Shown: one piece after another, positions 1 to 64,000 of the stretch
Layout: every line of letters starts with the position of its first letter
Position numbering within the stretch: position 1 is the stretch's first letter
IMG/VR virus record: IMGVR_UViG_3300031957_001651
Span: 1-64,000 of that record
Source of the DNA: a virus
Direction: 5' to 3' (one strand)
Length of the DNA stretch: 64,000 bases
Notes under the pieces: model-generated
Database searches by the model: none
What the model was told of the DNA's origin: nothing
What the model saw: the letters and a program-made list of their open reading frames with translations, nothing else
Made by a program: the position numbers and the translations under genes

Positions 1-1
1 C

Positions 2-955
2 TACAAATTAAAAGGTGGTAAGGATTATGGAAGTGGTTCTAACAGAATGCAAGCATCTCTTGGAGATCTTGTTACTTCATACAGACTCTTCAAAAATGAA
101 GAAGAATTCCCAATTGATTATCTAATCATGGGACCTGGAATGACCAATAAGTATGAGTCACAAGCAAAAGCACAGGAACTTATCGCAATTGCTGAAGGTA
201 GAAAAGATTGTGTTGCTGTAATTTCACCTCATCGTTCTGATGTTGTTGACATTGCTAATGCAGAAACTCAGACAACCAATGTTCTTGAGTTCTATTCACC
301 ACTTGCATCCTCTTCTTATGCAATCTTTGATACTGGATACAAGTACACTTATGATAGATTCAATAACAGATTCCGTTACGTTCCAACCAATGCTGACGTT
401 GCTGGTCTTTGTGTAAGAACTTCTATCGAAGCATATCCTTGGTTCTCACCTGCTGGACAGCAAAGAGGTGTTATCAACAATGCAGTTAAACTTGCATACA
501 ATCCAACCAAGGCACAGAGAGATCGTCTCTATCCTAAGAGAATCAACTCAATCGTTAATTCTCCAGGAACAGGTATCATCCTCTTTGGTGATAAGACCGC
601 ACTAGGTTACAACTCAGCATTCGACAGAATTAACGTTCGTCGTCTATTCCTTACAGTTGAGCAAGCACTCAAGAGTGCTGGTGATGCACAACTCTTTGAA
701 CTCAACGATGAGATTACAAGAGCAAACTTTGTTAATATCGTAGAGCCTTACCTCCGCGATGTTCAAGCAAAGAGAGGTCTCTATGGATTCCTAGTTGTTT
801 GTGATGAATCCAATAACACTCCCGATATCATTGACAGCAATGAATTCAGGGCTGACATTTTCCTCAAGCCTACAAAGTCAATCAACTACGTCACTCTAAC
901 ATTTGTTGCAACCCGCACAGGTGTTAGTTTTGAAGAAGTTGCTGGCAGAGTTTGA
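2..955 (+). CDS. gp18: Tail sheath protein, C-terminal part (gp18)
   Basis: The reading frame is open from the first bases of the window, so the gene starts upstream and only the C-terminal ~318 residues are seen. gp18 forms the contractile sheath around the tail tube of T4-like myoviruses. The assignment rests on the sheath-like C-terminal half (GTGIILFGDKTA, then a long region ending in YVTLTFVATRTGVSFEE) and on its place directly before the tail tube and portal genes, as in all T4-like phages. The internal ATG at 47 is not the true start. Family assignment is confident; the N-terminus cannot be judged. Confidence 0.93.
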   Translation, partial: YKLKGGKDYGSGSNRMQASLGDLVTSYRLFKNEEEFPIDYLIMGPGMTNKYESQAKAQELIAIAEGRKDCVAVISPHRSDVVDIANAETQTTNVLEFYSPLASSSYAIFDTGYKYTYDRFNNRFRYVPTNADVAGLCVRTSIEAYPWFSPAGQQRGVINNAVKLAYNPTKAQRDRLYPKRINSIVNSPGTGIILFGDKTALGYNSAFDRINVRRLFLTVEQALKSAGDAQLFELNDEITRANFVNIVEPYLRDVQAKRGLYGFLVVCDESNNTPDIIDSNEFRADIFLKPTKSINYVTLTFVATRTGVSFEEVAGRV

Positions 956-966
956 TATTCATTTTT

Positions 967-974
967 TATAAATT
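967..974 (+). promoter_or_regulatory. Late-promoter-like box TATAAATT
   Basis: One mismatch to the T4 late box TATAAATA. Its last base lies 22 nt before the gp19 start codon, the same geometry as the other late boxes in the window. Confidence 0.5.
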
Positions 975-996
975 TAATTAGGGAGACTAAACTAAA

Positions 997-1647
997 ATGG
1001 CAAACAACAAACCCTCACTTAAGAATCTATCATCATTCAAGACAAGACTTGCTGGTGGTGGTGCAAGACCAAATATTTTTGAGGTTCAATTAGATCAGTT
1101 TCCTGCAGAGGTTCAATCTCTGTGGGGATCTGAGGAGCAAGTTGATTTCAGATTCTTCTGCAAAACAGCTCAACTTCCAGCATCTAACATTGCAGCAATC
1201 GAGATTCCTTTCAGAGGTAGAACATTGAAGGTTGCGGGAGACCGCACCTTTGATACCTGGACTGTTACTGTTATCAATGACGAAGACTTTAAGATCAGAC
1301 ATGCTTTCGAGGCATGGATGAATCTACTCTCCAAACTCGATAACGCAACGGGTGCAGTTAACCCAACCTCATATATGAGGAACGCAACTGTTCATCAACT
1401 TGGTAGATCTGACAAACTTGAAGGAACGAAAGTTCGTAACAATGTTACCAGTGCTGGTCCTGGTGGTGGTTCTTCTGGAAGTGGTGACACCACTGTTCTA
1501 AGAACTTACAATTTCATTGACATTTTCCCAACAAATGTTTCTGCAATTGATCTTTCTTATGATACCACTGATACCATTGAAGAATTCACCGTAGAATTCC
1601 AAGTTCAGTACTTTGAAATGGCAAATGGTCCTGGAACCCTCAAGTAA
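997..1647 (+). CDS. gp19: Tail tube protein (gp19)
   Basis: A 216-residue protein right after the sheath gene and before the portal gene, the invariant T4-like place of gp19, which polymerises into the inner tail tube through which DNA passes. The N-terminal region has the tube-protein pattern RPNIFEVQLDQFP followed by FFCKTAQLPASNI. It ends with a beta-strand IEEFTVEFQVQYFEMA, typical of tube monomers. A Gly/Ser-rich loop (GPGGGSSGSGD, ~residues 153-163) is probably a surface insertion. A Shine-Dalgarno-like GGGAGA precedes the ATG. Confidence 0.93.
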   Translation: MANNKPSLKNLSSFKTRLAGGGARPNIFEVQLDQFPAEVQSLWGSEEQVDFRFFCKTAQLPASNIAAIEIPFRGRTLKVAGDRTFDTWTVTVINDEDFKIRHAFEAWMNLLSKLDNATGAVNPTSYMRNATVHQLGRSDKLEGTKVRNNVTSAGPGGGSSGSGDTTVLRTYNFIDIFPTNVSAIDLSYDTTDTIEEFTVEFQVQYFEMANGPGTLK

Positions 1648-1652
1648 TATCT

Positions 1653-1660
1653 ACTAAATA
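1653..1660 (+). promoter_or_regulatory. Late-promoter-like box ACTAAATA
   Basis: Differs from TATAAATA at the first two bases and stands 22 nt before the gp20 start. The same CTAAATA variant recurs at similar distances before other late genes here. Confidence 0.4.
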
Positions 1661-1682
1661 GGTAAAACTTAGCAATTAAATT

Positions 1683-3359
1683 ATGTCTAGACTTTTTGGA
1701 TTTTCAATTGAAGATTCAGAACCTAAGTCACCGTCAATCGTCTCCCCCGTGCCTCCAAACAATGAGGACGGGGTTGACCATTATTTAAGTACGGGATTTT
1801 TTGGATCTTACGTTGATATAGAAGGTGTATATCGAACAGAGTTTGATTTGCTCAGAAGATATAGAGAGATGTCTCTACATCCTGAGGTAGACAGTGCTAT
1901 TGAAGATATTGTAAATGAAGCAATTGTTTCAGATTCTGATGATTCACCAGTAAAAATTGAGTTATCAAATCTCAATGCCAGTGATGGTATTAAAACTAAA
2001 ATTAGAGAAGAATTTAAGACTATTCTAGATTTATTGGATTTTGATAAGAAGTCTCACGAAATTTATAGAAATTGGTATATTGATGGAAGACTTTATTACC
2101 ATAAGGTAATTGATTTAAAAAAACCTCAGGAAGGTATCCAAGAATTACGTTATATTGACGCAATGAAAATGCGTTATGTTCGTAAGACTAAAAAGGATAA
2201 TAGTAATCCCAATGTTCTGGTTAGAAAGAACACTGAAGATCCAATGGATTATGTGTTTCCTGAGGTAGAAGAATACTTCATGTACACACCAAAACTTCAG
2301 TATCCAAACCAGGCAGCTGGTGGAATGAATGATTCTAAGGGTGTAAAAATTGCAAAAGATGCTATTTCATATTGTACTTCTGGTCTTGTAGATAGAAATA
2401 AGGGATCAACTCTTTCATATCTACACAAAGCAATTAAGTCACTCAATCAACTTAGAATGATTGAGGACTCTTTGGTAATCTATCGTTTGAGTAGAGCACC
2501 AGAACGTAGAATTTTCTACATTGATGTTGGTAATCTACCTAAGCAGAAAGCAGAACAGTATCTGCGTGATGTTATGAGTAGATATCGTAACAAACTCGTG
2601 TATGATTCTAGCACTGGTGAGATTCGTGATGATAAAAAGCATATGAGTATGCTTGAAGATTTCTGGTTGCCTCGTCGTGAAGGAGGTCGTGGTACTGAGA
2701 TCACAACTCTACCAGGTGGTCAAAATCTGGGTGAAATTACCGATATTGATTACTTTAAGAAGAAACTATATCAGTCACTAAACGTTCCACCATCAAGAAT
2801 GGATAGTGATAGTGGTTTTAATCTTGGTCGTTCTTCTGAAATTCTGAGAGACGAACTCAAGTTCACCAAGTTTGTTGGACGTTTGAGAAAAAGATTCTCA
2901 AATATGTTCAGTGATATGCTTAAGACACAACTACTCCTTAAGAATATTGTTACTCCCGAAGATTGGGAGATGATGAGTGAGCATATTCAATATGACTTCC
3001 TCTATGATAACCACTTCTCAGAACTCAAAGAAACTGAGTTAATGACTGAGAGACTTAATATGGTTGCAACTGCAGAACCATATGTTGGAAAGTATTTCTC
3101 ACAAGATTATCTAAGAAGAAAAATTCTTCGTCAAACTGATGAGGAAATTGTTGAGCAGGATAAACTCATCGATAAGGAAATTAAAACTGGCATTATTCCA
3201 GATCCAGCAACAATTGATCCACAAACAGGAATGCCATTTGCACCTGAAGGTGGTGGTGATTTGGGTAAACCAGTCATGGAACCCGATATGAATGCAGATG
3301 CTCAGGCAACTGCAGCACCAGAAATTGGTGCAAAAGATCTCAAAGATGGTGAGATCTAA
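1683..3359 (+). CDS. gp20: Portal vertex protein (gp20)
   Basis: A 558-residue protein, the usual length for the T4-like portal, which forms the dodecameric ring at one capsid vertex, nucleates head assembly and is the channel for DNA packaging. Recognised by gene order (19-20-67-21-22-23) and family segments such as LYYHKVID, RYIDAMKMRYVRK, LSRAPERRIFYIDVGNLP and the region FWLPRREGGRGTEITTLPGG. The C-terminus is Pro/Gly/Asp-rich and probably disordered. The stop codon overlaps a late box for the next gene. Confidence 0.96.
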   Translation: MSRLFGFSIEDSEPKSPSIVSPVPPNNEDGVDHYLSTGFFGSYVDIEGVYRTEFDLLRRYREMSLHPEVDSAIEDIVNEAIVSDSDDSPVKIELSNLNASDGIKTKIREEFKTILDLLDFDKKSHEIYRNWYIDGRLYYHKVIDLKKPQEGIQELRYIDAMKMRYVRKTKKDNSNPNVLVRKNTEDPMDYVFPEVEEYFMYTPKLQYPNQAAGGMNDSKGVKIAKDAISYCTSGLVDRNKGSTLSYLHKAIKSLNQLRMIEDSLVIYRLSRAPERRIFYIDVGNLPKQKAEQYLRDVMSRYRNKLVYDSSTGEIRDDKKHMSMLEDFWLPRREGGRGTEITTLPGGQNLGEITDIDYFKKKLYQSLNVPPSRMDSDSGFNLGRSSEILRDELKFTKFVGRLRKRFSNMFSDMLKTQLLLKNIVTPEDWEMMSEHIQYDFLYDNHFSELKETELMTERLNMVATAEPYVGKYFSQDYLRRKILRQTDEEIVEQDKLIDKEIKTGIIPDPATIDPQTGMPFAPEGGGDLGKPVMEPDMNADAQATAAPEIGAKDLKDGEI

Positions 3360-3365
3360 TAAATA
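3358..3365 (+). promoter_or_regulatory. Late-promoter box AATAAATA
   Basis: Fits NATAAATA, overlaps the gp20 stop codon, and ends 23 nt before the ATG of the gp67-like gene. Confidence 0.5.
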
Positions 3366-3388
3366 AAAACGTTACTTAAATTAAAATC

Positions 3389-3550
3389 ATGGATGATCTA
3401 ATGGGTATGATTCTGCAAGATGAGTCACCAACAAATATTACTGACAAGATTAAAGATATGCTCTTTGCAAAAAGTGCAGAAAAAATTGATGCTTTGAAAC
3501 CATCTATTGGTAACGGTGTATTTGATGAGACTGAAGAAGAAGAAGTATAA
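3389..3550 (+). CDS. gp67: Prohead core protein, gp67-like
   Basis: A 53-residue acidic ORF between portal and protease, exactly where T4 has gene 67, a small prohead-core (scaffold) component degraded by gp21 during head maturation. It starts MDDLMGMILQDE, has a central helical segment (IKDMLFAKSAEKIDALKPSIG) and ends in an acidic run of glutamates. Size, acidity and synteny support gp67; sequence similarity alone would be too weak to prove it. Confidence 0.7.
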   Translation: MDDLMGMILQDESPTNITDKIKDMLFAKSAEKIDALKPSIGNGVFDETEEEEV

Positions 3551-3553
3551 ATA
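3546..3553 (+). promoter_or_regulatory. Late promoter box TATAAATA (exact)
   Basis: An exact match to the T4 late consensus recognised by gp55-RNA polymerase. It overlaps the stop codon of the gp67-like gene and ends 23 nt before the ATG at 3577. Confidence 0.75.
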
Positions 3554-3576
3554 ACTTATAAAAGCACTTTTGTACT

Positions 3577-3846
3577 ATGGCTAGGACACTATTATTGGGT
3601 GCAGAGTCAGCATTACCAACCACAACTGGTACTGCTACGAGTTTTTCTCAGGCTTCTGCTGTACGTTTGGTTAATAATTCATCTACAGCATATAATGTGA
3701 CTGTTGTTGAAACCCAAAGTGGAAATGTTGTTGGTTCTATGACAATGCCTGGTAATTCCATAGAAACACTTGAAAAGCAGTATTCACATTGCGTGTATGC
3801 TGATAATGCTTCAGTGCTTGGTGCAAAAGTCGGATTTACTGCATAA
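3577..3846 (+). CDS. Small conserved cyanophage protein before the prohead protease
   Basis: An 89-residue protein whose composition (Ser, Thr, Val, Asn; few charges) suggests an all-beta fold: LLLGAESALP, VRLVNNSSTAYNVTVVET, NSIETLEKQYSHCVYA. It has no signal peptide, membrane segment or known catalytic motif. Its own exact late box and its place inside the head block (2 nt before gene 21) suggest a virion or head-assembly role. I do not recognise a named family. Confidence 0.75.
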   Translation: MARTLLLGAESALPTTTGTATSFSQASAVRLVNNSSTAYNVTVVETQSGNVVGSMTMPGNSIETLEKQYSHCVYADNASVLGAKVGFTA

Positions 3847-3848
3847 CC

Positions 3849-4499
3849 ATGAAACTAATCAGAGAAGAAATCGAAAAGGTAGAGGTTATTACCGAAACAA
3901 AAAACGGTAAGAAAACTCTTTATATTCAAGGACCTTTTCTACAAACCGAACAACAAAACCGTAACGGCAGAGTATATCGTCTTAACGTAATGGAACGTGA
4001 GGTAAAGAGATATACTGATGAGCATATTTCAAAAGGTCGTGCTCTAGGTGAACTTGGTCATCCAGATGGTCCAACCATTAACCTTGATCGTGTTTCTCAC
4101 AAAATCGTTTCTCTTGAGCAAAAGGGAAATGACTTCATTGGTAAGGCACAAATCCTATCAACACCAATGGGTAAGATTGCTGAGTCTCTTCTTAAAGAAG
4201 GTGTATGTCTCGGTGTTTCTTCCAGAGGTATTGGTTCACTTCGTCCAACCAAAGAAGGTTACTCTGAAGTTGGTGAAGACTTTATGTTAGCAACTGCTGC
4301 TGATATTGTTGCTGATCCATCTGCACCTGATGCTTTTGTTCAGGGAATTATGGAAGGTAAAGAATGGGTTTGGGAAGGAGGAATCCTTCGTGAACAAATT
4401 GCTGCAAAAACTGCACGTAGAATCAATACGTTAGTAGATCAAAAAGCATTGGAAGAGCATAAGTTAAGTCTATTCAATGACTTTTTAAGTTCACTATAA
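3849..4499 (+). CDS. gp21: Prohead core protease (gp21)
   Basis: A 216-residue serine protease of the T4 gp21 family (herpesvirus-assemblin-like fold). It degrades the prohead scaffold and trims capsid proteins after (L/I)xE motifs. The probable catalytic His is H71 in GELGHPDGPTINLDRVSH; the nucleophile is S124 or S125 in LGVSSRGIG. It sits between the core genes and scaffold gene 22, and its target motif LAE is seen in gp23 below. Length matches the family (T4: 212). Confidence 0.95.
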   Translation: MKLIREEIEKVEVITETKNGKKTLYIQGPFLQTEQQNRNGRVYRLNVMEREVKRYTDEHISKGRALGELGHPDGPTINLDRVSHKIVSLEQKGNDFIGKAQILSTPMGKIAESLLKEGVCLGVSSRGIGSLRPTKEGYSEVGEDFMLATAADIVADPSAPDAFVQGIMEGKEWVWEGGILREQIAAKTARRINTLVDQKALEEHKLSLFNDFLSSL

Positions 4500-4529
4500 G
4501 TAGTGGTACTTACATAAAATATTATAATT

Positions 4530-4537
4530 TATAAATA
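4530..4537 (+). promoter_or_regulatory. Late promoter box TATAAATA (exact)
   Basis: An exact T4-type late box in the AT-rich gap before gene 22, 42 nt upstream of its ATG, followed by a good Shine-Dalgarno (CGGAGAG). Confidence 0.75.
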
Positions 4538-4579
4538 AATATAGTTAATCTAATCTAAAAGATAAACGGAGAGTCTCAA

Positions 4580-5710
4580 ATGTCTAGTGACAACAATTTA
4601 CAGGAAATGGAAGTAGGCACAAAGCAATCCAGTACTGCTGTTAACTCTGGAGCTGCTAAAGCAGATCCAATGCCCACAATGGCAGATCCTGGAACTCAAC
4701 TTGCTTCTGTAGAAGATCTCGGTGGTCCTACTCCCGAGAATTATAAGTCTGACGACGATTCAGCAAAACTCAAAGAACCAGGTGCAACACTCAAGCAAGT
4801 TAGAGATGTTGTTACTAAGTCTGCTGGTAAAGCAGATGCAATGCCTGCTGGCATGAAGGAAGAAGAGGAAATCACTGATGAAGTGGTTGCTGAAGAAGAA
4901 TCAACTGAAGAAGAAGTAGTATCTGAAACTACTGAAGAAGTAGTTTCTGAAGAAGAGTCAACCGAAGAAGTTGAGGTTGTTGCAGAATATAATATGGAAG
5001 AAGATGTAAATGCACTTCTTCAAGGTGAGGAACTCTCCGAAGAATTCCAAGAAAAAGCAAAAACCATCTTTGAAACAGCAATCAATTCAAAGGTTGCACA
5101 AATCAAAGAAGGTCTAGAAGCACAATACGAAGAAAAACTACTTGAAGAAGTAGCAGAAATTCAAGAGGGTCTAACCGCACGTGCAGACTCTTATCTAGAA
5201 TATGTTGCTGATGAGTGGATGTCCGAGAACGAACTCGCAATCGAACATGCACTTAAGGCAGAAATGACTGAATCCTTCCTCTCTGGAATGAAGGATCTTT
5301 TTGAAACTCATTATGTATCAATCCCTGAAGAAAAGTATAATGTAATTGATAGCATGGTAGAAAAACTTGATGAAATGGAGACTAAACTCAACGAGCAAAT
5401 TGAGAAGAATGTTTCCCTAAACTCCCGTCTCGCAGAGACTGTTGCTGAGGGTATTCTTGATCAAGTTTCTGGTGGTCTTGCCGAGACACAGAAGGAAAAG
5501 CTCGCTTCACTTGCTGAAAGTGTTGAGTTTGAAAGTGAAGAAAAATATCGTGAAAAATTGGAAATGCTCAGAGAATCTTATTTCTCCACTAAAGCAACTC
5601 CAAAGGCAAAAACTGAGACACTATCCGAAGGTTCTGATGCTGCTCCAGAAGTAGTTTCTGGATCTATGGCAGCATACCTGAAGACACTCTCTTCATTTGC
5701 TAAAAACTGA
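4580..5710 (+). CDS. gp22: Prohead scaffold core protein (gp22)
   Basis: A 376-residue, highly acidic, helical protein placed between protease 21 and capsid 23, the position of the major scaffold protein gp22, around which the prohead assembles and which gp21 later digests to peptides. Residues ~85-135 are almost only E, V, T and S in repeated blocks (EEESTEEEVV). The middle is predicted coiled coil (VEKLDEMETKLNEQIEKNVS). The C-terminal tail AAYLKTLSSFAKN is the kind of segment that contacts the shell protein. It is longer than T4 gp22 (269) because of the acidic N-terminal extension, as usual in cyanophages. Confidence 0.92.
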   Translation: MSSDNNLQEMEVGTKQSSTAVNSGAAKADPMPTMADPGTQLASVEDLGGPTPENYKSDDDSAKLKEPGATLKQVRDVVTKSAGKADAMPAGMKEEEEITDEVVAEEESTEEEVVSETTEEVVSEEESTEEVEVVAEYNMEEDVNALLQGEELSEEFQEKAKTIFETAINSKVAQIKEGLEAQYEEKLLEEVAEIQEGLTARADSYLEYVADEWMSENELAIEHALKAEMTESFLSGMKDLFETHYVSIPEEKYNVIDSMVEKLDEMETKLNEQIEKNVSLNSRLAETVAEGILDQVSGGLAETQKEKLASLAESVEFESEEKYREKLEMLRESYFSTKATPKAKTETLSEGSDAAPEVVSGSMAAYLKTLSSFAKN

Positions 5711-5758
5711 TTTTAATATTAATCAAACAAAAACAAACACTTAATAGGTAAACCTCAA

Positions 5759-7156
5759 ATGTTCAATTCCGAGCAATTGCAGGAGAAGTGGGCACCAGTT
5801 CTCGATCATCAGGGTCTTGATAATATTCAAGATTCCCATAAGAGAGCAGTGACCGCAGTCCTGCTAGAAAACCAAGAAAAATTCCTAAGAGAGCAAAACT
5901 CTTTTAACAACTCAGGTTCATTCCTCGCAGAAGCACCTACCAACGCAGTTGGTTCTGATGGATTCCAAGGTGGATCCGCAGCTGGTGGTCCTACCGCAGG
6001 TTTCGACCCCGTTCTAATTTCACTAATTAGACGTTCAATGCCTAACTTGGTCGCATATGACCTCGCAGGTGTTCAACCAATGAGTGGTCCTACTGGACTC
6101 ATCTTCGCAATGCGTTCCCGCTACACCAACCAGAGCGGAACCGAAGCACTGTTCAACGAAGCAGATACTGCTTTCTCTGGACAAGATTCAGGATTCAACA
6201 ACACCGCAGGCATGTCTGGTGTTGCTTCTGGTATGGGTACTACCGCACAGTCTGGTAGCAATCCTTCCGTCCTCAACCCAACCGCATCTGCTGACGAACT
6301 AGCATATAACGTTGGTCAGGGCATGGCAACTGCTGATGCTGAGAATCTCGGCGTCTCTGATCAGTTCAATGAGATGGCATTCAGCATTGAGAAAGTTACT
6401 GTGACTGCAAAGTCCAGAGCACTCAAGGCAGAATACTCCCTAGAACTAGCACAAGACATTAAGGCAATTCACGGTCTTAATGCTGAGGCTGAACTCGCAA
6501 ACATTCTCTCTACTGAGATTCTTGCTGAGATCAACCGTGAAGTCATCAGAACCATCTATAAGGTTGCTGAGCAAGGTGCTACCGTCAACACCGCAACTGC
6601 TGGTGAGTTCGACCTCGATATCGACTCCAACGGTCGTTGGTCTGTTGAGAAGTTCAAGGGTCTACTTTTCCAAATCGAGCGTGATGCTAACGCAATCGCA
6701 CAAAGAACTCGTAGAGGAAAGGGCAACATCATCATGTGCTCCGCAGACGTTGCTTCTGCTCTAGCCATGGCTGGTGTACTCGATTACACTCCTGCACTTA
6801 ATGCAAACCTTAACGTCGATGATACTGGCAACACCTTTGCTGGTACTCTACTCGGTAAGTTCCGTGTATACATCGACCCCTATTCTGCAAACAGTGCTGC
6901 TAATCAGTACTATGTTGCTGGTTATAAGGGTTCTTCACCTTATGACGCAGGTCTCTTCTACTGCCCATATGTACCTCTCCAGATGGTACGTGCAGTTGGT
7001 GAGAACACCTTCCAGCCTAAGATCGGCTTCAAGACCCGTTATGGTCTAGTTGCTAACCCATTCGCAGAAGGTGATGCTTCTAACCAAGGTCTTGGTGCCC
7101 TAACCACCAACTCTAACCGTTACTACAGACGTGTAACTGTTAAGAACCTAATGTGA
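5759..7156 (+). CDS. gp23: Major capsid protein (gp23)
   Basis: A 465-residue HK97-fold shell protein. Residues 1-58 form the propeptide: the gp21 recognition motif FLAE ends at E58, so the mature protein should start at A59. The following N-arm (GFQGGSAAGGPTAGFDP, 68-84) leads into the family-typical SLIRRSMPNLVAYDLAGVQP. The C-terminal domain contains RYGLVANPFAEG and RYYRRVTVKNLM. Codon use differs visibly from neighbours (many C-ending codons), as expected for the most highly expressed phage gene. A strong terminator follows directly. Confidence 0.98.
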   Translation: MFNSEQLQEKWAPVLDHQGLDNIQDSHKRAVTAVLLENQEKFLREQNSFNNSGSFLAEAPTNAVGSDGFQGGSAAGGPTAGFDPVLISLIRRSMPNLVAYDLAGVQPMSGPTGLIFAMRSRYTNQSGTEALFNEADTAFSGQDSGFNNTAGMSGVASGMGTTAQSGSNPSVLNPTASADELAYNVGQGMATADAENLGVSDQFNEMAFSIEKVTVTAKSRALKAEYSLELAQDIKAIHGLNAEAELANILSTEILAEINREVIRTIYKVAEQGATVNTATAGEFDLDIDSNGRWSVEKFKGLLFQIERDANAIAQRTRRGKGNIIMCSADVASALAMAGVLDYTPALNANLNVDDTGNTFAGTLLGKFRVYIDPYSANSAANQYYVAGYKGSSPYDAGLFYCPYVPLQMVRAVGENTFQPKIGFKTRYGLVANPFAEGDASNQGLGALTTNSNRYYRRVTVKNLM

Positions 7157-7180
7157 TCCAAGTTTCACATAGTTGATCAA

Positions 7181-7206
7181 GAGGACCCACTGGGTCCTCT
7201 TTTTTT
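7181..7206 (+). terminator. Rho-independent terminator after gp23
   Basis: Stem GAGGACC / GGTCCTC (7181-7187 with 7193-7199), a 5-nt loop, then seven T. It closes the main head operon. Confidence 0.92.
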
Positions 7207-7236
7207 ATGCATACATAATAGAGCAGAAAAAGGATC

Positions 7237-7407
7237 ATGCTAAAGACACCAAGAGACATTGTAAATGACAGACTTTCATGGTCTAGTGATGTGGCAATAA
7301 AAAATCACTGTGTATATGTTTTGGAAGAATATTTAAAAGAAGAACCAGAACTAACATCTGAGCAATTAAAAAAAGCACTTGGAGAATACCTAATGGGATT
7401 GGAGTGA
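7237..7407 (+). CDS. Small helical protein of unknown function
   Basis: A 56-residue ORF filling the gap between the gp23 terminator and the gp3-like gene. It starts MLKTPRDIVNDRLSW and is mainly helical and charged (VYVLEEYLKEEPELTSEQLKKALGEY). I know no family. Its location immediately after the terminator and before the late box at 7406 suggests separate control from gp23. Confidence 0.6.
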   Translation: MLKTPRDIVNDRLSWSSDVAIKNHCVYVLEEYLKEEPELTSEQLKKALGEYLMGLE

Positions 7408-7413
7408 TAAATA
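7406..7413 (+). promoter_or_regulatory. Late-promoter box GATAAATA
   Basis: Fits NATAAATA, overlaps the preceding stop codon and ends 24 nt before the GTG start of the gp3-like gene. Confidence 0.55.
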
Positions 7414-7437
7414 GAATATCCAAGGATTTCTATCGTT

Positions 7438-8007
7438 GTGTCTGTATCATCATCAGCATTTAAAAGACAGATTGCGAACAGGAATTTTCTTGCTCCAACT
7501 GGTTTTAAATTTTCAATAGCAAGAGCACCTAAACTCTCATACTTTGCAAATTCAGCAAATGTTCCTGGTATAAGTTTAGGAGTTGCCGAGCAAGGATCAT
7601 ATTTAAAAATGATTCCCGTTCCTGGTGACATGATGGATTTTGAGGATCTTTCTATTAGATTCTTGGTTGATGAAGATCTAGGAAATTATCTAGAAATTCA
7701 AAATTGGATGAGAGGTCTAGGATTTCCAGAATCTTTAAGTGAAATATATGACCTACAAAATGAAGATAATTTACTAGGGAAACCATTTACATATAATCAA
7801 CAGAATCATTATTCTGATGGAACCCTACAAATTTTAACTAATACTGAAAACTTACAATATAACGTTGTATTTAAGGATATGTTCCCAACGTCACTTTCCC
7901 AGATGGAATTTGATGCTACAGATACAGACATTCAATATTTTGCAGCAACAGTAACTTTTAAGTATAGTATATACATTATTAACGACATATTTAACGCTAG
8001 AGTATGA
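7438..8007 (+). CDS. gp3: Tail completion and sheath stabiliser protein (gp3-like)
   Basis: A 189-residue tail-tube-like protein beginning with GTG. It has the tube-fold signature GFKFSIARAPKLSYFANSANVPG, then DFEDLSIRFLVDEDLGNYLEIQ with WMRGLGFP, resembling a gp19 relative. In T4, gp3 caps the tail tube and stabilises the sheath. In cyanophages a gene of this type lies between 23 and uvsY/uvsW, as here. Length (T4 gp3: 176) agrees. It could alternatively be another tube-like tail protein; gp3 is the best reading. Confidence 0.8.
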   Translation: MSVSSSAFKRQIANRNFLAPTGFKFSIARAPKLSYFANSANVPGISLGVAEQGSYLKMIPVPGDMMDFEDLSIRFLVDEDLGNYLEIQNWMRGLGFPESLSEIYDLQNEDNLLGKPFTYNQQNHYSDGTLQILTNTENLQYNVVFKDMFPTSLSQMEFDATDTDIQYFAATVTFKYSIYIINDIFNARV

Positions 8008-8441
8008 CATTTGACATTGCTATGATTAAATCGATGTGGGAAAAAGATTCTCAAATCGATATTGATAACCTTCATGAAGAATCACTAAAGATTCCAGTTC
8101 TACATTCAAAATACTACGATATCTTCAACAATCTAGTATTACTAAAAGCAAAAGCAGAGCAACAAAGAAAAAACGTAAGGCACGAAAGATATGAATATTA
8201 TTCTGGAAAGGCAGATCCAGATGCATATGTAAAGGATCCTTTTCCCAAAAAAGTAAGAGATAAAGATGCTATGAACAAGTATCTTGATGCAGACGAAAAA
8301 CTTTCTACTGTCAGCATGAAGATTGAATATTACGATGTAATGATTAATTATGTTGATAGTATCCTAAAACAATTATCTAACCGAACATACCAAATAAAAA
8401 ACTCAATTGAATTTTTAAAATTCCAAGCTGGATATGGCTAA
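8004..8441 (+). CDS. uvsY: Recombination mediator UvsY
   Basis: A 145-residue protein matching T4 UvsY (137) in length and in the RYEYYSGKADPDAY segment (T4 has LDYYSGRGDGDEF). UvsY loads the UvsX recombinase onto gp32-covered single-stranded DNA. The gene overlaps the preceding stop (ATGA) and the uvsW start by 8 nt, so the recombination proteins are translationally coupled. Confidence 0.88.
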   Translation: MTFDIAMIKSMWEKDSQIDIDNLHEESLKIPVLHSKYYDIFNNLVLLKAKAEQQRKNVRHERYEYYSGKADPDAYVKDPFPKKVRDKDAMNKYLDADEKLSTVSMKIEYYDVMINYVDSILKQLSNRTYQIKNSIEFLKFQAGYG

Positions 8442-9897
8442 TCTAACTATTGAAAAATGTAATGAAGTATACATCAAAATTACTACCGAACCACATATAG
8501 AATACGAATTACGAGATCATTTTAAATTTGAAGTTCCTGGGGCAAAGTTTATGCCTCAATATCGTAAGAGAAATTGGAACGGTGAGATACACTTATTTGA
8601 CATGAGGACAAAGAGACTTTACATAGGTCTTTTACATAGACTTGTCGAATTCTGTAGCAATTACAATTACACGTATGAGTTTGTAACAAACAAGTACTAT
8701 GGAAAACCTTTTGAGGTTAATAAGGAAATTAGTTTAGAAGGAGTTAAGGATTATCTTGCTTCGATAACTGCTTTAACCCCAAGAAATTATCAGATTGAAG
8801 CAGTTCATGATGCATTAAAATATAACAGAAAGATTCTGTTAAGTCCCACTGCGTCAGGAAAAAGTCTGATGATTTACGCTGTCGTGAGATATCATGTGGA
8901 TAAGAATCGAAAAATTCTTGTAGTCGTTCCAACGACCAGTCTAGTAGATCAATTAGTCTCTGACTTTCGGGATTATGGGTGGGATTCTGATTCATATTGT
9001 CACAAAATATATGCAGGGTGTGAAAAACAAACGGATCTTCCAGTAACTGTTACTACATGGCAATCTATATATAAACTTGAACGTAATTATTTTGAAGATT
9101 TTGATGTTGTCATTGGTGATGAGGCACACTTATTTAAAAGTAAGTCTCTTATTACAATTATGACTCATCTTCATCATACTAAGTATAGGTATGGTTTTAC
9201 AGGAACACTTGATGGAACTCAAACTCATAAGTGGGTTCTGGAAGGATTGTTTGGTCCTTGTTATAGAGTAACACGTACATCAGAGTTGATGGAAAAAGGA
9301 CATGTATCGGATCTAGAGATTAGATGTCTTATCTTGAAGCATACTCCAAAAAAGTTTGATACTTATGAAGATGAGATACAATATCTAATAGGTAATGAGA
9401 AGAGAAATAAATTTATATTAAACCTTGCAAAAGGATTGGAAGGTAATACTTTGATTCTTTATAGTCGGGTTGCCACACATGGTGAACCTCTTTTTGAAAA
9501 GATAAATAGTTCAGTAAGTGAAGGACGAAAAGTATTTTTTGTCCATGGTGGAGTTGACTCTGAAGAAAGAGAAGAAGTTCGACGAATAACTGAGGATGAA
9601 AGTAATGCGATTATCGTAGCATCATATGGAACTTTCTCAACGGGAATTAACATTAGAAATCTTCATAATGTTATTTTTGCTAGTCCGTCTAAATCAAGAA
9701 TCCGTAATTTACAATCGATCGGAAGAGTTTTAAGGAAAGGTAAAAATAAAACCAAAGCAACTCTATATGATATAGCAGACGACTGCACAATTAGAAGTTT
9801 AAAGAACTATACTCTAAATCACTTAATCGAAAGAATTAAAATCTATAATCAAGAAAATTTTAATTATGACATTATAAACATCGATTTAAAAGATTAA
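8434..9897 (+). CDS. uvsW: RNA/DNA helicase UvsW
   Basis: A 487-residue superfamily 2 helicase: Walker A SPTASGKS (137-144), DEAH box in VIGDEAHLFKSK, motif III TGTLDG, and motif VI QSIGRVLRKGKN. T4 UvsW unwinds R-loops and branched recombination intermediates, shifting replication from origin-driven to recombination-driven initiation. The N-terminal ~110 residues (KFEVPGAKFMPQYRKRNWNG) match the small DNA-binding domain of UvsW. TAATG overlap with the next gene. Confidence 0.96.
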   Translation: MANLTIEKCNEVYIKITTEPHIEYELRDHFKFEVPGAKFMPQYRKRNWNGEIHLFDMRTKRLYIGLLHRLVEFCSNYNYTYEFVTNKYYGKPFEVNKEISLEGVKDYLASITALTPRNYQIEAVHDALKYNRKILLSPTASGKSLMIYAVVRYHVDKNRKILVVVPTTSLVDQLVSDFRDYGWDSDSYCHKIYAGCEKQTDLPVTVTTWQSIYKLERNYFEDFDVVIGDEAHLFKSKSLITIMTHLHHTKYRYGFTGTLDGTQTHKWVLEGLFGPCYRVTRTSELMEKGHVSDLEIRCLILKHTPKKFDTYEDEIQYLIGNEKRNKFILNLAKGLEGNTLILYSRVATHGEPLFEKINSSVSEGRKVFFVHGGVDSEEREEVRRITEDESNAIIVASYGTFSTGINIRNLHNVIFASPSKSRIRNLQSIGRVLRKGKNKTKATLYDIADDCTIRSLKNYTLNHLIERIKIYNQENFNYDIINIDLKD

Positions 9898-10277
9898 TGG
9901 AAGAAGAATTTTATGCAACGATAAAACTAAAAAATACTGAGGAGATATTTTCTAAGGTATCACCTTCTGACGAAGGTGATAAAATATTTCTCATGTTATT
10001 AGATCCAGTTACAATTGATGAAATTATAATTAGAGGTCAAGCATGTTATAAAATAGATCCTTGGTTAAAAACATCATCATCAGATATGATTCTGATCAAT
10101 ATGGAAGATGTCTTAACAATTGTAGAATGTAATGATCATCATACAATTAAAATGTATAAGTCATTTTGTAGAAAATCAAAAGATGATCATCAAAAACATA
10201 ATTTAAGCAGGAAAATGGGATATCTATCATCCGTAGATGATACCCGAAAGTACTTGGAGAAGTTATTCAAGAGTTAG
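9897..10277 (+). CDS. Conserved protein, possibly of an LSm-like beta-barrel family
   Basis: A 126-residue protein with start overlapping the uvsW stop. No catalytic motif. Its order of segments (KLKNTEEIFSKV near the start, PWLK in the middle, INMEDVLTIVE followed by Y) resembles three other small proteins in this window (23432, 26785, 27137). All combine an EE-containing first strand, a PW turn and a V-x-x-VE strand, like an SH3/LSm-type barrel. The C-terminal ~40 residues are basic (KSFCRKSKDDHQKHNLSRK). Function unknown. Confidence 0.7.
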   Translation: MEEEFYATIKLKNTEEIFSKVSPSDEGDKIFLMLLDPVTIDEIIIRGQACYKIDPWLKTSSSDMILINMEDVLTIVECNDHHTIKMYKSFCRKSKDDHQKHNLSRKMGYLSSVDDTRKYLEKLFKS

Positions 10278-10321
10278 CTTAAGCGTTCCTATCAACCTCA
10301 ACAGAGATATTCTACACATGG

Positions 10322-10350
10322 TTTACACATTTGTCAAGCTATGGTAGAAT
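10322..10350 (+). promoter_or_regulatory. Sigma70-type promoter for gene 55
   Basis: TTTACA (10322-10327), 17 bp, TAGAAT (10345-10350), with an extended -10 TG. It lies in the 104-bp gap before gene 55, so host-type holoenzyme would make the phage late sigma factor. Confidence 0.75.
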
Positions 10351-10381
10351 GAGTACATACTGAACTACTGGTAATAATGAA

Positions 10382-10879
10382 ATGCCAAAAAGAAAACAAT
10401 CGGAACATTATGTAAATAATAGAGATTTCCTAGATGCAATTGTAGAGTATAAAAAAGCACGTGAAGCAGCAGCAGAGGCAGGTGAACCAAGACCTAGGAT
10501 CACAAATTATCTCGGTGAATGCTTTCTTAAGATTGCAACTCATTTATCATATAAACCAAACTTTGTCAATTACATCTTTAAGGATGATATGATCTCTGAT
10601 GGAGTGGAGAACTGTATTCAGTATATTCATAATTTTAATCCAGAGAAATCCACAAATCCTTTCGCATACTTCACTCAGATTATTCACTACGCATTCCTGA
10701 GACGTATTCAGAAAGAGAAAAAGCAGTTGGACATTAAGAATAAGATCTTAGAAAAGACTGGATATGATCAGGTATTTGTTAATGACAATACTGTTGACAA
10801 TTCCAACTATGCAGACTATAATAGCATCAAAGATGCTGTCTATTCTAAACTTAGAGGAATGGGTTCAAATAACGTATGA
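10382..10879 (+). CDS. gp55: Late-transcription sigma factor (gp55)
   Basis: A 165-residue protein matching T4 gp55 (185), the small sigma factor that directs RNA polymerase to TATAAATA late promoters. It has a sigma region 2-like helical part: DGVENCIQYIHNFNPEKSTNPFAYFTQIIHYAFLRR, where the FAYFTQIIxxAFLRRI segment corresponds to region 2.3/2.4. Exact late boxes are present elsewhere in the window, fitting a working gp55. A perfect consensus promoter for gene 47 lies inside its 3' end. Confidence 0.95.
   Translation: MPKRKQSEHYVNNRDFLDAIVEYKKAREAAAEAGEPRPRITNYLGECFLKIATHLSYKPNFVNYIFKDDMISDGVENCIQYIHNFNPEKSTNPFAYFTQIIHYAFLRRIQKEKKQLDIKNKILEKTGYDQVFVNDNTVDNSNYADYNSIKDAVYSKLRGMGSNNV
10794..10822 (+). 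promoter_or_regulatory. Perfect sigma70 promoter inside the 3' end of gene 55
   Basis: TTGACA (10794-10799), 17 bp, TATAAT (10817-10822), both hexamers exact. It ends 53 nt before the gene 47 start. Confidence 0.82.
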
Positions 10880-11925
10880 AGATTGCCCTCATCACAGATC
10901 AACACTTTGGAGCAAGAAAGAACTCAAAACTCTTTCATGATTTTTTTCTAAAGTTTTATAATGATGTATTTTTCCCGACTCTGAAAGAGGAGGGAATCAC
11001 TACGATTGTTGATATGGGTGATACTTTTGATAACAGAACTGGTATTAATTTTAGTTCACTTAAGTGGGCAAAGGATAATTACTATGATGTTCTGGAAAGT
11101 ATGGGATGTAAAATTCATACTATTGTAGGAAATCATACTGCCTTTTATAAGAATACTAATAATGTAAATGCAGTAGATCTCTTACTTCGTGAATATAGAA
11201 ATGTTGAAGTTTATTCAGAACCCTCTGAGGTTATTATTGACGGTCTAAAGTTAACATTTATTCCATGGATTAATAAAGAAAATGAGGAAACTACTTTCAA
11301 ACTTCTTAAAAATACAGATAGCAAGATTGCGATGGGGCACCTTGAACTCAGAGGATTTGCTGCTAATAAACAGTGCATCATGGAGCATGGTCATGAGAGC
11401 AAGTTATTTGAGAAGTTCACCAAGGTCTTCTCTGGGCACTACCACACTAGATCGAATGATCGAAACATCCATTACACAGGAAACGCATACGAAATTTACT
11501 GGAACGATGTAAATGATGTACGTGGATTTACAATATTCGATACTGAAACCTTAGAGCATACTTTTGTCAATAATCCATATAGTATTTTCCATCACGTTTA
11601 CTATGAGGATACCGATTATAAGACCTTTGACTTTTCAAAGTATCGGGATATGATTGTAAAAGTTATTGTTAGAAAGAAAACTAATAATAAAAACTTTGAG
11701 AAGTTTATTGATAAGTTTTACATCTCCAATGTTGCGGACTTGAAGATTGTAGAAAGTCAAGATTTTAATGGATGGTACTCTAAGGATCAGATAGAAGAAA
11801 TAGAATCTGAGGATACTTTAAGTTTGTTAAATAAGTATATACAGGAATCTGAGATTGACTTAGATAAATCAGAATTATCTAAAATTATCAAAGAGGTGTA
11901 TCAGGAAGCTTGCGAAATGATCTAG
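10876..11925 (+). CDS. gp47: Recombination nuclease subunit gp47 (Mre11/SbcD-like)
   Basis: A 349-residue metallophosphoesterase with all phosphoesterase motifs in order: DQHFG near the N-terminus, DMGDTFDNR, VGNHTAFYKN, GHLE and GHYHT. With gp46 it forms the Mre11/Rad50-type complex that resects DNA ends for recombination-dependent replication. Length matches T4 gp47 (339). The start overlaps the gene 55 stop (ATGA). A DUF3110-like gene sits between it and gene 46. Confidence 0.96.
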   Translation: MKIALITDQHFGARKNSKLFHDFFLKFYNDVFFPTLKEEGITTIVDMGDTFDNRTGINFSSLKWAKDNYYDVLESMGCKIHTIVGNHTAFYKNTNNVNAVDLLLREYRNVEVYSEPSEVIIDGLKLTFIPWINKENEETTFKLLKNTDSKIAMGHLELRGFAANKQCIMEHGHESKLFEKFTKVFSGHYHTRSNDRNIHYTGNAYEIYWNDVNDVRGFTIFDTETLEHTFVNNPYSIFHHVYYEDTDYKTFDFSKYRDMIVKVIVRKKTNNKNFEKFIDKFYISNVADLKIVESQDFNGWYSKDQIEEIESEDTLSLLNKYIQESEIDLDKSELSKIIKEVYQEACEMI

Positions 11926-11926
11926 T

Positions 11927-12196
11927 ATGTATATCGTAGTAATTGATGGAGAAGAAGATAGAGGTGCATATTCTGTAGCAGATGATAATGGTGAAAATGT
12001 TCTATACATCTGGGAAAATGACGATGATGTGGAACGTTTTATTATGATGCTAGAAGAAAGTGGTGCTCCAAAAATGAGATCTGTTGAAGTCGAAGAAGAT
12101 TTATTATTTGAAACATGTAGTCAACATGGTTACATGTATGCTATTATTGGTAGTGATGAGTTAGTAGTTCCACCTGAAGAACATGATTTATTTTAA
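11927..12196 (+). CDS. DUF3110-like protein between genes 47 and 46
   Basis: An 89-residue acidic protein starting MYIVVIDGEEDRGAYSV and containing VLYIWENDDDVERFIMMLEE. The pattern (N-terminal strand, an F/W-E-x-x-D-D-A/V-x-R-F helix with LEE, a later strand near a C-terminal VPP) matches DUF3110, a small ferredoxin-like fold family common in cyanobacteria. Function unknown. It overlaps the gene 46 start by 14 nt, so it is co-translated with the 46/47 nuclease. The family call is from memory of the pattern. Confidence 0.72.
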   Translation: MYIVVIDGEEDRGAYSVADDNGENVLYIWENDDDVERFIMMLEESGAPKMRSVEVEEDLLFETCSQHGYMYAIIGSDELVVPPEEHDLF

Positions 12197-13898
12197 GAAG
12201 ATTGGTTGGAAAAATTTTCTTTCAACGGGCAACCAATACACAGAAGTCCAACTTGATGAATGTAAAAACAGTATAATTATTGGTACTAATGGTGCAGGTA
12301 AGTCAACTATTCTTGATGCACTGACTTTTGTCTTGTTTGGAAAGTCATTTCGCAAAATTAATAAACCTCAACTTATTAACTCTACGAACGAGAAAGATTG
12401 TGTTGTAAATATTGATTTTACAATTGGATCTGTAGACTGGAGAATTGTTCGTGGAATTAAACCAAATATCTTTGAGATTTATAGAGATGGAACACCTCTA
12501 GATCAAGCAGCATCTGTTAATGATCAGCAGAAGTATCTTGAGCAAAGCATTCTCAAGATGAATTATAAATCATTCACTCAGATCGTAATACTTGGAAGTA
12601 GTAACTTTACACCATTTATGCAATTACCTGCTGCAGGTAGACGTGAAGTTATTGAGGATATTCTTGATATAAAAGTTTTTTCTACAATGAATAATATCAT
12701 TAAAGATCAACTTAGGAGATATAGGGAAGATGTTAAAGTATTAAATCTAAAGAAAGAATCTTTTACTGATAAAGTTAGAATGCAAGAAAACTTTATTAAT
12801 GAACTTGATAATCGTGGTAAGGATGTAATTAATAAGTATAACAATAAAATTTCTCAACTTAATAATGATATTGGGATTCTTAATAGAGACAATTCTATAT
12901 TTGAAGAAGACGTGTTTCGTTATACGAAAGAACTTGAAAGTGTTCAAGATGCGAAAAGTAAAGTTCGTAAACTTGGAAACCTGAAGGGTAAAATCTCACA
13001 GAAAATGGATACCATTAAACGTGAGCAAAATTTCTTTTCGGATAATCTTACATGTCCTACGTGTGAGCAAACTATAGAAGAGTCTTTTCGTGTTAAAAGA
13101 CTTAAAAATACTGATAATAAACTAAATGAATTGGAGAATGGATATGATCAACTTATTGAAACTATCAAGTCTGAAGAATTTCGGGAGACAATTTTTGACA
13201 ACATTTCAAAATCTATTATGGAGTCCCAAAGTAAAATTAGTTCCAATAGTGCAAAGATCTCGTCACTACAAAGTCAAGTAACTAGTCTAAATTTTGAGAT
13301 TAACACTTTAAATGATCAGTCAGCAAATAAGACTGAAGAAAAAGAAAAGTTAAACTCATATAAAGATAATCTTGAAACCGTATTTGATGATCTCAGTGAG
13401 AATAGAGATAAAATTATTAGACATGATTTTCTTCATGAACTTCTGAAAGATAGTGGAGTCAAGTCTAAAATCATTGAAAAGTATCTTCCACTCATAAATC
13501 AGCAAGTGTCTAAGTATCTTCAGATGATGGAGTTTTATATTAACTTCAAACTTGATGAAGAATTTAATGAAACGATAGAATCACCAATTCATGAAGATTT
13601 TTCTTATTCTTCATTCTCTGAAGGTGAGAAGCAACGTATTGACTTGGCACTATTATTCACTTGGAGAGAAGTTGCTAAGATTAAAAACTCTACTAGCACT
13701 AATCTTTTGATTATGGATGAAATCTTTGATTCATCTCTTGATGGATTTGGAACGGATGAGTTTCTTAAAATTATTCGATTTGTTATTAAAGATGCCAACA
13801 TCTTTGTTATTTCTCACAAAGAATCTCTTCATGATAAGTTTGATCGTGTTATCAAATTTGAGAAGAGAAAGAATTTTTCACAGATAGTTGAATCATGA
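12183..13898 (+). CDS. gp46: Recombination nuclease subunit gp46 (Rad50/SbcC-like)
   Basis: A 571-residue SMC-like ATPase: Walker A GTNGAGKST (34-42), a coiled-coil arm, the zinc-hook CPTC (291-294) where two molecules dimerise, a second coiled coil, then the ABC signature SFSEGEKQRIDLAL and Walker B LLIMDEIFDSSLD. It partners gp47 in end resection. Length equals T4 gp46 (560). Its stop overlaps the sulfotransferase start. Confidence 0.97.
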   Translation: MIYFKKIGWKNFLSTGNQYTEVQLDECKNSIIIGTNGAGKSTILDALTFVLFGKSFRKINKPQLINSTNEKDCVVNIDFTIGSVDWRIVRGIKPNIFEIYRDGTPLDQAASVNDQQKYLEQSILKMNYKSFTQIVILGSSNFTPFMQLPAAGRREVIEDILDIKVFSTMNNIIKDQLRRYREDVKVLNLKKESFTDKVRMQENFINELDNRGKDVINKYNNKISQLNNDIGILNRDNSIFEEDVFRYTKELESVQDAKSKVRKLGNLKGKISQKMDTIKREQNFFSDNLTCPTCEQTIEESFRVKRLKNTDNKLNELENGYDQLIETIKSEEFRETIFDNISKSIMESQSKISSNSAKISSLQSQVTSLNFEINTLNDQSANKTEEKEKLNSYKDNLETVFDDLSENRDKIIRHDFLHELLKDSGVKSKIIEKYLPLINQQVSKYLQMMEFYINFKLDEEFNETIESPIHEDFSYSSFSEGEKQRIDLALLFTWREVAKIKNSTSTNLLIMDEIFDSSLDGFGTDEFLKIIRFVIKDANIFVISHKESLHDKFDRVIKFEKRKNFSQIVES

Positions 13899-14740
13899 AA
13901 TTTGTAACTCTAGCAGGATTGCCTAGAAGTGGAACTACACTATTGGGAAATCTTTTGCAGCAGCACCCAGACATTACTGTTGAGATGGACTCTTGTCTCT
14001 CAGATATTTTAACAAATATATCCCAACATTCTGAGAAAGTTTATACTGAGACTCAGCATACCATGAAAGATATGAAGATTTTATATAAATCTTTTATGAG
14101 AGCAGGTATATCTTCTTGGTTAGAGAATTTATGCTATACTAATATCTACGTTGATAAAGATAGAAGTTGGGCAGTAGATTTTGATTTACTTTTTAATCTT
14201 GTTCCCTCCGCCAAAGTAATATTTGTTGTTAGGGATCTCCGTGGTGTAATTTCTTCCATGGAGAAGATGGAAACTGAAAATAGAATTATGGGACCATCTA
14301 CACCAGAACTTTATCCTTTTGATTCTAGAGAAGATTACCATCAAGTTGATTTGATGGATAAGAGAATAGAGTCTTATATGCAGATGGATATGATTTATAC
14401 TCCACTATTTGCACTGAAAGAAATCTTAGATTGTGAAAGAAAATATTTGAAGAATTTTAAGTTTGTTAAATATGAGGATTTTATTGAACATCCTCAAAAA
14501 ACATTATCTGAAATTTATATGTTCATTGATGCAGATCATCATAGTAATGATTTGGATAATGTGGAGCAAGGGCATTTCAACGATTCAATATATGCACCTT
14601 GGGGTGATCATACGATACGTCCTAAGGTAGTTTCTAAAAAAGAAACATACGAGTTTCCGTTGATAAAACGGAAATCTCAACATAAAATATTGAGAGATTA
14701 CTCTTGGTATTATCAATTTCTATATCCAAATCTAAAATAA
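13895..14740 (+). CDS. PAPS-dependent sulfotransferase-like protein
   Basis: A 281-residue protein with both PAPS-binding signatures of sulfotransferases: the 5'-phosphosulfate loop AGLPRSGTTLLGNLL (7-21) and the 3'-phosphate motif VIFVVRDLRGVISSM with R113 and S120. Such enzymes move a sulfuryl group from PAPS to hydroxyls of carbohydrates, lipids or proteins. The acceptor cannot be read from the sequence; given the glycan genes elsewhere in this phage, a sugar is plausible. No signal peptide, so cytoplasmic. The start overlaps the gene 46 stop (ATGA), which makes it an add-on to the recombination operon. Confidence 0.82.
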   Translation: MKFVTLAGLPRSGTTLLGNLLQQHPDITVEMDSCLSDILTNISQHSEKVYTETQHTMKDMKILYKSFMRAGISSWLENLCYTNIYVDKDRSWAVDFDLLFNLVPSAKVIFVVRDLRGVISSMEKMETENRIMGPSTPELYPFDSREDYHQVDLMDKRIESYMQMDMIYTPLFALKEILDCERKYLKNFKFVKYEDFIEHPQKTLSEIYMFIDADHHSNDLDNVEQGHFNDSIYAPWGDHTIRPKVVSKKETYEFPLIKRKSQHKILRDYSWYYQFLYPNLK

Positions 14741-14753
14741 TACGAACTATAAA

Positions 14754-15074
14754 ATGCCAAAAAGAACAAGAAAATCTAAAGTCCTTGCGAGAATGCAATG
14801 GTTGACCAATTATAAAACTGGAAAACCTTGTCAAGATTGTGGAAATACATATGATCCAATTTGTATGGATTTTCATCATGAGCAACCAGAATTGAAAAAA
14901 GATGAAATCCGTATGTTACTCCGAGACGGGTACTCTATGGATATTGTCCAAGCAGAAATTGATAAATGTGTCTTGATCTGTTCTAATTGTCATAGACTTA
15001 GACACAAGAACGATCCTGTGACGGTTCATAAACTGGTACAGAAATCGAAGTCGAAGGCTGTATTGCCTTTATAA
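14754..15074 (+). CDS. HNH-type nuclease-like zinc protein
   Basis: A 106-residue basic protein with paired zinc ligands CQDCG (26-30) and CSNCHR (76-81), a central DFHH (39-42) and H84. This arrangement (CxxC...DxHH...CxxCHxxxH) is an HNH/treble-clef nuclease fold, where the DFHH histidines would be metal- and water-binding. It may be a free-standing mobile endonuclease or a packaging or repair nuclease. It stands alone between the sulfotransferase and the VWA gene. Confidence 0.75.
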   Translation: MPKRTRKSKVLARMQWLTNYKTGKPCQDCGNTYDPICMDFHHEQPELKKDEIRMLLRDGYSMDIVQAEIDKCVLICSNCHRLRHKNDPVTVHKLVQKSKSKAVLPL

Positions 15075-15098
15075 TAGGTACATCTAAGACAAACAGGC

Positions 15099-17234
15099 AT
15101 GTCCATCAACTTTGAAGTGAAGAGTCAACTTGCCAAACTTCTTGCTACGGAAGATTTGATTGTTGAGCATCGTCATGTTGAGACTGCAATGTTCAATGTA
15201 CACACTCGGGTTCTGACACTTCCTATGTGGAAGAAAGCATCTGAGTGTGTTTTTGATATGTTGGTTGCCCACGAAGTTGGACATGCCCTCTTTACTCCCG
15301 ATGAATGGGATTGGGATACTCCTAAACAGTTTGTCAATGTTGTGGAAGATGCCCGAATTGAGAAACTTATGAAACGCAAGTATGCTGGACTTGCTAAAAC
15401 ATTTTATCGTGGTTACGAGGAACTTTCTGAGGAAGATTTCTTTGCACTAGAGAACGAAAATATTCCTTCAATGAATCTTGCAGATCGTGCAAACCTTTGG
15501 TTTAAAATTGGTAATTTTGTCAACATTCCTATTCAGAGAGGAAAGGAGATGGAAATTATCAATATGATTGCTGATTGTGAAACCTTTGCTGATGTTCTGA
15601 TTGTTGCCGAAGAACTATACAACTTTTGTAAGAAAAATCAAGAGGAAAACCTGAGTGAGGTTTCACTTGCTCCTACTCAAGGATCTTCGAGTTCTTCTGA
15701 AAATCAAAATACTTCTGAGTCTAGTGATGGTGAACTAGACACAGAATCAACTGAGTCTTCTGAAGGTGAATCTGGTGAAGATTCAATGCCAGAGATTGAA
15801 TCACCATCTTCTGGTGGTGGATCTTCTAGTCTTGAGGTAAAAACTGCCGAGAATCTTGAAGATTCTATTAGTGATCTCATTGATGATCGTGGAGCAGATA
15901 ATCCATATAGTGAACTAACTTATTTAAATATTCCAGATTTAGATTTAAAAACAGTAATTTCATCTAATTCTGACATTCATGATCACATCAATACATTTTG
16001 GTCTAATTATGAAAATGATGGTGGAGACCTACGTCATTTTGATTGGGCAGACATTTCATACACAGACTTTAAAAAATCAGCACAGAAAGAAGTAAACTAT
16101 CTCGTCAAAGAATTTGAATGCCGCAAGTCTGCTGCTGCATATTCTCGTGCTTCTGTATCTAAGACTGGTGTTCTTGATACTGCTAAGTTACACACTTACA
16201 AGTATAATGAAGATCTTTTCAGGAAAGTAACTGTTCTTCCTGATGGCAAGAATCATGGTCTTCTATTTGTTCTTGACTGGTCTGGTTCTATGGGAACCGT
16301 GATGCTTGATACTATGAAGCAACTGTTTAATCTAATTTGGTTCTGCCGTAAGGTATCAATTCCGTTTGATGTTTATGCATTTACTAATGATTTTAGATGT
16401 GGAAATTATGATAGTATGGGAAAACTAATTTACCCAGAACCTCATTATGAAAAGGAGGATGGATTACTTCAAGTTTCTGATGTATTCTCGATGATGAATA
16501 TTCTTACTAGTAACGTAAGTAATCGTATTCTTGATAAGCAAATGCATACTATGTTCCGAATTGCATTTGCACAAACTAAATATGTTGGTTATCCAGTTCC
16601 TATTCGTGTGGGTCTATCTGGTACTCCTTTAAATGAAGCACTCATTTCTCTTCATAATATTATTCCCACCTTTAAGAAACAATACTCTCTTGAAAAAGTT
16701 CAGTGCATTGTTCTTACTGATGGTGAGGCAGGACCATTAAATCGTCATGTTGCTGTTGAGTATCCAAATCAAGAAAAACGAATTGGAACTGCACGTCTCA
16801 ATGCCAATTGCTATATTCGTGATCGTAAGATTGGTACAACTTACAAAGTCACTAATTATCACGAATCAGCATACGTTTCATTTACTAATTTAATGTTAAC
16901 TAATCTTAAGGATAGTTTTCCAAATACGAATTTTGTAGGTATTCGTGTCCTTTCAAAAGGTGATTCTGGATCTTTCATTCGTCTTCATGGAAGTTCTTGG
17001 GAAGAAATTGAATCTATGAAAATTAAATGGAAGAAAGAACGTTGCGTCATGATTAAAAATTCTGGTTATGATACTTATATTGGACTTGCTAGTTCTGATT
17101 TATCCAACCAAACAGACTTTGAAGTAGATGATGGTGCAACAAAGGCAAAGATCAAATCTGCTTTTGTCAAGTCTTTGAAAACTAAGAAGTCCAATAAAAA
17201 AGTTTTGAATGAGTTTGTTTCATTGATTGCATGA
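15099..17234 (+). CDS. Metallopeptidase-VWA fusion protein (partner of the CobS/MoxR ATPase)
   Basis: A 711-residue protein with two recognisable parts. Near the N-terminus, AHEVGHALF holds the zinc-peptidase motif HExxH (58-62), with VVEDARIE about 25 residues later supplying a candidate third ligand (E83). A Ser/Glu-rich acidic linker (~185-250) follows. The C-terminal half has a von Willebrand A domain with MIDAS motif DWSGS (393-397). This resembles CobT-like proteins, which pair with CobS ATPases. Here the next large gene is such an ATPase. The peptidase motif suggests the pair remodels or cleaves a protein rather than making cobalamin. A TATAAT (15070-15075) without a good -35 stands upstream. 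Confidence 0.85.
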   Translation: MSINFEVKSQLAKLLATEDLIVEHRHVETAMFNVHTRVLTLPMWKKASECVFDMLVAHEVGHALFTPDEWDWDTPKQFVNVVEDARIEKLMKRKYAGLAKTFYRGYEELSEEDFFALENENIPSMNLADRANLWFKIGNFVNIPIQRGKEMEIINMIADCETFADVLIVAEELYNFCKKNQEENLSEVSLAPTQGSSSSSENQNTSESSDGELDTESTESSEGESGEDSMPEIESPSSGGGSSSLEVKTAENLEDSISDLIDDRGADNPYSELTYLNIPDLDLKTVISSNSDIHDHINTFWSNYENDGGDLRHFDWADISYTDFKKSAQKEVNYLVKEFECRKSAAAYSRASVSKTGVLDTAKLHTYKYNEDLFRKVTVLPDGKNHGLLFVLDWSGSMGTVMLDTMKQLFNLIWFCRKVSIPFDVYAFTNDFRCGNYDSMGKLIYPEPHYEKEDGLLQVSDVFSMMNILTSNVSNRILDKQMHTMFRIAFAQTKYVGYPVPIRVGLSGTPLNEALISLHNIIPTFKKQYSLEKVQCIVLTDGEAGPLNRHVAVEYPNQEKRIGTARLNANCYIRDRKIGTTYKVTNYHESAYVSFTNLMLTNLKDSFPNTNFVGIRVLSKGDSGSFIRLHGSSWEEIESMKIKWKKERCVMIKNSGYDTYIGLASSDLSNQTDFEVDDGATKAKIKSAFVKSLKTKKSNKKVLNEFVSLIA

Positions 17235-17398
17235 CTAAGAGATCTTGTCCTTATTGTGGTAAATTTGACACACTCTGTGCTGATGTCACTAGTCTTTCTA
17301 GGGCATGGGCACGGAGTGCTTGCATGTTAAAACATAAAGGAATACCACTTTCTAAACTGTCCTCTGATGACGAAACTGACCAGAGTTCTATACTATAA
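17231..17398 (+). CDS. Tiny zinc-knuckle protein between the VWA and MoxR genes
   Basis: A 55-residue ORF whose start overlaps the VWA stop (ATGA). It begins MTKRSCPYCGKFDTLC, with four cysteines (6, 9, 16, 31) able to bind zinc, then a helix SRAWARSACMLKHKG. The coupling and its place inside the VWA-MoxR pair suggest it is part of the same module. No family recognised. Confidence 0.6.
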   Translation: MTKRSCPYCGKFDTLCADVTSLSRAWARSACMLKHKGIPLSKLSSDDETDQSSIL

Positions 17399-17421
17399 TA
17401 ACTTCAGTTCAAACGAAACGC

Positions 17422-18525
17422 ATGTCCATGTCTCCAGAATACGTTGTCACTTCACTTCAAGCACTTTACGGTAACAATGTCACTTCTTCTGATATTCGTG
17501 CTTGGTGTGCAATGAATGATGCTAACTATCAGACTGTTACCAATAAACTATCCGATCATAAGATTGGTCGTGGAAAGTGGAATCTTGAAGCAACTCAACA
17601 AAAGGTGGAAGAAATTGAACGCACTTATCAGGCACCTCCTGCGATGCCTGCTGTAGAACAAAACCTTATTCCTGAAAAAGATGATACCTTCGTCCAGTTT
17701 GGCAATTTCAGTGATGTTAAAAAAATTATTAAGTCCCGTCTGTTTTATCCAACGTTCATCACAGGACTTTCTGGAAACGGTAAAACGTTCTCGGTTGAGC
17801 AGGCATGTGCTCAACTTGGTAGAGAACTAATCCGAGTAAACATTACTATCGAGACTGATGAGGATGATCTTATTGGTGGTTTTCGACTTATTGATGGAAA
17901 CACCGTCTGGCACAATGGCCCAGTCATTGAAGCACTTGAACGAGGTGCTGTACTTCTCCTTGACGAAATCGACCTGGCATCTAATAAAATTTTGTGTCTT
18001 CAATCCATTCTAGAAGGTAAGGGTGTCTTCCTTAAGAAGATTGGAAAGGTTATTAAACCTGCTGAAGGATTTCAAGTAGTTGCTACTGCTAATACTAAAG
18101 GTAAGGGTTCTGATGACGGTCGTTTTATCGGCACAAATGTCCTCAACGAAGCCTTCCTAGAACGATTCCCTGTAACCTTTGAGCAGGCATATCCTTCTCC
18201 TACAAGTGAAGCAAAGATTCTTTCTAAGGTTGCCCATACTCTTAATGTTGATGATGATAACTTCTTGTCTCGTTTAGTCGATTGGGCTGACATTATCCGC
18301 AAGACCTTCTATGATGGTGGTATTGATGAGGTGATCAGCACCCGTCGTTTAGTGCATATCATTCGTGCTTATAGTATCTTTGATAATAAAGAAAAGGCAA
18401 TTGATGTATGTACTGCACGATTTGATGATGAGACCAAGCAGTCATTTATTGAACTTTATGATAAGATTGATGCCGACTTTGAAATGACATCTGATGATGA
18501 ACTTGACTCTGAACCCAATTTCTGA
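17422..18525 (+). CDS. cobS: MoxR/CobS-type AAA+ ATPase
   Basis: A 367-residue AAA+ protein: Walker A GLSGNGKTF, Walker B LLLDEIDLAS, sensor 1 VVATANT and arginine-finger region LERFPVTFEQ. T4-like cyanophages almost always carry it, usually annotated cobS (cobaltochelatase subunit), although the phages lack the rest of the cobalamin pathway. The N-terminal ~90 residues are a separate helical domain (YVVTSLQALYGNNVTSSDIRAW). Pairing with the VWA-peptidase upstream is the classic MoxR-VWA arrangement, where the ATPase acts as a chaperone on metal- or cofactor-binding targets. The enzymatic target is unknown. Confidence 0.9.
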   Translation: MSMSPEYVVTSLQALYGNNVTSSDIRAWCAMNDANYQTVTNKLSDHKIGRGKWNLEATQQKVEEIERTYQAPPAMPAVEQNLIPEKDDTFVQFGNFSDVKKIIKSRLFYPTFITGLSGNGKTFSVEQACAQLGRELIRVNITIETDEDDLIGGFRLIDGNTVWHNGPVIEALERGAVLLLDEIDLASNKILCLQSILEGKGVFLKKIGKVIKPAEGFQVVATANTKGKGSDDGRFIGTNVLNEAFLERFPVTFEQAYPSPTSEAKILSKVAHTLNVDDDNFLSRLVDWADIIRKTFYDGGIDEVISTRRLVHIIRAYSIFDNKEKAIDVCTARFDDETKQSFIELYDKIDADFEMTSDDELDSEPNF

Positions 18526-18531
18526 TATAAT
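18503..18531 (+). promoter_or_regulatory. Sigma70-type promoter before the gene 45 operon
   Basis: TTGACT (18503-18508), 17 bp, TATAAT (18526-18531); the -10 directly follows the cobS stop codon. It is placed to drive the DUF3310-like gene and the sliding clamp. Confidence 0.78.
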
Positions 18532-18545
18532 AACAGAGGTTTATT

Positions 18546-19124
18546 ATGACTAATTCTTGGAGTTTGCTTTACGACAAAATGTATGGATCTAGTGAAGAAC
18601 AAATGGACTACTTTAACCATGATGGTCGTCCTCTAGCAGACGACCGACCAATTCTTGAAGAAGATTATCTCGACTTTGGGAATACTCTCAATATCAATGC
18701 GCCGATTTCATCTATGAGTGACGATACAATTTCATTTAATACGGAGGATAATATGCCTCCTTGGGGACACAGTGATATGGAAGCACTTGGTTCAATTGAC
18801 TTAAATCTTGAGTCTACTGCTAGAAATGGTTTCTGGAAGTATGAAGAAGACCTGACTATGATGGAGGTTCGTGAATACCTCTCAGGAACATACAGAGCAC
18901 ACTATACTTCTAAGGATTCTAAGACCCAAACTCTGGATCTGATTGAAAGTATTGGTGATGCAGAACCATTCTGCCGTTCTAATGCAATCAAATATCTTTC
19001 TCGTTTTGGTAAGAAGGGTGGAAAGTCTAAACAAGACATTCTAAAAGCAATTCATTATTGCGTCCTTCTCTACCATTTCTCTGGTCTACACAAGCAACCC
19101 AAAGGTGATTATGAAACTTTCTGA
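18546..19124 (+). CDS. DUF3310-like protein
   Basis: A 192-residue protein. The first ~110 residues are acidic and low in recognisable structure. The C-terminal part (DLIESIGDAEPFCRSNAIKY then LSRFGKKGGKSKQDILKAIHY) follows the DUF3310 pattern found in many phages, where a helix ending in NAIKYLxRxxxK is followed by a second helix with KAxxYL. DUF3310 has no proven biochemical role. It overlaps the gene 45 start by 14 nt, so it is translated with the sliding clamp. Confidence 0.75.
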   Translation: MTNSWSLLYDKMYGSSEEQMDYFNHDGRPLADDRPILEEDYLDFGNTLNINAPISSMSDDTISFNTEDNMPPWGHSDMEALGSIDLNLESTARNGFWKYEEDLTMMEVREYLSGTYRAHYTSKDSKTQTLDLIESIGDAEPFCRSNAIKYLSRFGKKGGKSKQDILKAIHYCVLLYHFSGLHKQPKGDYETF

Positions 19125-19779
19125 TTCAACTGTTAATATTCTCAAAAACTTTTCTAATATTAACCAGTCTCTTCTCTTCAAAGAAGGAAAGAAACTCCGT
19201 ACTATCAGTGTGATGAAGAATATTCTTGCTGAGGTTGAAGTAAATGAAGACTTTCCCAAAGACTTTGGCATTTATGATCTTAACCAGTTTCTTAATGGTC
19301 TGAGTCTGCACCAGAGTCCTGAACTTGACATTGAGAATGATTCTTACATGGTTATCCGTGAAGGTAAGATGCGTTCTAAGTACTTCTTTGCTGATCCCAA
19401 TGTGATTATCAGTCCTCCTGAGAAAGATATTATTCTGACTTCTGAAGAAATCTCTTTTGATCTCAATACTCAGCAACTGGACAAACTTCTTAAGGCATCT
19501 GCTGTATATCAACTTCCAGATCTATCTGTTGTTGGTGAGAATGGTGTTGTCAAGTTAGTTGTATCTGATCGTAAGAATGATACTTCTAATGATTTCTCAA
19601 TCATTGTTGGTGAGACTGAGAATATTTTTAGTTTCAACTTCAAGGTAGAAAACATCAAGATTCTTCCTGGTAGTTATCAAGTTTCTATCTCTAAGAAACT
19701 TCTTTCTAAGTTTGTCAACTCTGATAAAAACCTGACCTATTGGATTGCCCTAGAACCAGATTCGTCTTATGAGGACTAA
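19111..19779 (+). CDS. gp45: Sliding clamp (gp45)
   Basis: A 222-residue trimeric DNA polymerase clamp, matching T4 gp45 (228). It begins MKLSDSTVNILKNFSNINQS, a hallmark of gp45, and ends in a strand-rich domain (LPGSYQVSISKKLLSKFV). I chose ATG 19111 rather than the upstream GTG because AAGG of a Shine-Dalgarno lies just before it. Besides replication, gp45 activates late transcription with gp33 and gp55. The 3' end overlaps the oxygenase gene at 19769. Confidence 0.95.
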   Translation: MKLSDSTVNILKNFSNINQSLLFKEGKKLRTISVMKNILAEVEVNEDFPKDFGIYDLNQFLNGLSLHQSPELDIENDSYMVIREGKMRSKYFFADPNVIISPPEKDIILTSEEISFDLNTQQLDKLLKASAVYQLPDLSVVGENGVVKLVVSDRKNDTSNDFSIIVGETENIFSFNFKVENIKILPGSYQVSISKKLLSKFVNSDKNLTYWIALEPDSSYED

Positions 19780-20359
19780 ATTTGTTGAAGTAATTGATGA
19801 TTTTCTTGATAAGTCTTATTTTGATTTCATCGTAAATGATGTCATGAATGATGATACTTTTCATTGGTATTATAGTGATGATTCTACTTATTCAAGTAGT
19901 AAAAAATTCAGTATAAATGGAGAAGTAAAAGATACTCAAGGTTTTTCTAATCTCCTCGTGACAGACGATAAAGCAAGATCTAGAGCAGGAGATTTAATAT
20001 ATCCTTTTGCTCTAAAAGTAAAATCTTATCTTGGTGCGAAAGAAGTTATGAGAGTTAGAGCAGATCTGTGTACACAAAACGTAGATGGTGCTATTCATGG
20101 ACCTCATGTTGATTTTCCTGGAAAATTTCACTACTCATCAATTCTTTATTTAAATGAAACCGATGGCAATACTCTCATTTTTAATGAGAGGGATCCTGGA
20201 TCTCAAGTCAATGGAGATAATATCGATAGTTTTACTATAAAGGAGGCTATCACTCCAAAACCAAATCGTTTAGTTGTCTTTGATGGTCGATATATTCATA
20301 GTGGGTGTTCACCAAGAGATCATAAATGCAGAAAACTTCTGAACTCAAACTACAGATAA
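19769..20359 (+). CDS. 2OG/Fe(II)-dependent oxygenase-like protein 1
   Basis: A 196-residue double-stranded beta-helix protein with the iron-binding triad H113, D115 (GPHVDFPG) and H177 (RYIHSG), and a basic cluster with R188 for 2-oxoglutarate. The layout FVEVIDDFL...LYLNETDGNTLIFNE...NRLVVFDGRYIHSG is that of phage hydroxylases of the prolyl-4-hydroxylase type. The substrate is unknown. It overlaps gene 45 by 11 nt and a small membrane protein by 34 nt. It is one of ten such genes here and closely resembles the one at 34251. Confidence 0.85.
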   Translation: MRTKFVEVIDDFLDKSYFDFIVNDVMNDDTFHWYYSDDSTYSSSKKFSINGEVKDTQGFSNLLVTDDKARSRAGDLIYPFALKVKSYLGAKEVMRVRADLCTQNVDGAIHGPHVDFPGKFHYSSILYLNETDGNTLIFNERDPGSQVNGDNIDSFTIKEAITPKPNRLVVFDGRYIHSGCSPRDHKCRKLLNSNYR

Positions 20360-20565
20360 CTCCTGATGTTACTTTAAGAATAATCGGAAGTATTGGAGTT
20401 ATTGTTGCATATTTTACTATAACTCATGTTGATGTTATGGTGGGTGTGTATATCAATTTAATTGCTGACCTTATTTCGGTTCCTTACTTTATTAGAACAA
20501 AGTCTTGGGACGTGGTTATAATGATAGCATTCCTCCTGACAATCTCGATGTCAAAAATACTATGA
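20326..20565 (+). CDS. Small membrane protein (two to three helices)
   Basis: A 79-residue very hydrophobic protein: helices at about 17-35 (LRIIGSIGVIVAYFTITHV), 38-55 (VGVYINLIADLISVPYF) and 60-78 (WDVVIMIAFLLTISMSK). It overlaps the preceding oxygenase and ends in ATGA with the next gene, which supports real translation. It could be an inner-membrane protein altering host transport or lysis timing. No family recognised. Confidence 0.65.
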   Translation: MQKTSELKLQITPDVTLRIIGSIGVIVAYFTITHVDVMVGVYINLIADLISVPYFIRTKSWDVVIMIAFLLTISMSKIL

Positions 20566-21089
20566 ACATTTTCGTTACTGATCCCGATCCTTGGAAGTCT
20601 GCACAAGTTCTCCCCGACAAACACATCGTCAAGATGCCTCTAGAGACCTGTCAGATGCTTGCCATTGTTTGTTCGGATAAATGGGGTCATGGATTCGGCA
20701 CTCTTCCCAAGGCAGACGGTACACCCTATGCCACTGAGAAGGGTGCTTTTCGTAATCACCCTTGTACTATCTGGGCAAATGATTATGTGATGAACTGGCA
20801 GTGGTTGCTCTCTCATGGGTTTGCTCTCTGTGCAGAGTATGCTGCTCGTTATGGCAAGGTTCATACCTGCTTCCAGACTCTGAATGCAGCAAAGGAGATT
20901 CTTCCTACTGCAGACCCACAAGGTCGTAGTGGGAAAGATACAACACCTTTTGTGTTTGCAGGACCTGATGAGTTCAAGTACGACACAAGTATTGATATCT
21001 TCACTGCCTATAAGATGTATATTGCATCCAAACCATGGGTAAAAGATAACTACCTAAAACTACCTCATCGTAAACCTGAATGGATATGA
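20562..21089 (+). CDS. Conserved phage protein of unknown function (MNIFVTDxDP family)
   Basis: A 175-residue protein starting at ATG 20562, which overlaps the previous stop. The N-terminal pattern MNIFVTDPDPWKSAQVLPDK followed by HIVKMPLETCQMLA is one I know from many marine phage genomes as an uncharacterised conserved family; it has several conserved His, Lys and Trp residues (CTIWANDYVMNWQWL). No biochemical role is established to my knowledge. An upstream in-frame start at 20505 is rejected because it would lie inside the membrane-protein gene. Confidence 0.82.
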   Translation: MNIFVTDPDPWKSAQVLPDKHIVKMPLETCQMLAIVCSDKWGHGFGTLPKADGTPYATEKGAFRNHPCTIWANDYVMNWQWLLSHGFALCAEYAARYGKVHTCFQTLNAAKEILPTADPQGRSGKDTTPFVFAGPDEFKYDTSIDIFTAYKMYIASKPWVKDNYLKLPHRKPEWI

Positions 21090-21241
21090 AAACTACTTTG
21101 AAAGTTAGTGATGATGGAATTTTAACCTTCACAGAAGAAATACTCCAGGAAACTGGATGGAAAGAAGGAGATATGTTAGAATGGATTGACAATGGAGATG
21201 GAAGTTTTACTTTGACCAAATTTATTGATGACGACTTGTAA
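21086..21241 (+). CDS. AbrB/SpoVT-like small DNA-binding protein
   Basis: A 51-residue ORF coupled at both ends (ATGA before, TAATG after). The sequence KVSDDGILTFTEEILQETGW plus KEGDMLEWIDNGDGSFTLTK follows the swapped-hairpin AbrB pattern: strand, Gly, strand, helix, GD, strand, D/N-Gly, strand. Proteins of this fold are transcription regulators or antitoxins; no toxin gene lies next to it, so a regulatory role is more likely. Confidence 0.68.
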   Translation: MKTTLKVSDDGILTFTEEILQETGWKEGDMLEWIDNGDGSFTLTKFIDDDL

Positions 21242-21666
21242 TGTTTATTGAAGAAAAAGAGTATCAAAAGATAATGAAATCCATGCCAATTTTTTGTGTG
21301 GATTTTGTGTTTAGATGTAAGGATAAATTTCTTCTAATCAAAAGAACACAAGAACCTGTAAAGGGTGTGTTCTGGGTTATAGGAGGAAGACTTAGGTTTA
21401 AAGAAACCGTTCAAGAACTTGCTGAGAGAGTTCATACTAGAGAGATTGGAAGATACTATTCGGATTTCAAACTTGTAGGATTCTCTAATTACATCTTTCC
21501 AGATGTCCTTGAAGCAAGAGCAACTCATACACCAACTCTTCTTTACTTGGTTGATGTTGATGAAATGTTTGAACCAATTCTTGACGAAACAAGTTCTGAG
21601 TTCGTGTGGTCCGAAGAACTACCTGATGAGATGAAAGAACAAACACATTTTATTCATGACTTCTAA
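21241..21666 (+). CDS. Nudix protein resembling GDP-mannose mannosyl hydrolase (Gmm)
   Basis: A 141-residue Nudix-fold protein. Its box reads GGRLRFKETVQELAERVHTREIG (positions 48-70, split here as GGRLRFKETVQE and LAERVHTREIG) and lacks the usual REUxEE glutamates. That same degenerate box defines GDP-mannose mannosyl hydrolase (E. coli Gmm: ...ETLEAAFERLTMAELG). The N-terminal layout also agrees: FIEEKEYQKIMKSMPIFCVDF and KRTQEPVKGVFWVIGGR. Gmm cleaves GDP-mannose or GDP-glucose to GDP and sugar. This phage also encodes Gmd and Fcl, so a link to GDP-mannose use is likely. Confidence 0.8.
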   Translation: MFIEEKEYQKIMKSMPIFCVDFVFRCKDKFLLIKRTQEPVKGVFWVIGGRLRFKETVQELAERVHTREIGRYYSDFKLVGFSNYIFPDVLEARATHTPTLLYLVDVDEMFEPILDETSSEFVWSEELPDEMKEQTHFIHDF

Positions 21667-22285
21667 GGTAATCAAAAATTTATATGCAAACTTATTGTCG
21701 TGGAAAGAACTCGAACATCTTATAAATGTTCGTCCATTACTTACATACGAACGAGTTCATTTTGATGGAAAGGATAAATGTAAATGGGATGATACTGCCT
21801 GGTGTCTTGATAATGATTGTTTCCCACCAAGTATTGTAGGTGATGCGATACACAATGGGGTATGTTATTTTCTTGACATGTCAAAATCTACAGAAAAAAT
21901 AAATCGTCTATGTAAGGTTTTTGAAAAAAAATATCAGAAACCAGTAGATGCCCATATCTACGCATGTAAGAACCTAGAGGCAGTTCATCCATTTGGAACC
22001 CACTTCGATTATAACAACAATATTATTGTTCAATGTGAGGGTGTCACAAACTTCAAAGTGTGGTATGATGGGTTGTGTGATCCTAGTGGAGACAATGGCA
22101 ATCTGACCTTGACTGAAGATCCTTTTATTGATTGTGATCTTGAACCTGGTGATGCAATATTCATCCCAGCATTTTTCCCGCATCGGGCAACATCTATTAC
22201 TGAAAGATTATCTGTTAGTTTTCCAACAGAGATTATTGGTGATATGGAATTAAAATTTGAGGACAGGACCTGGATTAAATTATGA
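21656..22285 (+). CDS. JmjC/cupin-like oxygenase
   Basis: A 209-residue protein with a cupin/JmjC core: metal ligands H116 and D118 (FGTHFDYNNN), then LEPGDAIFIPAFFPHRATS giving H176, followed by RLSVSFP. The GDAIFIPxxxxH step is typical of JmjC-type hydroxylases. Substrate unknown; such proteins hydroxylate protein side chains. The start overlaps the Nudix stop and the end overlaps gene 44 (ATGA). Confidence 0.8.
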   Translation: MTSKVIKNLYANLLSWKELEHLINVRPLLTYERVHFDGKDKCKWDDTAWCLDNDCFPPSIVGDAIHNGVCYFLDMSKSTEKINRLCKVFEKKYQKPVDAHIYACKNLEAVHPFGTHFDYNNNIIVQCEGVTNFKVWYDGLCDPSGDNGNLTLTEDPFIDCDLEPGDAIFIPAFFPHRATSITERLSVSFPTEIIGDMELKFEDRTWIKL

Positions 22286-23232
22286 ACAAGACTGACTTTC
22301 TTTGGGTTGAGAAGTATAGACCAAAGACGATCGATGATTGTATCCTACCTGAACATACTAAAACTATGTTCAAAGACTTTCTAAATAAGAAAGAGATACC
22401 AAATCTACTACTTTCTGGACCTGCAGGTTGTGGTAAAACTACAGTGGCAAAGGCACTCTGTGAACAATTAGGTGTTGATTATTACGTTATCAATGGATCC
22501 GATGAAGGACGATTTCTGGACACAGTACGGAACCAAGCAAAGAACTTTGCTTCGACCGTCTCACTTTCTGCAACTGAAGCAAAGCACAAAGTCATCATTA
22601 TTGACGAAGCTGACAACACAACCCATGATGTACAGCTCCTCTTACGGGCAAATATTGAGACATTTTATAACAACTGCAGATTCATCTTTACCTGCAACTT
22701 CAAAAACAAAATCATTGAACCTCTCCACTCCCGATGTGCCGTCGTCGAGTTTGGAATTAAGGGTAAAGAGAGGCAGGGAATCGCAGCAAACTTCTTCAAA
22801 CGTCTCCAACAAATCTTGGTTGCAGAAGGTGTTGAATATGATAACAAGGTCCTGGTAGAACTTATTAACAAACACTTCCCAGATTGGAGACGTGTTCTAA
22901 ATGAGTGTCAACGATACTCAGTATCGGGTAGCATTGATAGTGCCATCCTTGCTCAGTTTTCTGATGTGAGTGTTGAAGATCTAATCAAGAATCTGAAAGT
23001 AAAGGACTTTGGTTATGTCCGAAAATGGGTCACATCTAATCTAGATAATGATCCCAATCTAATCCTTCGTAGGGTTTATGATGGTCTTGCAAATGCCGTA
23101 GATGGACCTTCTCTTGCAGCAGCAGTTCTAGTCATTGCTAAGTATCAGTATCAGATTGCTTTTGTTGCTGATCAGGAGATTAATATTCTTGCAGCACTAA
23201 CTGAAATTATGGTGGAATGTAAATTCAAATGA
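22282..23232 (+). CDS. gp44: Clamp loader large subunit (gp44)
   Basis: A 316-residue AAA+ ATPase: WVEKYRPKTIDDCILP at the start, Walker A GPAGCGKTT (46-54), Walker B VIIIDEADN, and the SRC arginine-finger motif in PLHSRCAVVEF. Four copies with one gp62 load the gp45 clamp onto primer ends. Length matches T4 gp44 (319). Unlike T4, gene 62 is not next; three other genes lie between. Confidence 0.97.
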   Translation: MNKTDFLWVEKYRPKTIDDCILPEHTKTMFKDFLNKKEIPNLLLSGPAGCGKTTVAKALCEQLGVDYYVINGSDEGRFLDTVRNQAKNFASTVSLSATEAKHKVIIIDEADNTTHDVQLLLRANIETFYNNCRFIFTCNFKNKIIEPLHSRCAVVEFGIKGKERQGIAANFFKRLQQILVAEGVEYDNKVLVELINKHFPDWRRVLNECQRYSVSGSIDSAILAQFSDVSVEDLIKNLKVKDFGYVRKWVTSNLDNDPNLILRRVYDGLANAVDGPSLAAAVLVIAKYQYQIAFVADQEINILAALTEIMVECKFK

Positions 23233-23429
23233 AAAATACAAAACTAAAAGCACAAGTAAAATCCAGATTCTATTATGTATTCTGGGGAACTGCTACTATA
23301 GCAGTTGTCTTAGGTCAACTATATGTTGGCACTGGATATCGTGTTCTGCATAATGATATGCGAGAACTACTTCTAAAAGTAGATGGAGTTCTTCTCCACA
23401 AAACTGAACAACCTAATGGATTTTATTGA
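23229..23429 (+). CDS. Small single-pass membrane protein
   Basis: A 66-residue protein with a basic N-terminus (MKNTKLKAQVKSRFYY) and one membrane helix (VFWGTATIAVVLGQLYVG, ~18-35), then a polar tail (NDMRELLLKVDGVLLHK). Coupled to gene 44 by ATGA. No known family; probably inner-membrane with the tail outside by the positive-inside rule. Confidence 0.7.
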   Translation: MKNTKLKAQVKSRFYYVFWGTATIAVVLGQLYVGTGYRVLHNDMRELLLKVDGVLLHKTEQPNGFY

Positions 23430-23431
23430 AA

Positions 23432-23725
23432 ATGATTGATGTAAAACTGATTCGTATTGTAACTGGTGAGGAAGTAGTTGCAGAACTTTTAGATGAGAAT
23501 GCTTCTACTATTGAAGTGCAGAATGGTCTTGTAGTCCTTCCTAATGCAAATGGTGTTGGATTTGCACCTTGGGCAACTGTGATTAGTAAAGACAATCCCA
23601 AAATCACATTGTCAAAAAAGCATATTGTATACTTGGTAGATGTTGACTCTTCTGTGAAGAAGAAGTATACTGAGATCTTCGGGAGCAAACTGATTACTCC
23701 TGACGACAAGAAACTCATCCTCTGA
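23432..23725 (+). CDS. LSm/SH3-like small protein (KLxxGEEVVA family)
   Basis: A 97-residue protein from ATG 23432. It starts MIDVKLIRIVTGEEVVAELL, then has FAPWATV and SKKHIVYLVDVDSSVKKKY. This layout (GEE-containing first strand, PW turn, a V-x-x-VD/E strand before a helix with Y) is shared with the genes at 26785, 27137 and more weakly 9897. It resembles a small RNA- or protein-binding barrel. Function is unknown; all copies sit by replication genes. Confidence 0.75.
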   Translation: MIDVKLIRIVTGEEVVAELLDENASTIEVQNGLVVLPNANGVGFAPWATVISKDNPKITLSKKHIVYLVDVDSSVKKKYTEIFGSKLITPDDKKLIL

Positions 23726-23740
23726 TTTTTTTATTTTATT

Positions 23741-24616
23741 ATGAAAGCATTGAAGACACCTTTAAGATATCCTGGAGGCAAGTCCAAAGCAATCAAGACT
23801 CTTTCACAATGGTATCCAAAAGTCATCACCGAATATCGTGAACCATTCATTGGTGGTGGGTCTATTGCTATTGATGTGACCAAAGAGAATCCAGACATTC
23901 CTGTCTGGGTGAATGATTTATATGTGCCCCTATACAATTTCTGGGTGCAATTGCGGGATCATGGTCAAGACCTCTCTGAGAGTGTCAGAGAGCAGAAAGA
24001 GAAGATGCTTGAGAGTGGCACTCAAGAGGAGAAGGACAATTTTGCTAAGGAACTGTTCAATCGGTATGCTACAGATATTGATACTTACGATAATTTCCAG
24101 AAGGCAGTTGCTTTCTTTATTATGAATAAGTGCAGTTACTCTGGATTGACTGAGAATAGTTCTTTCTCTCGAACTGCTGCCAATTCCAACTTCTCTCTAG
24201 TTGGTGCAGATAAACTTGCACAGTTCTCTAAACTAATTAAGAATTGGAAGATTACTAATATTGATTATTCTGAAGTAATGAATGCTGACGGTCCTGACAA
24301 TACTTTTGTATTCCTTGATCCTCCTTATGACATCAAAGACTTTCTGTATGGAAAGAATCGTGAGATGCACAGATCATTTGATCATGAGGTATTTGCTGAG
24401 AACGTATACAAGTGTCCTCACGACTTTATGATTACTTACAATGTGAATGATCGTCTGCTTGAGTTGTATAAAGATTATCATCTTGAGTATTGGAAACTAC
24501 GTTACTCTATGGTTCATCGTGGGGACAAGAATACTCAAGATAATGTAAAGACTGAGTTGCTTGTTACAAACTACTCTCTTACTCCACCTACACCACTAGA
24601 GGAACAATGGAACTGA
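23741..24616 (+). CDS. dam: DNA adenine methyltransferase (Dam-like)
   Basis: A 291-residue D12-class N6-adenine methyltransferase. SAM-binding motif I equivalents are TPLRYPGGKSK (6-16) and EPFIGGGS (34-41); the catalytic motif is DPPY (193-196). The target-recognition part lies in the middle (KCSYSGLTENSSFSRTAANS). It probably methylates GATC or a related site in phage DNA, protecting it from host nucleases or marking it for replication. It sits between genes 44 and 62 of the clamp loader. Confidence 0.92.
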   Translation: MKALKTPLRYPGGKSKAIKTLSQWYPKVITEYREPFIGGGSIAIDVTKENPDIPVWVNDLYVPLYNFWVQLRDHGQDLSESVREQKEKMLESGTQEEKDNFAKELFNRYATDIDTYDNFQKAVAFFIMNKCSYSGLTENSSFSRTAANSNFSLVGADKLAQFSKLIKNWKITNIDYSEVMNADGPDNTFVFLDPPYDIKDFLYGKNREMHRSFDHEVFAENVYKCPHDFMITYNVNDRLLELYKDYHLEYWKLRYSMVHRGDKNTQDNVKTELLVTNYSLTPPTPLEEQWN

Positions 24617-24987
24617 AAGATTGGATGAACTCGATAAACTTTAATAAGGAAAACCTTATTAAAGAAAACCCCGACTCCGTTAAACAATACCCACCCTTCA
24701 TCATAAACAAGTGTCTATCTGGGCACCTTGATGCGATTATGTTTGCTAATGAAATGAATAAGTATCATTTCTTAGATAAAGATATGCAATATTCATTTTT
24801 GCTAAATAGTCTGAGGAAAAAGAAAAGATTCTCTCCATGGATTCGTAAAGAGAAGATTGATGATCTGGATGCCATTAAACAATATTATGGTTATTCCAAT
24901 GAGAAATCAAAAGAAGCTTTAAGAATTCTTTCCAAAGAACAAATTAATTTTATCAAATCTAAGATTGAAAAAGGTGGAAAAAAATGA
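24607..24987 (+). CDS. gp62: Clamp loader small subunit (gp62)
   Basis: A 126-residue protein beginning MELKDWMNSINFNKENLI, directly before regA as in T4. The segment YPPFIINKCLSGHLDAIMFANEMN is the conserved core of gp62. It is shorter than T4 gp62 (187), as is normal in cyanophages. One copy joins four gp44 subunits to form the clamp loader. The start overlaps the methylase stop by 10 nt. Confidence 0.9.
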   Translation: MELKDWMNSINFNKENLIKENPDSVKQYPPFIINKCLSGHLDAIMFANEMNKYHFLDKDMQYSFLLNSLRKKKRFSPWIRKEKIDDLDAIKQYYGYSNEKSKEALRILSKEQINFIKSKIEKGGKK

Positions 24988-25418
24988 CTAAAATTGTTGA
25001 ACCTCAGGTTACTTGGTCTCCTTCTATGATGGTAGAGATCAGTCTTCGTGAACCAGATGACTTCCTGAAGGTTCGTGAAACATTGACTCGAATTGGTGTT
25101 GCTTCTCGTAAAGAAAAAAAGTTATATCAATCTTGTCATATTCTTCATAAGCAAGGCAAGTATTATATTGTCCACTTCAAAGAGTTGTTTGCTCTCGATG
25201 GTAAATATGCAAACATTACTGTAAATGATATTCAACGTAGAAATAGAATCATTAAACTTCTTGTTGACTGGGGACTAGTTGAACTACTAGAAGAAGAAAA
25301 GATTATGGATATTGCTCCACTTAATCAAATTAAAGTTATTGCTTATAAAGAGAAGGGTGAATGGTCACTAGAGCAAAAATATAATATTGGATCTAAGAAG
25401 AAAAAAGAAGAAGTATGA
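24984..25418 (+). CDS. regA: Translational repressor RegA
   Basis: A 144-residue protein that matches T4 RegA (122) closely: MVEISLREPDDFLKVRETLT corresponds to T4 EITLKKPEDFLKVKETLT, followed by KKLYQSCHILHKQGKYYIVHF and DIQRRNRI. RegA binds start regions of early mRNAs and blocks their translation. The protein carries an N-terminal extension and a basic C-terminal tail (SKKKKEEV) not in T4. Coupled to gp62 and to the next gene by ATGA. Confidence 0.95.
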   Translation: MTKIVEPQVTWSPSMMVEISLREPDDFLKVRETLTRIGVASRKEKKLYQSCHILHKQGKYYIVHFKELFALDGKYANITVNDIQRRNRIIKLLVDWGLVELLEEEKIMDIAPLNQIKVIAYKEKGEWSLEQKYNIGSKKKKEEV

Positions 25419-25990
25419 AAAAAATTCTCCTCAAAGACTTTATTTTCAAGGGGAGAGTAAATGATCATGATCTCATTAGAGATAAACTTCTCTTTGAAAT
25501 TGATAAAGCAGAATGTGATACTTTAGAAAAGTCAGAAACTAGATTTGAAAGTCTTTCTAGATTTGATTGGCGTAATGCGGAAAACATGTCTAGAAAATGG
25601 ATTCAACTATTTACACCACACTTTAGTAGAGTAGTTGATGAGTTTCTTTCAATAACACCATATCTTTCAATAGAACTTGCTGAGATGTGGTTCCAACAGT
25701 ACCGCAAGTATGACATGCATGATTGGCATACTCACGGTGAACAATATACTGGTGTATATTACTTAGAGTTTCCAAAAGGAAGTTCTAAAACAGAAATAGT
25801 TTCTCCATACGACCATATTAAGCAGTTAGTTGATGTTGAAGAGGGTGATATAATTTTCTTTCCATCACACGTTGCTCATAGAGGTACTACAAATTTAACA
25901 AAAAGAAAAACGATAGTCTCATTTAATTTTTCTATAGGAAATGATTATGATGGAATTATTAATCATGAGATGTTGAATTCCCTACGTTGA
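25415..25990 (+). CDS. 2OG/Fe(II) oxygenase-like protein 2 (HxH type)
   Basis: A 191-residue protein with the core WFQQYRKYDMHDWHTHGEQY followed by TGVYYLEFP and GDIIFFPSHVAHRGTTN. The first metal motif is H105-T-H107 (His in place of the usual Asp), the distal ligand H155, and R164 may bind 2-oxoglutarate. This is the layout of the 2OG-FeII_Oxy_5 type common in cyanophages. Substrate unknown. Coupled to regA; a terminator starts at its stop codon. Confidence 0.8.
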   Translation: MKKILLKDFIFKGRVNDHDLIRDKLLFEIDKAECDTLEKSETRFESLSRFDWRNAENMSRKWIQLFTPHFSRVVDEFLSITPYLSIELAEMWFQQYRKYDMHDWHTHGEQYTGVYYLEFPKGSSKTEIVSPYDHIKQLVDVEEGDIIFFPSHVAHRGTTNLTKRKTIVSFNFSIGNDYDGIINHEMLNSLR

Positions 25991-26019
25991 GGTGCGGTTT
26001 ACCCGTTGCCTCTTTTTTT
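25989..26019 (+). terminator. Terminator after the regA/oxygenase operon
   Basis: An imperfect stem (GAGGTG with TTGCCTC, inner CGG with CCG) directly at the stop codon, followed by seven T. Confidence 0.75.
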
Positions 26020-26028
26020 ATACTATGA

Positions 26029-26036
26029 TATAAATA
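26029..26036 (+). promoter_or_regulatory. Late promoter box TATAAATA (exact) for hsp20
   Basis: An exact late consensus just after a terminator. By T4 geometry transcription would start near 26042, at the foot of a UUCG hairpin. Confidence 0.8.
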
Positions 26037-26040
26037 AGTA

Positions 26041-26059
26041 TGGATGCCTTCGGGGTCCA
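26041..26059 (+). promoter_or_regulatory. UUCG hairpin at the 5' end of the hsp20 mRNA
   Basis: TGGA (26041-26044) pairs with TCCA (26056-26059) and CC with GG around a C(TTCG)G tetraloop, with a small internal loop. The position at the predicted mRNA 5' end suggests transcript protection. Confidence 0.55.
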
Positions 26060-26094
26060 CACAATCAAATCTCGCTTATTAAGGAGAAGTACAG

Positions 26095-26529
26095 ATGAAT
26101 GATTTAATGAAGTACAATGCCGCCAACATTAATCAACTGTTGGAACGCATTAATAAGAATAGTATTGGAATGGAAGATTACTTTGATAGGATCTTTACTC
26201 TACATGAAACTACATCAAATTATCCACCATATAATCTTGTTTCGGTAAATAATGTTACATCTCGACTAGAGATTGCACTGGCAGGATTTAAAACTAAGGA
26301 AGTATATGTCTACACACAAGATGGTAAACTCTTTATTGAAGGTCAGAAGGAGGATAAAGAGACGGAAACTAACTATGTCCACAAAGGTGTGGCTCAACGG
26401 AGTTTTACACGTTCCTGGACACTCAGTGAGGACACGGAAGTTAGATCAGTTGTTTTTGAAGATGGGCTTCTGAGTGTTGAACTTGGAAAAATTGTTCCAG
26501 ATGCACATAAGAGAAAGGATTATCTGTAA
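26095..26529 (+). CDS. hsp20: Small heat-shock protein Hsp20
   Basis: A 144-residue alpha-crystallin-domain chaperone of the IbpA type: PPYNLVSVNNVTSRLEIALAG, then DGKLFIEGQKED and SFTRSWTLSEDTEVRSVVFEDGLLSVEL. An Hsp20 gene is nearly universal in T4-like cyanophages. It is expressed from an exact late box here, so it acts late, perhaps protecting host or virion proteins during assembly. The C-terminal IxI motif is not obvious. A strong Shine-Dalgarno (AAGGAGAA) precedes the ATG. Confidence 0.95.
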   Translation: MNDLMKYNAANINQLLERINKNSIGMEDYFDRIFTLHETTSNYPPYNLVSVNNVTSRLEIALAGFKTKEVYVYTQDGKLFIEGQKEDKETETNYVHKGVAQRSFTRSWTLSEDTEVRSVVFEDGLLSVELGKIVPDAHKRKDYL

Positions 26530-26549
26530 ACCCTAATCATAAGTTGACG

Positions 26550-26590
26550 AAATGCTTATTAGTGTCTAAATATACATCTAGTAAGCATTT
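26550..26590 (+). repeat. Inverted repeat around a late-type box
   Basis: The arms 26550-26562 (AAATGCTTATTAG) and 26578-26590 (CTAGTAAGCATTT) are complementary with one mismatch. The 15-nt spacer contains most of a TCTAAATA box (26565-26572), 24 nt before the small membrane gene. Confidence 0.7.
26565..26572 (+). promoter_or_regulatory. Late-promoter-like box TCTAAATA
   Basis: The CTAAATA variant, lying in the loop of the inverted repeat and ending 24 nt before the ATG at 26597. Confidence 0.4.
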
Positions 26591-26596
26591 CTACTT

Positions 26597-26689
26597 ATGG
26601 CATTATTAGTAACGATTTTTATTCTAGCTGCTTCGTTTGTTGGGGCAGCAATGATGACACAATCGGGAGATGAAAAGGTGAATAAATAA
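26597..26689 (+). CDS. Tiny membrane protein (30 residues)
   Basis: A 30-residue ORF, one hydrophobic helix (ALLVTIFILAASFVGAAMM) plus a short polar tail (TQSGDEKVNK). Late-box geometry upstream and a terminator downstream frame it as its own transcription unit, which makes a real micro-protein plausible. Function unknown. Confidence 0.55.
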   Translation: MALLVTIFILAASFVGAAMMTQSGDEKVNK

Positions 26690-26711
26690 AAACGTATCGT
26701 CGTCGCAGACG

Positions 26712-26752
26712 GAGAGGTAACTGGCACAAACCAGTTGACACCTCTCTTTTTT
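26712..26752 (+). terminator. Two-part terminator before the polymerase operon
   Basis: GAGAGGT pairs with ACCTCTC and AACTGG with CCAGTT (inner loop CACAAA), followed by six T. The right arm also contains the TTGACA of the next promoter. Confidence 0.88.
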
Positions 26753-26763
26753 ATTGCTAAAAT
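26735..26763 (+). promoter_or_regulatory. Sigma70 promoter overlapping the terminator, before the gene 43 operon
   Basis: TTGACA (26735-26740), 17 bp, TAAAAT (26758-26763), plus an extended -10 TG. The -35 box is inside the terminator stem. It should drive the two LSm-like genes and DNA polymerase. Confidence 0.78.
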
Positions 26764-26784
26764 GATTTGGAGCAACTTAAAATT

Positions 26785-27159
26785 ATGACTGTAAAACTTG
26801 CTGTACTAAAATCTGGTGAAGAGGTCATTGCCGATGTAAAGGAAATGCATCATGGTGAAGGTGAAAATACTAAGGTAGTTGGATACTTCTTCAAAAAACC
26901 TTGTGTTGTCCGTATAAAGGATCTTGACATTCCTGAAAACCGACCACAAGTAACTTTTGATATTTCACTACAACCTTGGGTGCCACTTGGAAAAGGACCT
27001 ATCTATCCAGTCGCAATGGATTGGATCGTGACCTTTGTAGATCCAATTGATAAACTTAAAAATGCATATCTAGAACAAATTCTATCTAAGGATGATGAAA
27101 ATTATGGAGAAATTAGTGATCAAGATTTTGGTTTTGATGGACCAAACTCTGTTGATTAG
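26785..27159 (+). CDS. LSm/SH3-like small protein (KLxxGEEVIA family)
   Basis: A 124-residue protein from ATG 26785 (a TTG 18 nt upstream is rejected). MTVKLAVLKSGEEVIADVKE begins the barrel; it continues with QPWVPLG and WIVTFVDPIDKLKNAYLEQI, then an acidic tail. It is a paralogue-like relative of the genes at 23432 and 27137. First gene after the operon's promoter; it overlaps the next gene by 23 nt. Function unknown. Confidence 0.78.
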   Translation: MTVKLAVLKSGEEVIADVKEMHHGEGENTKVVGYFFKKPCVVRIKDLDIPENRPQVTFDISLQPWVPLGKGPIYPVAMDWIVTFVDPIDKLKNAYLEQILSKDDENYGEISDQDFGFDGPNSVD

Positions 27160-27364
27160 TCAAATTGAGGAGACTGGTGCTGATATTGGAGAACCTGATT
27201 GCAAACTGACAGAACCGTTTGTAGTCAACTCTGATGGCACACTATCTCCTTGGTTGATTGAAATCACAACTGATAATCAATTTATGATGTCGTCAGATAA
27301 AATTCTGACATTGGTAGAACCAAAACCTACCCTATTGGAAAAGTATCAAGATCTATTGAAATGA
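27137..27364 (+). CDS. Second LSm-like small protein before DNA polymerase
   Basis: A 75-residue protein; ATG 27137 is preferred because upstream in-frame ATGs lie deep in the previous gene. It has CKLTEPFVV, LSPWLIEITTDN and KILTLVEPKPTLLEKYQDLL, the second half of the family pattern in the preceding gene. The first strand (TGADIG) is degenerate. The tandem arrangement suggests duplication. Its end overlaps gene 43 (ATGA). Confidence 0.68.
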   Translation: MDQTLLISQIEETGADIGEPDCKLTEPFVVNSDGTLSPWLIEITTDNQFMMSSDKILTLVEPKPTLLEKYQDLLK

Positions 27365-29856
27365 ATTTCTACACCAATGTCCAAATGATCGGGAACAAGT
27401 TTCTGTTCCGTGGTTATGAGGATGGTAAGTCCGTGATGTATAAAGAAGAGTTTTCACCAACTCTATTCGTACCTTCAAAGGGAAAGACGAAATATAAAAC
27501 TTTGGAAGGAGATTGCGTAGAACCTATCAAACCTGGTGGTGTTCGTGATTGTAGAGATTTTTATAAAAAGTATGAAGATGTTCATGGTTTTACTATCTAT
27601 GGTAATGACCGATATATCTGTCAATATATTTCCGATAAGTATCCAGAAGAAGAACTGAAGTTTGATATCAGTAAGATCAAACTTCTCACTTTGGATATTG
27701 AAGTTTCTTCTGAGTATGGATTCCCAGATCCAATTTCATGCTCGGAAGAAATTTTGTGTATTACGGTTCAGGACTATTCTACAAAGCAAATTATGACTTG
27801 GGGTGTAAAACCTTTTGAAGTCAATCAGGATAACGTCAAGTATTTTCACTGCAGTACAGAACGTGGAGTTCTGCAGACTTTCTTGGACTGGTGGGAGGCA
27901 AATCCTCCCGAAGTTATCACTGGATGGAATGTTCAGTTGTATGATATTCCATATATCTGTGGACGACTGGATCGTGTTCTGGGTGAGAAACAGATGAAAC
28001 GTTTTTCACCTTGGGGTCTTGTAACTCGCAATGAGTTAAAGATTATGGGACGTGATCAGATCTCTTATGATGTTGGTGGTATTTCTCAACTAGATTACCT
28101 TGATCTTTATAAGAAGTTCACTTATAAAGCACAGGAATCTTATCGTCTAGATCATATTGCCAATGTAGAACTTGGGCAGAAGAAACTTGATCACTCCGAG
28201 TTTGATACCTTCAAAGATTTCTATACTGGAAACTGGCAAAAGTTTGTCGAATATAATATCATTGACGTTGAACTTGTTGACCGACTGGAAAGCAAGATGA
28301 AACTTATCGAACTTGCAATCACTATGGCATACGAAGCCAAGGTAAATTATAATGATGTGTTTTACCAAGTACGCACTTGGGATGCTATCATTTATAACTA
28401 CCTAAAGAGAAGGAATATTGTTATTCCTCCAAAGGTTGGTGGTAGTAAAAGTGAAAAGTATGCTGGTGCTTATGTTAAAGAACCGATTCCTGGAAAGTAT
28501 GATTGGGTTGTGTCTTTTGACCTCAACTCTCTTTATCCTCATCTCATTATGCAGTACAACATCTCTCCCGAGACGTTACTCGACGAAAAACATCCAACGG
28601 TTAACGTTGATCGAATTCTTAATGAAGAGATAACATTTGAACTATATAAAGATAACGCGGTCTGTGCAAACGGTGCGATGTACCGTAAAGATGTTCGTGG
28701 GTTCTTGCCAGAACTCATGGAGAAGATGTATGGAGACCGTGTGATCTTTAAGAAAAAGATGCTCAAGGCAAAGCAGGAATATGAAAAGACTCCAACTAAA
28801 GCACTTGAAAAAGAGATTGCCAGGTGCAACAACATTCAAATGGCTAAGAAGATCTCTCTTAATAGTGCTTATGGTGCTATCGGCAATCAGTATTTCCGAT
28901 ATTACAAGCTCGCAAACGCAGAGGCAATCACTCTGTCGGGACAAGTAAGTATCCGATGGATTGAGAACAAGATGAACCAATACCTAAATAATCTCTTGTC
29001 AACCAAAGATGAGGATTATGTTATCGCATCTGACACTGACTCAATCTATCTTAATATGGGACCTCTTGTTAGTAAATTTTTTGCTAATAAGTCTGGCAAT
29101 AAAACAGCAATTGTTTCCATACTTGACAAGATCTGCCAAGAAAAACTGGAACCGTACATCGATTCCTGTTACCAGAACCTTGCGAACTATGTCTCGGCAT
29201 ATGACCAGAAGATGCAAATGAAACGTGAGAATATTGCAGATCGTGGCATTTGGACTGCCAAGAAACGTTATATTCTCAACGTCTGGGATAGTGAGGGTGT
29301 TCGTTATGAAGAACCCAAACTTAAGATTATGGGCATTGAGGCTGTCAAGTCATCTACACCAGCACCATGCCGTAAGATGATTAAGGATGGACTTAAACTT
29401 ATGATGACGGGGACTGAAGATGATGTAATTAAATTTATTGATAGGTCTAGGGAAGAATTTAAAAGGATGAGTCCAGAACAGATTGCTTTTCCACGATCAG
29501 TTTCTGATGTTCAGAAGTATAAATCACACTCAGCAATTTACTCTAAAGGAACACCGATTCATGTAAGAGGATCTCTTCTCTTTAACTATTATATCAAGAA
29601 GAATAAACTTGATCATAAGTATTCCTTAATTAATAATGGTGAAAAGATTAAGTTTTTGTATCTGAAAAAACCAAATACAATCCATGAGAATGTAATTTCC
29701 TTTATTCAGGATTTTCCTCATGAACTTGGAATTGACAAATACATAGACTATGACTTACAATTTGAAAAGGCGTTCTTAGAACCACTAAAGACTGTTCTTG
29801 ATTCTATTGGGTGGTCTATTGAAAAGACAGTAAATTTGGAGTTATTTTTTGTATGA
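27361..29856 (+). CDS. gp43: DNA polymerase (gp43)
   Basis: An 831-residue family B replicative polymerase. Exonuclease motifs: Exo I LTLDIEVSSEYG, Exo II ITGWNVQLYDIPY, Exo III YNIIDVELVDRL. Polymerase motifs: A SFDLNSLYPHLI, B KKISLNSAYGAIGNQ, C ASDTDSIYLNM. All metal-binding aspartates are present, so both synthesis and proofreading should be active. The length is as usual for cyanophages (T4: 898), and no intein or intron interrupts the motifs. The C-terminal tail LELFFV should bind the gp45 clamp. Confidence 0.98.
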   Translation: MNFYTNVQMIGNKFLFRGYEDGKSVMYKEEFSPTLFVPSKGKTKYKTLEGDCVEPIKPGGVRDCRDFYKKYEDVHGFTIYGNDRYICQYISDKYPEEELKFDISKIKLLTLDIEVSSEYGFPDPISCSEEILCITVQDYSTKQIMTWGVKPFEVNQDNVKYFHCSTERGVLQTFLDWWEANPPEVITGWNVQLYDIPYICGRLDRVLGEKQMKRFSPWGLVTRNELKIMGRDQISYDVGGISQLDYLDLYKKFTYKAQESYRLDHIANVELGQKKLDHSEFDTFKDFYTGNWQKFVEYNIIDVELVDRLESKMKLIELAITMAYEAKVNYNDVFYQVRTWDAIIYNYLKRRNIVIPPKVGGSKSEKYAGAYVKEPIPGKYDWVVSFDLNSLYPHLIMQYNISPETLLDEKHPTVNVDRILNEEITFELYKDNAVCANGAMYRKDVRGFLPELMEKMYGDRVIFKKKMLKAKQEYEKTPTKALEKEIARCNNIQMAKKISLNSAYGAIGNQYFRYYKLANAEAITLSGQVSIRWIENKMNQYLNNLLSTKDEDYVIASDTDSIYLNMGPLVSKFFANKSGNKTAIVSILDKICQEKLEPYIDSCYQNLANYVSAYDQKMQMKRENIADRGIWTAKKRYILNVWDSEGVRYEEPKLKIMGIEAVKSSTPAPCRKMIKDGLKLMMTGTEDDVIKFIDRSREEFKRMSPEQIAFPRSVSDVQKYKSHSAIYSKGTPIHVRGSLLFNYYIKKNKLDHKYSLINNGEKIKFLYLKKPNTIHENVISFIQDFPHELGIDKYIDYDLQFEKAFLEPLKTVLDSIGWSIEKTVNLELFFV

Positions 29857-30050
29857 AAGACCAATATACCATTGGTGACGAAGAATCTAAACGAGATAAA
29901 TGGAATCGAGGATTAGATCTCTTTATTGAGTCCGTCCTTAAACCAGATCCAGCATTAAGACAATGTGCTCACAATCAAAAGTGTTATCATGAACTGATGG
30001 ATGTTCGTAATGATATTCTTGACTATTTAAAAACAAAACGTTGGCAATGA
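29853..30050 (+). CDS. Small charged protein after DNA polymerase
   Basis: A 65-residue hydrophilic helical protein (KRDKWNRGLDLFIESVLKPD; CAHNQKCYHELMDVRNDILDYL), coupled at both ends by ATGA. Seen by position in other cyanophages; no function known. Confidence 0.7.
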   Translation: MKDQYTIGDEESKRDKWNRGLDLFIESVLKPDPALRQCAHNQKCYHELMDVRNDILDYLKTKRWQ

Positions 30051-30790
30051 AATTATCTGTAAAATTACATCAACCATTCGGTCCATATATTATGGAGACT
30101 GCTCTACCAAAATTTATGGTAGATGCGATTAATCAAAAAACTGAAGATGTTTGTGCAGATCCCGAAGAGATGGAAAGGTATTGTTCTTCATCTGGAAGCA
30201 TTCCAAATCTTCTTCTTAGGGATTTTGAAGTAGTTTATTTTACTGAGGACTTTCTTGAGGAAATTGGGTTTAGACAATTTGTGGAAGAACTTGGAAATTA
30301 TTATATTGAAAACTCAGTAACTAATAATATAAACTATGATCAGGTAAAACTATCAATTATTGATGGAGGGAAGAATAGAGATCCATCTTTTAAGCACTCA
30401 GATAAACTTCGGTATTCCGATGCTTGGGTGAATAGGTATTATGCTGGTGATTTCACTCCACTCCACGATCATGGATCAGATCTTGCTGGTCTTGTTTTCT
30501 TAAAAATCCCACGCAATTTAGAAACCGAACAGATGAGAGATCGTGATAGTGATGGGGAAGCCTATAAATCAGGTGGTCGAAATAATGGAAGAGTTCAATT
30601 TGTTTTTGGTTGCAACAATACTTTTTCTCATGATGAGTATGCTCCATCTCAAGAAGTTGGCAAACTTCTTTTGTTTCCATCATGGTTGGGTCATTTAGTT
30701 TATCCGATGAGAACAAATGAAGAGAGGAGAACTATGAGTTTTAATCTTGTATCGTCTAAAGAGTATTATGAAAGAGAGGCACTGGACTAA
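30047..30790 (+). CDS. 2OG/Fe(II) oxygenase-like protein 3 (HxH type)
   Basis: A 247-residue protein from ATG 30047 (overlaps the previous stop). Core: AWVNRYYAGDFTPLHDHGSD with H140-D-H142, then GKLLLFPSWLGHLVYP with H216, and RRTMSFNLVS where R227/R228 may hold 2-oxoglutarate. A polar loop (GGRNNGRVQFVFGC) is inserted between strands. It lies between DNA polymerase and uvsX. Substrate unknown. Confidence 0.8.
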   Translation: MKLSVKLHQPFGPYIMETALPKFMVDAINQKTEDVCADPEEMERYCSSSGSIPNLLLRDFEVVYFTEDFLEEIGFRQFVEELGNYYIENSVTNNINYDQVKLSIIDGGKNRDPSFKHSDKLRYSDAWVNRYYAGDFTPLHDHGSDLAGLVFLKIPRNLETEQMRDRDSDGEAYKSGGRNNGRVQFVFGCNNTFSHDEYAPSQEVGKLLLFPSWLGHLVYPMRTNEERRTMSFNLVSSKEYYEREALD

Positions 30791-31794
30791 TGGATTTTTT
30801 AAAAGATATTGTCAAAGAGATTGGCAATGAATACGCACAAATTGCATCGGATATAGATGAAACAGAAACTTACGTGGACACAGGTTCGTACATCTTTAAC
30901 GGAGTTGTTTCAGGTAGTATATTTGGTGGTGTATCTGGGAATAAGATTACTGCCATTGCTGGCGAGTCTAGTACTGGAAAAACTTTTTTCAGTCTCGCCG
31001 TTGTCAAAAACTTCCTGGATACTAATCCTGACGGTATGTGTATATATTTTGACACTGAAGCCGCTGTTAACAAGTCTCTACTCTCAAGTCGTGGGGTAGA
31101 TCTTCAACGTACTGTTGTGATGAATGTTGTCACTATTGAGGAGTTTCGTAGTAAGGCACTCAAGATTGTTGATCGATACCTAAAAGATCCTGTAGAAGAC
31201 CGCAAACCACTGATGTTTGTGTTAGACTCTTTAGGGATGCTATCGACTGAGAAGGAGATTACAGACGCACTGAACGATAAGCAGGTTCGTGATATGACGA
31301 AATCTCAACTTATCAAAGGTGCTTTCCGTATGCTTACACTCAAGTTGGGTCAAGCAAACATTCCAATGATCGTTACCAACCACACTTATGATGTCATCGG
31401 TGCTTATGTTCCAACTAAAGAAATGGGAGGAGGTAGTGGACTCAAGTATGCTGCTTCTACAATCATCCATCTCAGTAAAAAGAAGGAAAAGGATGGAACA
31501 GAAGTTATTGGAAACCTTATCAAGGCAAAGACTGCTAAGTCACGTTTAAGTAAGGAGAATAAAGATGTTACGGTGCGTTTGTATTACGATGAGCGTGGTC
31601 TTGATCGATATTATGGTCTTCTTGAACTCGGTGAGATTGGCGGACTTTGGAAAAATGTAGCAGGTCGTTATGAAATGGATGGTAAGAAAGTCTATGCAAA
31701 GGCAATTTACAAAGATCCAGAGACTTATTTCACTCCAGAAGTAATGGAGAAACTTGACAAGGTGGCAAAAAAAGAGTTTAGTTATGGAAACTGA
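30790..31794 (+). CDS. uvsX: RecA-like recombinase UvsX
   Basis: A 334-residue strand-exchange protein: Walker A GESSTGKT (58-65), Walker B region KPLMFVLDSLGML, and loop 2 region TYDVIGAYVPTKEMGGGSGLKYA. UvsX forms filaments on single-stranded DNA with UvsY help and drives recombination-dependent replication. Shorter than T4 UvsX (391), as in other cyanophages. The end overlaps the next oxygenase gene by 11 nt. Confidence 0.97.
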   Translation: MDFLKDIVKEIGNEYAQIASDIDETETYVDTGSYIFNGVVSGSIFGGVSGNKITAIAGESSTGKTFFSLAVVKNFLDTNPDGMCIYFDTEAAVNKSLLSSRGVDLQRTVVMNVVTIEEFRSKALKIVDRYLKDPVEDRKPLMFVLDSLGMLSTEKEITDALNDKQVRDMTKSQLIKGAFRMLTLKLGQANIPMIVTNHTYDVIGAYVPTKEMGGGSGLKYAASTIIHLSKKKEKDGTEVIGNLIKAKTAKSRLSKENKDVTVRLYYDERGLDRYYGLLELGEIGGLWKNVAGRYEMDGKKVYAKAIYKDPETYFTPEVMEKLDKVAKKEFSYGN

Positions 31795-32527
31795 GAATAA
31801 ATCTGGGGAGGACAGGTCAGTTGAAGTTTTTCCTGGAATGCATGGATTATTTGCAAGTCCAGTTCTCACTTTAAATTTCACTGAATCTGTTCATGGTATG
31901 AATGAACAATTGGTTTCTGATATTGCATCTGAATGTGAGAAAGATTCAAAAGGAATTGTTCAAAGTAACTTTGGTGGATGGCATAGTAAATATGGGATGG
32001 AGAAAGATTATCAAAGTTTTCTCAGTCTTAGAAGTATTGTCACAGGATTTGCAAATAGTTATTGTGATAACTGTGGATGGGCAAAAGGATTGGAGTGCTC
32101 AGATTTGTGGGCAAACATTAATGGACCTGGTGATATTAACTTTCCTCACCAACACAATCTTTCTTCTCTCTCCGCAATATATTATCCAATAGGATGGTTA
32201 GATGGTGAAGAGACTTTCTATAATTATCACGAAGAAACTGTCTGGTTACAACCACAAACCTGTAATGGTGTTGACGGAGGATCACTTACATTCTATGATC
32301 CTAATCATGGGAAAAGAATCCATCTAGATCCAGTGAGAGACGAATGGCATACGGTAAGTGCTATGCACATATACCCAACTGCTGGTTTACTTATTTTATT
32401 TCCGACTTACCTAGTCCACTCTGTGAATCCTTTTAAGGAACCAAACCGCAAACGTATTAGCATATCATTTCAATTTAGTTATGGACAAGGTAGAAATTCT
32501 GATTCTGAAGAATCTATTGAACAATGA
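31784..32527 (+). CDS. 2OG/Fe(II) oxygenase-like protein 4 (HxH type)
   Basis: A 247-residue protein from ATG 31784. DLWANINGPGDINFPHQHN contains H122-Q-H124, followed by GSLTFYDPNHGKR and GLLILFPTYLVHSVNPF (H212) with R224. This is the clearest 2OG-FeII_Oxy_5 pattern in the window (LFASPVLTLNF start, SAIYYP strand). It overlaps gene 41 by 47 nt, so part of the sequence codes for two proteins. Confidence 0.84.
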   Translation: METENKSGEDRSVEVFPGMHGLFASPVLTLNFTESVHGMNEQLVSDIASECEKDSKGIVQSNFGGWHSKYGMEKDYQSFLSLRSIVTGFANSYCDNCGWAKGLECSDLWANINGPGDINFPHQHNLSSLSAIYYPIGWLDGEETFYNYHEETVWLQPQTCNGVDGGSLTFYDPNHGKRIHLDPVRDEWHTVSAMHIYPTAGLLILFPTYLVHSVNPFKEPNRKRISISFQFSYGQGRNSDSEESIEQ

Positions 32528-33857
32528 AGAGTATGCAAGAAAAGTTATTCCTTTTTTGAAGAGGGAATATTTTGAAGAATCTTCTGAGCAAATTGTATAT
32601 GAAGAGATTTCAAAATTTATTAATGAGTATAATAAACTTGCTAGTAAAGAAATTCTTTGTATTGAAATTGAAAATCGAAAGGATGTTACTGACTCATCAT
32701 TCAAAGATATTATTAGTCTTGTTCAATCACTTGAAGATTCATCAAGTGAATTTGAGTGGTTGATTAATACTACTGAGAAGTGGTGTCGTGATCGTGCCAT
32801 TTATTTGGCACTTATGGAATCTATTCATATTGCAGATGGTAATGATGAGAAACAGAACCGTGATGCAATTCCTTCTATTCTTTCTAATGCACTTGGTGTA
32901 AGTTTTGATAATCATGTGGGTCATGATTATCTTCAAGACTATGAAGAACGATTTGAGTCATATAATCGGAAAGAAGATAAAATTCCATTTGATCTTGAGT
33001 ACTTTGATAAAATTACAAAAGGTGGTCTTCCCAATAAGACTCTTAATATTGCACTAGCAGGAACAGGTGTCGGTAAGTCTCTGTTCATGTGTCATATGGC
33101 TAGTTCAGTTTTGCTTGGTGGACGTAATGTTCTTTACATTACAATGGAGATGGCAGAGGAGAAGATTGCTGAACGTATTGATGCAAACCTTCTGAACGTA
33201 CCAATTCAGGAGATAAGTAATCTTCCTAAAGTTATGTTTGAGGATAAGGTGACAAAACTTGCACAAAAAACACAAGGTCAGCTTATAATTAAAGAATATC
33301 CAACTGCGAGCGCACATAGTGGACATTTCAGAGCACTTCTTAATGAGCTTGCACTTAAGAAGTCATTTAGACCTGATATTATTTTCATTGATTACCTTAA
33401 TATATGTGCTTCCAGCAGATATCGCCAGGGTGGCTCTATCAATTCATATTCATATATTAAGTCTATTGCAGAAGAGCTTAGAGGGTTGGCTTGCGAAGCC
33501 TCGGTCCCTATCGTATCTGCCACCCAGACCACTCGTTCTGGTTATGGTAGCTCTGACGTTGACCTTACTGACACTAGTGAGTCCTTTGGTCTCCCTGCTA
33601 CTGCTGATCTTATGTTTGCCCTTATTAGCACTGAGGAACTTGAGCAACTTGGACAGATAATGGTAAAGCAGTTGAAAAATAGATATAACGACGGAAATGT
33701 CAATAAGAGATTTGTAGTTGGTATTGATCGTGCCAAGATGCGTTTATATGATTGTGAGCAATCTGCTCAGAACGATATTCTTGACAGTGGGCAGGATGAG
33801 GAGTATAATAACGAAGATAGACCTAAAAAATCATTTGAGGGATTTAAATTTTCATGA
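32481..33857 (+). CDS. gp41: Replicative DNA helicase (gp41)
   Basis: A 458-residue DnaB-family hexameric helicase, equal in length to T4 gp41 (475). N-terminal domain MDKVEILILKNLLNNEEYAR; Walker A GTGVGKS (194-200); Walker B IIFIDYLNI; and further motifs ATQTTRSGYGSSDVDLTDTS. It unwinds the fork 5' to 3' and carries primase gp61. The start lies inside the preceding oxygenase gene. A perfect consensus promoter for mazG is inside its 3' end. Confidence 0.97.
   Translation: MDKVEILILKNLLNNEEYARKVIPFLKREYFEESSEQIVYEEISKFINEYNKLASKEILCIEIENRKDVTDSSFKDIISLVQSLEDSSSEFEWLINTTEKWCRDRAIYLALMESIHIADGNDEKQNRDAIPSILSNALGVSFDNHVGHDYLQDYEERFESYNRKEDKIPFDLEYFDKITKGGLPNKTLNIALAGTGVGKSLFMCHMASSVLLGGRNVLYITMEMAEEKIAERIDANLLNVPIQEISNLPKVMFEDKVTKLAQKTQGQLIIKEYPTASAHSGHFRALLNELALKKSFRPDIIFIDYLNICASSRYRQGGSINSYSYIKSIAEELRGLACEASVPIVSATQTTRSGYGSSDVDLTDTSESFGLPATADLMFALISTEELEQLGQIMVKQLKNRYNDGNVNKRFVVGIDRAKMRLYDCEQSAQNDILDSGQDEEYNNEDRPKKSFEGFKFS
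33781..33809 (+). promoter_or_regulatory. Perfect sigma70 promoter inside the 3' end of gene 41
   Basis: TTGACA (33781-33786), 17 bp, TATAAT (33804-33809), 44 nt before the mazG start. Confidence 0.82.
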
Positions 33858-34258
33858 CCGTAAACACTGATGCATATCTTGAGTTTGTGAATGCTGTCAC
33901 ATCTCAACCAAGTAAAGATGCTGATGCCTTTGAGTATCGTATTCAAGAACTTCGTGGAGAAGGATTTGAAACACATCGTCTCCTCACTGCTGCTGTAGGA
34001 ATGTCTGCAGAAGCAGGTGAATTCACTGAGGTAGTAAAGAAGATTATCTTTCAAGGTAAACCAGTAAACGAAGAGAACATGTTTCACCTAAAACGTGAAC
34101 TCGGTGACATCATGTGGTATGTCGCACAAGCATGTATGGGTCTCAATGTTTCTCTTGATGAAGTCATTGAGATGAACGTGGACAAACTCAAGGCACGTTA
34201 TCCTGGTGGAGATTTTGATGTCCACTATTCCGAGAATCGTCAGGAAGGAGATGTTTGA
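33854..34258 (+). CDS. mazG: MazG-type nucleotide pyrophosphohydrolase
   Basis: A 134-residue all-helical MazG enzyme: SAEAGEFTEVVKK (E53, E56) and RELGDIMWYV (E82, D85) give the metal site. Cyanophage MazG is a well-known auxiliary gene. It was thought to lower ppGpp but purified cyanophage MazG prefers dGTP and dCTP, fitting recycling of high-GC host DNA. A perfect early promoter 44 nt upstream gives it independent strong expression. Confidence 0.92.
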   Translation: MTVNTDAYLEFVNAVTSQPSKDADAFEYRIQELRGEGFETHRLLTAAVGMSAEAGEFTEVVKKIIFQGKPVNEENMFHLKRELGDIMWYVAQACMGLNVSLDEVIEMNVDKLKARYPGGDFDVHYSENRQEGDV

Positions 34259-34793
34259 GGTTTATGATGATTTTTTAAATTCGAGAGATTCTTCTGCTAT
34301 AGAAGATGCTCTTGAATCTAGTGAGTTTCCTTGGTACTGGAATCCATGCATTGTTCATGATGAAGAATTAAAAACATTTGGTCAATTTACACATACACTT
34401 TATAAACAAAATCGTGGTATAATCAGTGAATGGCATAATACCTTTACTGGTTCTGTTATGAATGGAATAAAGAATCTTTATCCAGACAAAAATATCATGC
34501 TCATTAGATCAAAAATGAATCTAAATTTGATGCGAGATATTAATGAACCTATCGGCATATATCATACTGATCATACTTTTCCTGGTTCAATACATAGAAC
34601 AGCAATATATTATTGCAACACTAATAATGGATTCACTAAATTTGAAACTGGAAAACAATTTGATAGTGAATTTAATCGTCTAGTTATTTTCGATGGTAAA
34701 ATTAAACATAGAGGATATTCTTGTACGGACCAACAAACAAGAGTTGTTTTAAATATTAACTATCTTTTAATGGAGTATGATACCTATGACTAA
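34251..34793 (+). CDS. 2OG/Fe(II) oxygenase-like protein 5
   Basis: A 180-residue protein. ATG 34251 is chosen because AGGAAGGAG lies just before it. Ligands H105, D107 (GIYHTDHTFPG) and H153 (KIKHRGY), with R164 nearby. The order FEVYDDFLN...AIYYCNTNNGFTKF...NRLVIFDGKIKHRG parallels the protein at 19769, so the two are probably paralogues. Substrate unknown. Confidence 0.82.
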   Translation: MFEVYDDFLNSRDSSAIEDALESSEFPWYWNPCIVHDEELKTFGQFTHTLYKQNRGIISEWHNTFTGSVMNGIKNLYPDKNIMLIRSKMNLNLMRDINEPIGIYHTDHTFPGSIHRTAIYYCNTNNGFTKFETGKQFDSEFNRLVIFDGKIKHRGYSCTDQQTRVVLNINYLLMEYDTYD

Positions 34794-34932
34794 AAAGGAA
34801 AAGAAGAATAGTAAAGGTGATACCTTTGAATGGGAAGAAACTCCCGAACTTAAAGAAGCACTTAAAAAACTTGATACTAATAATATTAGTGAGTTAGAAG
34901 CAACAGCACCTGATTATGGAGTAGGAAAATGA
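34786..34932 (+). CDS. Small hydrophilic protein
   Basis: A 48-residue Lys/Glu-rich ORF (MTKKEKKNSKGDTFEWEETP, then ELKEALKKLD). It overlaps the preceding stop and the next start (ATGA), so it is probably translated. No family known. Confidence 0.55.
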   Translation: MTKKEKKNSKGDTFEWEETPELKEALKKLDTNNISELEATAPDYGVGK

Positions 34933-35159
34933 AACTATTAACACTTGATGATTACCAAAGGGCAGGAGAAACATTCTGGCCAAAGTATTGGTACGTTGCC
35001 AAAGAACTTGGTGAAGGTGCTAAGACAGAAGATATTCTTAAATGTATGGAAGCAGTTGGTGGTATTGCACTGAAGGCAGCACTAGAAGAAAAGGCAGCAG
35101 GTCCATTTGGATTTAACAAAGTAAAAGAGGGTTCAGATGATTCTTCAGAATCTGAATGA
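34929..35159 (+). CDS. Conserved small cyanophage protein
   Basis: A 76-residue helical protein: MKLLTLDDYQRAGETFWPKY, VAKELGEGAKTEDILKCMEA, then an acidic tail ending SESE. Coupled upstream by ATGA. No known function. Its stop codon overlaps the late-type box at 35159. Confidence 0.7.
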   Translation: MKLLTLDDYQRAGETFWPKYWYVAKELGEGAKTEDILKCMEAVGGIALKAALEEKAAGPFGFNKVKEGSDDSSESE

Positions 35160-35166
35160 CTAAATA
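35159..35166 (+). promoter_or_regulatory. Late-promoter-like box ACTAAATA
   Basis: CTAAATA variant overlapping the previous stop codon and ending 21 nt before the ATG at 35188. Confidence 0.45.
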
Positions 35167-35187
35167 TTAGAAAGTATCTAAATTAAT

Positions 35188-35901
35188 ATGGACAGCAAGA
35201 CTTTCAACTCTCTTTCTGAAGCATATTCTGCAGTTTATTCTGATAACGTAGAAGAAACTTATACAGTCACTGCTGCTGATAAGAAAGGTAATACCAAAGC
35301 ATATCAGAATTATAAGGCAGGAATGAAAAAGAAGGACGGTAGTCCTATGTACAAGTCTGCTGACCATATGGATGAGGAAAAGAAAGAACTTCCCAAGAAT
35401 AAGATGTTCCGTAAGGCAGGAAACTTAGGACGTGATGTTGTAAGTCCTTCTGTGACTGATGACCAACGTCAGAAAGCATATGATCGTTCTAAGAAGATCA
35501 TTAAGACTTTGAACAAAGCAAATGAAGAACTTGAGACTGTAGATGAAGCCGAGCAGAGAGTGAAGGCAAAGGCCGATAAAAAGATGAAGGTCTATGGTGG
35601 TCCTGCATACATCAAGAAACCTGATGTGAAGAAAGAAGAACTTGAAGCAACTGGTCTCTTTACAGAAGAGGAGATTAATGCTATCCTAGAATCTGACGAG
35701 CAGTTTGACGAAGCAATGAGTTCTTATGACCGCAATCGCAAGAGAGCAGCACAGAGAGCAGCAGACAGAAATGCAGCAAGAGCAGCAGGTAAAACTGGTG
35801 TAGTTCCTGGTGTTGGGTATGTAACTCCTAGAAAAGAAAGAGAGACTTATACTGACGAGAAGGGAACAACCCGTCATAAGTCAGGAGCAAAGATGCCCTG
35901 A
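35188..35901 (+). CDS. Probable virion-associated protein with capsid-targeting-like N-terminus
   Basis: A 237-residue, highly charged protein. The N-terminus MDSKTFNSLSEAYSAVY contains LSE followed by A (residues 9-12), a possible gp21 cleavage site of the (L/I)xE type. The rest is Lys/Arg/Ala/Glu-rich with coiled-coil character (YDRNRKRAAQRAADRNAARAAG). With the late-type box and neighbours of similar style, a head-internal or DNA-associated role is plausible but unproven. Its end forms a hairpin with the start of tRNA-Ala. Confidence 0.68.
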   Translation: MDSKTFNSLSEAYSAVYSDNVEETYTVTAADKKGNTKAYQNYKAGMKKKDGSPMYKSADHMDEEKKELPKNKMFRKAGNLGRDVVSPSVTDDQRQKAYDRSKKIIKTLNKANEELETVDEAEQRVKAKADKKMKVYGGPAYIKKPDVKKEELEATGLFTEEEINAILESDEQFDEAMSSYDRNRKRAAQRAADRNAARAAGKTGVVPGVGYVTPRKERETYTDEKGTTRHKSGAKMP

Positions 35902-35910
35902 GCATCTTTG
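35888..35910 (+). repeat. Hairpin at the gene end, touching tRNA-Ala
   Basis: CAAAGATGC (35888-35896) pairs with GCATCTTTG (35902-35910) around CCTGA. There is no T-run. The last G is the first base of tRNA-Ala, so this may be an RNA processing signal. Confidence 0.6.
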
Positions 35911-35982
35911 GGGAATTAACTCAGTTGGTAGAGTGCAACCTTTGCAAGGTTGAAGTCAGGAGTTCGAGTCTCCTATTCTCCA
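35910..35982 (+). tRNA. tRNA-Ala (anticodon TGC)
   Basis: A full cloverleaf of 73 nt: acceptor GGGGAAT/ATTCTCC (one G-U), D-stem ACTC/GAGT, anticodon stem CAACC/GGTTG with loop TTTGCAA, T-stem AGGAG/CTCCT with TTCGAGT, discriminator A. CCA is not encoded. Confidence 0.95.
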
Positions 35983-35988
35983 TAAATA
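35981..35988 (+). promoter_or_regulatory. Late-promoter box CATAAATA
   Basis: Fits NATAAATA. It overlaps the last two bases of tRNA-Ala and ends 12 nt before the ATG at 36001, closer than the other late boxes. Confidence 0.4.
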
Positions 35989-36000
35989 AAAATAAAAAAA

Positions 36001-37335
36001 ATGGCAACTGTCGCAGAAACATTACTTGCCCTTAATGAGATTCTTCAGGATTATGATACTGAAGTGAAGAGTGCTGGAACTAGAGTTACAACTCTTCATG
36101 TTCGCACTAAAGAAAGGTCAGAAGCAAGGGAAGAAATTAAAGCAGCATTTGCTAAGAAAAATATAAAGGTCGAACAAACCAAAGTTCCTGGATCTACTTT
36201 TGAAGGTCTAAAGGTATCTGAGAGTTCTTCCACATATTTAAATATTGTATTCAAACCAAAAGCAGGTGGTGGATCTGGTGCTGGTGCAGCTGTTACTAAG
36301 ATGGCAGAATCTGCACAAGCAGTTTATGCCGCAGTAGCATTTGGTCTTGGTAGAGAGATAACTCACTCAGATATTACTCCAGATAATGTCAATGCAAATA
36401 AAGATAAGTTTGATGTTGATGAGAATGTTGAAAAGATATTGAATGAACTTCCTGATGATTGGATCGAGTCATCAGTTCTTGGTGCTAATGAATTGTGGAA
36501 TAAATTTAAAGGAATAAAATCAGGAATAAAATTTCATAGAGGTTCAAAGACTGTAGATCATATTGAAAATCAATTTAAGAGAATTAAAAAGATTGAAGGG
36601 ATTAGAGTTGATATTAATAAGTGGTCTCCAGCAGACATTTATGTGACTACTCCAGGATATAATCCTAAGTGTTTGGAAGATGAGAAATCAATTAAAGGGT
36701 TGAATCAATGTATGAATGAAAGAATCAATCCAACCAATCCAAAGATGTTTGGAGTTTCTCTTAAAAAGATGTCTAGAACTTCTAATCTAAAGATTCTTAA
36801 TTATGATAAAAAAGATTCTCTGGAGAAAGAGTTTACCAACTTCACCATGAACTATGATAGTATTGACACGTATTTGAATTTTAGTGATGGAACAAAGATT
36901 CAGTTTAGATCTTTTGGTGGTGCTACTGCATTAACTGGATGGCAAGGTGAAGTGAAAGGTCAGAAGGCAAATCAAGGAAAAATATCTTTGGGACCAGTTA
37001 ACCTTCTCCTCAAGATGCACGGTGTTCCTCAGATAGACACTACATATGCTAGAAAGATAAAGTCAAATCCAGCAGATATCATAAAATATGTTACTGATGG
37101 TTTAGATAAATATGCAACAGGATACACAGTTCAAAAGTTTGCTAAATTGCAATTAGATAAGACTAAGAAAAACCAATTTGATTCTTGGTTATATTCAAAG
37201 GTCCATTGTATTGCGATTATAGATGCTATCAATGGTATAAAAAATTCTGAAAAACAGAAGCAAGTTTGTGAGGATTTTTACCTCTATGCCAATTCTAGAT
37301 CATCATTGTCATCTCCGTACTGGAAATTAGAATAA
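36001..37335 (+). CDS. Late protein of unknown function with a possible PD-(D/E)XK-like core
   Basis: A 444-residue protein. No family is recognised with confidence. Between residues 200 and 256, KWSPADIYVTT (D212) followed by MFGVSLKKMS (S253-L-K255) has the spacing and character of the PD...(E/S)xK pair of restriction-like nucleases; an upstream helix AESAQAVYAAVAFG with E103 fits the first acidic residue. The N-terminal ~90 residues are a separate domain linked by a Gly-rich stretch (KAGGGSGAGAA). It may be a packaged nuclease or simply a structural protein. Confidence 0.6.
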   Translation: MATVAETLLALNEILQDYDTEVKSAGTRVTTLHVRTKERSEAREEIKAAFAKKNIKVEQTKVPGSTFEGLKVSESSSTYLNIVFKPKAGGGSGAGAAVTKMAESAQAVYAAVAFGLGREITHSDITPDNVNANKDKFDVDENVEKILNELPDDWIESSVLGANELWNKFKGIKSGIKFHRGSKTVDHIENQFKRIKKIEGIRVDINKWSPADIYVTTPGYNPKCLEDEKSIKGLNQCMNERINPTNPKMFGVSLKKMSRTSNLKILNYDKKDSLEKEFTNFTMNYDSIDTYLNFSDGTKIQFRSFGGATALTGWQGEVKGQKANQGKISLGPVNLLLKMHGVPQIDTTYARKIKSNPADIIKYVTDGLDKYATGYTVQKFAKLQLDKTKKNQFDSWLYSKVHCIAIIDAINGIKNSEKQKQVCEDFYLYANSRSSLSSPYWKLE

Positions 37336-37338
37336 ATA
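37331..37338 (+). promoter_or_regulatory. Late-promoter box AATAAATA
   Basis: Fits NATAAATA, overlaps the preceding stop codon and ends 23 nt before the ATG at 37362. Confidence 0.5.
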
Positions 37339-37361
37339 ATACATAAGGACTAATAACATAA

Positions 37362-38585
37362 ATGAAAAGTTTTCTACAGTTCCTAAAAGAAGCAGGTGAG
37401 GGTGCCTCAGCACAGGCAAAGAAACTCAACCTTAAGAGTGATGGACATGGTGGTTGGTATGACTCTCGTGGTGAATTTGTTGCGAAAACTGAAGGTGGAA
37501 AACTAAAATTTTATAATAAGAACCAGAAGGTTGGTGAGAGAGACGGTAATCAAGATACAAATCAGGTTGCACAAAAGCAAGACGAAACTAAGAAGAAGCA
37601 AAAGAAAGAAGAACCCAAAGGTGATTCTAAGAAAGAATCACCAGAAGAAGATAAAGATGAGCAGTCTGATACCTTAACTATTGTATTTGGTAGGTTTAAT
37701 CCACCAACAGTTGGTCATGAAAAACTTCTGAGTATGGCAAAGAAATCTTCTACTGGTGGAGATTATAAAGTATACCCTTCACGTTCTCAGGATCCTAAGA
37801 AGAACCCTCTTGATCCTGACATGAAGATTTCATTTATGAAGAAAATGTTCTCTGATTATGAAGAGAACATTGTCAATGATCCAGAAATGAAAAATATATT
37901 TGATGTTCTGGTAGCAGCAAATGAAGATGGATATGGAAATGTAAATATTGTTGTTGGTTCAGATCGACAAGCAGAGTTTGAGAATCTTGCTCAGAAATAT
38001 AATGGTCAACTTTATGAGTTTGATTTGATTCGTGTCATCTCTGCTGGTGTAAGAGATGCAGATGCTGAAGGTGTAGAAGGAATGTCTGCATCCAAGATGC
38101 GTAAAGCAGTTATTGCTGATGACTTTGAATCATTCCGTAAAGGAACACCTAAGAAACTTGATGATGGTGATACTAAGGCACTCTTTAATGCAGTCCGCAC
38201 TGGTATGAAACTGAAGAGTAAAGAAAAAGTTACTGCAGAGATGTGGGAAATTGCTCCCAAGTATGATCATAAAGGACTTCGTGAAAACTATATTTCTGGG
38301 AAAATTTTTAGTCTTGGAGATATTGTAGAGAATCTAAACACTGGATTGGTTGGTGAAATTATTCGTAGAGGAACTAATCACCTTATTTGTGTTACTAAAG
38401 AAAACTATATGTTCAAGTCCTGGATTAAGGATGTGATGGAAGCAGTTGTAAATTATCCTGGTCCTTCTGGTGTACCTGGTCCAGAGAGAGAAGTTGGAAC
38501 TGATTCAAATAGAAACTATACGATGAGAATGACTGGAACGACTGCTATAAAGAATTTCATAAATAAGTATAAGGCTAAAAAGTAA
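37362..38585 (+). CDS. Nucleotidyltransferase-fold protein with capsid-targeting-like peptide
   Basis: A 407-residue multi-part protein. Residues 1-11 (MKSFLQFLKEA) closely resemble the capsid-targeting peptide of T4 internal head proteins (MKTYQEFIAEA), with a gp21-type site after E10. Residues ~22-55 are a small module (SDGHGGWYDSRGEFVAKTEG), then a charged linker. Residues 104-260 form a nucleotidyltransferase: GRFNPPTVGH with TxGH (116-119) and MSASKMRK (241-248), as in NadM-like adenylyltransferases. The C-terminus has a KOW-like stretch (LGDIVENLNTGLVGEIIRRG). It may be packaged in the head and injected. Confidence 0.8.
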   Translation: MKSFLQFLKEAGEGASAQAKKLNLKSDGHGGWYDSRGEFVAKTEGGKLKFYNKNQKVGERDGNQDTNQVAQKQDETKKKQKKEEPKGDSKKESPEEDKDEQSDTLTIVFGRFNPPTVGHEKLLSMAKKSSTGGDYKVYPSRSQDPKKNPLDPDMKISFMKKMFSDYEENIVNDPEMKNIFDVLVAANEDGYGNVNIVVGSDRQAEFENLAQKYNGQLYEFDLIRVISAGVRDADAEGVEGMSASKMRKAVIADDFESFRKGTPKKLDDGDTKALFNAVRTGMKLKSKEKVTAEMWEIAPKYDHKGLRENYISGKIFSLGDIVENLNTGLVGEIIRRGTNHLICVTKENYMFKSWIKDVMEAVVNYPGPSGVPGPEREVGTDSNRNYTMRMTGTTAIKNFINKYKAKK

Positions 38586-38599
38586 AACATTTTATACTC

Positions 38600-39961
38600 A
38601 TGTCAATGAATCCTCTTAACGATATTTCTCAAGTATATCTTGAGAAGGTATCAAACGTTTCTGAAAAGAAAGACGATTCATATCTTGAGACAGATATGAA
38701 GAAACGTCAGAAGAATAATGAGAAGGCACGTAAGGAACTTGCCAAGGGTCCTCAAATGAAGAACCCCCACTTTGAAGAGAAGCAACTTGATCCCGTAGGA
38801 CAAGAAGATGCTGATGTTGACAATGATGGTAAGAAGAATACTAAGTCTGATAAGTATTTGAAGAATAGACGTAAGGCAATTGCCAAAGCAATAAAGGAAG
38901 CAAAACATGCTACTGCAAAGCAGATGCATTCTCCTCATGAAGTTCCAACAGGAGACATCAAAAAATTAGTAAAGAAAGCAGTTAAGAGAATTGATACTGA
39001 TGTAGATGGTGATACAGATAATAACGATAAGGCAAAGGGAGAACTTGGTGAGTTTATTCCTGGTGTAGGAAATAAGAGATTATATTCAACCACTAAAACC
39101 ACAACAGCAAAAGAAGGATATTCAAACTGGAGAGATGATCTTCGTGAAGTTGTTGGTGAAGATAGTGAAGATCGGAAGCAAGTAAAAGAAAAGAATGTAA
39201 AGAATACTATTAAGATTAATCCTAAGATTTCTGAGGAAGTTACGATCCTAGAAAACACTGAGATGGATGAAGTAGATCTTGCTGCTTATACTGTGTACGA
39301 TGAACTAGTTAATGAAGGATTTGACGTATATGATGTAGAAGATGCTATTGAGTATGCGATTATTGAAGCAACAGTAACTTTCGGTCATGATACCGAGAAA
39401 CCACATGAGAAAGATACTTCTACTGGTCGCATGGTGAAGGCAGTTGGTAGACTTGCAAGACAGAAACTTAAGTCTACTGGTAAGAAAGCAAGACTAAAGT
39501 CTGCCCAAGCACAAGTTGCTGCTTACAATAAAGGTAGAGAAGTCAAGCAAAAAGTAGGTGATAAAGCAAGAGGTGCAAAATCTGGTATCAAAGCAAAGAT
39601 CAGAAAGGCAGCACAGAAAGTTGTTAATCGTATGAGTGAGGAGACTTCTATGTCAATGACTCCTCAAGAAGTTGCACTTCAGAAGAAGAAGGCAATGATT
39701 GATCAGCAAATTGCACAGAAGAGAAAACAGTCTTTAAATAAAGTTGCAAAGGAAGAAACCGAAGATTCTCTAAGAGATCGTCGCATGGAACGTGGTGGTG
39801 TTGATGGCAACAACCGTTACGACAAACCAATTAGTAACACACCGAATACATTTGGTAAGAAAAAACCAAAGTATGATGGTATGTCTGCACTTGAGAAAGT
39901 AAAGGCAAGCATCCGTGCCAAGCATGGACAGGGTGCAATCATAGATACGAGGAAAAAGTAA
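38600..39961 (+). CDS. Large charged late protein with calcium-loop-like motifs
   Basis: A 453-residue Lys/Glu-rich protein. Two Asp-rich loops resemble EF-hand/dockerin calcium loops: DADVDNDGKKN (70-80; D72, D74, D76) and IDTDVDGDTDNND (~130-142). Each is followed by basic helices (KYLKNRRKAIAKAIKE). A basic region around 275-335 (KLKSTGKKARLKSAQAQVAA) and a Lys/Gln-rich coiled coil follow. This composition suits a DNA-binding head-internal protein. No known family; the start at ATG 38600 precedes a second Met (MSMN). Confidence 0.7.
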   Translation: MSMNPLNDISQVYLEKVSNVSEKKDDSYLETDMKKRQKNNEKARKELAKGPQMKNPHFEEKQLDPVGQEDADVDNDGKKNTKSDKYLKNRRKAIAKAIKEAKHATAKQMHSPHEVPTGDIKKLVKKAVKRIDTDVDGDTDNNDKAKGELGEFIPGVGNKRLYSTTKTTTAKEGYSNWRDDLREVVGEDSEDRKQVKEKNVKNTIKINPKISEEVTILENTEMDEVDLAAYTVYDELVNEGFDVYDVEDAIEYAIIEATVTFGHDTEKPHEKDTSTGRMVKAVGRLARQKLKSTGKKARLKSAQAQVAAYNKGREVKQKVGDKARGAKSGIKAKIRKAAQKVVNRMSEETSMSMTPQEVALQKKKAMIDQQIAQKRKQSLNKVAKEETEDSLRDRRMERGGVDGNNRYDKPISNTPNTFGKKKPKYDGMSALEKVKASIRAKHGQGAIIDTRKK

Positions 39962-40179
39962 TGCCTGCAATATCTAGAGCACAGCAAAGGTTTATGGGAA
40001 TGGTCCATGCCGTAAAGAAGGGAGAGATGGAAGCACCTTCTCCCGAAGTTGCTCAAGCAGCAGCATCAATGAAGAAAAAAGATGCAAAGGATTTTGCATC
40101 AACAAAACACAAAGGTTTACCTGAGAAGAAAAAGAAGACTTTCAAGGAGTTTTTGGAATATATAGAATATACTACTTGA
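39961..40179 (+). CDS. DUF3008-like small protein
   Basis: A 72-residue basic protein, start overlapping the previous stop. MPAISRAQQRFMGMVHAVKK with DAKDFASTKHKGLPEKK is the DUF3008 pattern (a small phage and bacterial family, function unknown). The C-terminal TFKEFLEYIEYTT resembles a capsid-targeting style peptide but at the wrong end. Its place among late genes suggests a virion or head role. Confidence 0.8.
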   Translation: MPAISRAQQRFMGMVHAVKKGEMEAPSPEVAQAAASMKKKDAKDFASTKHKGLPEKKKKTFKEFLEYIEYTT

Positions 40180-40187
40180 GGTTAATC

Positions 40188-40400
40188 ATGCTTGCATTCC
40201 TACTTCCACTCGCATCAAAGGTAATTTCCGATGCCGTATCAAAGATTCCAGAAAATGAAGAACTCGGTGAGAAACTCGTTGAGATCTGTCTTGTTATTCT
40301 TGCTAAAGCAGTTAAGTTGACCAAGACTGATATGGATGATCAACTACTAGAGGTTGTTTCTAAAGCAATTCTTGCAAGAGAAGACGCAGCTGCCGAGTAA
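40188..40400 (+). CDS. Small helical conserved protein
   Basis: A 70-residue protein from ATG 40188 (an upstream TTG is rejected). Hydrophobic N-terminus (MLAFLLPLASKVISDAVSKI), then amphipathic helices (LVEICLVILAKAVKLTKTDM). It could be membrane-associated. Expressed with the late genes and followed by an exact late box and a terminator. Function unknown. Confidence 0.68.
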   Translation: MLAFLLPLASKVISDAVSKIPENEELGEKLVEICLVILAKAVKLTKTDMDDQLLEVVSKAILAREDAAAE

Positions 40401-40401
40401 G

Positions 40402-40409
40402 TATAAATA
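40402..40409 (+). promoter_or_regulatory. Late promoter box TATAAATA (exact)
   Basis: An exact late box 1 nt after a stop codon, followed only 14 nt later by a terminator hairpin, so its transcript would be very short unless read through. Confidence 0.55.
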
Positions 40410-40423
40410 AGAAAATAAATGAC

Positions 40424-40453
40424 ATGGAGATCATTTTGTGGTCTCCATTTTTT
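40424..40453 (+). terminator. Rho-independent terminator
   Basis: ATGGAGATC pairs with GGTCTCCAT (one T-G) around ATTTTGT, followed by six T. It separates two late units. Confidence 0.85.
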
Positions 40454-40460
40454 ATAAATA
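40453..40460 (+). promoter_or_regulatory. Late promoter box TATAAATA (exact)
   Basis: An exact late box starting in the T-run of the terminator, 33 nt before the structural gene at 40494. Confidence 0.75.
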
Positions 40461-40493
40461 TCTAATAGCAAATGTATTCAAAGGAAAAGAAAC

Positions 40494-41318
40494 ATGGCAC
40501 TTTGGGGAAATAGTGATAATGTAACCTCTGCTGGCATCGTAACCGTAAACTATAGCACCCGTGTCGTTGAAGGACACACTACTGCTTTTGGTCTAACTGG
40601 TTCTGCACAAGTTGGGGATGTAATTAGATTTGGTATCAAGGATGAAACTAACCCTGATGCAGTCTATTTTGGTGATGCTGTAATTGCAAGTATTGCAAGC
40701 AGTGAATCAATTACAATTGCTTCTACTGCTGGACTCAGTGGTGCTGCAATCGGAGGAACAGATTTTCAAATTTCAGAACTTCCTGGATCTAGTACTTTGG
40801 ATATGAATTATTCTGAGTATGACGATGCAAAACATGCTGGAACATCTCAGGTAGTTGCAACAGGAACTGCAAGCACAGATTCACCAGTTGGATTTGCAAC
40901 AATTTATCTAACTGAAGATCTAACTGCAATTGCATATCCAATCAGAACCGATTCTGATACCGTTTCTTATGCATCATCAACCACAGAATTTGTAATTAGT
41001 TCTTTGGTTGATTCTACTGAAAACGATTCTGCAAGCACTGTTACATTAACTACTACTATGAATGTAGGAGTTAATACTGGAGATAAGATTACCTTTACTG
41101 GTGTTAGAGGTGCTTATGATACCTATGTCTATGGTGCAGCTAAGCAAGGAATTCAGGCAGCATCTGGAACTCAGTATGAAGCAGGTGTGGGTTGGGTTGG
41201 AGTTACCACATATCTTGATGCACATAACAACCTAAGAGTTAAGAAAGAAATCTTAGTTGCGATGTCTGGTATCACTACTGGCAATACTCCAATTTATGAT
41301 GCAGATCCACTAAGCTGA
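40494..41318 (+). CDS. Probable virion structural protein
   Basis: A 274-residue Thr/Ser/Gly/Ala-rich protein predicted to be nearly all beta strand: MALWGNSDNVTSAGIVTVNY, VVEGHTTAFGLTGSAQVGD, then Ig-like or spike-like repeats of short strands. Low charge, no Cys, and an exact late promoter with its own upstream terminator indicate high late expression. I know similar MALWGN-starting proteins as abundant cyanophage virion proteins; the exact location on the particle is unknown. Confidence 0.75.
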   Translation: MALWGNSDNVTSAGIVTVNYSTRVVEGHTTAFGLTGSAQVGDVIRFGIKDETNPDAVYFGDAVIASIASSESITIASTAGLSGAAIGGTDFQISELPGSSTLDMNYSEYDDAKHAGTSQVVATGTASTDSPVGFATIYLTEDLTAIAYPIRTDSDTVSYASSTTEFVISSLVDSTENDSASTVTLTTTMNVGVNTGDKITFTGVRGAYDTYVYGAAKQGIQAASGTQYEAGVGWVGVTTYLDAHNNLRVKKEILVAMSGITTGNTPIYDADPLS

Positions 41319-41329
41319 TAACTTAAGTT

Positions 41330-41722
41330 ATGTTATTTGATGAATTGAATGAGGAAAATTTTTTATTATTTGCTATAAAAAATTATGAGAATCCTCAAGC
41401 CATTACTAAAGACGATTTCCATCGTGACTTGAATCACTTCAAGTATATTAAAAGGCTTTTGAGAAAATATAAGAGCACTGGTGAACTCAAGGTACATTTG
41501 CTTCTTAATCACTTCATCATTTTGTACAACATATTTGATGATGCAACAACACCAATGCTCTTCTATAAACTTGAGGAAGATCTCTGGTCAACCACAAAAA
41601 CATTTGTATTCTTTTTGAATAGGTTGCCAGAGTATCCAAAGTGCTATATACATGATATAGAAAGTGATATTATTGCATTAGATAAATTACAAATCTTATA
41701 TAACGACAATGGACAGGACTGA
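41330..41722 (+). CDS. Conserved phage protein of unknown function
   Basis: A 130-residue helical protein (FLLFAIKNYENPQAITKDDF; HFKYIKRLLRKYKSTGELKV; LLLNHFIILYNIFDD). The pattern is conserved across T4-like marine phages; no function is established. It overlaps the next gene by 14 nt, forming a small operon that leads to primase 61. Confidence 0.75.
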   Translation: MLFDELNEENFLLFAIKNYENPQAITKDDFHRDLNHFKYIKRLLRKYKSTGELKVHLLLNHFIILYNIFDDATTPMLFYKLEEDLWSTTKTFVFFLNRLPEYPKCYIHDIESDIIALDKLQILYNDNGQD

Positions 41723-41924
41723 TCGGATCATACAACTTATACGTGAAATGATCGCAGTCGGTGCTGGTGGATTTACTGGTTCCTCTCCTGCAGAAGGACC
41801 AACTGCTGGTTATGATCCTCTGATTAAATTTCAGAGACGTGGAAACACAGATTATAGAAAAGTCCCCAAGACTTACAAACAGTGGGTAAAATCTTTAGAT
41901 AAGAAAAATGTTAGGTCTCGGTAA
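41709..41924 (+). CDS. Small protein copying the major capsid N-arm motif
   Basis: A 71-residue protein. Residues 18-37 (GAGGFTGSSPAEGPTAGYDP) align without gaps to gp23 residues 65-84, the arm just after the prohead cleavage site, with 13 of 20 identical. Before it, AV is also shared; after it, both have a basic RR. The rest is helical (MDRTDRIIQLIREM) and basic (RKVPKTYKQWVKSLDKKNVR). Function unknown. The match suggests that it binds whatever binds the capsid arm, for example during head assembly. Confidence 0.75.
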   Translation: MDRTDRIIQLIREMIAVGAGGFTGSSPAEGPTAGYDPLIKFQRRGNTDYRKVPKTYKQWVKSLDKKNVRSR

Positions 41925-42345
41925 ATTAGCAGTATTAGAATCTAAGTTGAGTATCTATGAAGATCTCTCCAAAGAGATGCTCGACAAACTTGAGAAAGCA
42001 GTCGGGACTATTTCGGAGAACAGTAATAAGATTGCTGTTATTTTGGAACGGCATGAAAATCGTCTAGACGAATCTGATAGAGCAGATAAACTTATTATCA
42101 ATATGCTTGGGGAGATGAAGGAAAGACATGAGAAGGATATTGAATTTCTTCATGATAGAATTGGTAAAATACAGAAGAAAACAGATAGCAATGCTAGGTT
42201 TGTCATTGCTGTGTCAGCCGTTCTGACAACACTTGTGACAGTAATGCAAGTGGTCCCACCTGTGATGAAACTCTTGACACCTAATCAAAAAATGAGTATG
42301 ATAGCTACAGCAGAAGTAGCGTCTTTCGTAAATGGATCAAATTGA
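41908..42345 (+). CDS. Coiled-coil membrane-anchored protein
   Basis: A 145-residue protein: a long amphipathic coiled coil (KLAVLESKLSIYEDLSKEML through HEKDIEFLHDRIGKIQKK), then one hydrophobic segment (FVIAVSAVLTTLVTVMQVV, ~97-115) and a short tail. It resembles phage accessory proteins anchored in the host membrane, but holin activity cannot be claimed from one helix. It overlaps both neighbours and contains the gene 61 promoter near its end. Confidence 0.72.
   Translation: MLGLGKLAVLESKLSIYEDLSKEMLDKLEKAVGTISENSNKIAVILERHENRLDESDRADKLIINMLGEMKERHEKDIEFLHDRIGKIQKKTDSNARFVIAVSAVLTTLVTVMQVVPPVMKLLTPNQKMSMIATAEVASFVNGSN
42274..42302 (+). promoter_or_regulatory. Sigma70 promoter before gene 61 and nrdAB
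   Basis: TTGACA (42274-42279), 17 bp, TATGAT (42297-42302), inside the 3' end of the preceding gene and 29 nt before the gene 61 ATG. Confidence 0.78.
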
Positions 42346-43303
42346 TGTCAAATATGTAAATCTAGTTTCTGTCAGACTACAAAAATTTAAAAGAGTAAAA
42401 GCAGATCTCTATAACTTTAGATGTCCCATTTGCGGAGACTCTCATAAGAATAAGAGTAAAACGAGAGGTTATCTATACTCTGTAAAAAATGCTACTAACT
42501 ATAAGTGCCACAACTGTGGTGCTAGTTTATCGTTGAATAATTTTCTTAAGCATATTGATGTTGCTCTGCACAAGAGTTATTGTCTAGAGAAGTTTAAGGA
42601 GGGAAAAACTGGAAGACGTGGGATGCAGACTAATGAACCTAAATTTGTTTTTGAGAAACCTAAGTTTGCACAGAGGATCCTTCTTCCTCTATGCAGTGAG
42701 GTGGAAGTTGCTAGAACCTATCTTCAAAATCGTAAGATCGATCCCACCAAATTTTATTATGCAGAAAACTTTGATGAGTTTGTGCATACGTTCAAGGGAT
42801 TGGATCACGGGTATATGGGTAAAGAGCCTAGGATCATCATCCCGTTATATTGCGACAAAGATCTCATCGGATTCCAAGGTAGAAGTCTAAATTCCAAATC
42901 TATTAAATATATTACTGTAATGCTTAAAGAGGGAGCACCGAAAATATATGGACTCGACAACATCACAAAAAGTAGCAGTGTCTACATTACTGAAGGACCA
43001 TTCGACAGCACGTTCATTCGCAATTCGATTGCTATGTGCGGAGCTGATCTTGATATCAGCAATTGGGGGATTAGCAATCCTGTTTGGGTCTATGACAATG
43101 AACCTAGAAACAGGGAAATCCTCAATCGAGTCAGTCGAACAATCGATAGTGGAGACTCCATAGTCATTTGGCCATCACACATTAATGAAAAGGACATAAA
43201 TGATATGGTCCTTGCTGGACATGATGTCCAAAATCTGATAGAATTAAATACTTACTCTGGTTTAGAAGCAAAACTTAAATTCACCACCTGGAAGAAAATA
43301 TGA
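42332..43303 (+). CDS. gp61: DNA primase (gp61)
   Basis: A 323-residue primase: N-terminal zinc ribbon with C31, C34 (FRCPICGDSH) and C59, C62 (YKCHNCGAS), then a Toprim domain with VYITEGPFDSTFI and VWVYDNEP. It makes RNA primers at the fork in complex with helicase gp41. Length matches T4 gp61 (342). The gene is coupled to nrdA by ATGA, linking primer and precursor synthesis. Confidence 0.95.
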   Translation: MDQIDVKYVNLVSVRLQKFKRVKADLYNFRCPICGDSHKNKSKTRGYLYSVKNATNYKCHNCGASLSLNNFLKHIDVALHKSYCLEKFKEGKTGRRGMQTNEPKFVFEKPKFAQRILLPLCSEVEVARTYLQNRKIDPTKFYYAENFDEFVHTFKGLDHGYMGKEPRIIIPLYCDKDLIGFQGRSLNSKSIKYITVMLKEGAPKIYGLDNITKSSSVYITEGPFDSTFIRNSIAMCGADLDISNWGISNPVWVYDNEPRNREILNRVSRTIDSGDSIVIWPSHINEKDINDMVLAGHDVQNLIELNTYSGLEAKLKFTTWKKI

Positions 43304-45597
43304 GCAACGGTATCAAGGTTAAAAAACGTAATGGGACTATTGAGGTACTAGACCTAGAAAAGATGCACAAGATGGTTGAGGCTGCCTGTGAGGGTCTCTC
43401 TGGTGTGTCTGCGAGTCAAGTAGAGATCCAATCTGGAATTCAATTTTATGATGGTGTCACCACTGACGAGATTCAAGAGATCTTGATTCGTTCTGCTTCA
43501 GATCTAATTGATCTTGAGCATCCTAATTATCAATATGCTGCAGCAAGACTGCTACTATTCTCTATTCGTAAGCAACTTGCTGTTAACTTTAAAAGAAGTC
43601 CCACTCTTCTAGAGCAGATTAAGTATGGTATTGCTAACAATGTCTATGATGCAGAAGTACTGCAGAAGTATACTGAAGAAGAACTTGAAAAGGTAAATTC
43701 TTTTATCTATCACGATAGAGATTATTTGTTCACATATGCTGGACTAAGGCAAGTTGTGGATAAATATCTAGTACAGGATAGAAGTAATGTTGAGGTATTT
43801 GAAACACCTCAGTTCATGTATATTTTGATTGCATTAACGATCTTCGCAGAATATCCTAAAGAGACACGATTACTATATGTAAAGAGATACTATGACGCAA
43901 TCTCAAAACACAAAATCAACATTCCCACACCTATCATGGCAGGAGTGCGAACTCCACTTCGACAATTTGCTAGCTGTGTTCTTGTTGATGTTGATGACAC
44001 CCTCGATAGCATCTTTAGTTCTGATATGGCTATCGGCAGATATGTTGCACAAAGGGCGGGTATCGGCATCAACGCAGGCAGAATCCGTGGTATCAACGCT
44101 AAGATCCGAGGTGGAGAAGTTCAGCACACAGGTGTTGTCCCATTCCTCAAAAAGTTTGAATCAACTGTCAGATGTTGCACTCAAAATGGCATCCGTGGTG
44201 GATCAGCAACTGTCCACTTCCCAATCTGGCACCAAGAAATAGAAGACATTATTGTTCTCAAAAACAATAAAGGAACAGAAGACAACCGAGTGAGGAAACT
44301 TGACTACTCAATCCAAATTTCAAAAATTTTCTACGAACGTTTCATTGCAGATGGGGAGATTAGCCTCTTCTCACCGCATGACGTACCAGGTTTGTATGAT
44401 GCTTTTGGTACTGATGACTTTGACACTCTATATCGGATGCATGAACTCAATGATGCTGTTCCAAGAAAGACTGTCGGGGCACAGGAACTAATTCTAAACA
44501 TTCTGAAGGAGAGGGCAGAGACTGGTCGATTGTATCTTATGAATATCGATCACTGTAACACTCACTCTTCCTTTAAAGATAAGGTAAATATGAGTAACCT
44601 ATGTCAGGAGATTACATTACCTACAGATCCTCTTCAGCATATTGATGGTGAGGGTGAGATTGCTTTGTGTATTCTCTCTGCTATTAATGTGGGCAAGGTC
44701 AAGTCTGACTCTGAACTAGAAAATCTTTGCGATCTATCTGTCCGAGGATTGGAAGAATTGATTGACTATCAGAAGTATCCTATTCTTGCAGCAGAACTTG
44801 CTACAAAGGCACGTAGATCCCTTGGAATTGGTTTTATCGGTCTAGCACACTATCTTGCTAAACTAGGGTTTAACTACGGTGATCAAGAGGCATGGGATGC
44901 TATTCATGGACTTTCTGAATCCTTCCAATATTTCCTACTGAAGTCTTCTAATCAGATTGCGAAAGAGAAGGGTGCTTGTGAAGGTTTCTCACGAACAAAA
45001 TATGCTGATGGAATTCTCCCCATTGATACATACAAGAAGGATCTAGACGAAGTTACTTCTATTGCATTGCAGCATGATTGGGAATCTCTTAGGACATCTA
45101 TCACTACCCACGGTCTACGGCACTCAACATTGTCCGCACAAATGCCATCAGAAAGTAGTTCCGTTGTGTCAAACGCAACCAATGGAATCGAACCACCTAG
45201 AGGATATCTGTCCGTTAAAAAATCCAAGAAAGGACCTCTTAAGCAGATTGTTCCACAGTATAATACACTGAAAAACAATTATACATTGCTTTGGGATATG
45301 AAGGGTAACGAAGGTTACATCAAAATCGTTGCTGTAATGCAAAAATTCTTTGACCAGGCAATTTCTGGCAATTGGTCCTATAATCCTGAGAACTATCCTG
45401 ACAATGAAGTTCCAGTTTCTGTCATGGCAAATGATTTTCTAACTACATACAAGTATGGTTGGAAGACTTCTTATTATCAAAATACTTATGATAATAAGAC
45501 TGATGAAATTGATGACGATAAAAAGCAACAATTAAATGCAATTTTAGAAGAATTAAGTCAATCCGAGGAGGGAGAGTGTGAATCCTGTGCAATTTAA
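43300..45597 (+). CDS. nrdA: Ribonucleotide reductase, class I, large subunit (NrdA)
   Basis: A 765-residue enzyme that reduces ribonucleotides to deoxyribonucleotides. It has an N-terminal ATP-cone (VKKRNGTIEVLDLEKMHKM). The active-site cysteines are in RQFASCVLV, NLCQEI and ALCILSAINVG; the redox pair is at the C-terminus (CESCAI). All expected catalytic residues are present. It needs NrdB, encoded next, and a thioredoxin or glutaredoxin not in this window. Cyanophages use it to supply dNTPs as host DNA is recycled. Confidence 0.98.
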   Translation: MSNGIKVKKRNGTIEVLDLEKMHKMVEAACEGLSGVSASQVEIQSGIQFYDGVTTDEIQEILIRSASDLIDLEHPNYQYAAARLLLFSIRKQLAVNFKRSPTLLEQIKYGIANNVYDAEVLQKYTEEELEKVNSFIYHDRDYLFTYAGLRQVVDKYLVQDRSNVEVFETPQFMYILIALTIFAEYPKETRLLYVKRYYDAISKHKINIPTPIMAGVRTPLRQFASCVLVDVDDTLDSIFSSDMAIGRYVAQRAGIGINAGRIRGINAKIRGGEVQHTGVVPFLKKFESTVRCCTQNGIRGGSATVHFPIWHQEIEDIIVLKNNKGTEDNRVRKLDYSIQISKIFYERFIADGEISLFSPHDVPGLYDAFGTDDFDTLYRMHELNDAVPRKTVGAQELILNILKERAETGRLYLMNIDHCNTHSSFKDKVNMSNLCQEITLPTDPLQHIDGEGEIALCILSAINVGKVKSDSELENLCDLSVRGLEELIDYQKYPILAAELATKARRSLGIGFIGLAHYLAKLGFNYGDQEAWDAIHGLSESFQYFLLKSSNQIAKEKGACEGFSRTKYADGILPIDTYKKDLDEVTSIALQHDWESLRTSITTHGLRHSTLSAQMPSESSSVVSNATNGIEPPRGYLSVKKSKKGPLKQIVPQYNTLKNNYTLLWDMKGNEGYIKIVAVMQKFFDQAISGNWSYNPENYPDNEVPVSVMANDFLTTYKYGWKTSYYQNTYDNKTDEIDDDKKQQLNAILEELSQSEEGECESCAI

Positions 45598-45598
45598 G

Positions 45599-46768
45599 AT
45601 GTCATCCGTAGAAGAATCCAAAACTAAAGTTGAAGGCATGACCGTCTTCAATACTGAACAAGTAAATACAAAGAAGCAACCAATGTTTTTCGGTAAACCT
45701 TTGGGGGTACAAAGGTATGATTCCTATAAGTATCCAATTTTTGATAAGTTAACTACTCAACAATTAGGATACTTCTGGAGACCAGAAGAAGTTTCATTAC
45801 AGAAAGACCGTGGAGATTATCAAACACTTCGTCCAGAACAAAAGCATATCTATACAAGTAACCTCAAGTATCAGATTATGCTTGACTCCATACAAGGGCG
45901 TGGTCCTGGGATGGCTTTTATACCTTATTGCAGTCTACCCGAACTAGAGGCATGTATGGAAGTCTGGGGGTTCATGGAGATGATCCACAGTCGTTCTTAC
46001 ACATATATTATCAAGAATGTATATGCAGACCCTTCTGAGATCTTCGATAATATTGTCACTGATCCCCGCATTCTAGAACGTGCTGCGAGTGTCACAGGTG
46101 CATATGATGATTTCATTAATAGTGCCCAAACTTGGGGCAATGGTAGCATGTGGCAAGAAGATTTTAGAGACTCACCTTCATCCAAATGGGAAATTAAAGA
46201 TGTCAAAAGAAAACTCTACAGAGCAGTTGCAAACGTTAATGTTCTTGAGGGTATTAGGTTCTACGTTAGTTTTGCTTGTTCTTTCGCCTTTGGTGAACTC
46301 AAGCTCATGGAAGGATCAGCAAAAATTATTTCACTCATTGCAAGAGACGAAAACCAACATTTAGCAATCACTCAGAATATTCTGAATAAGTGGAAGTCAG
46401 GTGATGATCCTGAAATGAAGCAGATTATGAAGGAAGAGGAAGAGTGGACTTATCAGATGTTTAAAAATGCTGTTGATGAGGAGAAGAAGTGGGCAGAGTA
46501 CTTGTTCAAAGATGGATCTATGATTGGTTTGAATGACAAACTACTCAAGAATTATGTTGAGTGGATTGCAAATCGTCGTATGAAGTCTATTGGTCTTAAA
46601 CCAGTTTATGATATTTCTGCTAAAGCAAATCCACTACCTTGGACTGAGCATTGGATCTCCTCTAAAGGACTCCAGGTGGCACCACAAGAGACTGAAGTAG
46701 AGTCATATGTTGTGGGAGGCATTAAGCAGGATGTTAAAGCAGATACGTTCTCAGGATTTAAACTATGA
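45599..46768 (+). CDS. nrdB: Ribonucleotide reductase, class I, small subunit (NrdB)
   Basis: A 389-residue iron-radical subunit. ATG 45599, one base after the nrdA stop, is chosen over a GTG at 45578. LGYFWRPEEV, MEMIHSRSYTYI and DENQHLAITQNIL supply the di-iron ligands; the C-terminal GFKL is the NrdA-binding tail. It is close to T4 NrdB (LSFFWRPEEVNL; YQSLLDSIQGRAP versus YQIMLDSIQGRGP here). Confidence 0.98.
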   Translation: MSSVEESKTKVEGMTVFNTEQVNTKKQPMFFGKPLGVQRYDSYKYPIFDKLTTQQLGYFWRPEEVSLQKDRGDYQTLRPEQKHIYTSNLKYQIMLDSIQGRGPGMAFIPYCSLPELEACMEVWGFMEMIHSRSYTYIIKNVYADPSEIFDNIVTDPRILERAASVTGAYDDFINSAQTWGNGSMWQEDFRDSPSSKWEIKDVKRKLYRAVANVNVLEGIRFYVSFACSFAFGELKLMEGSAKIISLIARDENQHLAITQNILNKWKSGDDPEMKQIMKEEEEWTYQMFKNAVDEEKKWAEYLFKDGSMIGLNDKLLKNYVEWIANRRMKSIGLKPVYDISAKANPLPWTEHWISSKGLQVAPQETEVESYVVGGIKQDVKADTFSGFKL

Positions 46769-46917
46769 TGACACAATGGGCAATTAAGTTAATTGCTGAT
46801 AATACCGTTGAATTATCTGATGATGATCTTAGGTTACTGAGATTTGGACCTCAACCTTGGTTGCCTCATGAAGTTTTAAGGTATAACCTATTAAGACTCA
46901 AAGTTAAATCTGATTAA
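46765..46917 (+). CDS. Small unknown protein after nrdB
   Basis: A 50-residue ORF coupled to nrdB by ATGA: MMTQWAIKLIADNTVELSDD, then RFGPQPWLPHEVL. It ends at a terminator, which supports it being the last gene of the operon. No family known. Confidence 0.6.
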   Translation: MMTQWAIKLIADNTVELSDDDLRLLRFGPQPWLPHEVLRYNLLRLKVKSD

Positions 46918-46921
46918 TCTT

Positions 46922-46942
46922 AAGACCTTCGGGTCTTTTTTT
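46922..46942 (+). terminator. Terminator after the nrd operon
   Basis: AAGACC, TTCG tetraloop, GGTCTT, followed by T7. Confidence 0.9.
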
Positions 46943-47035
46943 GTAGGTATATACTCGTAGGCATAAATTTTTATTGCTAAAATGTATTGATTCGCACACA
47001 AACTGTATACATAGTATAGAATTATGGAGGTTAAG

Positions 47036-47137
47036 ATGACTCTCTCTTGTCTACATTATGGATCTACTTTTTTACAGGAGAATGAATATGCACAACTTAC
47101 TATCAAAATCTCAACTAGATCAGTGGCGATCTTTTGA
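47036..47137 (+). CDS. Possible micro-protein (33 residues)
   Basis: ATG 47036 has an excellent Shine-Dalgarno (GGAGG, 7 nt upstream) and opens a 33-residue ORF (MTLSCLHYGSTFLQENEYAQ). It overlaps the start of the next ORF in another frame. It may be a real micro-protein or a leader that affects translation of the overlapping gene. Confidence 0.35.
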   Translation: MTLSCLHYGSTFLQENEYAQLTIKISTRSVAIF

Positions 47138-47261
47138 ATCTACATTAGATGCATCGGAGGTGGAAAATCAAGCAATCAATGACTACTACGAATGTTTAAT
47201 AGAGTGCGATACACTGAAACAAAACGAATGTAAACGTATATGTAGGAGAATTTTAGATTAA
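47088..47261 (+). CDS. Small Cys-rich helical protein
   Basis: A 57-residue protein from ATG 47088, preceded by AGGAG at 7 nt. It is helical, with four Cys in the second half (YYECLIECDTLKQNECKRIC). It ends before a terminator. The cysteine spacing (CxxxC, CxxxC) could bind metal. Unknown family. Confidence 0.55.
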   Translation: MHNLLSKSQLDQWRSFESTLDASEVENQAINDYYECLIECDTLKQNECKRICRRILD

Positions 47262-47273
47262 ATATTATATCTT

Positions 47274-47296
47274 GAGACCCTAGGGTCTCTTTTTTT
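47274..47296 (+). terminator. Rho-independent terminator
   Basis: GAGACC-CTAG-GGTCTC, followed by T7. It lies directly before a late-type box. Confidence 0.9.
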
Positions 47297-47297
47297 G

Positions 47298-47305
47298 TCT
47301 AAATA
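47298..47305 (+). promoter_or_regulatory. Late-promoter-like box TCTAAATA
   Basis: CTAAATA variant starting 1 nt after the terminator T-run and ending 22 nt before the GIY-YIG-like gene. Confidence 0.5.
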
Positions 47306-47327
47306 TGCTAGACTATGGAAAATATGA

Positions 47328-47756
47328 ATGGTCGATTATGAAAATCCTTGGACTTTCTTGGAACGAAGTTTTGATAGTTGCGATGTTGGGGACTACTTTG
47401 GTTTTGTTTATCTCATTACCAATCTCACAAACCAACGACAGTACATTGGGAGAAAGTATTTTTGGTCGTTCAGAACCCCAAAAGGGAAGAAACGAAAGGT
47501 CAAGCAAGAGAGTGATTGGAAGCGGTATTATGGATCTTGTCCAGAATTAAAAGAGGATATAGAAAAGATTGGTAAAGATAAATTCAAGAGAGAAATTATA
47601 TCTTTACACAAAACAAAAGGAAAAACAAACTTTGAAGAGACAAGACAGTTGTTTCTTAACAATGTTCTTACAGAATCTCTTAACGGAGAACCAGCATATT
47701 ACAATAGTAATATTTTAAGTAGATATTTTAGAAAGGATTATTATGGAGACGATTGA
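47328..47756 (+). CDS. GIY-YIG-like endonuclease
   Basis: A 142-residue protein with GFVYLITNLTNQRQYIGRKY (24-43), a GIY-YIG core in which GIY is changed to GFVY while YIG is intact. The following KQESDWKRYYGSCPELKED and RREIISLHKTK-like region match the putative phage GIY-YIG nucleases of T4-like viruses. E127 region (EETRQLFLNNVLTE) may carry the catalytic Glu. It could be a free-standing homing endonuclease or a phage DNA-processing enzyme. Confidence 0.78.
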   Translation: MVDYENPWTFLERSFDSCDVGDYFGFVYLITNLTNQRQYIGRKYFWSFRTPKGKKRKVKQESDWKRYYGSCPELKEDIEKIGKDKFKREIISLHKTKGKTNFEETRQLFLNNVLTESLNGEPAYYNSNILSRYFRKDYYGDD

Positions 47757-48462
47757 TTCATACTTCAGATATTGTGCGGAGATAAGTAAAAAATCACAAA
47801 TTACAGAATACAACGAACATGTTCTTCATATTAAGAATGTTTTTAAGGATCCATATAGGATGCTTAAGTTTCAATCTTTAATTAGTAAGTGGGAATCTTG
47901 TCATAATGCTAAACCTGGAATTATGTCATTGAAACTTCCCTATTGGACTGGTGAAGTTATTGCAAAAGATATGATACCAGACTTACCACAACATGATGAG
48001 TATTTGAATGAGAGTGAGTTTTATTATTTTTACTATAATAATACTGGACTTGATTCTACTACAGATGACCTTAGAAGTAATAATTGTACATTACCACATA
48101 CTGACCCAGGTTCAGATAGATCAATACCTAATATGATTGGTCTTATTAATTTGAATCAAAGAGATGTTTCTACTGGTTTTTGGGAATTTGATGGATGTCT
48201 GACAGAAGATACTGATGAAATTGCTGATGAATATAATGATTATTGCAATGATATAAATGAACATAATTTTGAAGAAAAAACTAATAGTACTTTGAAAAAA
48301 TTATTTGATGTTTCTTATGGATTTAATGAGGCAATCTTTTATGACTCCAAAGCATTTCATCAACCAAATATAGATAAGTATTATACAAGAGAAAACCCAC
48401 GTATCATGATGAGGTTGTCATATGTTCTTGACGAGGAGGAGGATGAGTGTTATGATGACTGA
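47743..48462 (+). CDS. 2OG/Fe(II) oxygenase-like protein 6
   Basis: A 239-residue acidic protein with H119, D121 (TLPHTDPGSDRS), H206 (DSKAFHQPNID) and R220. The strand order (IGLINLNQRDVSTGFWEFDG...FNEAIFYDSKAFHQ) is that of a double-stranded beta-helix oxygenase. An acidic stretch (TEDTDEIADEYNDYCNDINE) is inserted between strands. It overlaps the GIY-YIG gene by 14 nt. Substrate unknown. Confidence 0.75.
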   Translation: METIDSYFRYCAEISKKSQITEYNEHVLHIKNVFKDPYRMLKFQSLISKWESCHNAKPGIMSLKLPYWTGEVIAKDMIPDLPQHDEYLNESEFYYFYYNNTGLDSTTDDLRSNNCTLPHTDPGSDRSIPNMIGLINLNQRDVSTGFWEFDGCLTEDTDEIADEYNDYCNDINEHNFEEKTNSTLKKLFDVSYGFNEAIFYDSKAFHQPNIDKYYTRENPRIMMRLSYVLDEEEDECYDD

Positions 48463-48476
48463 GTTGAAAGGGTACT

Positions 48477-48644
48477 ATGGAAGAGCAAGTTATCGATTGC
48501 GTTTCGGATGTTATTGATTGGGCTAACCAACGCATAGTTTCGGAAGATATTGAGTGGGAGGATGCAGCAGCATTATCCTTAGAGTTTAAAGAGTGGTTAG
48601 AAGAAGATGAAATTGATCTCTTATACCTTGACAGACTTGACTAG
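48477..48644 (+). CDS. Small acidic helical protein
   Basis: A 55-residue ORF (MEEQVIDCVSDVIDWANQRI; FKEWLEEDEIDLLYLDRLD). Its 3' end carries the -35 of the perfect promoter that precedes the RNA block. No known family. Confidence 0.55.
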   Translation: MEEQVIDCVSDVIDWANQRIVSEDIEWEDAAALSLEFKEWLEEDEIDLLYLDRLD

Positions 48645-48656
48645 ATGATCTATAAT
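48628..48656 (+). promoter_or_regulatory. Perfect sigma70 promoter before the tRNA block
   Basis: TTGACA (48628-48633), 17 bp, TATAAT (48651-48656). Transcription should begin near 48662. Confidence 0.85.
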
Positions 48657-48659
48657 TTA

Positions 48660-48728
48660 AGAGTTGAGAAATCAACTGCGGTAACTCCCTTGGTAGTTTA
48701 GAGTTAGCGGCGATAGGAACTACCATTT
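48660..48728 (+). ncRNA. Structured leader RNA ahead of tRNA-Arg
   Basis: No ORF lies between the promoter and tRNA-Arg. Two hairpins do: AGTTGA-GAAA-TCAACT (48662-48677), with a GNRA-type tetraloop, and TGGTAGTT/AACTACCA (48691-48698 with 48718-48725), with a 19-nt loop. It is not a recognisable tRNA. It may be a stable small RNA or a processing leader, comparable in position to T4 stable RNAs next to tRNAs. Confidence 0.5.
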
Positions 48729-48800
48729 GGGCTCATAGTTAAGCGGATATAACCACCGCCTTCTAAGCGGTTATCCCAGGTTCGATTCCTGGTGAGCCTG
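48729..48800 (+). tRNA. tRNA-Arg (anticodon TCT)
   Basis: A 72-nt cloverleaf: acceptor GGGCTCA/TGAGCCT, D-stem GTTA/TAAC, anticodon stem ACCGC/GCGGT with loop CTTCTAA, T-stem CCAGG/CCTGG. Reads AGA, a codon common in this AT-rich phage. Confidence 0.95.
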
Positions 48801-48816
48801 TTGCCTTTCTTCTTTT

Positions 48817-49017
48817 ATGGGTAAATATGATTTTGGTGGACAACCACCAGTAGCAGTCAATATACTGAGACTCATTAGTGAGTTGGAAGGTTCTTCTCAA
48901 ATGCTTAAATATATGGGATTTGAAGAAGATATGAATGCTATCAATGAAATGAAGAAGAGATACTATAAACTCTACTTCAAAACCAATAAGGAAGAAAAGG
49001 CAAACAATCCTCTATAG
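48817..49017 (+). CDS. Small conserved protein overlapping tRNA-Asn
   Basis: A 66-residue protein (MGKYDFGGQPPVAVNILRLI; KYMGFEEDMNAINEMKKRYY). Its last ten bases, including the stop codon TAG, lie inside the tRNA-Asn gene. No known function; its place between tRNAs is unusual. Confidence 0.65.
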   Translation: MGKYDFGGQPPVAVNILRLISELEGSSQMLKYMGFEEDMNAINEMKKRYYKLYFKTNKEEKANNPL

Positions 49018-49080
49018 CTCAGTTGGTAGAGCACGGAGATGTTAACTCTGTTGTCCCTGGTTCGAGTCCAGGTGGAGGAG
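49008..49080 (+). tRNA. tRNA-Asn (anticodon GTT)
   Basis: A 73-nt cloverleaf: acceptor TCCTCTA/TGGAGGA, D-stem GCTC/GAGC, anticodon stem CGGAG/CTCTG with loop ATGTTAA, T-stem CCTGG/CCAGG with TTCGAGT. Confidence 0.95.
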
Positions 49081-49083
49081 TAT

Positions 49084-49154
49084 GCGGGTTTAGTTTAGAG
49101 GTAAAACTGAAGGTTTCCAACCTTTCGTCAGGAGTTCGATTCTCCTAACCCGCT
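49084..49154 (+). tRNA. tRNA-Gly (anticodon TCC)
   Basis: A 71-nt cloverleaf, 3 nt after tRNA-Asn: acceptor GCGGGTT/AACCCGC, D-stem GTTT/AAAC, anticodon stem GAAGG/CCTTT with loop TTTCCAA, T-stem AGGAG/CTCCT. Reads GGA. Confidence 0.95.
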
Positions 49155-49167
49155 TCATAGTAACATT

Positions 49168-49175
49168 ACTAAATA
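49168..49175 (+). promoter_or_regulatory. Late-promoter-like box ACTAAATA
   Basis: CTAAATA variant ending 25 nt before the zinc-ribbon gene. Confidence 0.4.
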
Positions 49176-49200
49176 CAATCATTGTTAATTTAATTTGACC

Positions 49201-49449
49201 ATGATATCTGTACAATGCAAGATCTGTAGAACAGAATTGTCAAGTACGTCTAAAGATCAATGCTGTGGTTGTTCAAATCAAATGGTATTGAAAGACGACA
49301 AAGTAACTGCGGTTAACTTGGGTGATGTTTTGATAACAAAAAACAATAAAAGTATTAACAATCACATCTCGTTATCAAAATCAGACTTAGAATACCAGGA
49401 GAACCGTAGACGAAGAAAGGTTCGTAAACTTGATTTTGAGGTAAGGTAG
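49201..49449 (+). CDS. Small zinc-ribbon-like protein
   Basis: An 82-residue protein from ATG 49201. CKICRTE and QCCGCSNQ give a CxxC...CxxC zinc knuckle in the first 30 residues; the C-terminus is basic (QENRRRRKVRKLDFE). It may bind nucleic acid. Positioned by a late-type box; a known small cyanophage type with no assigned role. Confidence 0.68.
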   Translation: MISVQCKICRTELSSTSKDQCCGCSNQMVLKDDKVTAVNLGDVLITKNNKSINNHISLSKSDLEYQENRRRRKVRKLDFEVR

Positions 49450-49682
49450 TGAGTCCTATCTACTACACAACATATCTTGTCTTGTTAATTTTCCTTACAC
49501 TTGTTGTAATTGGTGGTTACGAGTCTACAATGCGGTTAGTTCATTATCTTGATCTGCAACTTAGAATGGGATTCATTAGAATTCAAATGTTTTTTATGAG
49601 ACGTAGATTGAAAAAGCAACTAATTAATTCTTTCCACAAAAAAAATGGAGGTAAAAATGCCAGAAACAAAAACTTGCCCTAA
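49449..49682 (+). CDS. Small membrane protein with basic tail
   Basis: A 77-residue protein starting with GTG, which shares its G with the previous stop. One strong membrane helix (YLVLLIFLTLVVIGGYES, ~9-26), then an amphipathic, Arg/Lys-rich part (IRIQMFFMRRRLKKQL). Probably inner-membrane with the tail in the cytoplasm. Function unknown. Confidence 0.68.
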   Translation: MSPIYYTTYLVLLIFLTLVVIGGYESTMRLVHYLDLQLRMGFIRIQMFFMRRRLKKQLINSFHKKNGGKNARNKNLP

Positions 49683-49884
49683 GTGTGGTTCTACTTGGGT
49701 CGATGGACAGCATTATTGGAGTGGCACTGGAGCACTAGGAAATGAAGATGATCTTGCGGGACTAGTCTGCAATAAGTTAGGAAACGATGACTGTATTAAT
49801 CCAAAACGTGGTTCTGAAGAAGGAATTACTTGGAACGATAGGATGGATAGTCTAAATAAAAAGCAAAATGAATTGGATCAGTGA
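49657..49884 (+). CDS. Small zinc-ribbon protein
   Basis: A 75-residue protein from ATG 49657 (GGAGG is well placed). TCPKCGSTWVDGQHYWSGTG begins a zinc site; cysteines at LVCNK and DDCIN complete it. It overlaps the membrane-protein gene by 26 nt. Unknown role. Confidence 0.68.
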   Translation: MPETKTCPKCGSTWVDGQHYWSGTGALGNEDDLAGLVCNKLGNDDCINPKRGSEEGITWNDRMDSLNKKQNELDQ

Positions 49885-49886
49885 TT

Positions 49887-50051
49887 ATGCCTAGAAGTAA
49901 AATGCAGAAGAATGATCTTGAAGCAAAAGTTTATAAACTAAAGAATGAACTTTATGATGAAACTCGACAAGATAAAGATGGTGAATGGCATGATGGTGCT
50001 CATTATACTTTAAATAGAGTTTTAGACATTCTACAAGAATATAGTAATTAA
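49887..50051 (+). CDS. Small conserved protein (EWHDGAHYTLNRVLDIL type)
   Basis: A 54-residue helical protein: LEAKVYKLKNELYDETRQDK, then GEWHDGAHYTLNRVLDILQE. The second half is a conserved pattern in small cyanophage and cyanobacterial proteins that I recall without a function. The stop overlaps the next start (TAATG). Confidence 0.65.
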   Translation: MPRSKMQKNDLEAKVYKLKNELYDETRQDKDGEWHDGAHYTLNRVLDILQEYSN

Positions 50052-50227
50052 TGGATTCAGATCAGGAGAGGGAGTTTTATAAGTCTTTGAGGGAAAGAAT
50101 TCATCAATTACGGATGGCTCATCTCTTTGAAGAACCTTGCCCACTCTATGAACCAGAGTGGGATGATGATCTTTGGGACTGTCGTCTTAGTTATGATTTC
50201 AATGACGATGATTTGACAGATGGTTAG
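50051..50227 (+). CDS. Small acidic protein
   Basis: A 58-residue ORF: a charged helix (EREFYKSLRERIHQLRMAHL), then an acidic tail (EPEWDDDLWDCRLSYDFNDD). Coupled upstream. Its 3' end contains the -35 of the next perfect promoter. Confidence 0.6.
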   Translation: MDSDQEREFYKSLRERIHQLRMAHLFEEPCPLYEPEWDDDLWDCRLSYDFNDDDLTDG

Positions 50228-50241
50228 GAAAGTCTTATAAT
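50213..50241 (+). promoter_or_regulatory. Perfect sigma70 promoter before the oxygenase/fucosyltransferase-like genes
   Basis: TTGACA (50213-50218), 17 bp, TATAAT (50236-50241), 27 nt before the ATG at 50269. Confidence 0.82.
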
Positions 50242-50268
50242 TAGTATGTTCGGAATTTTTTGATAATA

Positions 50269-50853
50269 ATGGAACCTAGTAATAAACATCAAGTTGCTGA
50301 AGATCCCTTCGTTTTTTATGAACAGATCATTCCTGATAAACTAGTAGATCTGATGGTAGAAGAACTACCAAAGTATGATGGATCATATGCAGAAGCAGAG
50401 ATTGGAGATCGTCAAACTGGTGCATTGTTTGAAAATAAAAGAAACTCTAAAGTCTCTTGGATGTATGAAGATGACTGGGTTTCCTCTATGTTTGCACACT
50501 ATTTCCATTTGGCAAACAAAGAGTATTGGGAGTATGATCTTAATTGCTTAGATGGTATTCAGATCACTCGATATGATGAAGGTGATCATTATACCTGGCA
50601 TTCTGATTATGGAACTGCAGAAGATAATCGTTTTACCAGGAAACTAAGTGCAACTCTTCTAGTAACTGACCCTAGTGAGTATGAGGGTGGTGAACTAGAG
50701 TTCATTGACTATCATAATAATCTAGTTGTTGCACCTTCCACTAGAGGAACAATGATTGTGTTTGATTCACGTATTCCACATCGTGTTCGACCTGTGACTA
50801 AGGGAACTAGGATTTCTCTTGTAACGTGGATGCTTGGTCCTAAACTAGTGTAA
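50269..50853 (+). CDS. 2OG/Fe(II) oxygenase-like protein 7 (PiuC/P4H type)
   Basis: A 194-residue protein, the most canonical hydroxylase here: H111, D113 (YTWHSDYG), TLLVTDPSEYEGGELEF, H171 (SRIPHRVRPV) and R181 (GTRISLVTW). The EGGELEF strand and MIVFDSRIPH step match PKHD-type hydroxylases found widely in cyanophages. A perfect early promoter precedes it. It may hydroxylate a protein; the target is unknown. Confidence 0.9.
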   Translation: MEPSNKHQVAEDPFVFYEQIIPDKLVDLMVEELPKYDGSYAEAEIGDRQTGALFENKRNSKVSWMYEDDWVSSMFAHYFHLANKEYWEYDLNCLDGIQITRYDEGDHYTWHSDYGTAEDNRFTRKLSATLLVTDPSEYEGGELEFIDYHNNLVVAPSTRGTMIVFDSRIPHRVRPVTKGTRISLVTWMLGPKLV

Positions 50854-50854
50854 G

Positions 50855-51994
50855 ATGGTTAGATATATTTCTTTTAGTCCCTATTATTCTGGACTAGTGA
50901 ACATTATAATGTCATATGAAATGTTTCTGGCAATAGCAGCAATTACTAAGAGGAAGGTTATTCTTCCTCCAGATTGTTGGATGCTCTTTTTGTCTAAGAG
51001 TCAGAAGAAAGAGGACTGGATTGATTTCTGGAAAATCTTTGATAAAGAAGTTCTTCTGGAAGAATTTGACTGCATTGAACATAGAGATGTTCCAGAGTTC
51101 CAAGGAAAACTTGGAAAGATGCAGGGAAAAGATTCATATACTAGGGATATTGGACGATGTGATTTAGATCTTTCTGAAATCATTTTTGATTCATCTACAG
51201 TTTCTGATGAGCATACTGTATTTGTGAATGAAGAAATTGATACTCAGGACTTTCATGATTTCTGTCATAATCGAACTGTGATGGAACTTGATTGTGACGA
51301 ACAGTTTTTGCATTTTGAAAATAATCTGTTTGGTCATTACTGGTATCATGTTTATCCTGGTGGTGAAAATCTTAGGAATAAACTAAAGGATAAAGTGAAT
51401 AGAGTTTTGAGATATAATGATAAATTTTATTTCTATGCAGATACGGTCCACCAAGAACTCGGACCATTCAATTCTATTCACGTCAGACGAAACGATTTCT
51501 TAGATGCAAGAGAGGATGAGATTCAATGTGTAAATGCTCCTGAGAAGATTCTGGAGATGGTAGATAGACTTCCATTCTATGATAAGTCTTTACCTCTTTA
51601 TATTGCTACTGACGAGCAAGATAGATCATTTTTTGATTTGCTTGGGGAAAAGTATGATATTCATTTCTATGAAGATTTTGATTATAAGTTTGGTGATGAC
51701 TTTGAGGAAGATGATCTTCATATTGCGGTATTGGAACAAACAATATGTTCACAGTCTGAGAACTTCTTTGGAACTTATCTATCAACATTCTCGAAAAGAA
51801 TTAATATTATGAGAGGTCTTGAGAATAGACAAGCAGAAGATCATTTGGGTATTAATCATCTACCAGAAGAACCAGATGAGAACTTAGTAGATGTGTTTCC
51901 TTGGAGAAAGATGTCTGATAATACTTGGCAATGGAATTCATCATCACACTTGCAGTGGATGCATGAAGAGAATGGTAAATTGGTTGAACTATGA
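50855..51994 (+). CDS. O-fucosyltransferase-like glycosyltransferase
   Basis: A 379-residue protein. N-terminal SPYYSGLVNIIMSYEMFLAI followed by TKRKVILPP resembles the GG(L)NN...RR...LPP region of GDP-fucose O-fucosyltransferases. FNSIHVRRNDFLDA corresponds to their central (I/V)HxRxxD motif, and FFGTYLSTFSKRINIMRG to the C-terminal GTxxSTFS motif. It could transfer fucose (or a related sugar) from a GDP-sugar; Gmd and Fcl downstream would supply GDP-fucose. No signal peptide. Certainty: fold good, donor inferred. Confidence 0.75.
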   Translation: MVRYISFSPYYSGLVNIIMSYEMFLAIAAITKRKVILPPDCWMLFLSKSQKKEDWIDFWKIFDKEVLLEEFDCIEHRDVPEFQGKLGKMQGKDSYTRDIGRCDLDLSEIIFDSSTVSDEHTVFVNEEIDTQDFHDFCHNRTVMELDCDEQFLHFENNLFGHYWYHVYPGGENLRNKLKDKVNRVLRYNDKFYFYADTVHQELGPFNSIHVRRNDFLDAREDEIQCVNAPEKILEMVDRLPFYDKSLPLYIATDEQDRSFFDLLGEKYDIHFYEDFDYKFGDDFEEDDLHIAVLEQTICSQSENFFGTYLSTFSKRINIMRGLENRQAEDHLGINHLPEEPDENLVDVFPWRKMSDNTWQWNSSSHLQWMHEENGKLVEL

Positions 51995-52686
51995 GAGATG
52001 TTTTACAACCCATATTCAATGATGTCCCTTTCAAGAAAGTAAAGGTTCCCGATAATCTTTATTCGTTTATGATGGATGAATACAAGAATCTAGTCTTTGA
52101 TATTAAAGATCAAGACATTACTTATGATAGGAACTATAGAACTTATACGAGTGGTGGAATCTCAATAAAAGGTTCTAGGACACCCTTCTGCTTAAAGACT
52201 GAGATATCTCAGGAATTGTATGATATGTGTTATGAAGAGATTACTCCAATGATTGAGGAGTGGTCTGGTCAAGAGTTGGAGATGACATGGGCATACGGGA
52301 TTAGGAACTATGTTCGGGATTCCATACTACATCTTCATAGAGACCGAATTGAAACTCATATAATTAGTTGTATAATTTATGTTGACCAACAATCTGAAGA
52401 GAATTGGGCATTAGATTTTTTTGATCACGAACACAATCATCATAAAGTTCTTTTTGAACCTGGTGATATGCTCTTTTACGAAAGTCTATGTTTGCATGGG
52501 AGAATTGATCCTTTACAAGGAGATTATTACAGAAACATGTACTTCCATTGGAAGCCAATTGATTGGTGGTACGACGACTTACACGACCTTAGGACTGACT
52601 TTAGAGATGCAACAGAATTTAGAAATTATTACGGAAAAGAATATCTCTACGGCAGAGAAGAAAGAATCATTCCCAGAACTCTCTGA
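51991..52686 (+). CDS. 2OG/Fe(II) oxygenase-like protein 8 (P4H type)
   Basis: A 231-residue protein: ligands H116, D118 (LHLHRDRIETH), H169 (ESLCLHGRID) and R181 (YYRNMYFHW). KVLFEPGDMLFYESLCLHGR is the P4H C-terminal motif. Coupled to the fucosyltransferase-like gene by ATGA, which suggests a common substrate or role. Confidence 0.85.
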   Translation: MRDVLQPIFNDVPFKKVKVPDNLYSFMMDEYKNLVFDIKDQDITYDRNYRTYTSGGISIKGSRTPFCLKTEISQELYDMCYEEITPMIEEWSGQELEMTWAYGIRNYVRDSILHLHRDRIETHIISCIIYVDQQSEENWALDFFDHEHNHHKVLFEPGDMLFYESLCLHGRIDPLQGDYYRNMYFHWKPIDWWYDDLHDLRTDFRDATEFRNYYGKEYLYGREERIIPRTL

Positions 52687-52765
52687 ACCACCTGACGAAC
52701 TGTCACAGGAAGAGGATGATGAAGAGTACATTAAGTGGTATACTAATCATGATCAAGCATCGTGA
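52607..52765 (+). CDS. Possible small acidic protein overlapping the oxygenase end
   Basis: A 52-residue ORF from ATG 52607: MQQNLEIITEKNISTAEKKE, then LSQEEDDEEYIKWYTNHD. Half of it lies inside the preceding gene in another frame; the acidic C-terminal half is outside and looks protein-like. Ends just before tRNA-Met. Confidence 0.4.
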   Translation: MQQNLEIITEKNISTAEKKESFPELSEPPDELSQEEDDEEYIKWYTNHDQAS

Positions 52766-52772
52766 TGCCACT

Positions 52773-52845
52773 GCTTCCTTAGCAATCTGGTGAATGCAGC
52801 AAACTCATAATTTGCCTAAGGTGAGTTCGATCCTCACAGGAAGCA
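52773..52845 (+). tRNA. tRNA with anticodon CAT (Met, or Ile if the C is modified)
   Basis: A 73-nt cloverleaf: acceptor GCTTCCT/AGGAAGC, D-stem GCA/TGC, anticodon stem GCAAA/TTTGC with loop CTCATAA, T-stem GTGAG/CTCAC. Elongator Met and lysidine-modified Ile cannot be told apart by eye. Confidence 0.9.
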
Positions 52846-52851
52846 TTGGGA

Positions 52852-52880
52852 TTGACTTTCAGTCCCAAATCTGATAAACT
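52852..52880 (+). promoter_or_regulatory. Sigma70-type promoter after tRNA-CAT
   Basis: TTGACT (52852-52857), 17 bp, TAAACT (52875-52880), with extended -10 TG. It lies 22 nt before the gene at 52903. Confidence 0.55.
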
Positions 52881-52902
52881 ACTGGAGTAATTACACAAGA
52901 CA

Positions 52903-53118
52903 ATGACTATCACTGCTAAGTTCAAGAAGGATCTCAATACCCTTCGTTCTGCTGCAAACGGTGAAATTCTTCTAGACGTGAAGAATCCAAAACTTTTTAA
53001 AAAAGTACGTCGTTACTATGAGAACACTGGTGTTGTATTCTCTGGTGATCCACTTGATGATTATGATATCTTGATGGAATGGATTGCTAGTGATCTTGAA
53101 ACCACAGAGGTTGTTTGA
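52903..53118 (+). CDS. Small conserved cyanophage protein
   Basis: A 71-residue protein (FKKDLNTLRSAANGEILLDV; LFKKVRRYYENTGVVFSGDP). It has a basic first half and acidic tail. Unknown family; coupled with the next gene by TGATG. Confidence 0.65.
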   Translation: MTITAKFKKDLNTLRSAANGEILLDVKNPKLFKKVRRYYENTGVVFSGDPLDDYDILMEWIASDLETTEVV

Positions 53119-53351
53119 TGAAAGTTCTATTAGAACGTTTCCCCTATCGTTATGTTGAGTGTGGAACTCTTGAAAATGGGTTCCCAGATTACCGCATTCA
53201 AAAGGCGCATCACTACACTAAGAGGTATAGTGACATGTATCTCCTTGATAATCAGATGCAACTATTGACTGTTATTGATGACTTTGAATACACCAAATGG
53301 TTAGATCCTGAAGGTGTACCTTGTTATATCAAAGACTCGGTAGGTCGTTAA
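53118..53351 (+). CDS. Small conserved cyanophage protein
   Basis: A 77-residue protein from ATG 53118 (MKVLLERFPYRYVECGTLEN). It is Tyr-rich and beta-like (YLLDNQMQLLTVIDDFEYTK). No known function; it is probably paired with the preceding gene. Confidence 0.65.
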   Translation: MKVLLERFPYRYVECGTLENGFPDYRIQKAHHYTKRYSDMYLLDNQMQLLTVIDDFEYTKWLDPEGVPCYIKDSVGR

Positions 53352-53386
53352 ACTAGCCCTGGTCGGAGTATTATTTCAAATAAAAT

Positions 53387-54937
53387 ATGTTTAACCTAGG
53401 TATTCATGGTTCTCACAATGCAACACTTGTATTGTCTTATGAAGATGAAGTTTTAGAAGTAGTAGAACTTGAGAGATTTATCTCTCATAAAAATGCTGCT
53501 CTATATTTTTATGAGAATCCTCCTCATGCAATTAGTTTTGTAAGGGAGATTGGTGAATACTTTAAAAGGAAATATAATTTTGACAGGTATGATGTAGTTT
53601 GTATTAACTCTATGCCTGAAGAGAAGTTTCCTTGGAAAGATGTATTTGGTGATGCCGATATTGAGTATTGTGATCATCATGTTGCTCATACCTGTTCTGC
53701 CTTCTATCAATCACCATATAATCAAGCATTAGTTGTTTCTTTTGATGGTGGTTCTGATGAGGGTTTCTTTAATGTATATACCATTGAGAGAGGTGAAGAC
53801 CCAGTAAAGTTGTATTCTGGTAAGAAAGATTATGCTGTCTCTTATATGGCAGCTGGTCATTTTGTTCCTGCCATTCGCAACGAAGAAGATATTTACAAAG
53901 GTAATCTAGTTTATCCTGGTAAATTGATGGGTTATGTTGGATATGGTGAATATCGTGATGATATTGCTAATAAGTTGATTCAATTTTATGAATCAAATAC
54001 TTATGACGATGTTCCAGATGCTGTCTGTAGATTTGTACAAAAGTTTGGACTAGAAGACTGGTCTGAACAATTCGGACTACAGGATGCACAAGATATTGCA
54101 ACAACTAATCAAATTGTATTTGAGAAGTTGTTCAGAGAAGAGATACAACCATTTCTAGATCAGTATCCAGATTTACCTTTGGTTTTGACTGGTGGTTGTG
54201 CTCTTAATATCATTAACAATACGAATCTAGCAAGAGAACGTGAAGTTTTCATTCCACCAAATCCTAGTGATTGTGGCATTGCATTAGGTGCGTTGCTATA
54301 CATCATTAAACCAGAACGTCAGATTGATATCACTTATTCGGGATCACCTGTGTGGGATCGAATGGAGATTGGTAGATATCTACGTGAAAGAGAGAATTGT
54401 CAAGAGATTTCTGCAAAAGAAGTTGCAAAGATTATTCACGATGGTGGTATTGTTGGTGTAGTTCGTGGTGGATCTGAGCATGGTCCTAGAGCACTCGGGA
54501 ATAGAAGTCTCTTATGTGATGCAACTAATCCCGATATGAAAGACATTATGAATCTTAAGGTGAAGAATCGAGAATCGTTTAGACCTTTTTCTCCAATTGT
54601 AAGACTTGAAGATTTAACCAAGTATTTTGATTGGGAAAAGGAGTCTAGACATATGTCCTTTTCACCAGAAGTGAGACCAGAGTATCGTAAATTACTATCT
54701 TCTGTTACTCATGTAGACGGAACTGCAAGAGTTCAAACAGTTACTAGAACCCAGAATGAATATATCTACCAGATTCTAGGTGAACTAGACACTATGTCTG
54801 GTCATGGAGTTCTACTCAATACTTCTTTTAATGTAGCAGGTAAACCAATCTTGAATACATATAAGGAAGCATTTGAAGTTCTCGATGCAAAACCCATAAC
54901 TGGGTTAGTCCTAGAAGATTACTATTTTCCAAAATGA
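53387..54937 (+). CDS. Carbamoyltransferase (NodU/CmcH family)
   Basis: A 516-residue enzyme of the carbamoyltransferase family. The N-terminal Kae1-like ATPase part starts LGIHGSHNATLVL and contains CDHHVAHTCSAFYQSP and VSFDGGSDEGFF; GGVALN-type motif appears as LTGGCALNIINN. The C-terminal domain has EHGPRALGNRSLLCD and GVLLNTSFNVAGKP. It uses carbamoyl phosphate and ATP to carbamoylate hydroxyls, often on sugars of glycans or antibiotics. It opens the glycan cassette, so a sugar acceptor is likely. Slightly shorter than bacterial relatives (550-600). Confidence 0.93.
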   Translation: MFNLGIHGSHNATLVLSYEDEVLEVVELERFISHKNAALYFYENPPHAISFVREIGEYFKRKYNFDRYDVVCINSMPEEKFPWKDVFGDADIEYCDHHVAHTCSAFYQSPYNQALVVSFDGGSDEGFFNVYTIERGEDPVKLYSGKKDYAVSYMAAGHFVPAIRNEEDIYKGNLVYPGKLMGYVGYGEYRDDIANKLIQFYESNTYDDVPDAVCRFVQKFGLEDWSEQFGLQDAQDIATTNQIVFEKLFREEIQPFLDQYPDLPLVLTGGCALNIINNTNLAREREVFIPPNPSDCGIALGALLYIIKPERQIDITYSGSPVWDRMEIGRYLRERENCQEISAKEVAKIIHDGGIVGVVRGGSEHGPRALGNRSLLCDATNPDMKDIMNLKVKNRESFRPFSPIVRLEDLTKYFDWEKESRHMSFSPEVRPEYRKLLSSVTHVDGTARVQTVTRTQNEYIYQILGELDTMSGHGVLLNTSFNVAGKPILNTYKEAFEVLDAKPITGLVLEDYYFPK

Positions 54938-55281
54938 ATCATATAGATAAACCGTGGGGTTGGTATAAAGATCTTGAAAGACATCATAATGTGGTGATTA
55001 AAAAGATTTATGTTAAACCTTTTAAGAGAATTTCTCTTCAAAAACATGCTTATAGAGATGAGTTTTGGTATATTCTTTCTGGTTCTGGGGAGGTAATTGT
55101 TGGTAATGAAAATTTACCAGCAAATCCAGGTGTATCTTTTATTATTGGTAGAGGTGAAATTCATCGAATTACAGCAAATTCTGATGGTATTACCTTCCTA
55201 GAAGTTCAAGAAGGTGAATGTAGAGAAGATGATATTGTCCGTTTAGAGGATGATTATAATAGAGTCACGGATGGACTGTAA
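54934..55281 (+). CDS. Mannose-6-phosphate isomerase-like cupin
   Basis: A 115-residue cupin: KPWGWYKDLERHHNVVIKKI, VKPFKRISLQKHAYRDEFWY and GRGEIHRITA, the type II phosphomannose isomerase domain found at the end of AlgA/ManC-type enzymes. Likely metal ligands are H38, E43 and H77; the end EDDIVRLEDDYNR is diagnostic. It may convert fructose-6-P to mannose-6-P, feeding GDP-mannose. A GDP-mannose pyrophosphorylase domain is missing, so the host would supply that step. Coupled to the carbamoyltransferase. Confidence 0.87.
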   Translation: MNHIDKPWGWYKDLERHHNVVIKKIYVKPFKRISLQKHAYRDEFWYILSGSGEVIVGNENLPANPGVSFIIGRGEIHRITANSDGITFLEVQEGECREDDIVRLEDDYNRVTDGL

Positions 55282-55317
55282 CAGAACTGGTGGAGTCAAT
55301 TGACCCTATTAGGTTTC

Positions 55318-55338
55318 TTGTTTCCTCAAAAAACAAGT
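55318..55338 (+). repeat. Hairpin in the gap before the terminator
   Basis: CTTGTTT and AAACAAG around CCTCAAA. Together with the following terminator it fills most of the 135-nt gap. A palindrome GTCAATTGAC lies just upstream. Confidence 0.55.
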
Positions 55339-55356
55339 GGCGAGCCTGCAAGACCC

Positions 55357-55381
55357 AGAGGGAATCTTTCCCTCTTTTTTA
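55357..55381 (+). terminator. Rho-independent terminator
   Basis: AGAGGGAA, loop TCT, TTCCCTCT, followed by T6. Confidence 0.9.
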
Positions 55382-55382
55382 T

Positions 55383-55390
55383 TCTAAATA
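55383..55390 (+). promoter_or_regulatory. Late-promoter-like box TCTAAATA
   Basis: CTAAATA variant immediately after the terminator T-run, ending 26 nt before the gene at 55417. Confidence 0.5.
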
Positions 55391-55416
55391 TTACATAACG
55401 TTCAAATTAAATTAAA

Positions 55417-55734
55417 ATGGCATACAAAGGAACAGCAGCAAAATCTTCAAGTGGTGCATCTATGTCAAAGTATGACGTAGAAGTCGAAGCAAGACTTAAA
55501 GCACTGGAAGCAGAAGCACATACAAAGCCAACTGGTGCTACTGCAGCAAAGGTTGAAGAGAGACTATCTGCTTTGGAAGCAAAAGCACACACACCTTGCG
55601 AAGGTGGTGGTAAGTCTGCTAAAGTAAATGCAGCAGCACTTCCAGCCAATGCTCCTAGAAAGACTACTCAACCACAAGGAAGAATCGACGCACTAGAAGC
55701 AAGACTTGAGGCACTAATCGCACAACTTTCCTGA
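55417..55734 (+). CDS. Heptad-repeat late protein (RLxALEAxAHT repeats)
   Basis: A 105-residue Ala/Lys/Glu-rich protein with three related segments: ARLKALEAEAHTKP, ERLSALEAKAHTP and GRIDALEARLEALIAQLS. The heptads suggest an oligomeric coiled coil. No Trp, Phe or enzyme motif. A late-type box and terminator frame it as a unit, so a virion or assembly role is plausible. Unknown family. Confidence 0.68.
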   Translation: MAYKGTAAKSSSGASMSKYDVEVEARLKALEAEAHTKPTGATAAKVEERLSALEAKAHTPCEGGGKSAKVNAAALPANAPRKTTQPQGRIDALEARLEALIAQLS

Positions 55735-55740
55735 TGACTT

Positions 55741-56355
55741 ATGTCAATTGAATTGATTCCTTTATTCTCTGTCCCTGTTATTAAGTTTAAGTTCAGTAAG
55801 CATAATAATTACAACTTCCCAACCATTAGGAGGCAAGAACGCATTCCTGATGGTTGGGAACTTTCGCTTAATAGTACATATCCAGAAATAGAAGATGATG
55901 ATCCATTGGTTCCTCGTGAAATGAGAGAGTCTATGGAACGTGATCTATATCTTGATACTAGGGCAGTATTGAAAAGACTTGATGTATCTTATGACAATAT
56001 TTTTATAAAGGATTTTTGGTATAACGTATACCATGAAGATCAAGGACAAGAACCTCATGATCATCTTGGAAATGCGGGAGATCCATCCCTTTATTGGTCA
56101 TGCATCTATTATAATAGAGGAGCATCACCAACAAAGTTTCATAATGCACATAGATATATGAAACTTTGTATGCCAGTTCACCTTGGGGAGAATTCACCAC
56201 TTTCCGATATGTATATTGATATGTATGACCAGGAAGTTGATGATGGTGATATCATTATGTTTCCACCTTGGATGGTTCATGAGGTTGTTCCTCAAAAGAA
56301 AGTTGATAAAATGAGATTGACATTTACATTTAACATAGGATATAATCATGAGTGA
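55741..56355 (+). CDS. 2OG/Fe(II) oxygenase-like protein 9 (HxH type)
   Basis: A 204-residue protein with [20 protein letters not shown] (H106-D-H108), [27 protein letters not shown] (H180) and R192. It begins [16 protein letters not shown], as in the 2OG-FeII_Oxy_5 type (compare LFASPVLTLNF at 31784). Ends overlapping gmd by 8 nt, so it belongs to the glycan operon and might act on a sugar or glycoprotein. Confidence 0.83.
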
Positions 56356-57376
56356 TGTGAAGAAGAAAATGAAGACAGCATTAATTACTGGTATTACTGG
56401 GCAGGATGGTTCTTATCTTGCCGAGTTGCTACTTGAAAAGGGATATATGGTGCATGGCATTGTTCGGAGAGCATCTCTAATCAATACTGCTCGCATTGAT
56501 CATATCTTTGATCATGAACGAGTTAAGTTGCATTATGGGGATCTATCTGATTCTGCAAATATTGTTCATATCCTTCAGAAATGTCAACCAGATGAGATCT
56601 ATAATCTTGCTGCACAAAGTCATGTGAAGGTATCTTTTGAGATGCCCGAGTACACTGGTAATGTAGATGGTCTTGGCACACTTCGTATCCTTGAAGCAGT
56701 TCGTATTTTAGGTATGGAGAAGAAGTGCCGTATCTATCAAGCATCAACGTCTGAGATGTATGGACTTGTTCAGGAGACTCCTCAGACTGAGACCACACCT
56801 TTCTATCCACGTTCTCCATATGGATGTGCAAAGGTTTACTCCTATTGGATCACAAAGAACTATCGTGAGTCCTATGGAATGTATGCTTGTACTGGCATCC
56901 TATTCAATCATGAATCACCTCGTCGTGGTGAGACCTTTGTGACTCGTAAGATCACTCGTGGTCTTTCTCGTATTTCTGTTGGAGAGCAAAAGGTTCTCTA
57001 TCTTGGAAACCTAGATGCAAAACGAGATTGGGGACATGCAAAGGATTATGTTCGTGCTATGTGGTTAATGCTGCAACAGGATGAACCTGATGATTTTGTG
57101 ATTGCTACTGGAAAGCAGTATTCAGTTCGTGAATTTGTGGAAAGAGTTGCTCCTTACTTTGGAATTACAATTGAATGGGTTGGTGAGGGTGATGATGAGA
57201 TTGGTATGGATAAGCATACTAGGAAAACAATTATTGCTGTCCATCCTAAATATTATCGTCCTGCTGAAGTTGAAACTCTTCTTGGTGATTCTACCAAAGC
57301 AAAGGAGAAACTTGGATGGGAACCTGAAATTTCTTTCGATGAACTAATTGAGGATATGTGTATCTATGGACAATGA
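56348..57376 (+). CDS. gmd: GDP-mannose 4,6-dehydratase (Gmd)
   Basis: A 342-residue short-chain dehydrogenase: [19 protein letters not shown] at the NADP site, QASTSEMYG supplying the catalytic Ser/Thr-Glu, and [15 protein letters not shown] giving Tyr-xxx-Lys. [19 protein letters not shown] is diagnostic of Gmd. It turns GDP-D-mannose into GDP-4-keto-6-deoxymannose, the first step to GDP-L-fucose. The next gene encodes the second enzyme, with an 11-nt overlap. Confidence 0.97.
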
Positions 57377-58376
57377 TTCAAGAATTTTTCTTGCTGGTCA
57401 TAATGGTTTAGTTGGGTCAGCAATTCTTAGAAAGTTAAGGGCAGAAGGATATAAAAATATTATTCTTGCCGATAGATCTGTTGATCTTAGGTATGCTGAT
57501 CAAGTAAAATCATTCATTAGTGAATCGATACCAGATTATGTTATCTGTGCTGCAGCAAAAGTTGGTGGTATTATTGGTAATAGAGATTACAAAGCAGATA
57601 TCATCTGGGATAATCTAATGATTCAAACGAATCTGATTGATCTCTCATGGGATTGGAATGTTAAAAAACTTCTCTTCTTGGGATCGTCTTGCATCTATCC
57701 AAAACATGCATCGATTCCAATCAAAGAGGAATCTCTATTGACTGGTCCTTTAGAACCAACGAATGATGCTTATGCAATTGCAAAGATTGCTGGTATTAAG
57801 ATGTGTCAATCATACCATGAACAGCATGGTTTTAATGCCATCAGTGCAATGCCTTGCAATCTATATGGACCTGGTGATAACTTTCACCCAGAGAAGTCTC
57901 ATGTTCTTCCTGGAATGATTCGCAGATTCCATGAAGCAAAGGAACAGAATTTGCCAACAGTAACTTGCTGGGGTGATGGTTCACCTTTACGTGAGTTCTT
58001 GCATGTAGATGACCTTGCGTCCGCATGTGTATATCTGATGAATAATTATGATGATCCTCAGCAAATCATCAACGTTGGATCTGGAATTGAAGTTTCAATT
58101 AAGGAACTTGCAGAAACTATTGCTGATGTAGTAGGATATAAGGGTCTCATTATGTGGGACACTGAAAAACCAAATGGAACCATGCGTAAAGTAATGGATG
58201 TTTCCAGAATCAAAGCAACTGGATGGGAACCAAAGATTAGTTTGCGTGAAGGTATTGAGTTTACCTATAAATGGTTTGTTGATTCTCTGGGTGCAATTAG
58301 AGGTATGGATGATCTTGAAGGTGAAGTGAATGAGATTCTTAAAAAGAATTGTTGTAAAGGATGTAGTGAAGAATGA
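57366..58376 (+). CDS. fcl: GDP-L-fucose synthase (Fcl/WcaG)
   Basis: A 336-residue epimerase-reductase from ATG 57366: [17 protein letters not shown] at the NADPH site, [12 protein letters not shown] with the catalytic Ser and Cys, [12 protein letters not shown] giving YxxxK, and [20 protein letters not shown], diagnostic of GDP-fucose synthase. It converts the Gmd product to GDP-L-fucose. The C-terminal tail [14 protein letters not shown] has three cysteines and is unusual. Confidence 0.97.
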
Positions 58377-59362
58377 AAACAGCATTAGTTTGTGGAGCAG
58401 GTGGCTTTATTGGAAGTCATATGGTTCGTCGTCTCAAAAAAGAAGGATATTGGGTTCGTGGAGTTGATCTAAAGTATCCAGAGTTTTCAGAAACAGAAGC
58501 AGATGAGTTTATTATTGGTGATTTGACTGATGATGCATTAGCATTAAATGTTTGTAATCGATCCTTTGATGAGATCTATCAGTTTGCTGCTGATATGGGT
58601 GGAGCAGGTTATCTCTTTACGGGTGAGAACGATGCAAATATTATGCATAACTCTGTTCAGATTAATCTGAATGTTTTAAGAGCAGCATCAATTACATCGA
58701 TTGATACTACAAAGATTTTCTATTCATCTTCTGCTTGTGTCTATTCAGAACTCAACCAGGAGGATGTAAATCATATTGATACATCTGAGGCAAGTGTATA
58801 TCCTGCACAACCAGACTCTGAGTATGGGTGGGAAAAATTATTCAGTGAGAGACTGTACTTTGCTTTTGCAAAGCAGTATGAACTAGATGTAAAGGTTGCA
58901 CGTTATCATAATGTATTTGGTCCTGAGGGAACCTGGACTGGTGGTAAGGAGAAAGTACCTGCTGCTATGTGTCGTAAGGTTGCTGAAGTTCCTGAAGTTG
59001 GTGGACATATTCAGGTTTGGGGTAATGGTGAGCAAACAAGATCATTCCTGTTCATTGATGAATGTATTGAAGCAACATATCGTTTGATGCAATCCGATTG
59101 GAGTGGACCAGTTAATATTGGTTCTGAAGAGATGGTTAGTATTAATGATCTTGTAGATATTGTTTCCAGTGTTGCTGGAAAACCAGTTCGTAGAGTTCAT
59201 AAGATTGATGCCAATTGTATTGGTGTTAAGGCACGTAACTCAAATAATGATTTGATTCGTAAGATGCTAGAATGGGATTATACGATGTCTTTGAAAGAAG
59301 GTATTGAAATTACTTACGATTGGATTCGTACACAAGTTGAGGAGTCTAATAAATGTTCCTAG
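58373..59362 (+). CDS. gme: GDP-mannose 3,5-epimerase-like enzyme
   Basis: A 329-residue extended SDR: GAGGFIGSHMVRRLKKEGY (8-26), DMGGAGYLFTGEND, YSSSACVYSE and EYGWEKLFSE (YxxxK). VARYHNVFGPEGTWTGGKEK with VPAAMCRK and QTRSFLFIDECIEATYRLM match GDP-mannose 3,5-epimerase (GME), the plant enzyme that makes GDP-L-galactose. The MGGAGY(L)F and GTWxGGxEKxPAAxCRK motifs are specific to that family. It lies just after gmd and fcl, so one GDP-mannose pool could feed two rare sugars. Other NDP-sugar epimerases remain possible. Confidence 0.88.
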   Translation: MKTALVCGAGGFIGSHMVRRLKKEGYWVRGVDLKYPEFSETEADEFIIGDLTDDALALNVCNRSFDEIYQFAADMGGAGYLFTGENDANIMHNSVQINLNVLRAASITSIDTTKIFYSSSACVYSELNQEDVNHIDTSEASVYPAQPDSEYGWEKLFSERLYFAFAKQYELDVKVARYHNVFGPEGTWTGGKEKVPAAMCRKVAEVPEVGGHIQVWGNGEQTRSFLFIDECIEATYRLMQSDWSGPVNIGSEEMVSINDLVDIVSSVAGKPVRRVHKIDANCIGVKARNSNNDLIRKMLEWDYTMSLKEGIEITYDWIRTQVEESNKCS

Positions 59363-60201
59363 TAGCAACCACAAGGTCGGTATTATATGTCCGTGAAGAT
59401 AATGTGATCACTCCTGTAGATCGTGGTAAAGGTCTTTATTACGGTCTAACAAAAAACTTTGGTAAGTATTATGTTGCTTGCCGTAATAGTGATCCCACAA
59501 ACACTAATACTTTTATTCCTCCTGAAGAAGAGAGTGGAGATATTATTGTATTAGATAATAGACTAAGATCAGAGACAATTCTTGAACCAGAAGATTTCAA
59601 ATTACAAGATCTTCATGGCATTGCATTCTGGGGTGGCAGACTTCTCTGTACATCTAGTTACGGTGATTACATTGCAATCTATGATGGTGAGAAGTGGGAT
59701 AGATGGCAACCCATTCCACCAAGACGTAACTGCAGTTATCGAGATAGTCATCACTTAAATACTATCTACGGAACAGACAATCGTTTATATATCCTTGCAC
59801 ATAACTGGGATAATGGTAGTTTTATTCTTGAGTTTGATGGCATTGGTCAACCACCACGACAGATTCATAGTAATATGGGAATCCAATGTCATGATCTATG
59901 GATGTATAAAGGTGATATCTACACTCTAAGTTCTAAAGAAGGACGTGTTCGATCTACTGGTGGTTTTGTAAAAGATCTAGGTGGATGGGTACGTGGTTTT
60001 GCTCATGTTGATGATCATTTCTGGGTAGGTGTTTCACCTACAGCAAAGAGAAGTGATCGTGCATTTGGTGATGCTCTCATTCGTAAGTATGATGAGAACT
60101 GGAATCAAGTTGGTGAACTTGTTTTAGAAGACGAGGGTCAAATTCTATCAATCCTTGATATTGGACGCAAGGCATCAAATCCACAATTGGCAATGATATG
60201 A
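59353..60201 (+). CDS. Beta-propeller-like protein of the glycan cassette
   Basis: A 282-residue protein of repeated short strands: FLVATTRSVLYVREDN, DLHGIAFWGGRLLCTSSYGD, HLNTIYGTDNRLYILAHNWD, CHDLWMYKGDIYTLSSKEG and GFAHVDDHFWVGVSPT. The repeats (HxL/I, then an aromatic and Gly turn) suggest a five- or six-bladed propeller, as in the sugar-cluster proteins often found next to glycosyltransferases. No catalytic motif. It overlaps its neighbours, so it belongs to the operon. Confidence 0.7.
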   Translation: MFLVATTRSVLYVREDNVITPVDRGKGLYYGLTKNFGKYYVACRNSDPTNTNTFIPPEEESGDIIVLDNRLRSETILEPEDFKLQDLHGIAFWGGRLLCTSSYGDYIAIYDGEKWDRWQPIPPRRNCSYRDSHHLNTIYGTDNRLYILAHNWDNGSFILEFDGIGQPPRQIHSNMGIQCHDLWMYKGDIYTLSSKEGRVRSTGGFVKDLGGWVRGFAHVDDHFWVGVSPTAKRSDRAFGDALIRKYDENWNQVGELVLEDEGQILSILDIGRKASNPQLAMI

Positions 60202-61067
60202 AGATTTATATTTGGGGGCACAAACTCCACGAACACACTCACAGTTATATTCATAGTTCTTACTACAAAGCATTTGATTATCTTGGTCATGAAGTCTATT
60301 GGATTGATCATAGAGATGATCCAAATATGTACGACTTCTCGGATTCAGTTTTCTTTACAGAAAATTTTGTAAAGAATGGGATGCCTCTTCGTAAGGATTG
60401 TAAGTATATTACTCATCATATTGATACCAAATACCTAACTGATGCTGGTGTTCCTTATGAGAATGTTTTGAAGTTGGGAAACTACTTGCCAAGTTTGGAG
60501 ATTCATGAAAAGGTAGATCACTTGGCATATTGGGATGAATCTACTCGTACTCTTTATCAACCTTGGGGAACAGACTTACTACCTCACGAAATTGATGAGA
60601 ATAATCCTGCAAAGTTTGATAGGAGTAAAAGGGAGTTAAACTATATTGGAATGCTTTATGAGCAAGGACCATGGTGGGCACAATCATTTGCAGACATTAT
60701 TTGGGAGAAAGATAATGTAGCATTCAAAGTCTTTACACAAAATGCATCTGATGATGAGAATAGAAAACTAGTTAGATCTTCATTCTTATGTCCAGACTTT
60801 AGAAGTGATTGGCACTTGCAATGTGGATACATTCCGTGTAGAATATTCAAGAATATTAGTTATGGTAGAGTAACTGGAACTAATTCACCATATGTAAAAC
60901 GTGCATTTGGGGATTATGTTGCATATGGTGGTACACCAGACACCTTATATTCAAATCTACTAGAATCAGATGCTGGTGGAAATATTGACATTAGAGAAGC
61001 AATGCTTTTTGTCAAAGAAAAACATACATTTATCAATAGAGTCAACACTATCTTGAAGTTATTATGA
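60198..61067 (+). CDS. GT-B-like glycosyltransferase
   Basis: A 289-residue protein: MKIYIWGHKLHEHTHSYIHS and AFDYLGHEVYWIDHRDD form a Rossmann-like N-terminal half. The C-terminal half has CGYIPCRIFKNISYGRVTGT and AMLFVKEKHTFINRVNTIL, like the C-terminal region of CgeB/GT-B type transferases. The donor is not readable. It is in the cassette with fucosyltransferase next; coupled by ATGA at both ends. Confidence 0.68.
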   Translation: MKIYIWGHKLHEHTHSYIHSSYYKAFDYLGHEVYWIDHRDDPNMYDFSDSVFFTENFVKNGMPLRKDCKYITHHIDTKYLTDAGVPYENVLKLGNYLPSLEIHEKVDHLAYWDESTRTLYQPWGTDLLPHEIDENNPAKFDRSKRELNYIGMLYEQGPWWAQSFADIIWEKDNVAFKVFTQNASDDENRKLVRSSFLCPDFRSDWHLQCGYIPCRIFKNISYGRVTGTNSPYVKRAFGDYVAYGGTPDTLYSNLLESDAGGNIDIREAMLFVKEKHTFINRVNTILKLL

Positions 61068-61849
61068 TCGGTTTTAATCATCTAGGTCAGCACGGAAGAC
61101 TTGGTAATCAAATGTTTCAATATGCTGCACTCCGTGGTATTGCCGCGGCACGTGGATATGATTTCTGCATTCCCCAATCGGATTTTGTAGATGAGTGGAA
61201 GGATCATCAGTTGTTTGAAACTTTTAAACTCCCACATAATAATAATCGTGGGTATCAACTTCAACCAGATTATTATCAGGAGAAGCAATTTCATTATGAT
61301 CAGGAGTATGTAGATAATTGTCCTGATCAGATTTGCCTATTTGGATATTTTCAAACTGAAAGATACTTTGAAAATATTGCTGATAGTATTAGGGAAGACT
61401 ATACTTTCCATGATGAGATTGTAGAGACTTGCACTGAATTTATTGAGCAAGTAGACAATCCTCTCGCACTTCATGTTCGTAGAACTGATTATGTTTCCAA
61501 GGCAGCAGATCATCCACCATGCAGTTCTGAATATTATCAAGAAGCATTGAGTAAGTTTGATGATGATCGTAATGTAATTGTATTTTCCGATGATCCTGTG
61601 TGGTGTAAAGAACAAAGTATCTTCTCTTCAGATCGTTTCATGGTTGCTGAAGGAAATGACAATCGTTATGATCTATGTTTGATGTCCCTATGTAAAGACT
61701 TTATTATTGCCAACTCTTCTTTCTCATGGTGGGGTGCTTGGTTGGCAAATCGTGGAGGAGTAGTTGCTCCTGCTCGGTGGTTTGGTGAAGGGTATACGGC
61801 AAAAAATGATACTCGTGATATTGTTCCCAGTAACTGGTTGAAAGTATGA
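61064..61849 (+). CDS. Alpha-1,2-fucosyltransferase-like (GT11)
   Basis: A 261-residue GT11 glycosyltransferase. HGRLGNQMFQYAALRG (10-25) is its N-terminal signature, HVRRTDYV (137-144) the donor-binding HxRRxD motif, and NSSFSWWGAWLANR the C-terminal motif. GT11 enzymes transfer L-fucose from GDP-fucose, usually in alpha-1,2 linkage to galactose. Gmd and Fcl in the same operon would make the donor. Coupled upstream and downstream by ATGA. Confidence 0.94.
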   Translation: MIGFNHLGQHGRLGNQMFQYAALRGIAAARGYDFCIPQSDFVDEWKDHQLFETFKLPHNNNRGYQLQPDYYQEKQFHYDQEYVDNCPDQICLFGYFQTERYFENIADSIREDYTFHDEIVETCTEFIEQVDNPLALHVRRTDYVSKAADHPPCSSEYYQEALSKFDDDRNVIVFSDDPVWCKEQSIFSSDRFMVAEGNDNRYDLCLMSLCKDFIIANSSFSWWGAWLANRGGVVAPARWFGEGYTAKNDTRDIVPSNWLKV

Positions 61850-62598
61850 TTGATCTATCAGTTGCTATTCCTACTTATGAAATGGGTGGTGTAGGACCAG
61901 ATTACCTTAGAGAATTGTTTTCAAGTATTGCAAAGCAAACGTTCAAGAATTTTGAGGTTTGCATCTCAGATCATTCTAAGGATGATTCTACTCTTGAAGT
62001 ATGTGAAGAGTATTCTCAAGACTTTACGATTCAATACTTTAAGAATGTAGAAGATCGTGGTAATGGTCCAGCAAATACAAACTCAGCAGTTGAGATGTGC
62101 TCGGGTCAGTATACTAAATTAATCTTTTCTGATGATCTATTCATTAATGATAATGCCTTTGAATTGATTGTAAGAACCTTTGATGCTACTGATTGTAATT
62201 GGTTATTCAATGGATTTAAGCATACATCTGACGGTAGAAACTTTGTAAGACCAATGATTCCTCGTTGGACTGATATGATGTTGGAGGGTAGAAATCTTCT
62301 TGGTTCTCCTTCTTGCGTTTCCTTTAAGACTGATAAGTTTGTGAGATTTGATTCTCAACTTAAACTGTTAATGGATACTGATTTTTATCATCGTATGCGT
62401 TGTGAGAATGGTTCTCCTGGATTGATTCAAGAATATCTAATTGCTAATCGTGAGCATCCAAATAGAATTAGTTCTGCTAATGTAGATTACAACCATAGGT
62501 TTGACCATCCAGAAGGATCTTGGATTGTAAATAAGGAAGAACTAGACTATGTTCTAGAGAAAAACAAAACCAATACATATGAAAATGAGAAAGATTGA
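61846..62598 (+). CDS. GT2-family glycosyltransferase
   Basis: A 250-residue GT-A enzyme: MIDLSVAIPTYEMGGVGPDY then SSIAKQTFKNFEVCISDHSK and the metal-binding DxD region as FSDDLFIND. It resembles rhamnosyl- or galactosyl-transferases of O-antigen clusters. It overlaps the next gene by 20 nt. Acceptor and donor are not determinable. Confidence 0.9.
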   Translation: MIDLSVAIPTYEMGGVGPDYLRELFSSIAKQTFKNFEVCISDHSKDDSTLEVCEEYSQDFTIQYFKNVEDRGNGPANTNSAVEMCSGQYTKLIFSDDLFINDNAFELIVRTFDATDCNWLFNGFKHTSDGRNFVRPMIPRWTDMMLEGRNLLGSPSCVSFKTDKFVRFDSQLKLLMDTDFYHRMRCENGSPGLIQEYLIANREHPNRISSANVDYNHRFDHPEGSWIVNKEELDYVLEKNKTNTYENEKD

Positions 62599-63424
62599 TT
62601 TATCTAATGCAACCTTTATCGTTCCTATTAGATTGGAGTCTCCAGATCGACTGAGGAATGTAATCACAAGTTTGTGCTATATCTTAGCAAACTTTAAAAC
62701 TAATGTAATAGTTCATGAAGTTGATTCCGAGTCTGTATTTGCAGAAAGTGCTTTACCACAGATTACGGAATTTCTTGATGGGGATGTAGGAGATCTTAAA
62801 CATATTTTTGAGCAGTCTGATGCACCATCATTTCATAGACAGAGAGTTCTCAATGATATGATTATGATGTCAACTACTAAAGTAGTTGTGAATTATGATT
62901 GTGATGTTCTACTTCCAAGAGAAACCTATCAACATGCATATGAGATCATCAACAATGATCATGCAGATGTAATCTATCCATATGGTGATGGTAATTGGCA
63001 GTATCAAGTCTTTGCTGACGATGAACTTGTTACGGAATTCCTTACCAATGACTTCGATATGAGGATCCTAAATAAGAAGTCAAAAGTCTATATGTCCAAA
63101 TATGGATTTTGTCAATTCTTCAATAGAGATGTTTATATTGAAGGTGGATTAGAGAATGAAAATTTTGTAGCATATGCTCCAGAAGATGTAGAAAGATATC
63201 ATAGATTTACAACTCTTGGATATAGAGTTGGTAGAGTACCTGACTGGGTGTATCATTTAGAACATTCTAGGACTCCAAATTCATGGGTCAATAATCCACA
63301 TATGCAAGAAAATAATGCAGAGTGGGAAAATATTCGGAAGATGCAACCTAATGAATTAAGAGAGTATATCACCAGTCAGGAATATTATAAGAAAAGGTTA
63401 TGTCAAACAAAAGAATTGCAGTAA
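62579..63424 (+). CDS. GT-A glycosyltransferase with GT7-like C-terminus
   Basis: A 281-residue protein: ATFIVPIRLESPDRLRNVIT at the start, VVNYDCDVLLPRETY with the DxD motif, and CQFFNRDVYIEGGLENENFV followed by APEDVERYHRFTTLGYRVGR. The last segment is the Glyco_transf_7C pattern of galactosyltransferases, in which the GGxxExxxxxxEDxE stretch binds the acceptor or metal. It may use UDP-galactose or another NDP-sugar. Overlaps the following partial gene by 25 nt. Confidence 0.85.
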   Translation: MKMRKIDLSNATFIVPIRLESPDRLRNVITSLCYILANFKTNVIVHEVDSESVFAESALPQITEFLDGDVGDLKHIFEQSDAPSFHRQRVLNDMIMMSTTKVVVNYDCDVLLPRETYQHAYEIINNDHADVIYPYGDGNWQYQVFADDELVTEFLTNDFDMRILNKKSKVYMSKYGFCQFFNRDVYIEGGLENENFVAYAPEDVERYHRFTTLGYRVGRVPDWVYHLEHSRTPNSWVNNPHMQENNAEWENIRKMQPNELREYITSQEYYKKRLCQTKELQ

Positions 63425-64000
63425 TTACATCATCAATCGGATCTAATGAATTAATTAGTCCGCAAAAGTGGATGCATAAAGTTGATTATCATGCCTTTGT
63501 AGAGCCACAATATCTACATATTGGTGATATGTGGAATCGTCATGAATATGTTAGTTTTTCACTAGATCCAAAATACAAGAATAGAAGAGATGCAAAGATC
63601 TATAAAGTCTGTCCACATTTATTTCTTCCTGGATATGATTACTATATTTGGATGGACTCTACACATATTTTAGAAGCAGATCCAGAAGAATTGATTGAAG
63701 AATATTTGAAAGGTTCTGATATTGCAGTCTTCAAACATCCAGAACGAGATTGTGTATATGAAGAAGGAAATCTAGTCAAACAGATTGGGTTTGATCATGC
63801 TAACTTAATAGAAGATCAACTTGACTTCTATAGAGAGATGGAGTATCCTGAACATAATGGTTTATATGAACTTCCCGTAAGAATTCAAAAAAATAATGGA
63901 CGAACAAAACAACTTGCTTTGATGTGGTGGGAACAGATTTGTATGTTTTCATCAAGAGATCAAATTAGTTTCCCGTTTGTCTGTGAACAATTAAATATTG
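63400..64000 (+). CDS. DUF616/TOD1-like glycosyltransferase (5' part only)
   Basis: The ORF starts at ATG 63400 and runs past the window end (200 residues seen). AVITSSIGSNELISPQKWMH, AKIYKVCPHLFLPGYDYYIW with MDSTHIL, DIAVFKHPERDCVYEE and MWWEQICMFSSRDQISFPF follow the pattern of DUF616 (TOD1/MUCI70-like) glycosyltransferases, where the HPxRxCxYEE stretch is characteristic. Function is probably transfer of a sugar in the same glycan. The cassette continues beyond the window. Confidence 0.8.
   Translation, partial: MSNKRIAVITSSIGSNELISPQKWMHKVDYHAFVEPQYLHIGDMWNRHEYVSFSLDPKYKNRRDAKIYKVCPHLFLPGYDYYIWMDSTHILEADPEELIEEYLKGSDIAVFKHPERDCVYEEGNLVKQIGFDHANLIEDQLDFYREMEYPEHNGLYELPVRIQKNNGRTKQLALMWWEQICMFSSRDQISFPFVCEQLNI

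Follow-up and report, generated by a model that had tools for sequence, protein, structure and literature searches.

Known MoxR–VWA systems and the cyanophage cobS gene

The cobS gene is a cyanophage core gene among those most often cited as B12 auxiliary metabolic genes, and it also serves as a community marker (PMC9983427). In the available excerpts of Sullivan et al. (2010; PMC3037559), it is listed among the core genes and read as a gene of cobalamin biosynthesis, and the peptidase site and the ATPase are not linked there. A chaperone/protease composed of a MoxR ATPase and a metallopeptidase-vWA protein has been proposed for the group 2.2 jumbo phages (Iyer et al., 2021; PMC7824862), whereas Liu et al. 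(2021; PMC8651126) took the contrary view of the cyanophage gene, which they regard as "mistakenly annotated as a peptidase". The idea of a peptidase–VWA protein acting with MoxR is already published for other jumbo phages (2021), and the label "peptidase" also pre-exists. These published readings conflict (PMC8651126 versus PMC7824862), and an invariant zinc site provides a clean way to decide between them.

The cyanophage locus

The window, the whole stretch of 64,000 nucleotides analysed here, comes from a T4-like cyanophage contig of 91.8 kb. An earlier note on this DNA described a VWA protein with an HExxH site at residues 58-62, a downstream Glu and a MIDAS, followed by a CobS-like ATPase, and all of these parts are found in the window, the Glu being E83 and the MIDAS being complete. 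Domain assignments, site conservation, gene pairing and fold class, as described below, are computational results. The features, all on the + strand, are as follows.

15099..17234, +, peptidase–VWA protein, 711 aa (ORF; PHROG 459 "peptidase", E = 9e-252)
15099..15656, +, predicted N-terminal zincin (gluzincin-like metallopeptidase) domain, residues 1-186 (AlphaFold2 model; PDB fold matches)
15270..15284, +, HExxH motif HEVGH, putative zinc/catalytic site, residues 58-62 (sequence; conservation)
15345..15362, +, EDARIE helix, residues 83-88, with E83 as candidate third zinc ligand (conservation; model)
15657..15827, +, acidic Ser-rich linker, residues 187-243, predicted to be disordered (pLDDT < 50 over residues 186-243)
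16248..17048, +, VWA domain with complete MIDAS: D393, S395, S397 (DWSGS), T509, D541 (conservation; full-length model)
16743..16847, +, beta-hairpin insertion past the last MIDAS residue, a candidate "finger" (modelled strands 549-583)
17231..17398, +, four-Cys micro-protein, 55 aa (C6, C9, C16, C31) (ORF)
17422..18525, +, MoxR-class AAA+ ATPase ("cobS", PHROG 249), 367 aa (ORF; Pfam AAA_5, PHROG)
17764..17787, +, Walker A GLSGNGKT, ATPase residues 115-122 (G115, G118, G120 and K121 invariant)
17953..17973, +, Walker B LLLDEID, ATPase residues 178-184 (L178, L180, D181, E182 and D184 invariant)
18163..18165, +, candidate arginine finger R248 (NEAFLER) of the ATPase (R248 invariant)

The ATPase matches Pfam AAA_5 (E = 4e-18) and the PHROG "porphyrin biosynthesis" (E = 2e-138), and its Walker A, Walker B, sensor 1 and arginine finger motifs are intact and invariant; R248 is presumably the arginine finger, a role assigned from general knowledge of AAA+ proteins. 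All five MIDAS residues of the neighbouring VWA protein are invariant among 45 sequences, so that the locus has both parts of a MoxR AAA+/VWA pair, an intact AAA+ ATPase and a VWA protein with a full MIDAS (DxSxS-T-D). When the full-length model of the VWA protein is compared with the PDB, the NorQD complex takes rank 1 (E 2.5e-4) and human MDN1-MIDAS rank 3 (8e-4). A scan for promoters and terminators gave a signal no higher than background.

The VWA protein and the ATPase are a conserved pair, which almost every T4-like phage infecting marine cyanobacteria carries. Homologues of the VWA protein occur in 463 phage records, and wherever a locus extends 1.5 kb or more beyond the VWA gene, the ATPase gene comes after it (73/73). 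The records per gene are the same for VWA and ATPase (365 Synechococcus, 61 cyanophage and 24 Prochlorococcus). These equal counts are the basis for the statement that the two genes occur together; in phage ME01, compared at the level of the record, both are missing. The pair is preceded by gp46/47 and followed by gp45 in cyanophages and in the Ochrobactrum phage, and the CobT/CobS-like pairs of other phages adjoin DNA ligase, DNA polymerase III alpha, primase or DnaB.

The micro-protein had been regarded in the earlier note as coupled to the VWA gene within the same module. The ORF with its four Cys residues is present, begins at 17231 and shares the 4 nt ATGA with the end of the VWA gene. 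Its membership in the module is rejected, because it is limited to the nearest clade (only 8 of the loci searched, namely the window, L001-L004, L006, L007 and L081, all close relatives) and because in other phages it is different genes that share such a 4-nt overlap with the end of the VWA gene. It is probably a lineage-specific protein outside the module.

The zinc site and fold of the N-terminal domain

Loss of HExxH in cyanophage homologues had been named beforehand as the finding that would refute a peptidase reading, and the motif is kept in all those examined: it is present in 89/89 viral loci readable at the site and in 20/20 readable metagenome-derived homologues, and H58, E59, H62 and E83 are identical throughout both sets. 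By composition, a protein of 711 aa is expected to contain about 0.03 HExxH motifs by chance. Among 48 diverse homologues, whose aligned N-domains reach down to 21% identity to the window protein, only 14 columns of the 192-residue N-domain are invariant, and these include all four residues (P ~2e-5 under random placement). The codons of the four residues vary synonymously, E59 at the general-base position is kept as strictly as the ligand positions, and N80, E83, D84 and R86 are invariant in the EDARIE region. Judged from these alignments, the zinc site of the VWA protein is under strong selection.

At the sequence level, the VWA protein has no significant match in either Pfam or the PDB when searched directly. 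AlphaFold2 prediction of residues 1-192 gave a model with pLDDT 90.3 and pTM 0.85, in which HExxH lies on one helix and E83 on the next. In a PDB fold search with this model, every match down to rank 11 is a metallopeptidase or IrrE/PprI (E 0.04-0.4); the top matches are ArdC, selecase/jannalysin/abylysin and PprI, none of them at a significant E-value (best 0.04). Fold matches in BFVD are a phage metallopeptidase and CobT-like proteins. The N-domain is thus predicted to have a zincin fold, a call that rests on the agreement among matches of modest E-value and on the invariant motif. By alignment and model, the domain combines the features of a gluzincin: a zincin fold, HExxH on a helix, and a Glu as candidate ligand on the following helix.

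A model for the pair and its alternatives

The pair probably acts as a metalloprotease of the MoxR-VWA class that remodels proteins with energy from ATP, a reading to which we assign a probability of roughly 0.6. In the model outlined here, zinc binding, proteolysis, ring geometry, timing and target are what we infer. The AAA+ protein ("cobS") would form a ring, on which one VWA protein would dock by its VWA domain, probably with the beta-hairpin finger in the pore; the role of such a hairpin, entry into the ATPase pore, is inferred from NorD (PMC13036017). The MIDAS metal would grip an acidic residue of the target protein, and ATP turnover would shift the VWA domain relative to the N-domain via the disordered acidic linker. 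The N-domain, as a gluzincin-type zinc peptidase with H58, H62 and E83 as putative ligands and E59 as putative general base, would cut the target as it is presented. The pair might do this during replication or takeover, rather than as part of the virion, as suggested by the constant place of the pair beside recombination and replication genes, although the replication-side gene position is only suggestive of the role.

The zinc site could also bind metal without catalysis. The pair might then be a non-proteolytic remodelling or metal-insertion chaperone like NorQD, with the zinc site serving as a structural site or a metal carrier. In the PDB, nothing matches the full-length model better than the NorQD complex, MoxR-VWA pairs are known to remodel targets and to insert metals (PMC13036017), and HExxH is missing from some related phage members and from all cellular members examined. 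In the Nickievirus and Stenotrophomonas BUCTxx99 lineages, HExxH is lost and the pair is kept, which indicates that cleavage is dispensable in some relatives. This chaperone is nevertheless rather unlikely, since E59 is as invariant as the ligands across very divergent sequences, which a purely structural site would not need.

Less likely still is a virion-assembly chaperone and maturation protease that processes structural proteins, as proposed by Iyer et al. (2021) for group 2.2 jumbo phages. The domain architecture is the same, and a MoxR-vWA pair is needed for tail assembly of an archaeal virus, according to work cited in PMC7824862. On the other hand, the pair is located in a recombination/replication cluster away from the structural genes. 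The text on S-SCSM1, the closest sequenced relative (VWA protein 78% identical), names neither protein among the identified non-structural virion-associated proteins; this argument is weak, because assembly factors need not stay in virions, and 13 proteins of unknown function are left unnamed there.

According to the annotation in general use (Liu et al.), phage CobS and CobT would team up with the host CobN and thereby raise cobalamin production. The phage ATPase is a distant relative of CobS (TIGR01650, E = 8e-22), the VWA protein connects to CobT via phage intermediates, and CobN-family proteins are encoded in Prochlorococcus and Synechococcus (two genomes), so that a partner exists in cyanobacterial hosts. 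However, the TIGR01650 score is 77.9 against a cut-off of 558.55 bits (583 and 622 for cellular CobS controls). The VWA protein has no match to TIGR01651 (953 bits for a cellular control) or PF11775 and reaches 12.3 against a cut-off of 26.1 bits for PF06213, and CobS_N (PF12556) is found in the cellular control and missing in the phage ATPase. By these curated cut-offs for sequence families, the pair is outside CobS/CobT. In the ATPase tree, the cellular CobS sequences form one clade (100/99) with the phage ATPase outside it, long branches being present elsewhere in the tree. HExxH is found in every cyanophage homologue and in no cellular CobT examined. CobN was not found in 11 full phage records. 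The Pelagibacter phages Mosig and HTVC008M carry the pair, and CobN is found in 0/79 genomes of a family taken to be SAR11, an assignment that depends on the perfect identity between its genome G213 and a 16S probe. A contribution to the host cobaltochelatase is accordingly quite improbable.

Remodelling or cleavage is better supported than cobaltochelatase activity by the conserved HExxH, the predicted zincin fold and the failure of the pair to reach the CobS/CobT cut-offs. In this respect the proposal of the earlier note, ATP-driven remodelling or cleavage instead of a cobalamin function, holds up, although the idea itself is not new.

Implications for cobS and for cellular CobT

Direct profile comparison of the cyanophage VWA protein with cellular CobT is weak (hhalign probability 6%), and the link between them is made solely through phage intermediates, the "CobT-like" proteins of several other phages, which retain HExxH and bridge the two families. 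Since these intermediates bear HExxH and cellular CobT is devoid of it, cellular CobT appears, from sequence comparison, to carry an eroded protease domain; no description of the CobT N-domain as a metallopeptidase was found in the literature searched. It is therefore tentatively suggested, at somewhat less than even odds, that "cobS", rather than serving B12 synthesis, encodes the motor of an ATP-dependent phage metalloprotease acting on a replication- or takeover-phase target, and that cellular CobT is derived from such a protease by loss of the zinc site. If "cobS" is the motor of a remodelling protease, what has been claimed about phage control over oceanic B12 has to be corrected, and study of a conserved phage machine becomes possible. 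An eroded zincin domain in cellular CobT would explain the origin of a cobaltochelatase subunit.

Comparison with known systems

T4-GC146 "peptidase" and T4-GC150 "cobS" of Sullivan et al. (2010; PMC3037559) are these very genes. The group 2.2 pair, MoxR ASV44729.1 and metallopeptidase-vWA ASV44728.2, resembles the cyanophage pair in its described architecture, an adjacent MoxR ATPase and a vWA protein with an N-terminal metallopeptidase domain. The cyanophages and the Ochrobactrum phage OC belong to group 2.1 of the same authors (PMC7824862), and the cyanophage pair sits among replication genes.

NorQ/NorD, CbbQ/CbbO and Midasin, the best solved-structure matches, share a VWA/MIDAS protein and an AAA+ ring with the phage pair, and NorD also has an N-domain and a disordered linker. 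Their targets are different, and no metallopeptidase domain is described for them in the parts of the literature consulted. Minigluzincins (abylysin, jannalysin and selecase), ArdC and IrrE/PprI share with the N-domain a zincin fold with HExxH, although they have no VWA fusion and the PDB matches show 8-14% sequence identity. Cellular CobS/CobT also consists of an AAA+ ATPase and a VWA/MIDAS protein, and distant homology including the N-domain is seen via phage intermediates; unlike the phage protein, cellular CobT is without HExxH and works with CobN, and the cellular proteins bear CobS_N/CobT_C signatures that the cyanophage pair does not have. Among the CobT-like phage proteins, two sub-lineages have lost HExxH. 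Those of Rhizobium RHEph10, SSU5-type, Roseobacter and Vibrio ICP2 phages have a VWA domain nearer to CobT (Pfam CobT_C in those scanned) and combine it with an HExxH N-domain beside a MoxR-class ATPase, mostly near DNA replication genes.

Conserved gene pair and its neighbours

The source viral record of the window is 91.8 kb long, with a gene order like that of T4-like cyanophages. The interval from gp46 to gp45 is arranged as follows.

12183-13898: gp46, left end of the interval
13895-15074: sulfotransferase and HNH endonuclease-like protein, between gp46 and the VWA gene
15099-17234: VWA protein, 711 aa (PHROG 459 'peptidase', E = 9e-252)
17231-17398: 55-aa four-Cys protein, between the VWA and ATPase genes
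17422-18525: AAA+ protein, 367 aa (PHROG 249 'porphyrin biosynthesis', i.e. cobS)
After the AAA+ gene, before gp45: DUF3310 protein
19105-19779: gp45, right end of the interval

The sulfotransferase and HNH-like genes (13895-15074) are also kept in S-SCSM1, the closest sequenced relative, and a PF01844 (HNH) protein is likewise encoded in the corresponding interval of P-SSM2. The HExxH motif, downstream Glu, MIDAS and four-Cys protein described in the earlier note were all confirmed at the sequence level.

In each of the 73 loci where downstream sequence extends for at least 1.5 kb, the next conserved gene after the VWA gene is that of the ATPase, and the two genes occur in equal numbers of records (Synechococcus, 365; cyanophage, 61; Prochlorococcus, 24), compared with 376 Synechococcus records for gp46. 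Both are absent from the T4-like phage ME01. Unlike this constant pair, the micro-protein, which had been proposed as a coupled member of the module, is confined among the loci searched to the window, L001-L004, L006, L007 and S-SCSM1 (L081). Genes other than that of the micro-protein overlap the VWA stop codon in S-SCSM1 and P-SSM2, and no gene is annotated between the pair in S-PM2, Syn19 and S-H38. In S-SCSM1, a SAM-dependent methyltransferase gene (L081:6133-6771) lies between the VWA and micro-protein genes, indicating that this gap tolerates insertions. In cyanophages, as in the Ochrobactrum phage, the pair is set among replication genes; further phages have CobT/CobS-like pairs that adjoin a gene for DNA ligase, pol III alpha, primase or DnaB. 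In the S-SCSM1 virion proteome, neither protein of the pair is among the named non-structural proteins.

Conservation and fold of the putative peptidase

Homologues of the VWA protein occur in 463 phage records, nearly all cyanophages, the others being Pelagibacter phages and one phage each of Stenotrophomonas, Pseudoalteromonas and Ochrobactrum. HExxH is kept in 89/89 full-length viral and phage proteins, as well as in 20/20 metagenome-assembled relatives with a readable N-terminus. Across 48 aligned N-domains, no more than 14 of the 192 columns are invariant, H58, E59, H62 and E83 among them (chance by random placement, ~2e-5). Each of these four codons shows synonymous variation, and thus residue identity is kept by selection rather than by recent descent. 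Invariance extends to all five MIDAS residues and to the motifs of the ATPase. In metaG-MbCM1 (L088:2998-6463), the peptidase is annotated in three pieces and cobS in two, probably owing to frameshifts in this metagenome-assembled genome.

AlphaFold2 modelled residues 1-192 confidently (pLDDT 90.3, pTM 0.85), with HExxH lying within helix 49-65 and E83 within the helix at 76-94. A blind PDB search with this model ranked ArdC, selecase, jannalysin, abylysin and PprI at the top; as E-values were only 0.04-0.4, agreement among these matches outweighs any single one. Matches in a viral structure library were cyanophage relatives, phage proteins annotated as CobT, and a protein of the archaeal virus HHTV-2, for which a split cobT has been reported (Liu et al., 2021; PMC8651126). 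The full-length model adds a disordered acidic linker (186-243) and the VWA domain, and its PDB matches include the NorQD complex at rank 1 and human MDN1-MIDAS at rank 3.

Relation to CobT and cobaltochelatase

Of 58 alphaproteobacterial genomes sampled, 41 encode cellular CobT, and HExxH is absent from every cellular CobT protein inspected (twelve that were aligned, plus the divergent ones). CobT-like proteins of other phages link the two families. A Klebsiella phage protein (L144) matches PF06213 (1.4e-22) and CobT_C (6.6e-100), yet keeps HEVGH and is alignable to both profiles; with two other phage proteins (L141, L142), it matches the cyanophage profile at 93-96% probability and CobT at >99%. 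In the joint alignment, a D-A-x-A-L-R stretch of CobT lies opposite HExxH, and the Glu of EDxRIE is still there. HExxH is kept in 10 of 13 phage CobT-like proteins and lost in two of Nickievirus and in Stenotrophomonas BUCTxx99; SEIAK, SEISK and REVST replace it at L142:2340-4418, L153:2983-5067 and L152:2980-4965, with MIDAS and the adjoining ATPase kept. In phages, the peptidase site has apparently eroded independently. The simplest reading is that cellular CobT, too, would be an eroded peptidase, a direction that we infer since the tree is unrooted.

Alternatively, the phage pair may hijack host CobN in cyanobacteria, where hosts encode CobN-family proteins and thus leave room for it. Against this, the VWA protein and ATPase both score below their own family cut-offs, with cellular controls well above, and cellular CobS forms one group (100/99) in the ATPase tree with phage sequences outside, although some branches of this tree are long. 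Furthermore, the Pelagibacter phages Mosig and HTVC008M carry the VWA-peptidase gene, Mosig with the whole pair, whereas 0/79 genomes of one SAR11 family have a CobN-family match. The SAR11 assignment is based on an exact match to a 16S probe.

A CobN/ChlH-family match is missing in 20 of the 41 CobT-positive alphaproteobacterial genomes, some perhaps incomplete, and in the Caulobacter vibrioides control CobT was found and CobN was not. Cellular CobST may also do CobN-independent work. Escherichia phage Cyrano (L151:2965-6404) has its CobT-like gene labelled 'dimethylbenzimidazole phosphoribosyltransferase' and uses 'cobalamin synthetase' for the ATPase, enterobacterial CobT/CobS names proper to unrelated enzymes. 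ATPases of Staphylococcus and Listeria phages (L140:5716-7692, L146:4728-6680) are labelled AAA family or 'porphyrin biosynthesis'; the next gene encodes a DUF7192 protein with no recognisable VWA, probably another mislabelled ATPase-partner pair.

Comparison with known systems

The 'peptidase' label is old, and the remodelling-protease idea has a precedent in a MoxR and metallopeptidase-vWA machine proposed for group 2.2 jumbo phages, cyanophages being group 2.1 (Iyer et al., 2021; PMC7824862). The opposite view was taken for cyanophages (Liu et al., 2021; PMC8651126), and cobS is still assigned to vitamin B12 synthesis in recent ecology papers. The present analysis adds tests of conservation, of fold and of the link to CobT, and its evidence favours a putative remodelling protease formed by the VWA-ATPase pair; the earlier note's preference for remodelling or cleavage over a cobalamin role is thus favoured, except that the micro-protein is not shared. 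The long-standing cobS/peptidase annotation is thereby made directly testable. In NorQD, the VWA finger sits in the AAA+ pore, and data support ATP-driven twisting of the VWA domain against the N-domain across the linker (PMC13036017, PMC9976466). The cyanophage VWA protein has this layout in common with NorQD but a putative peptidase as its N-domain, which suggests by analogy that pulling or twisting would carry a target gripped by MIDAS past the zinc site of the N-domain.
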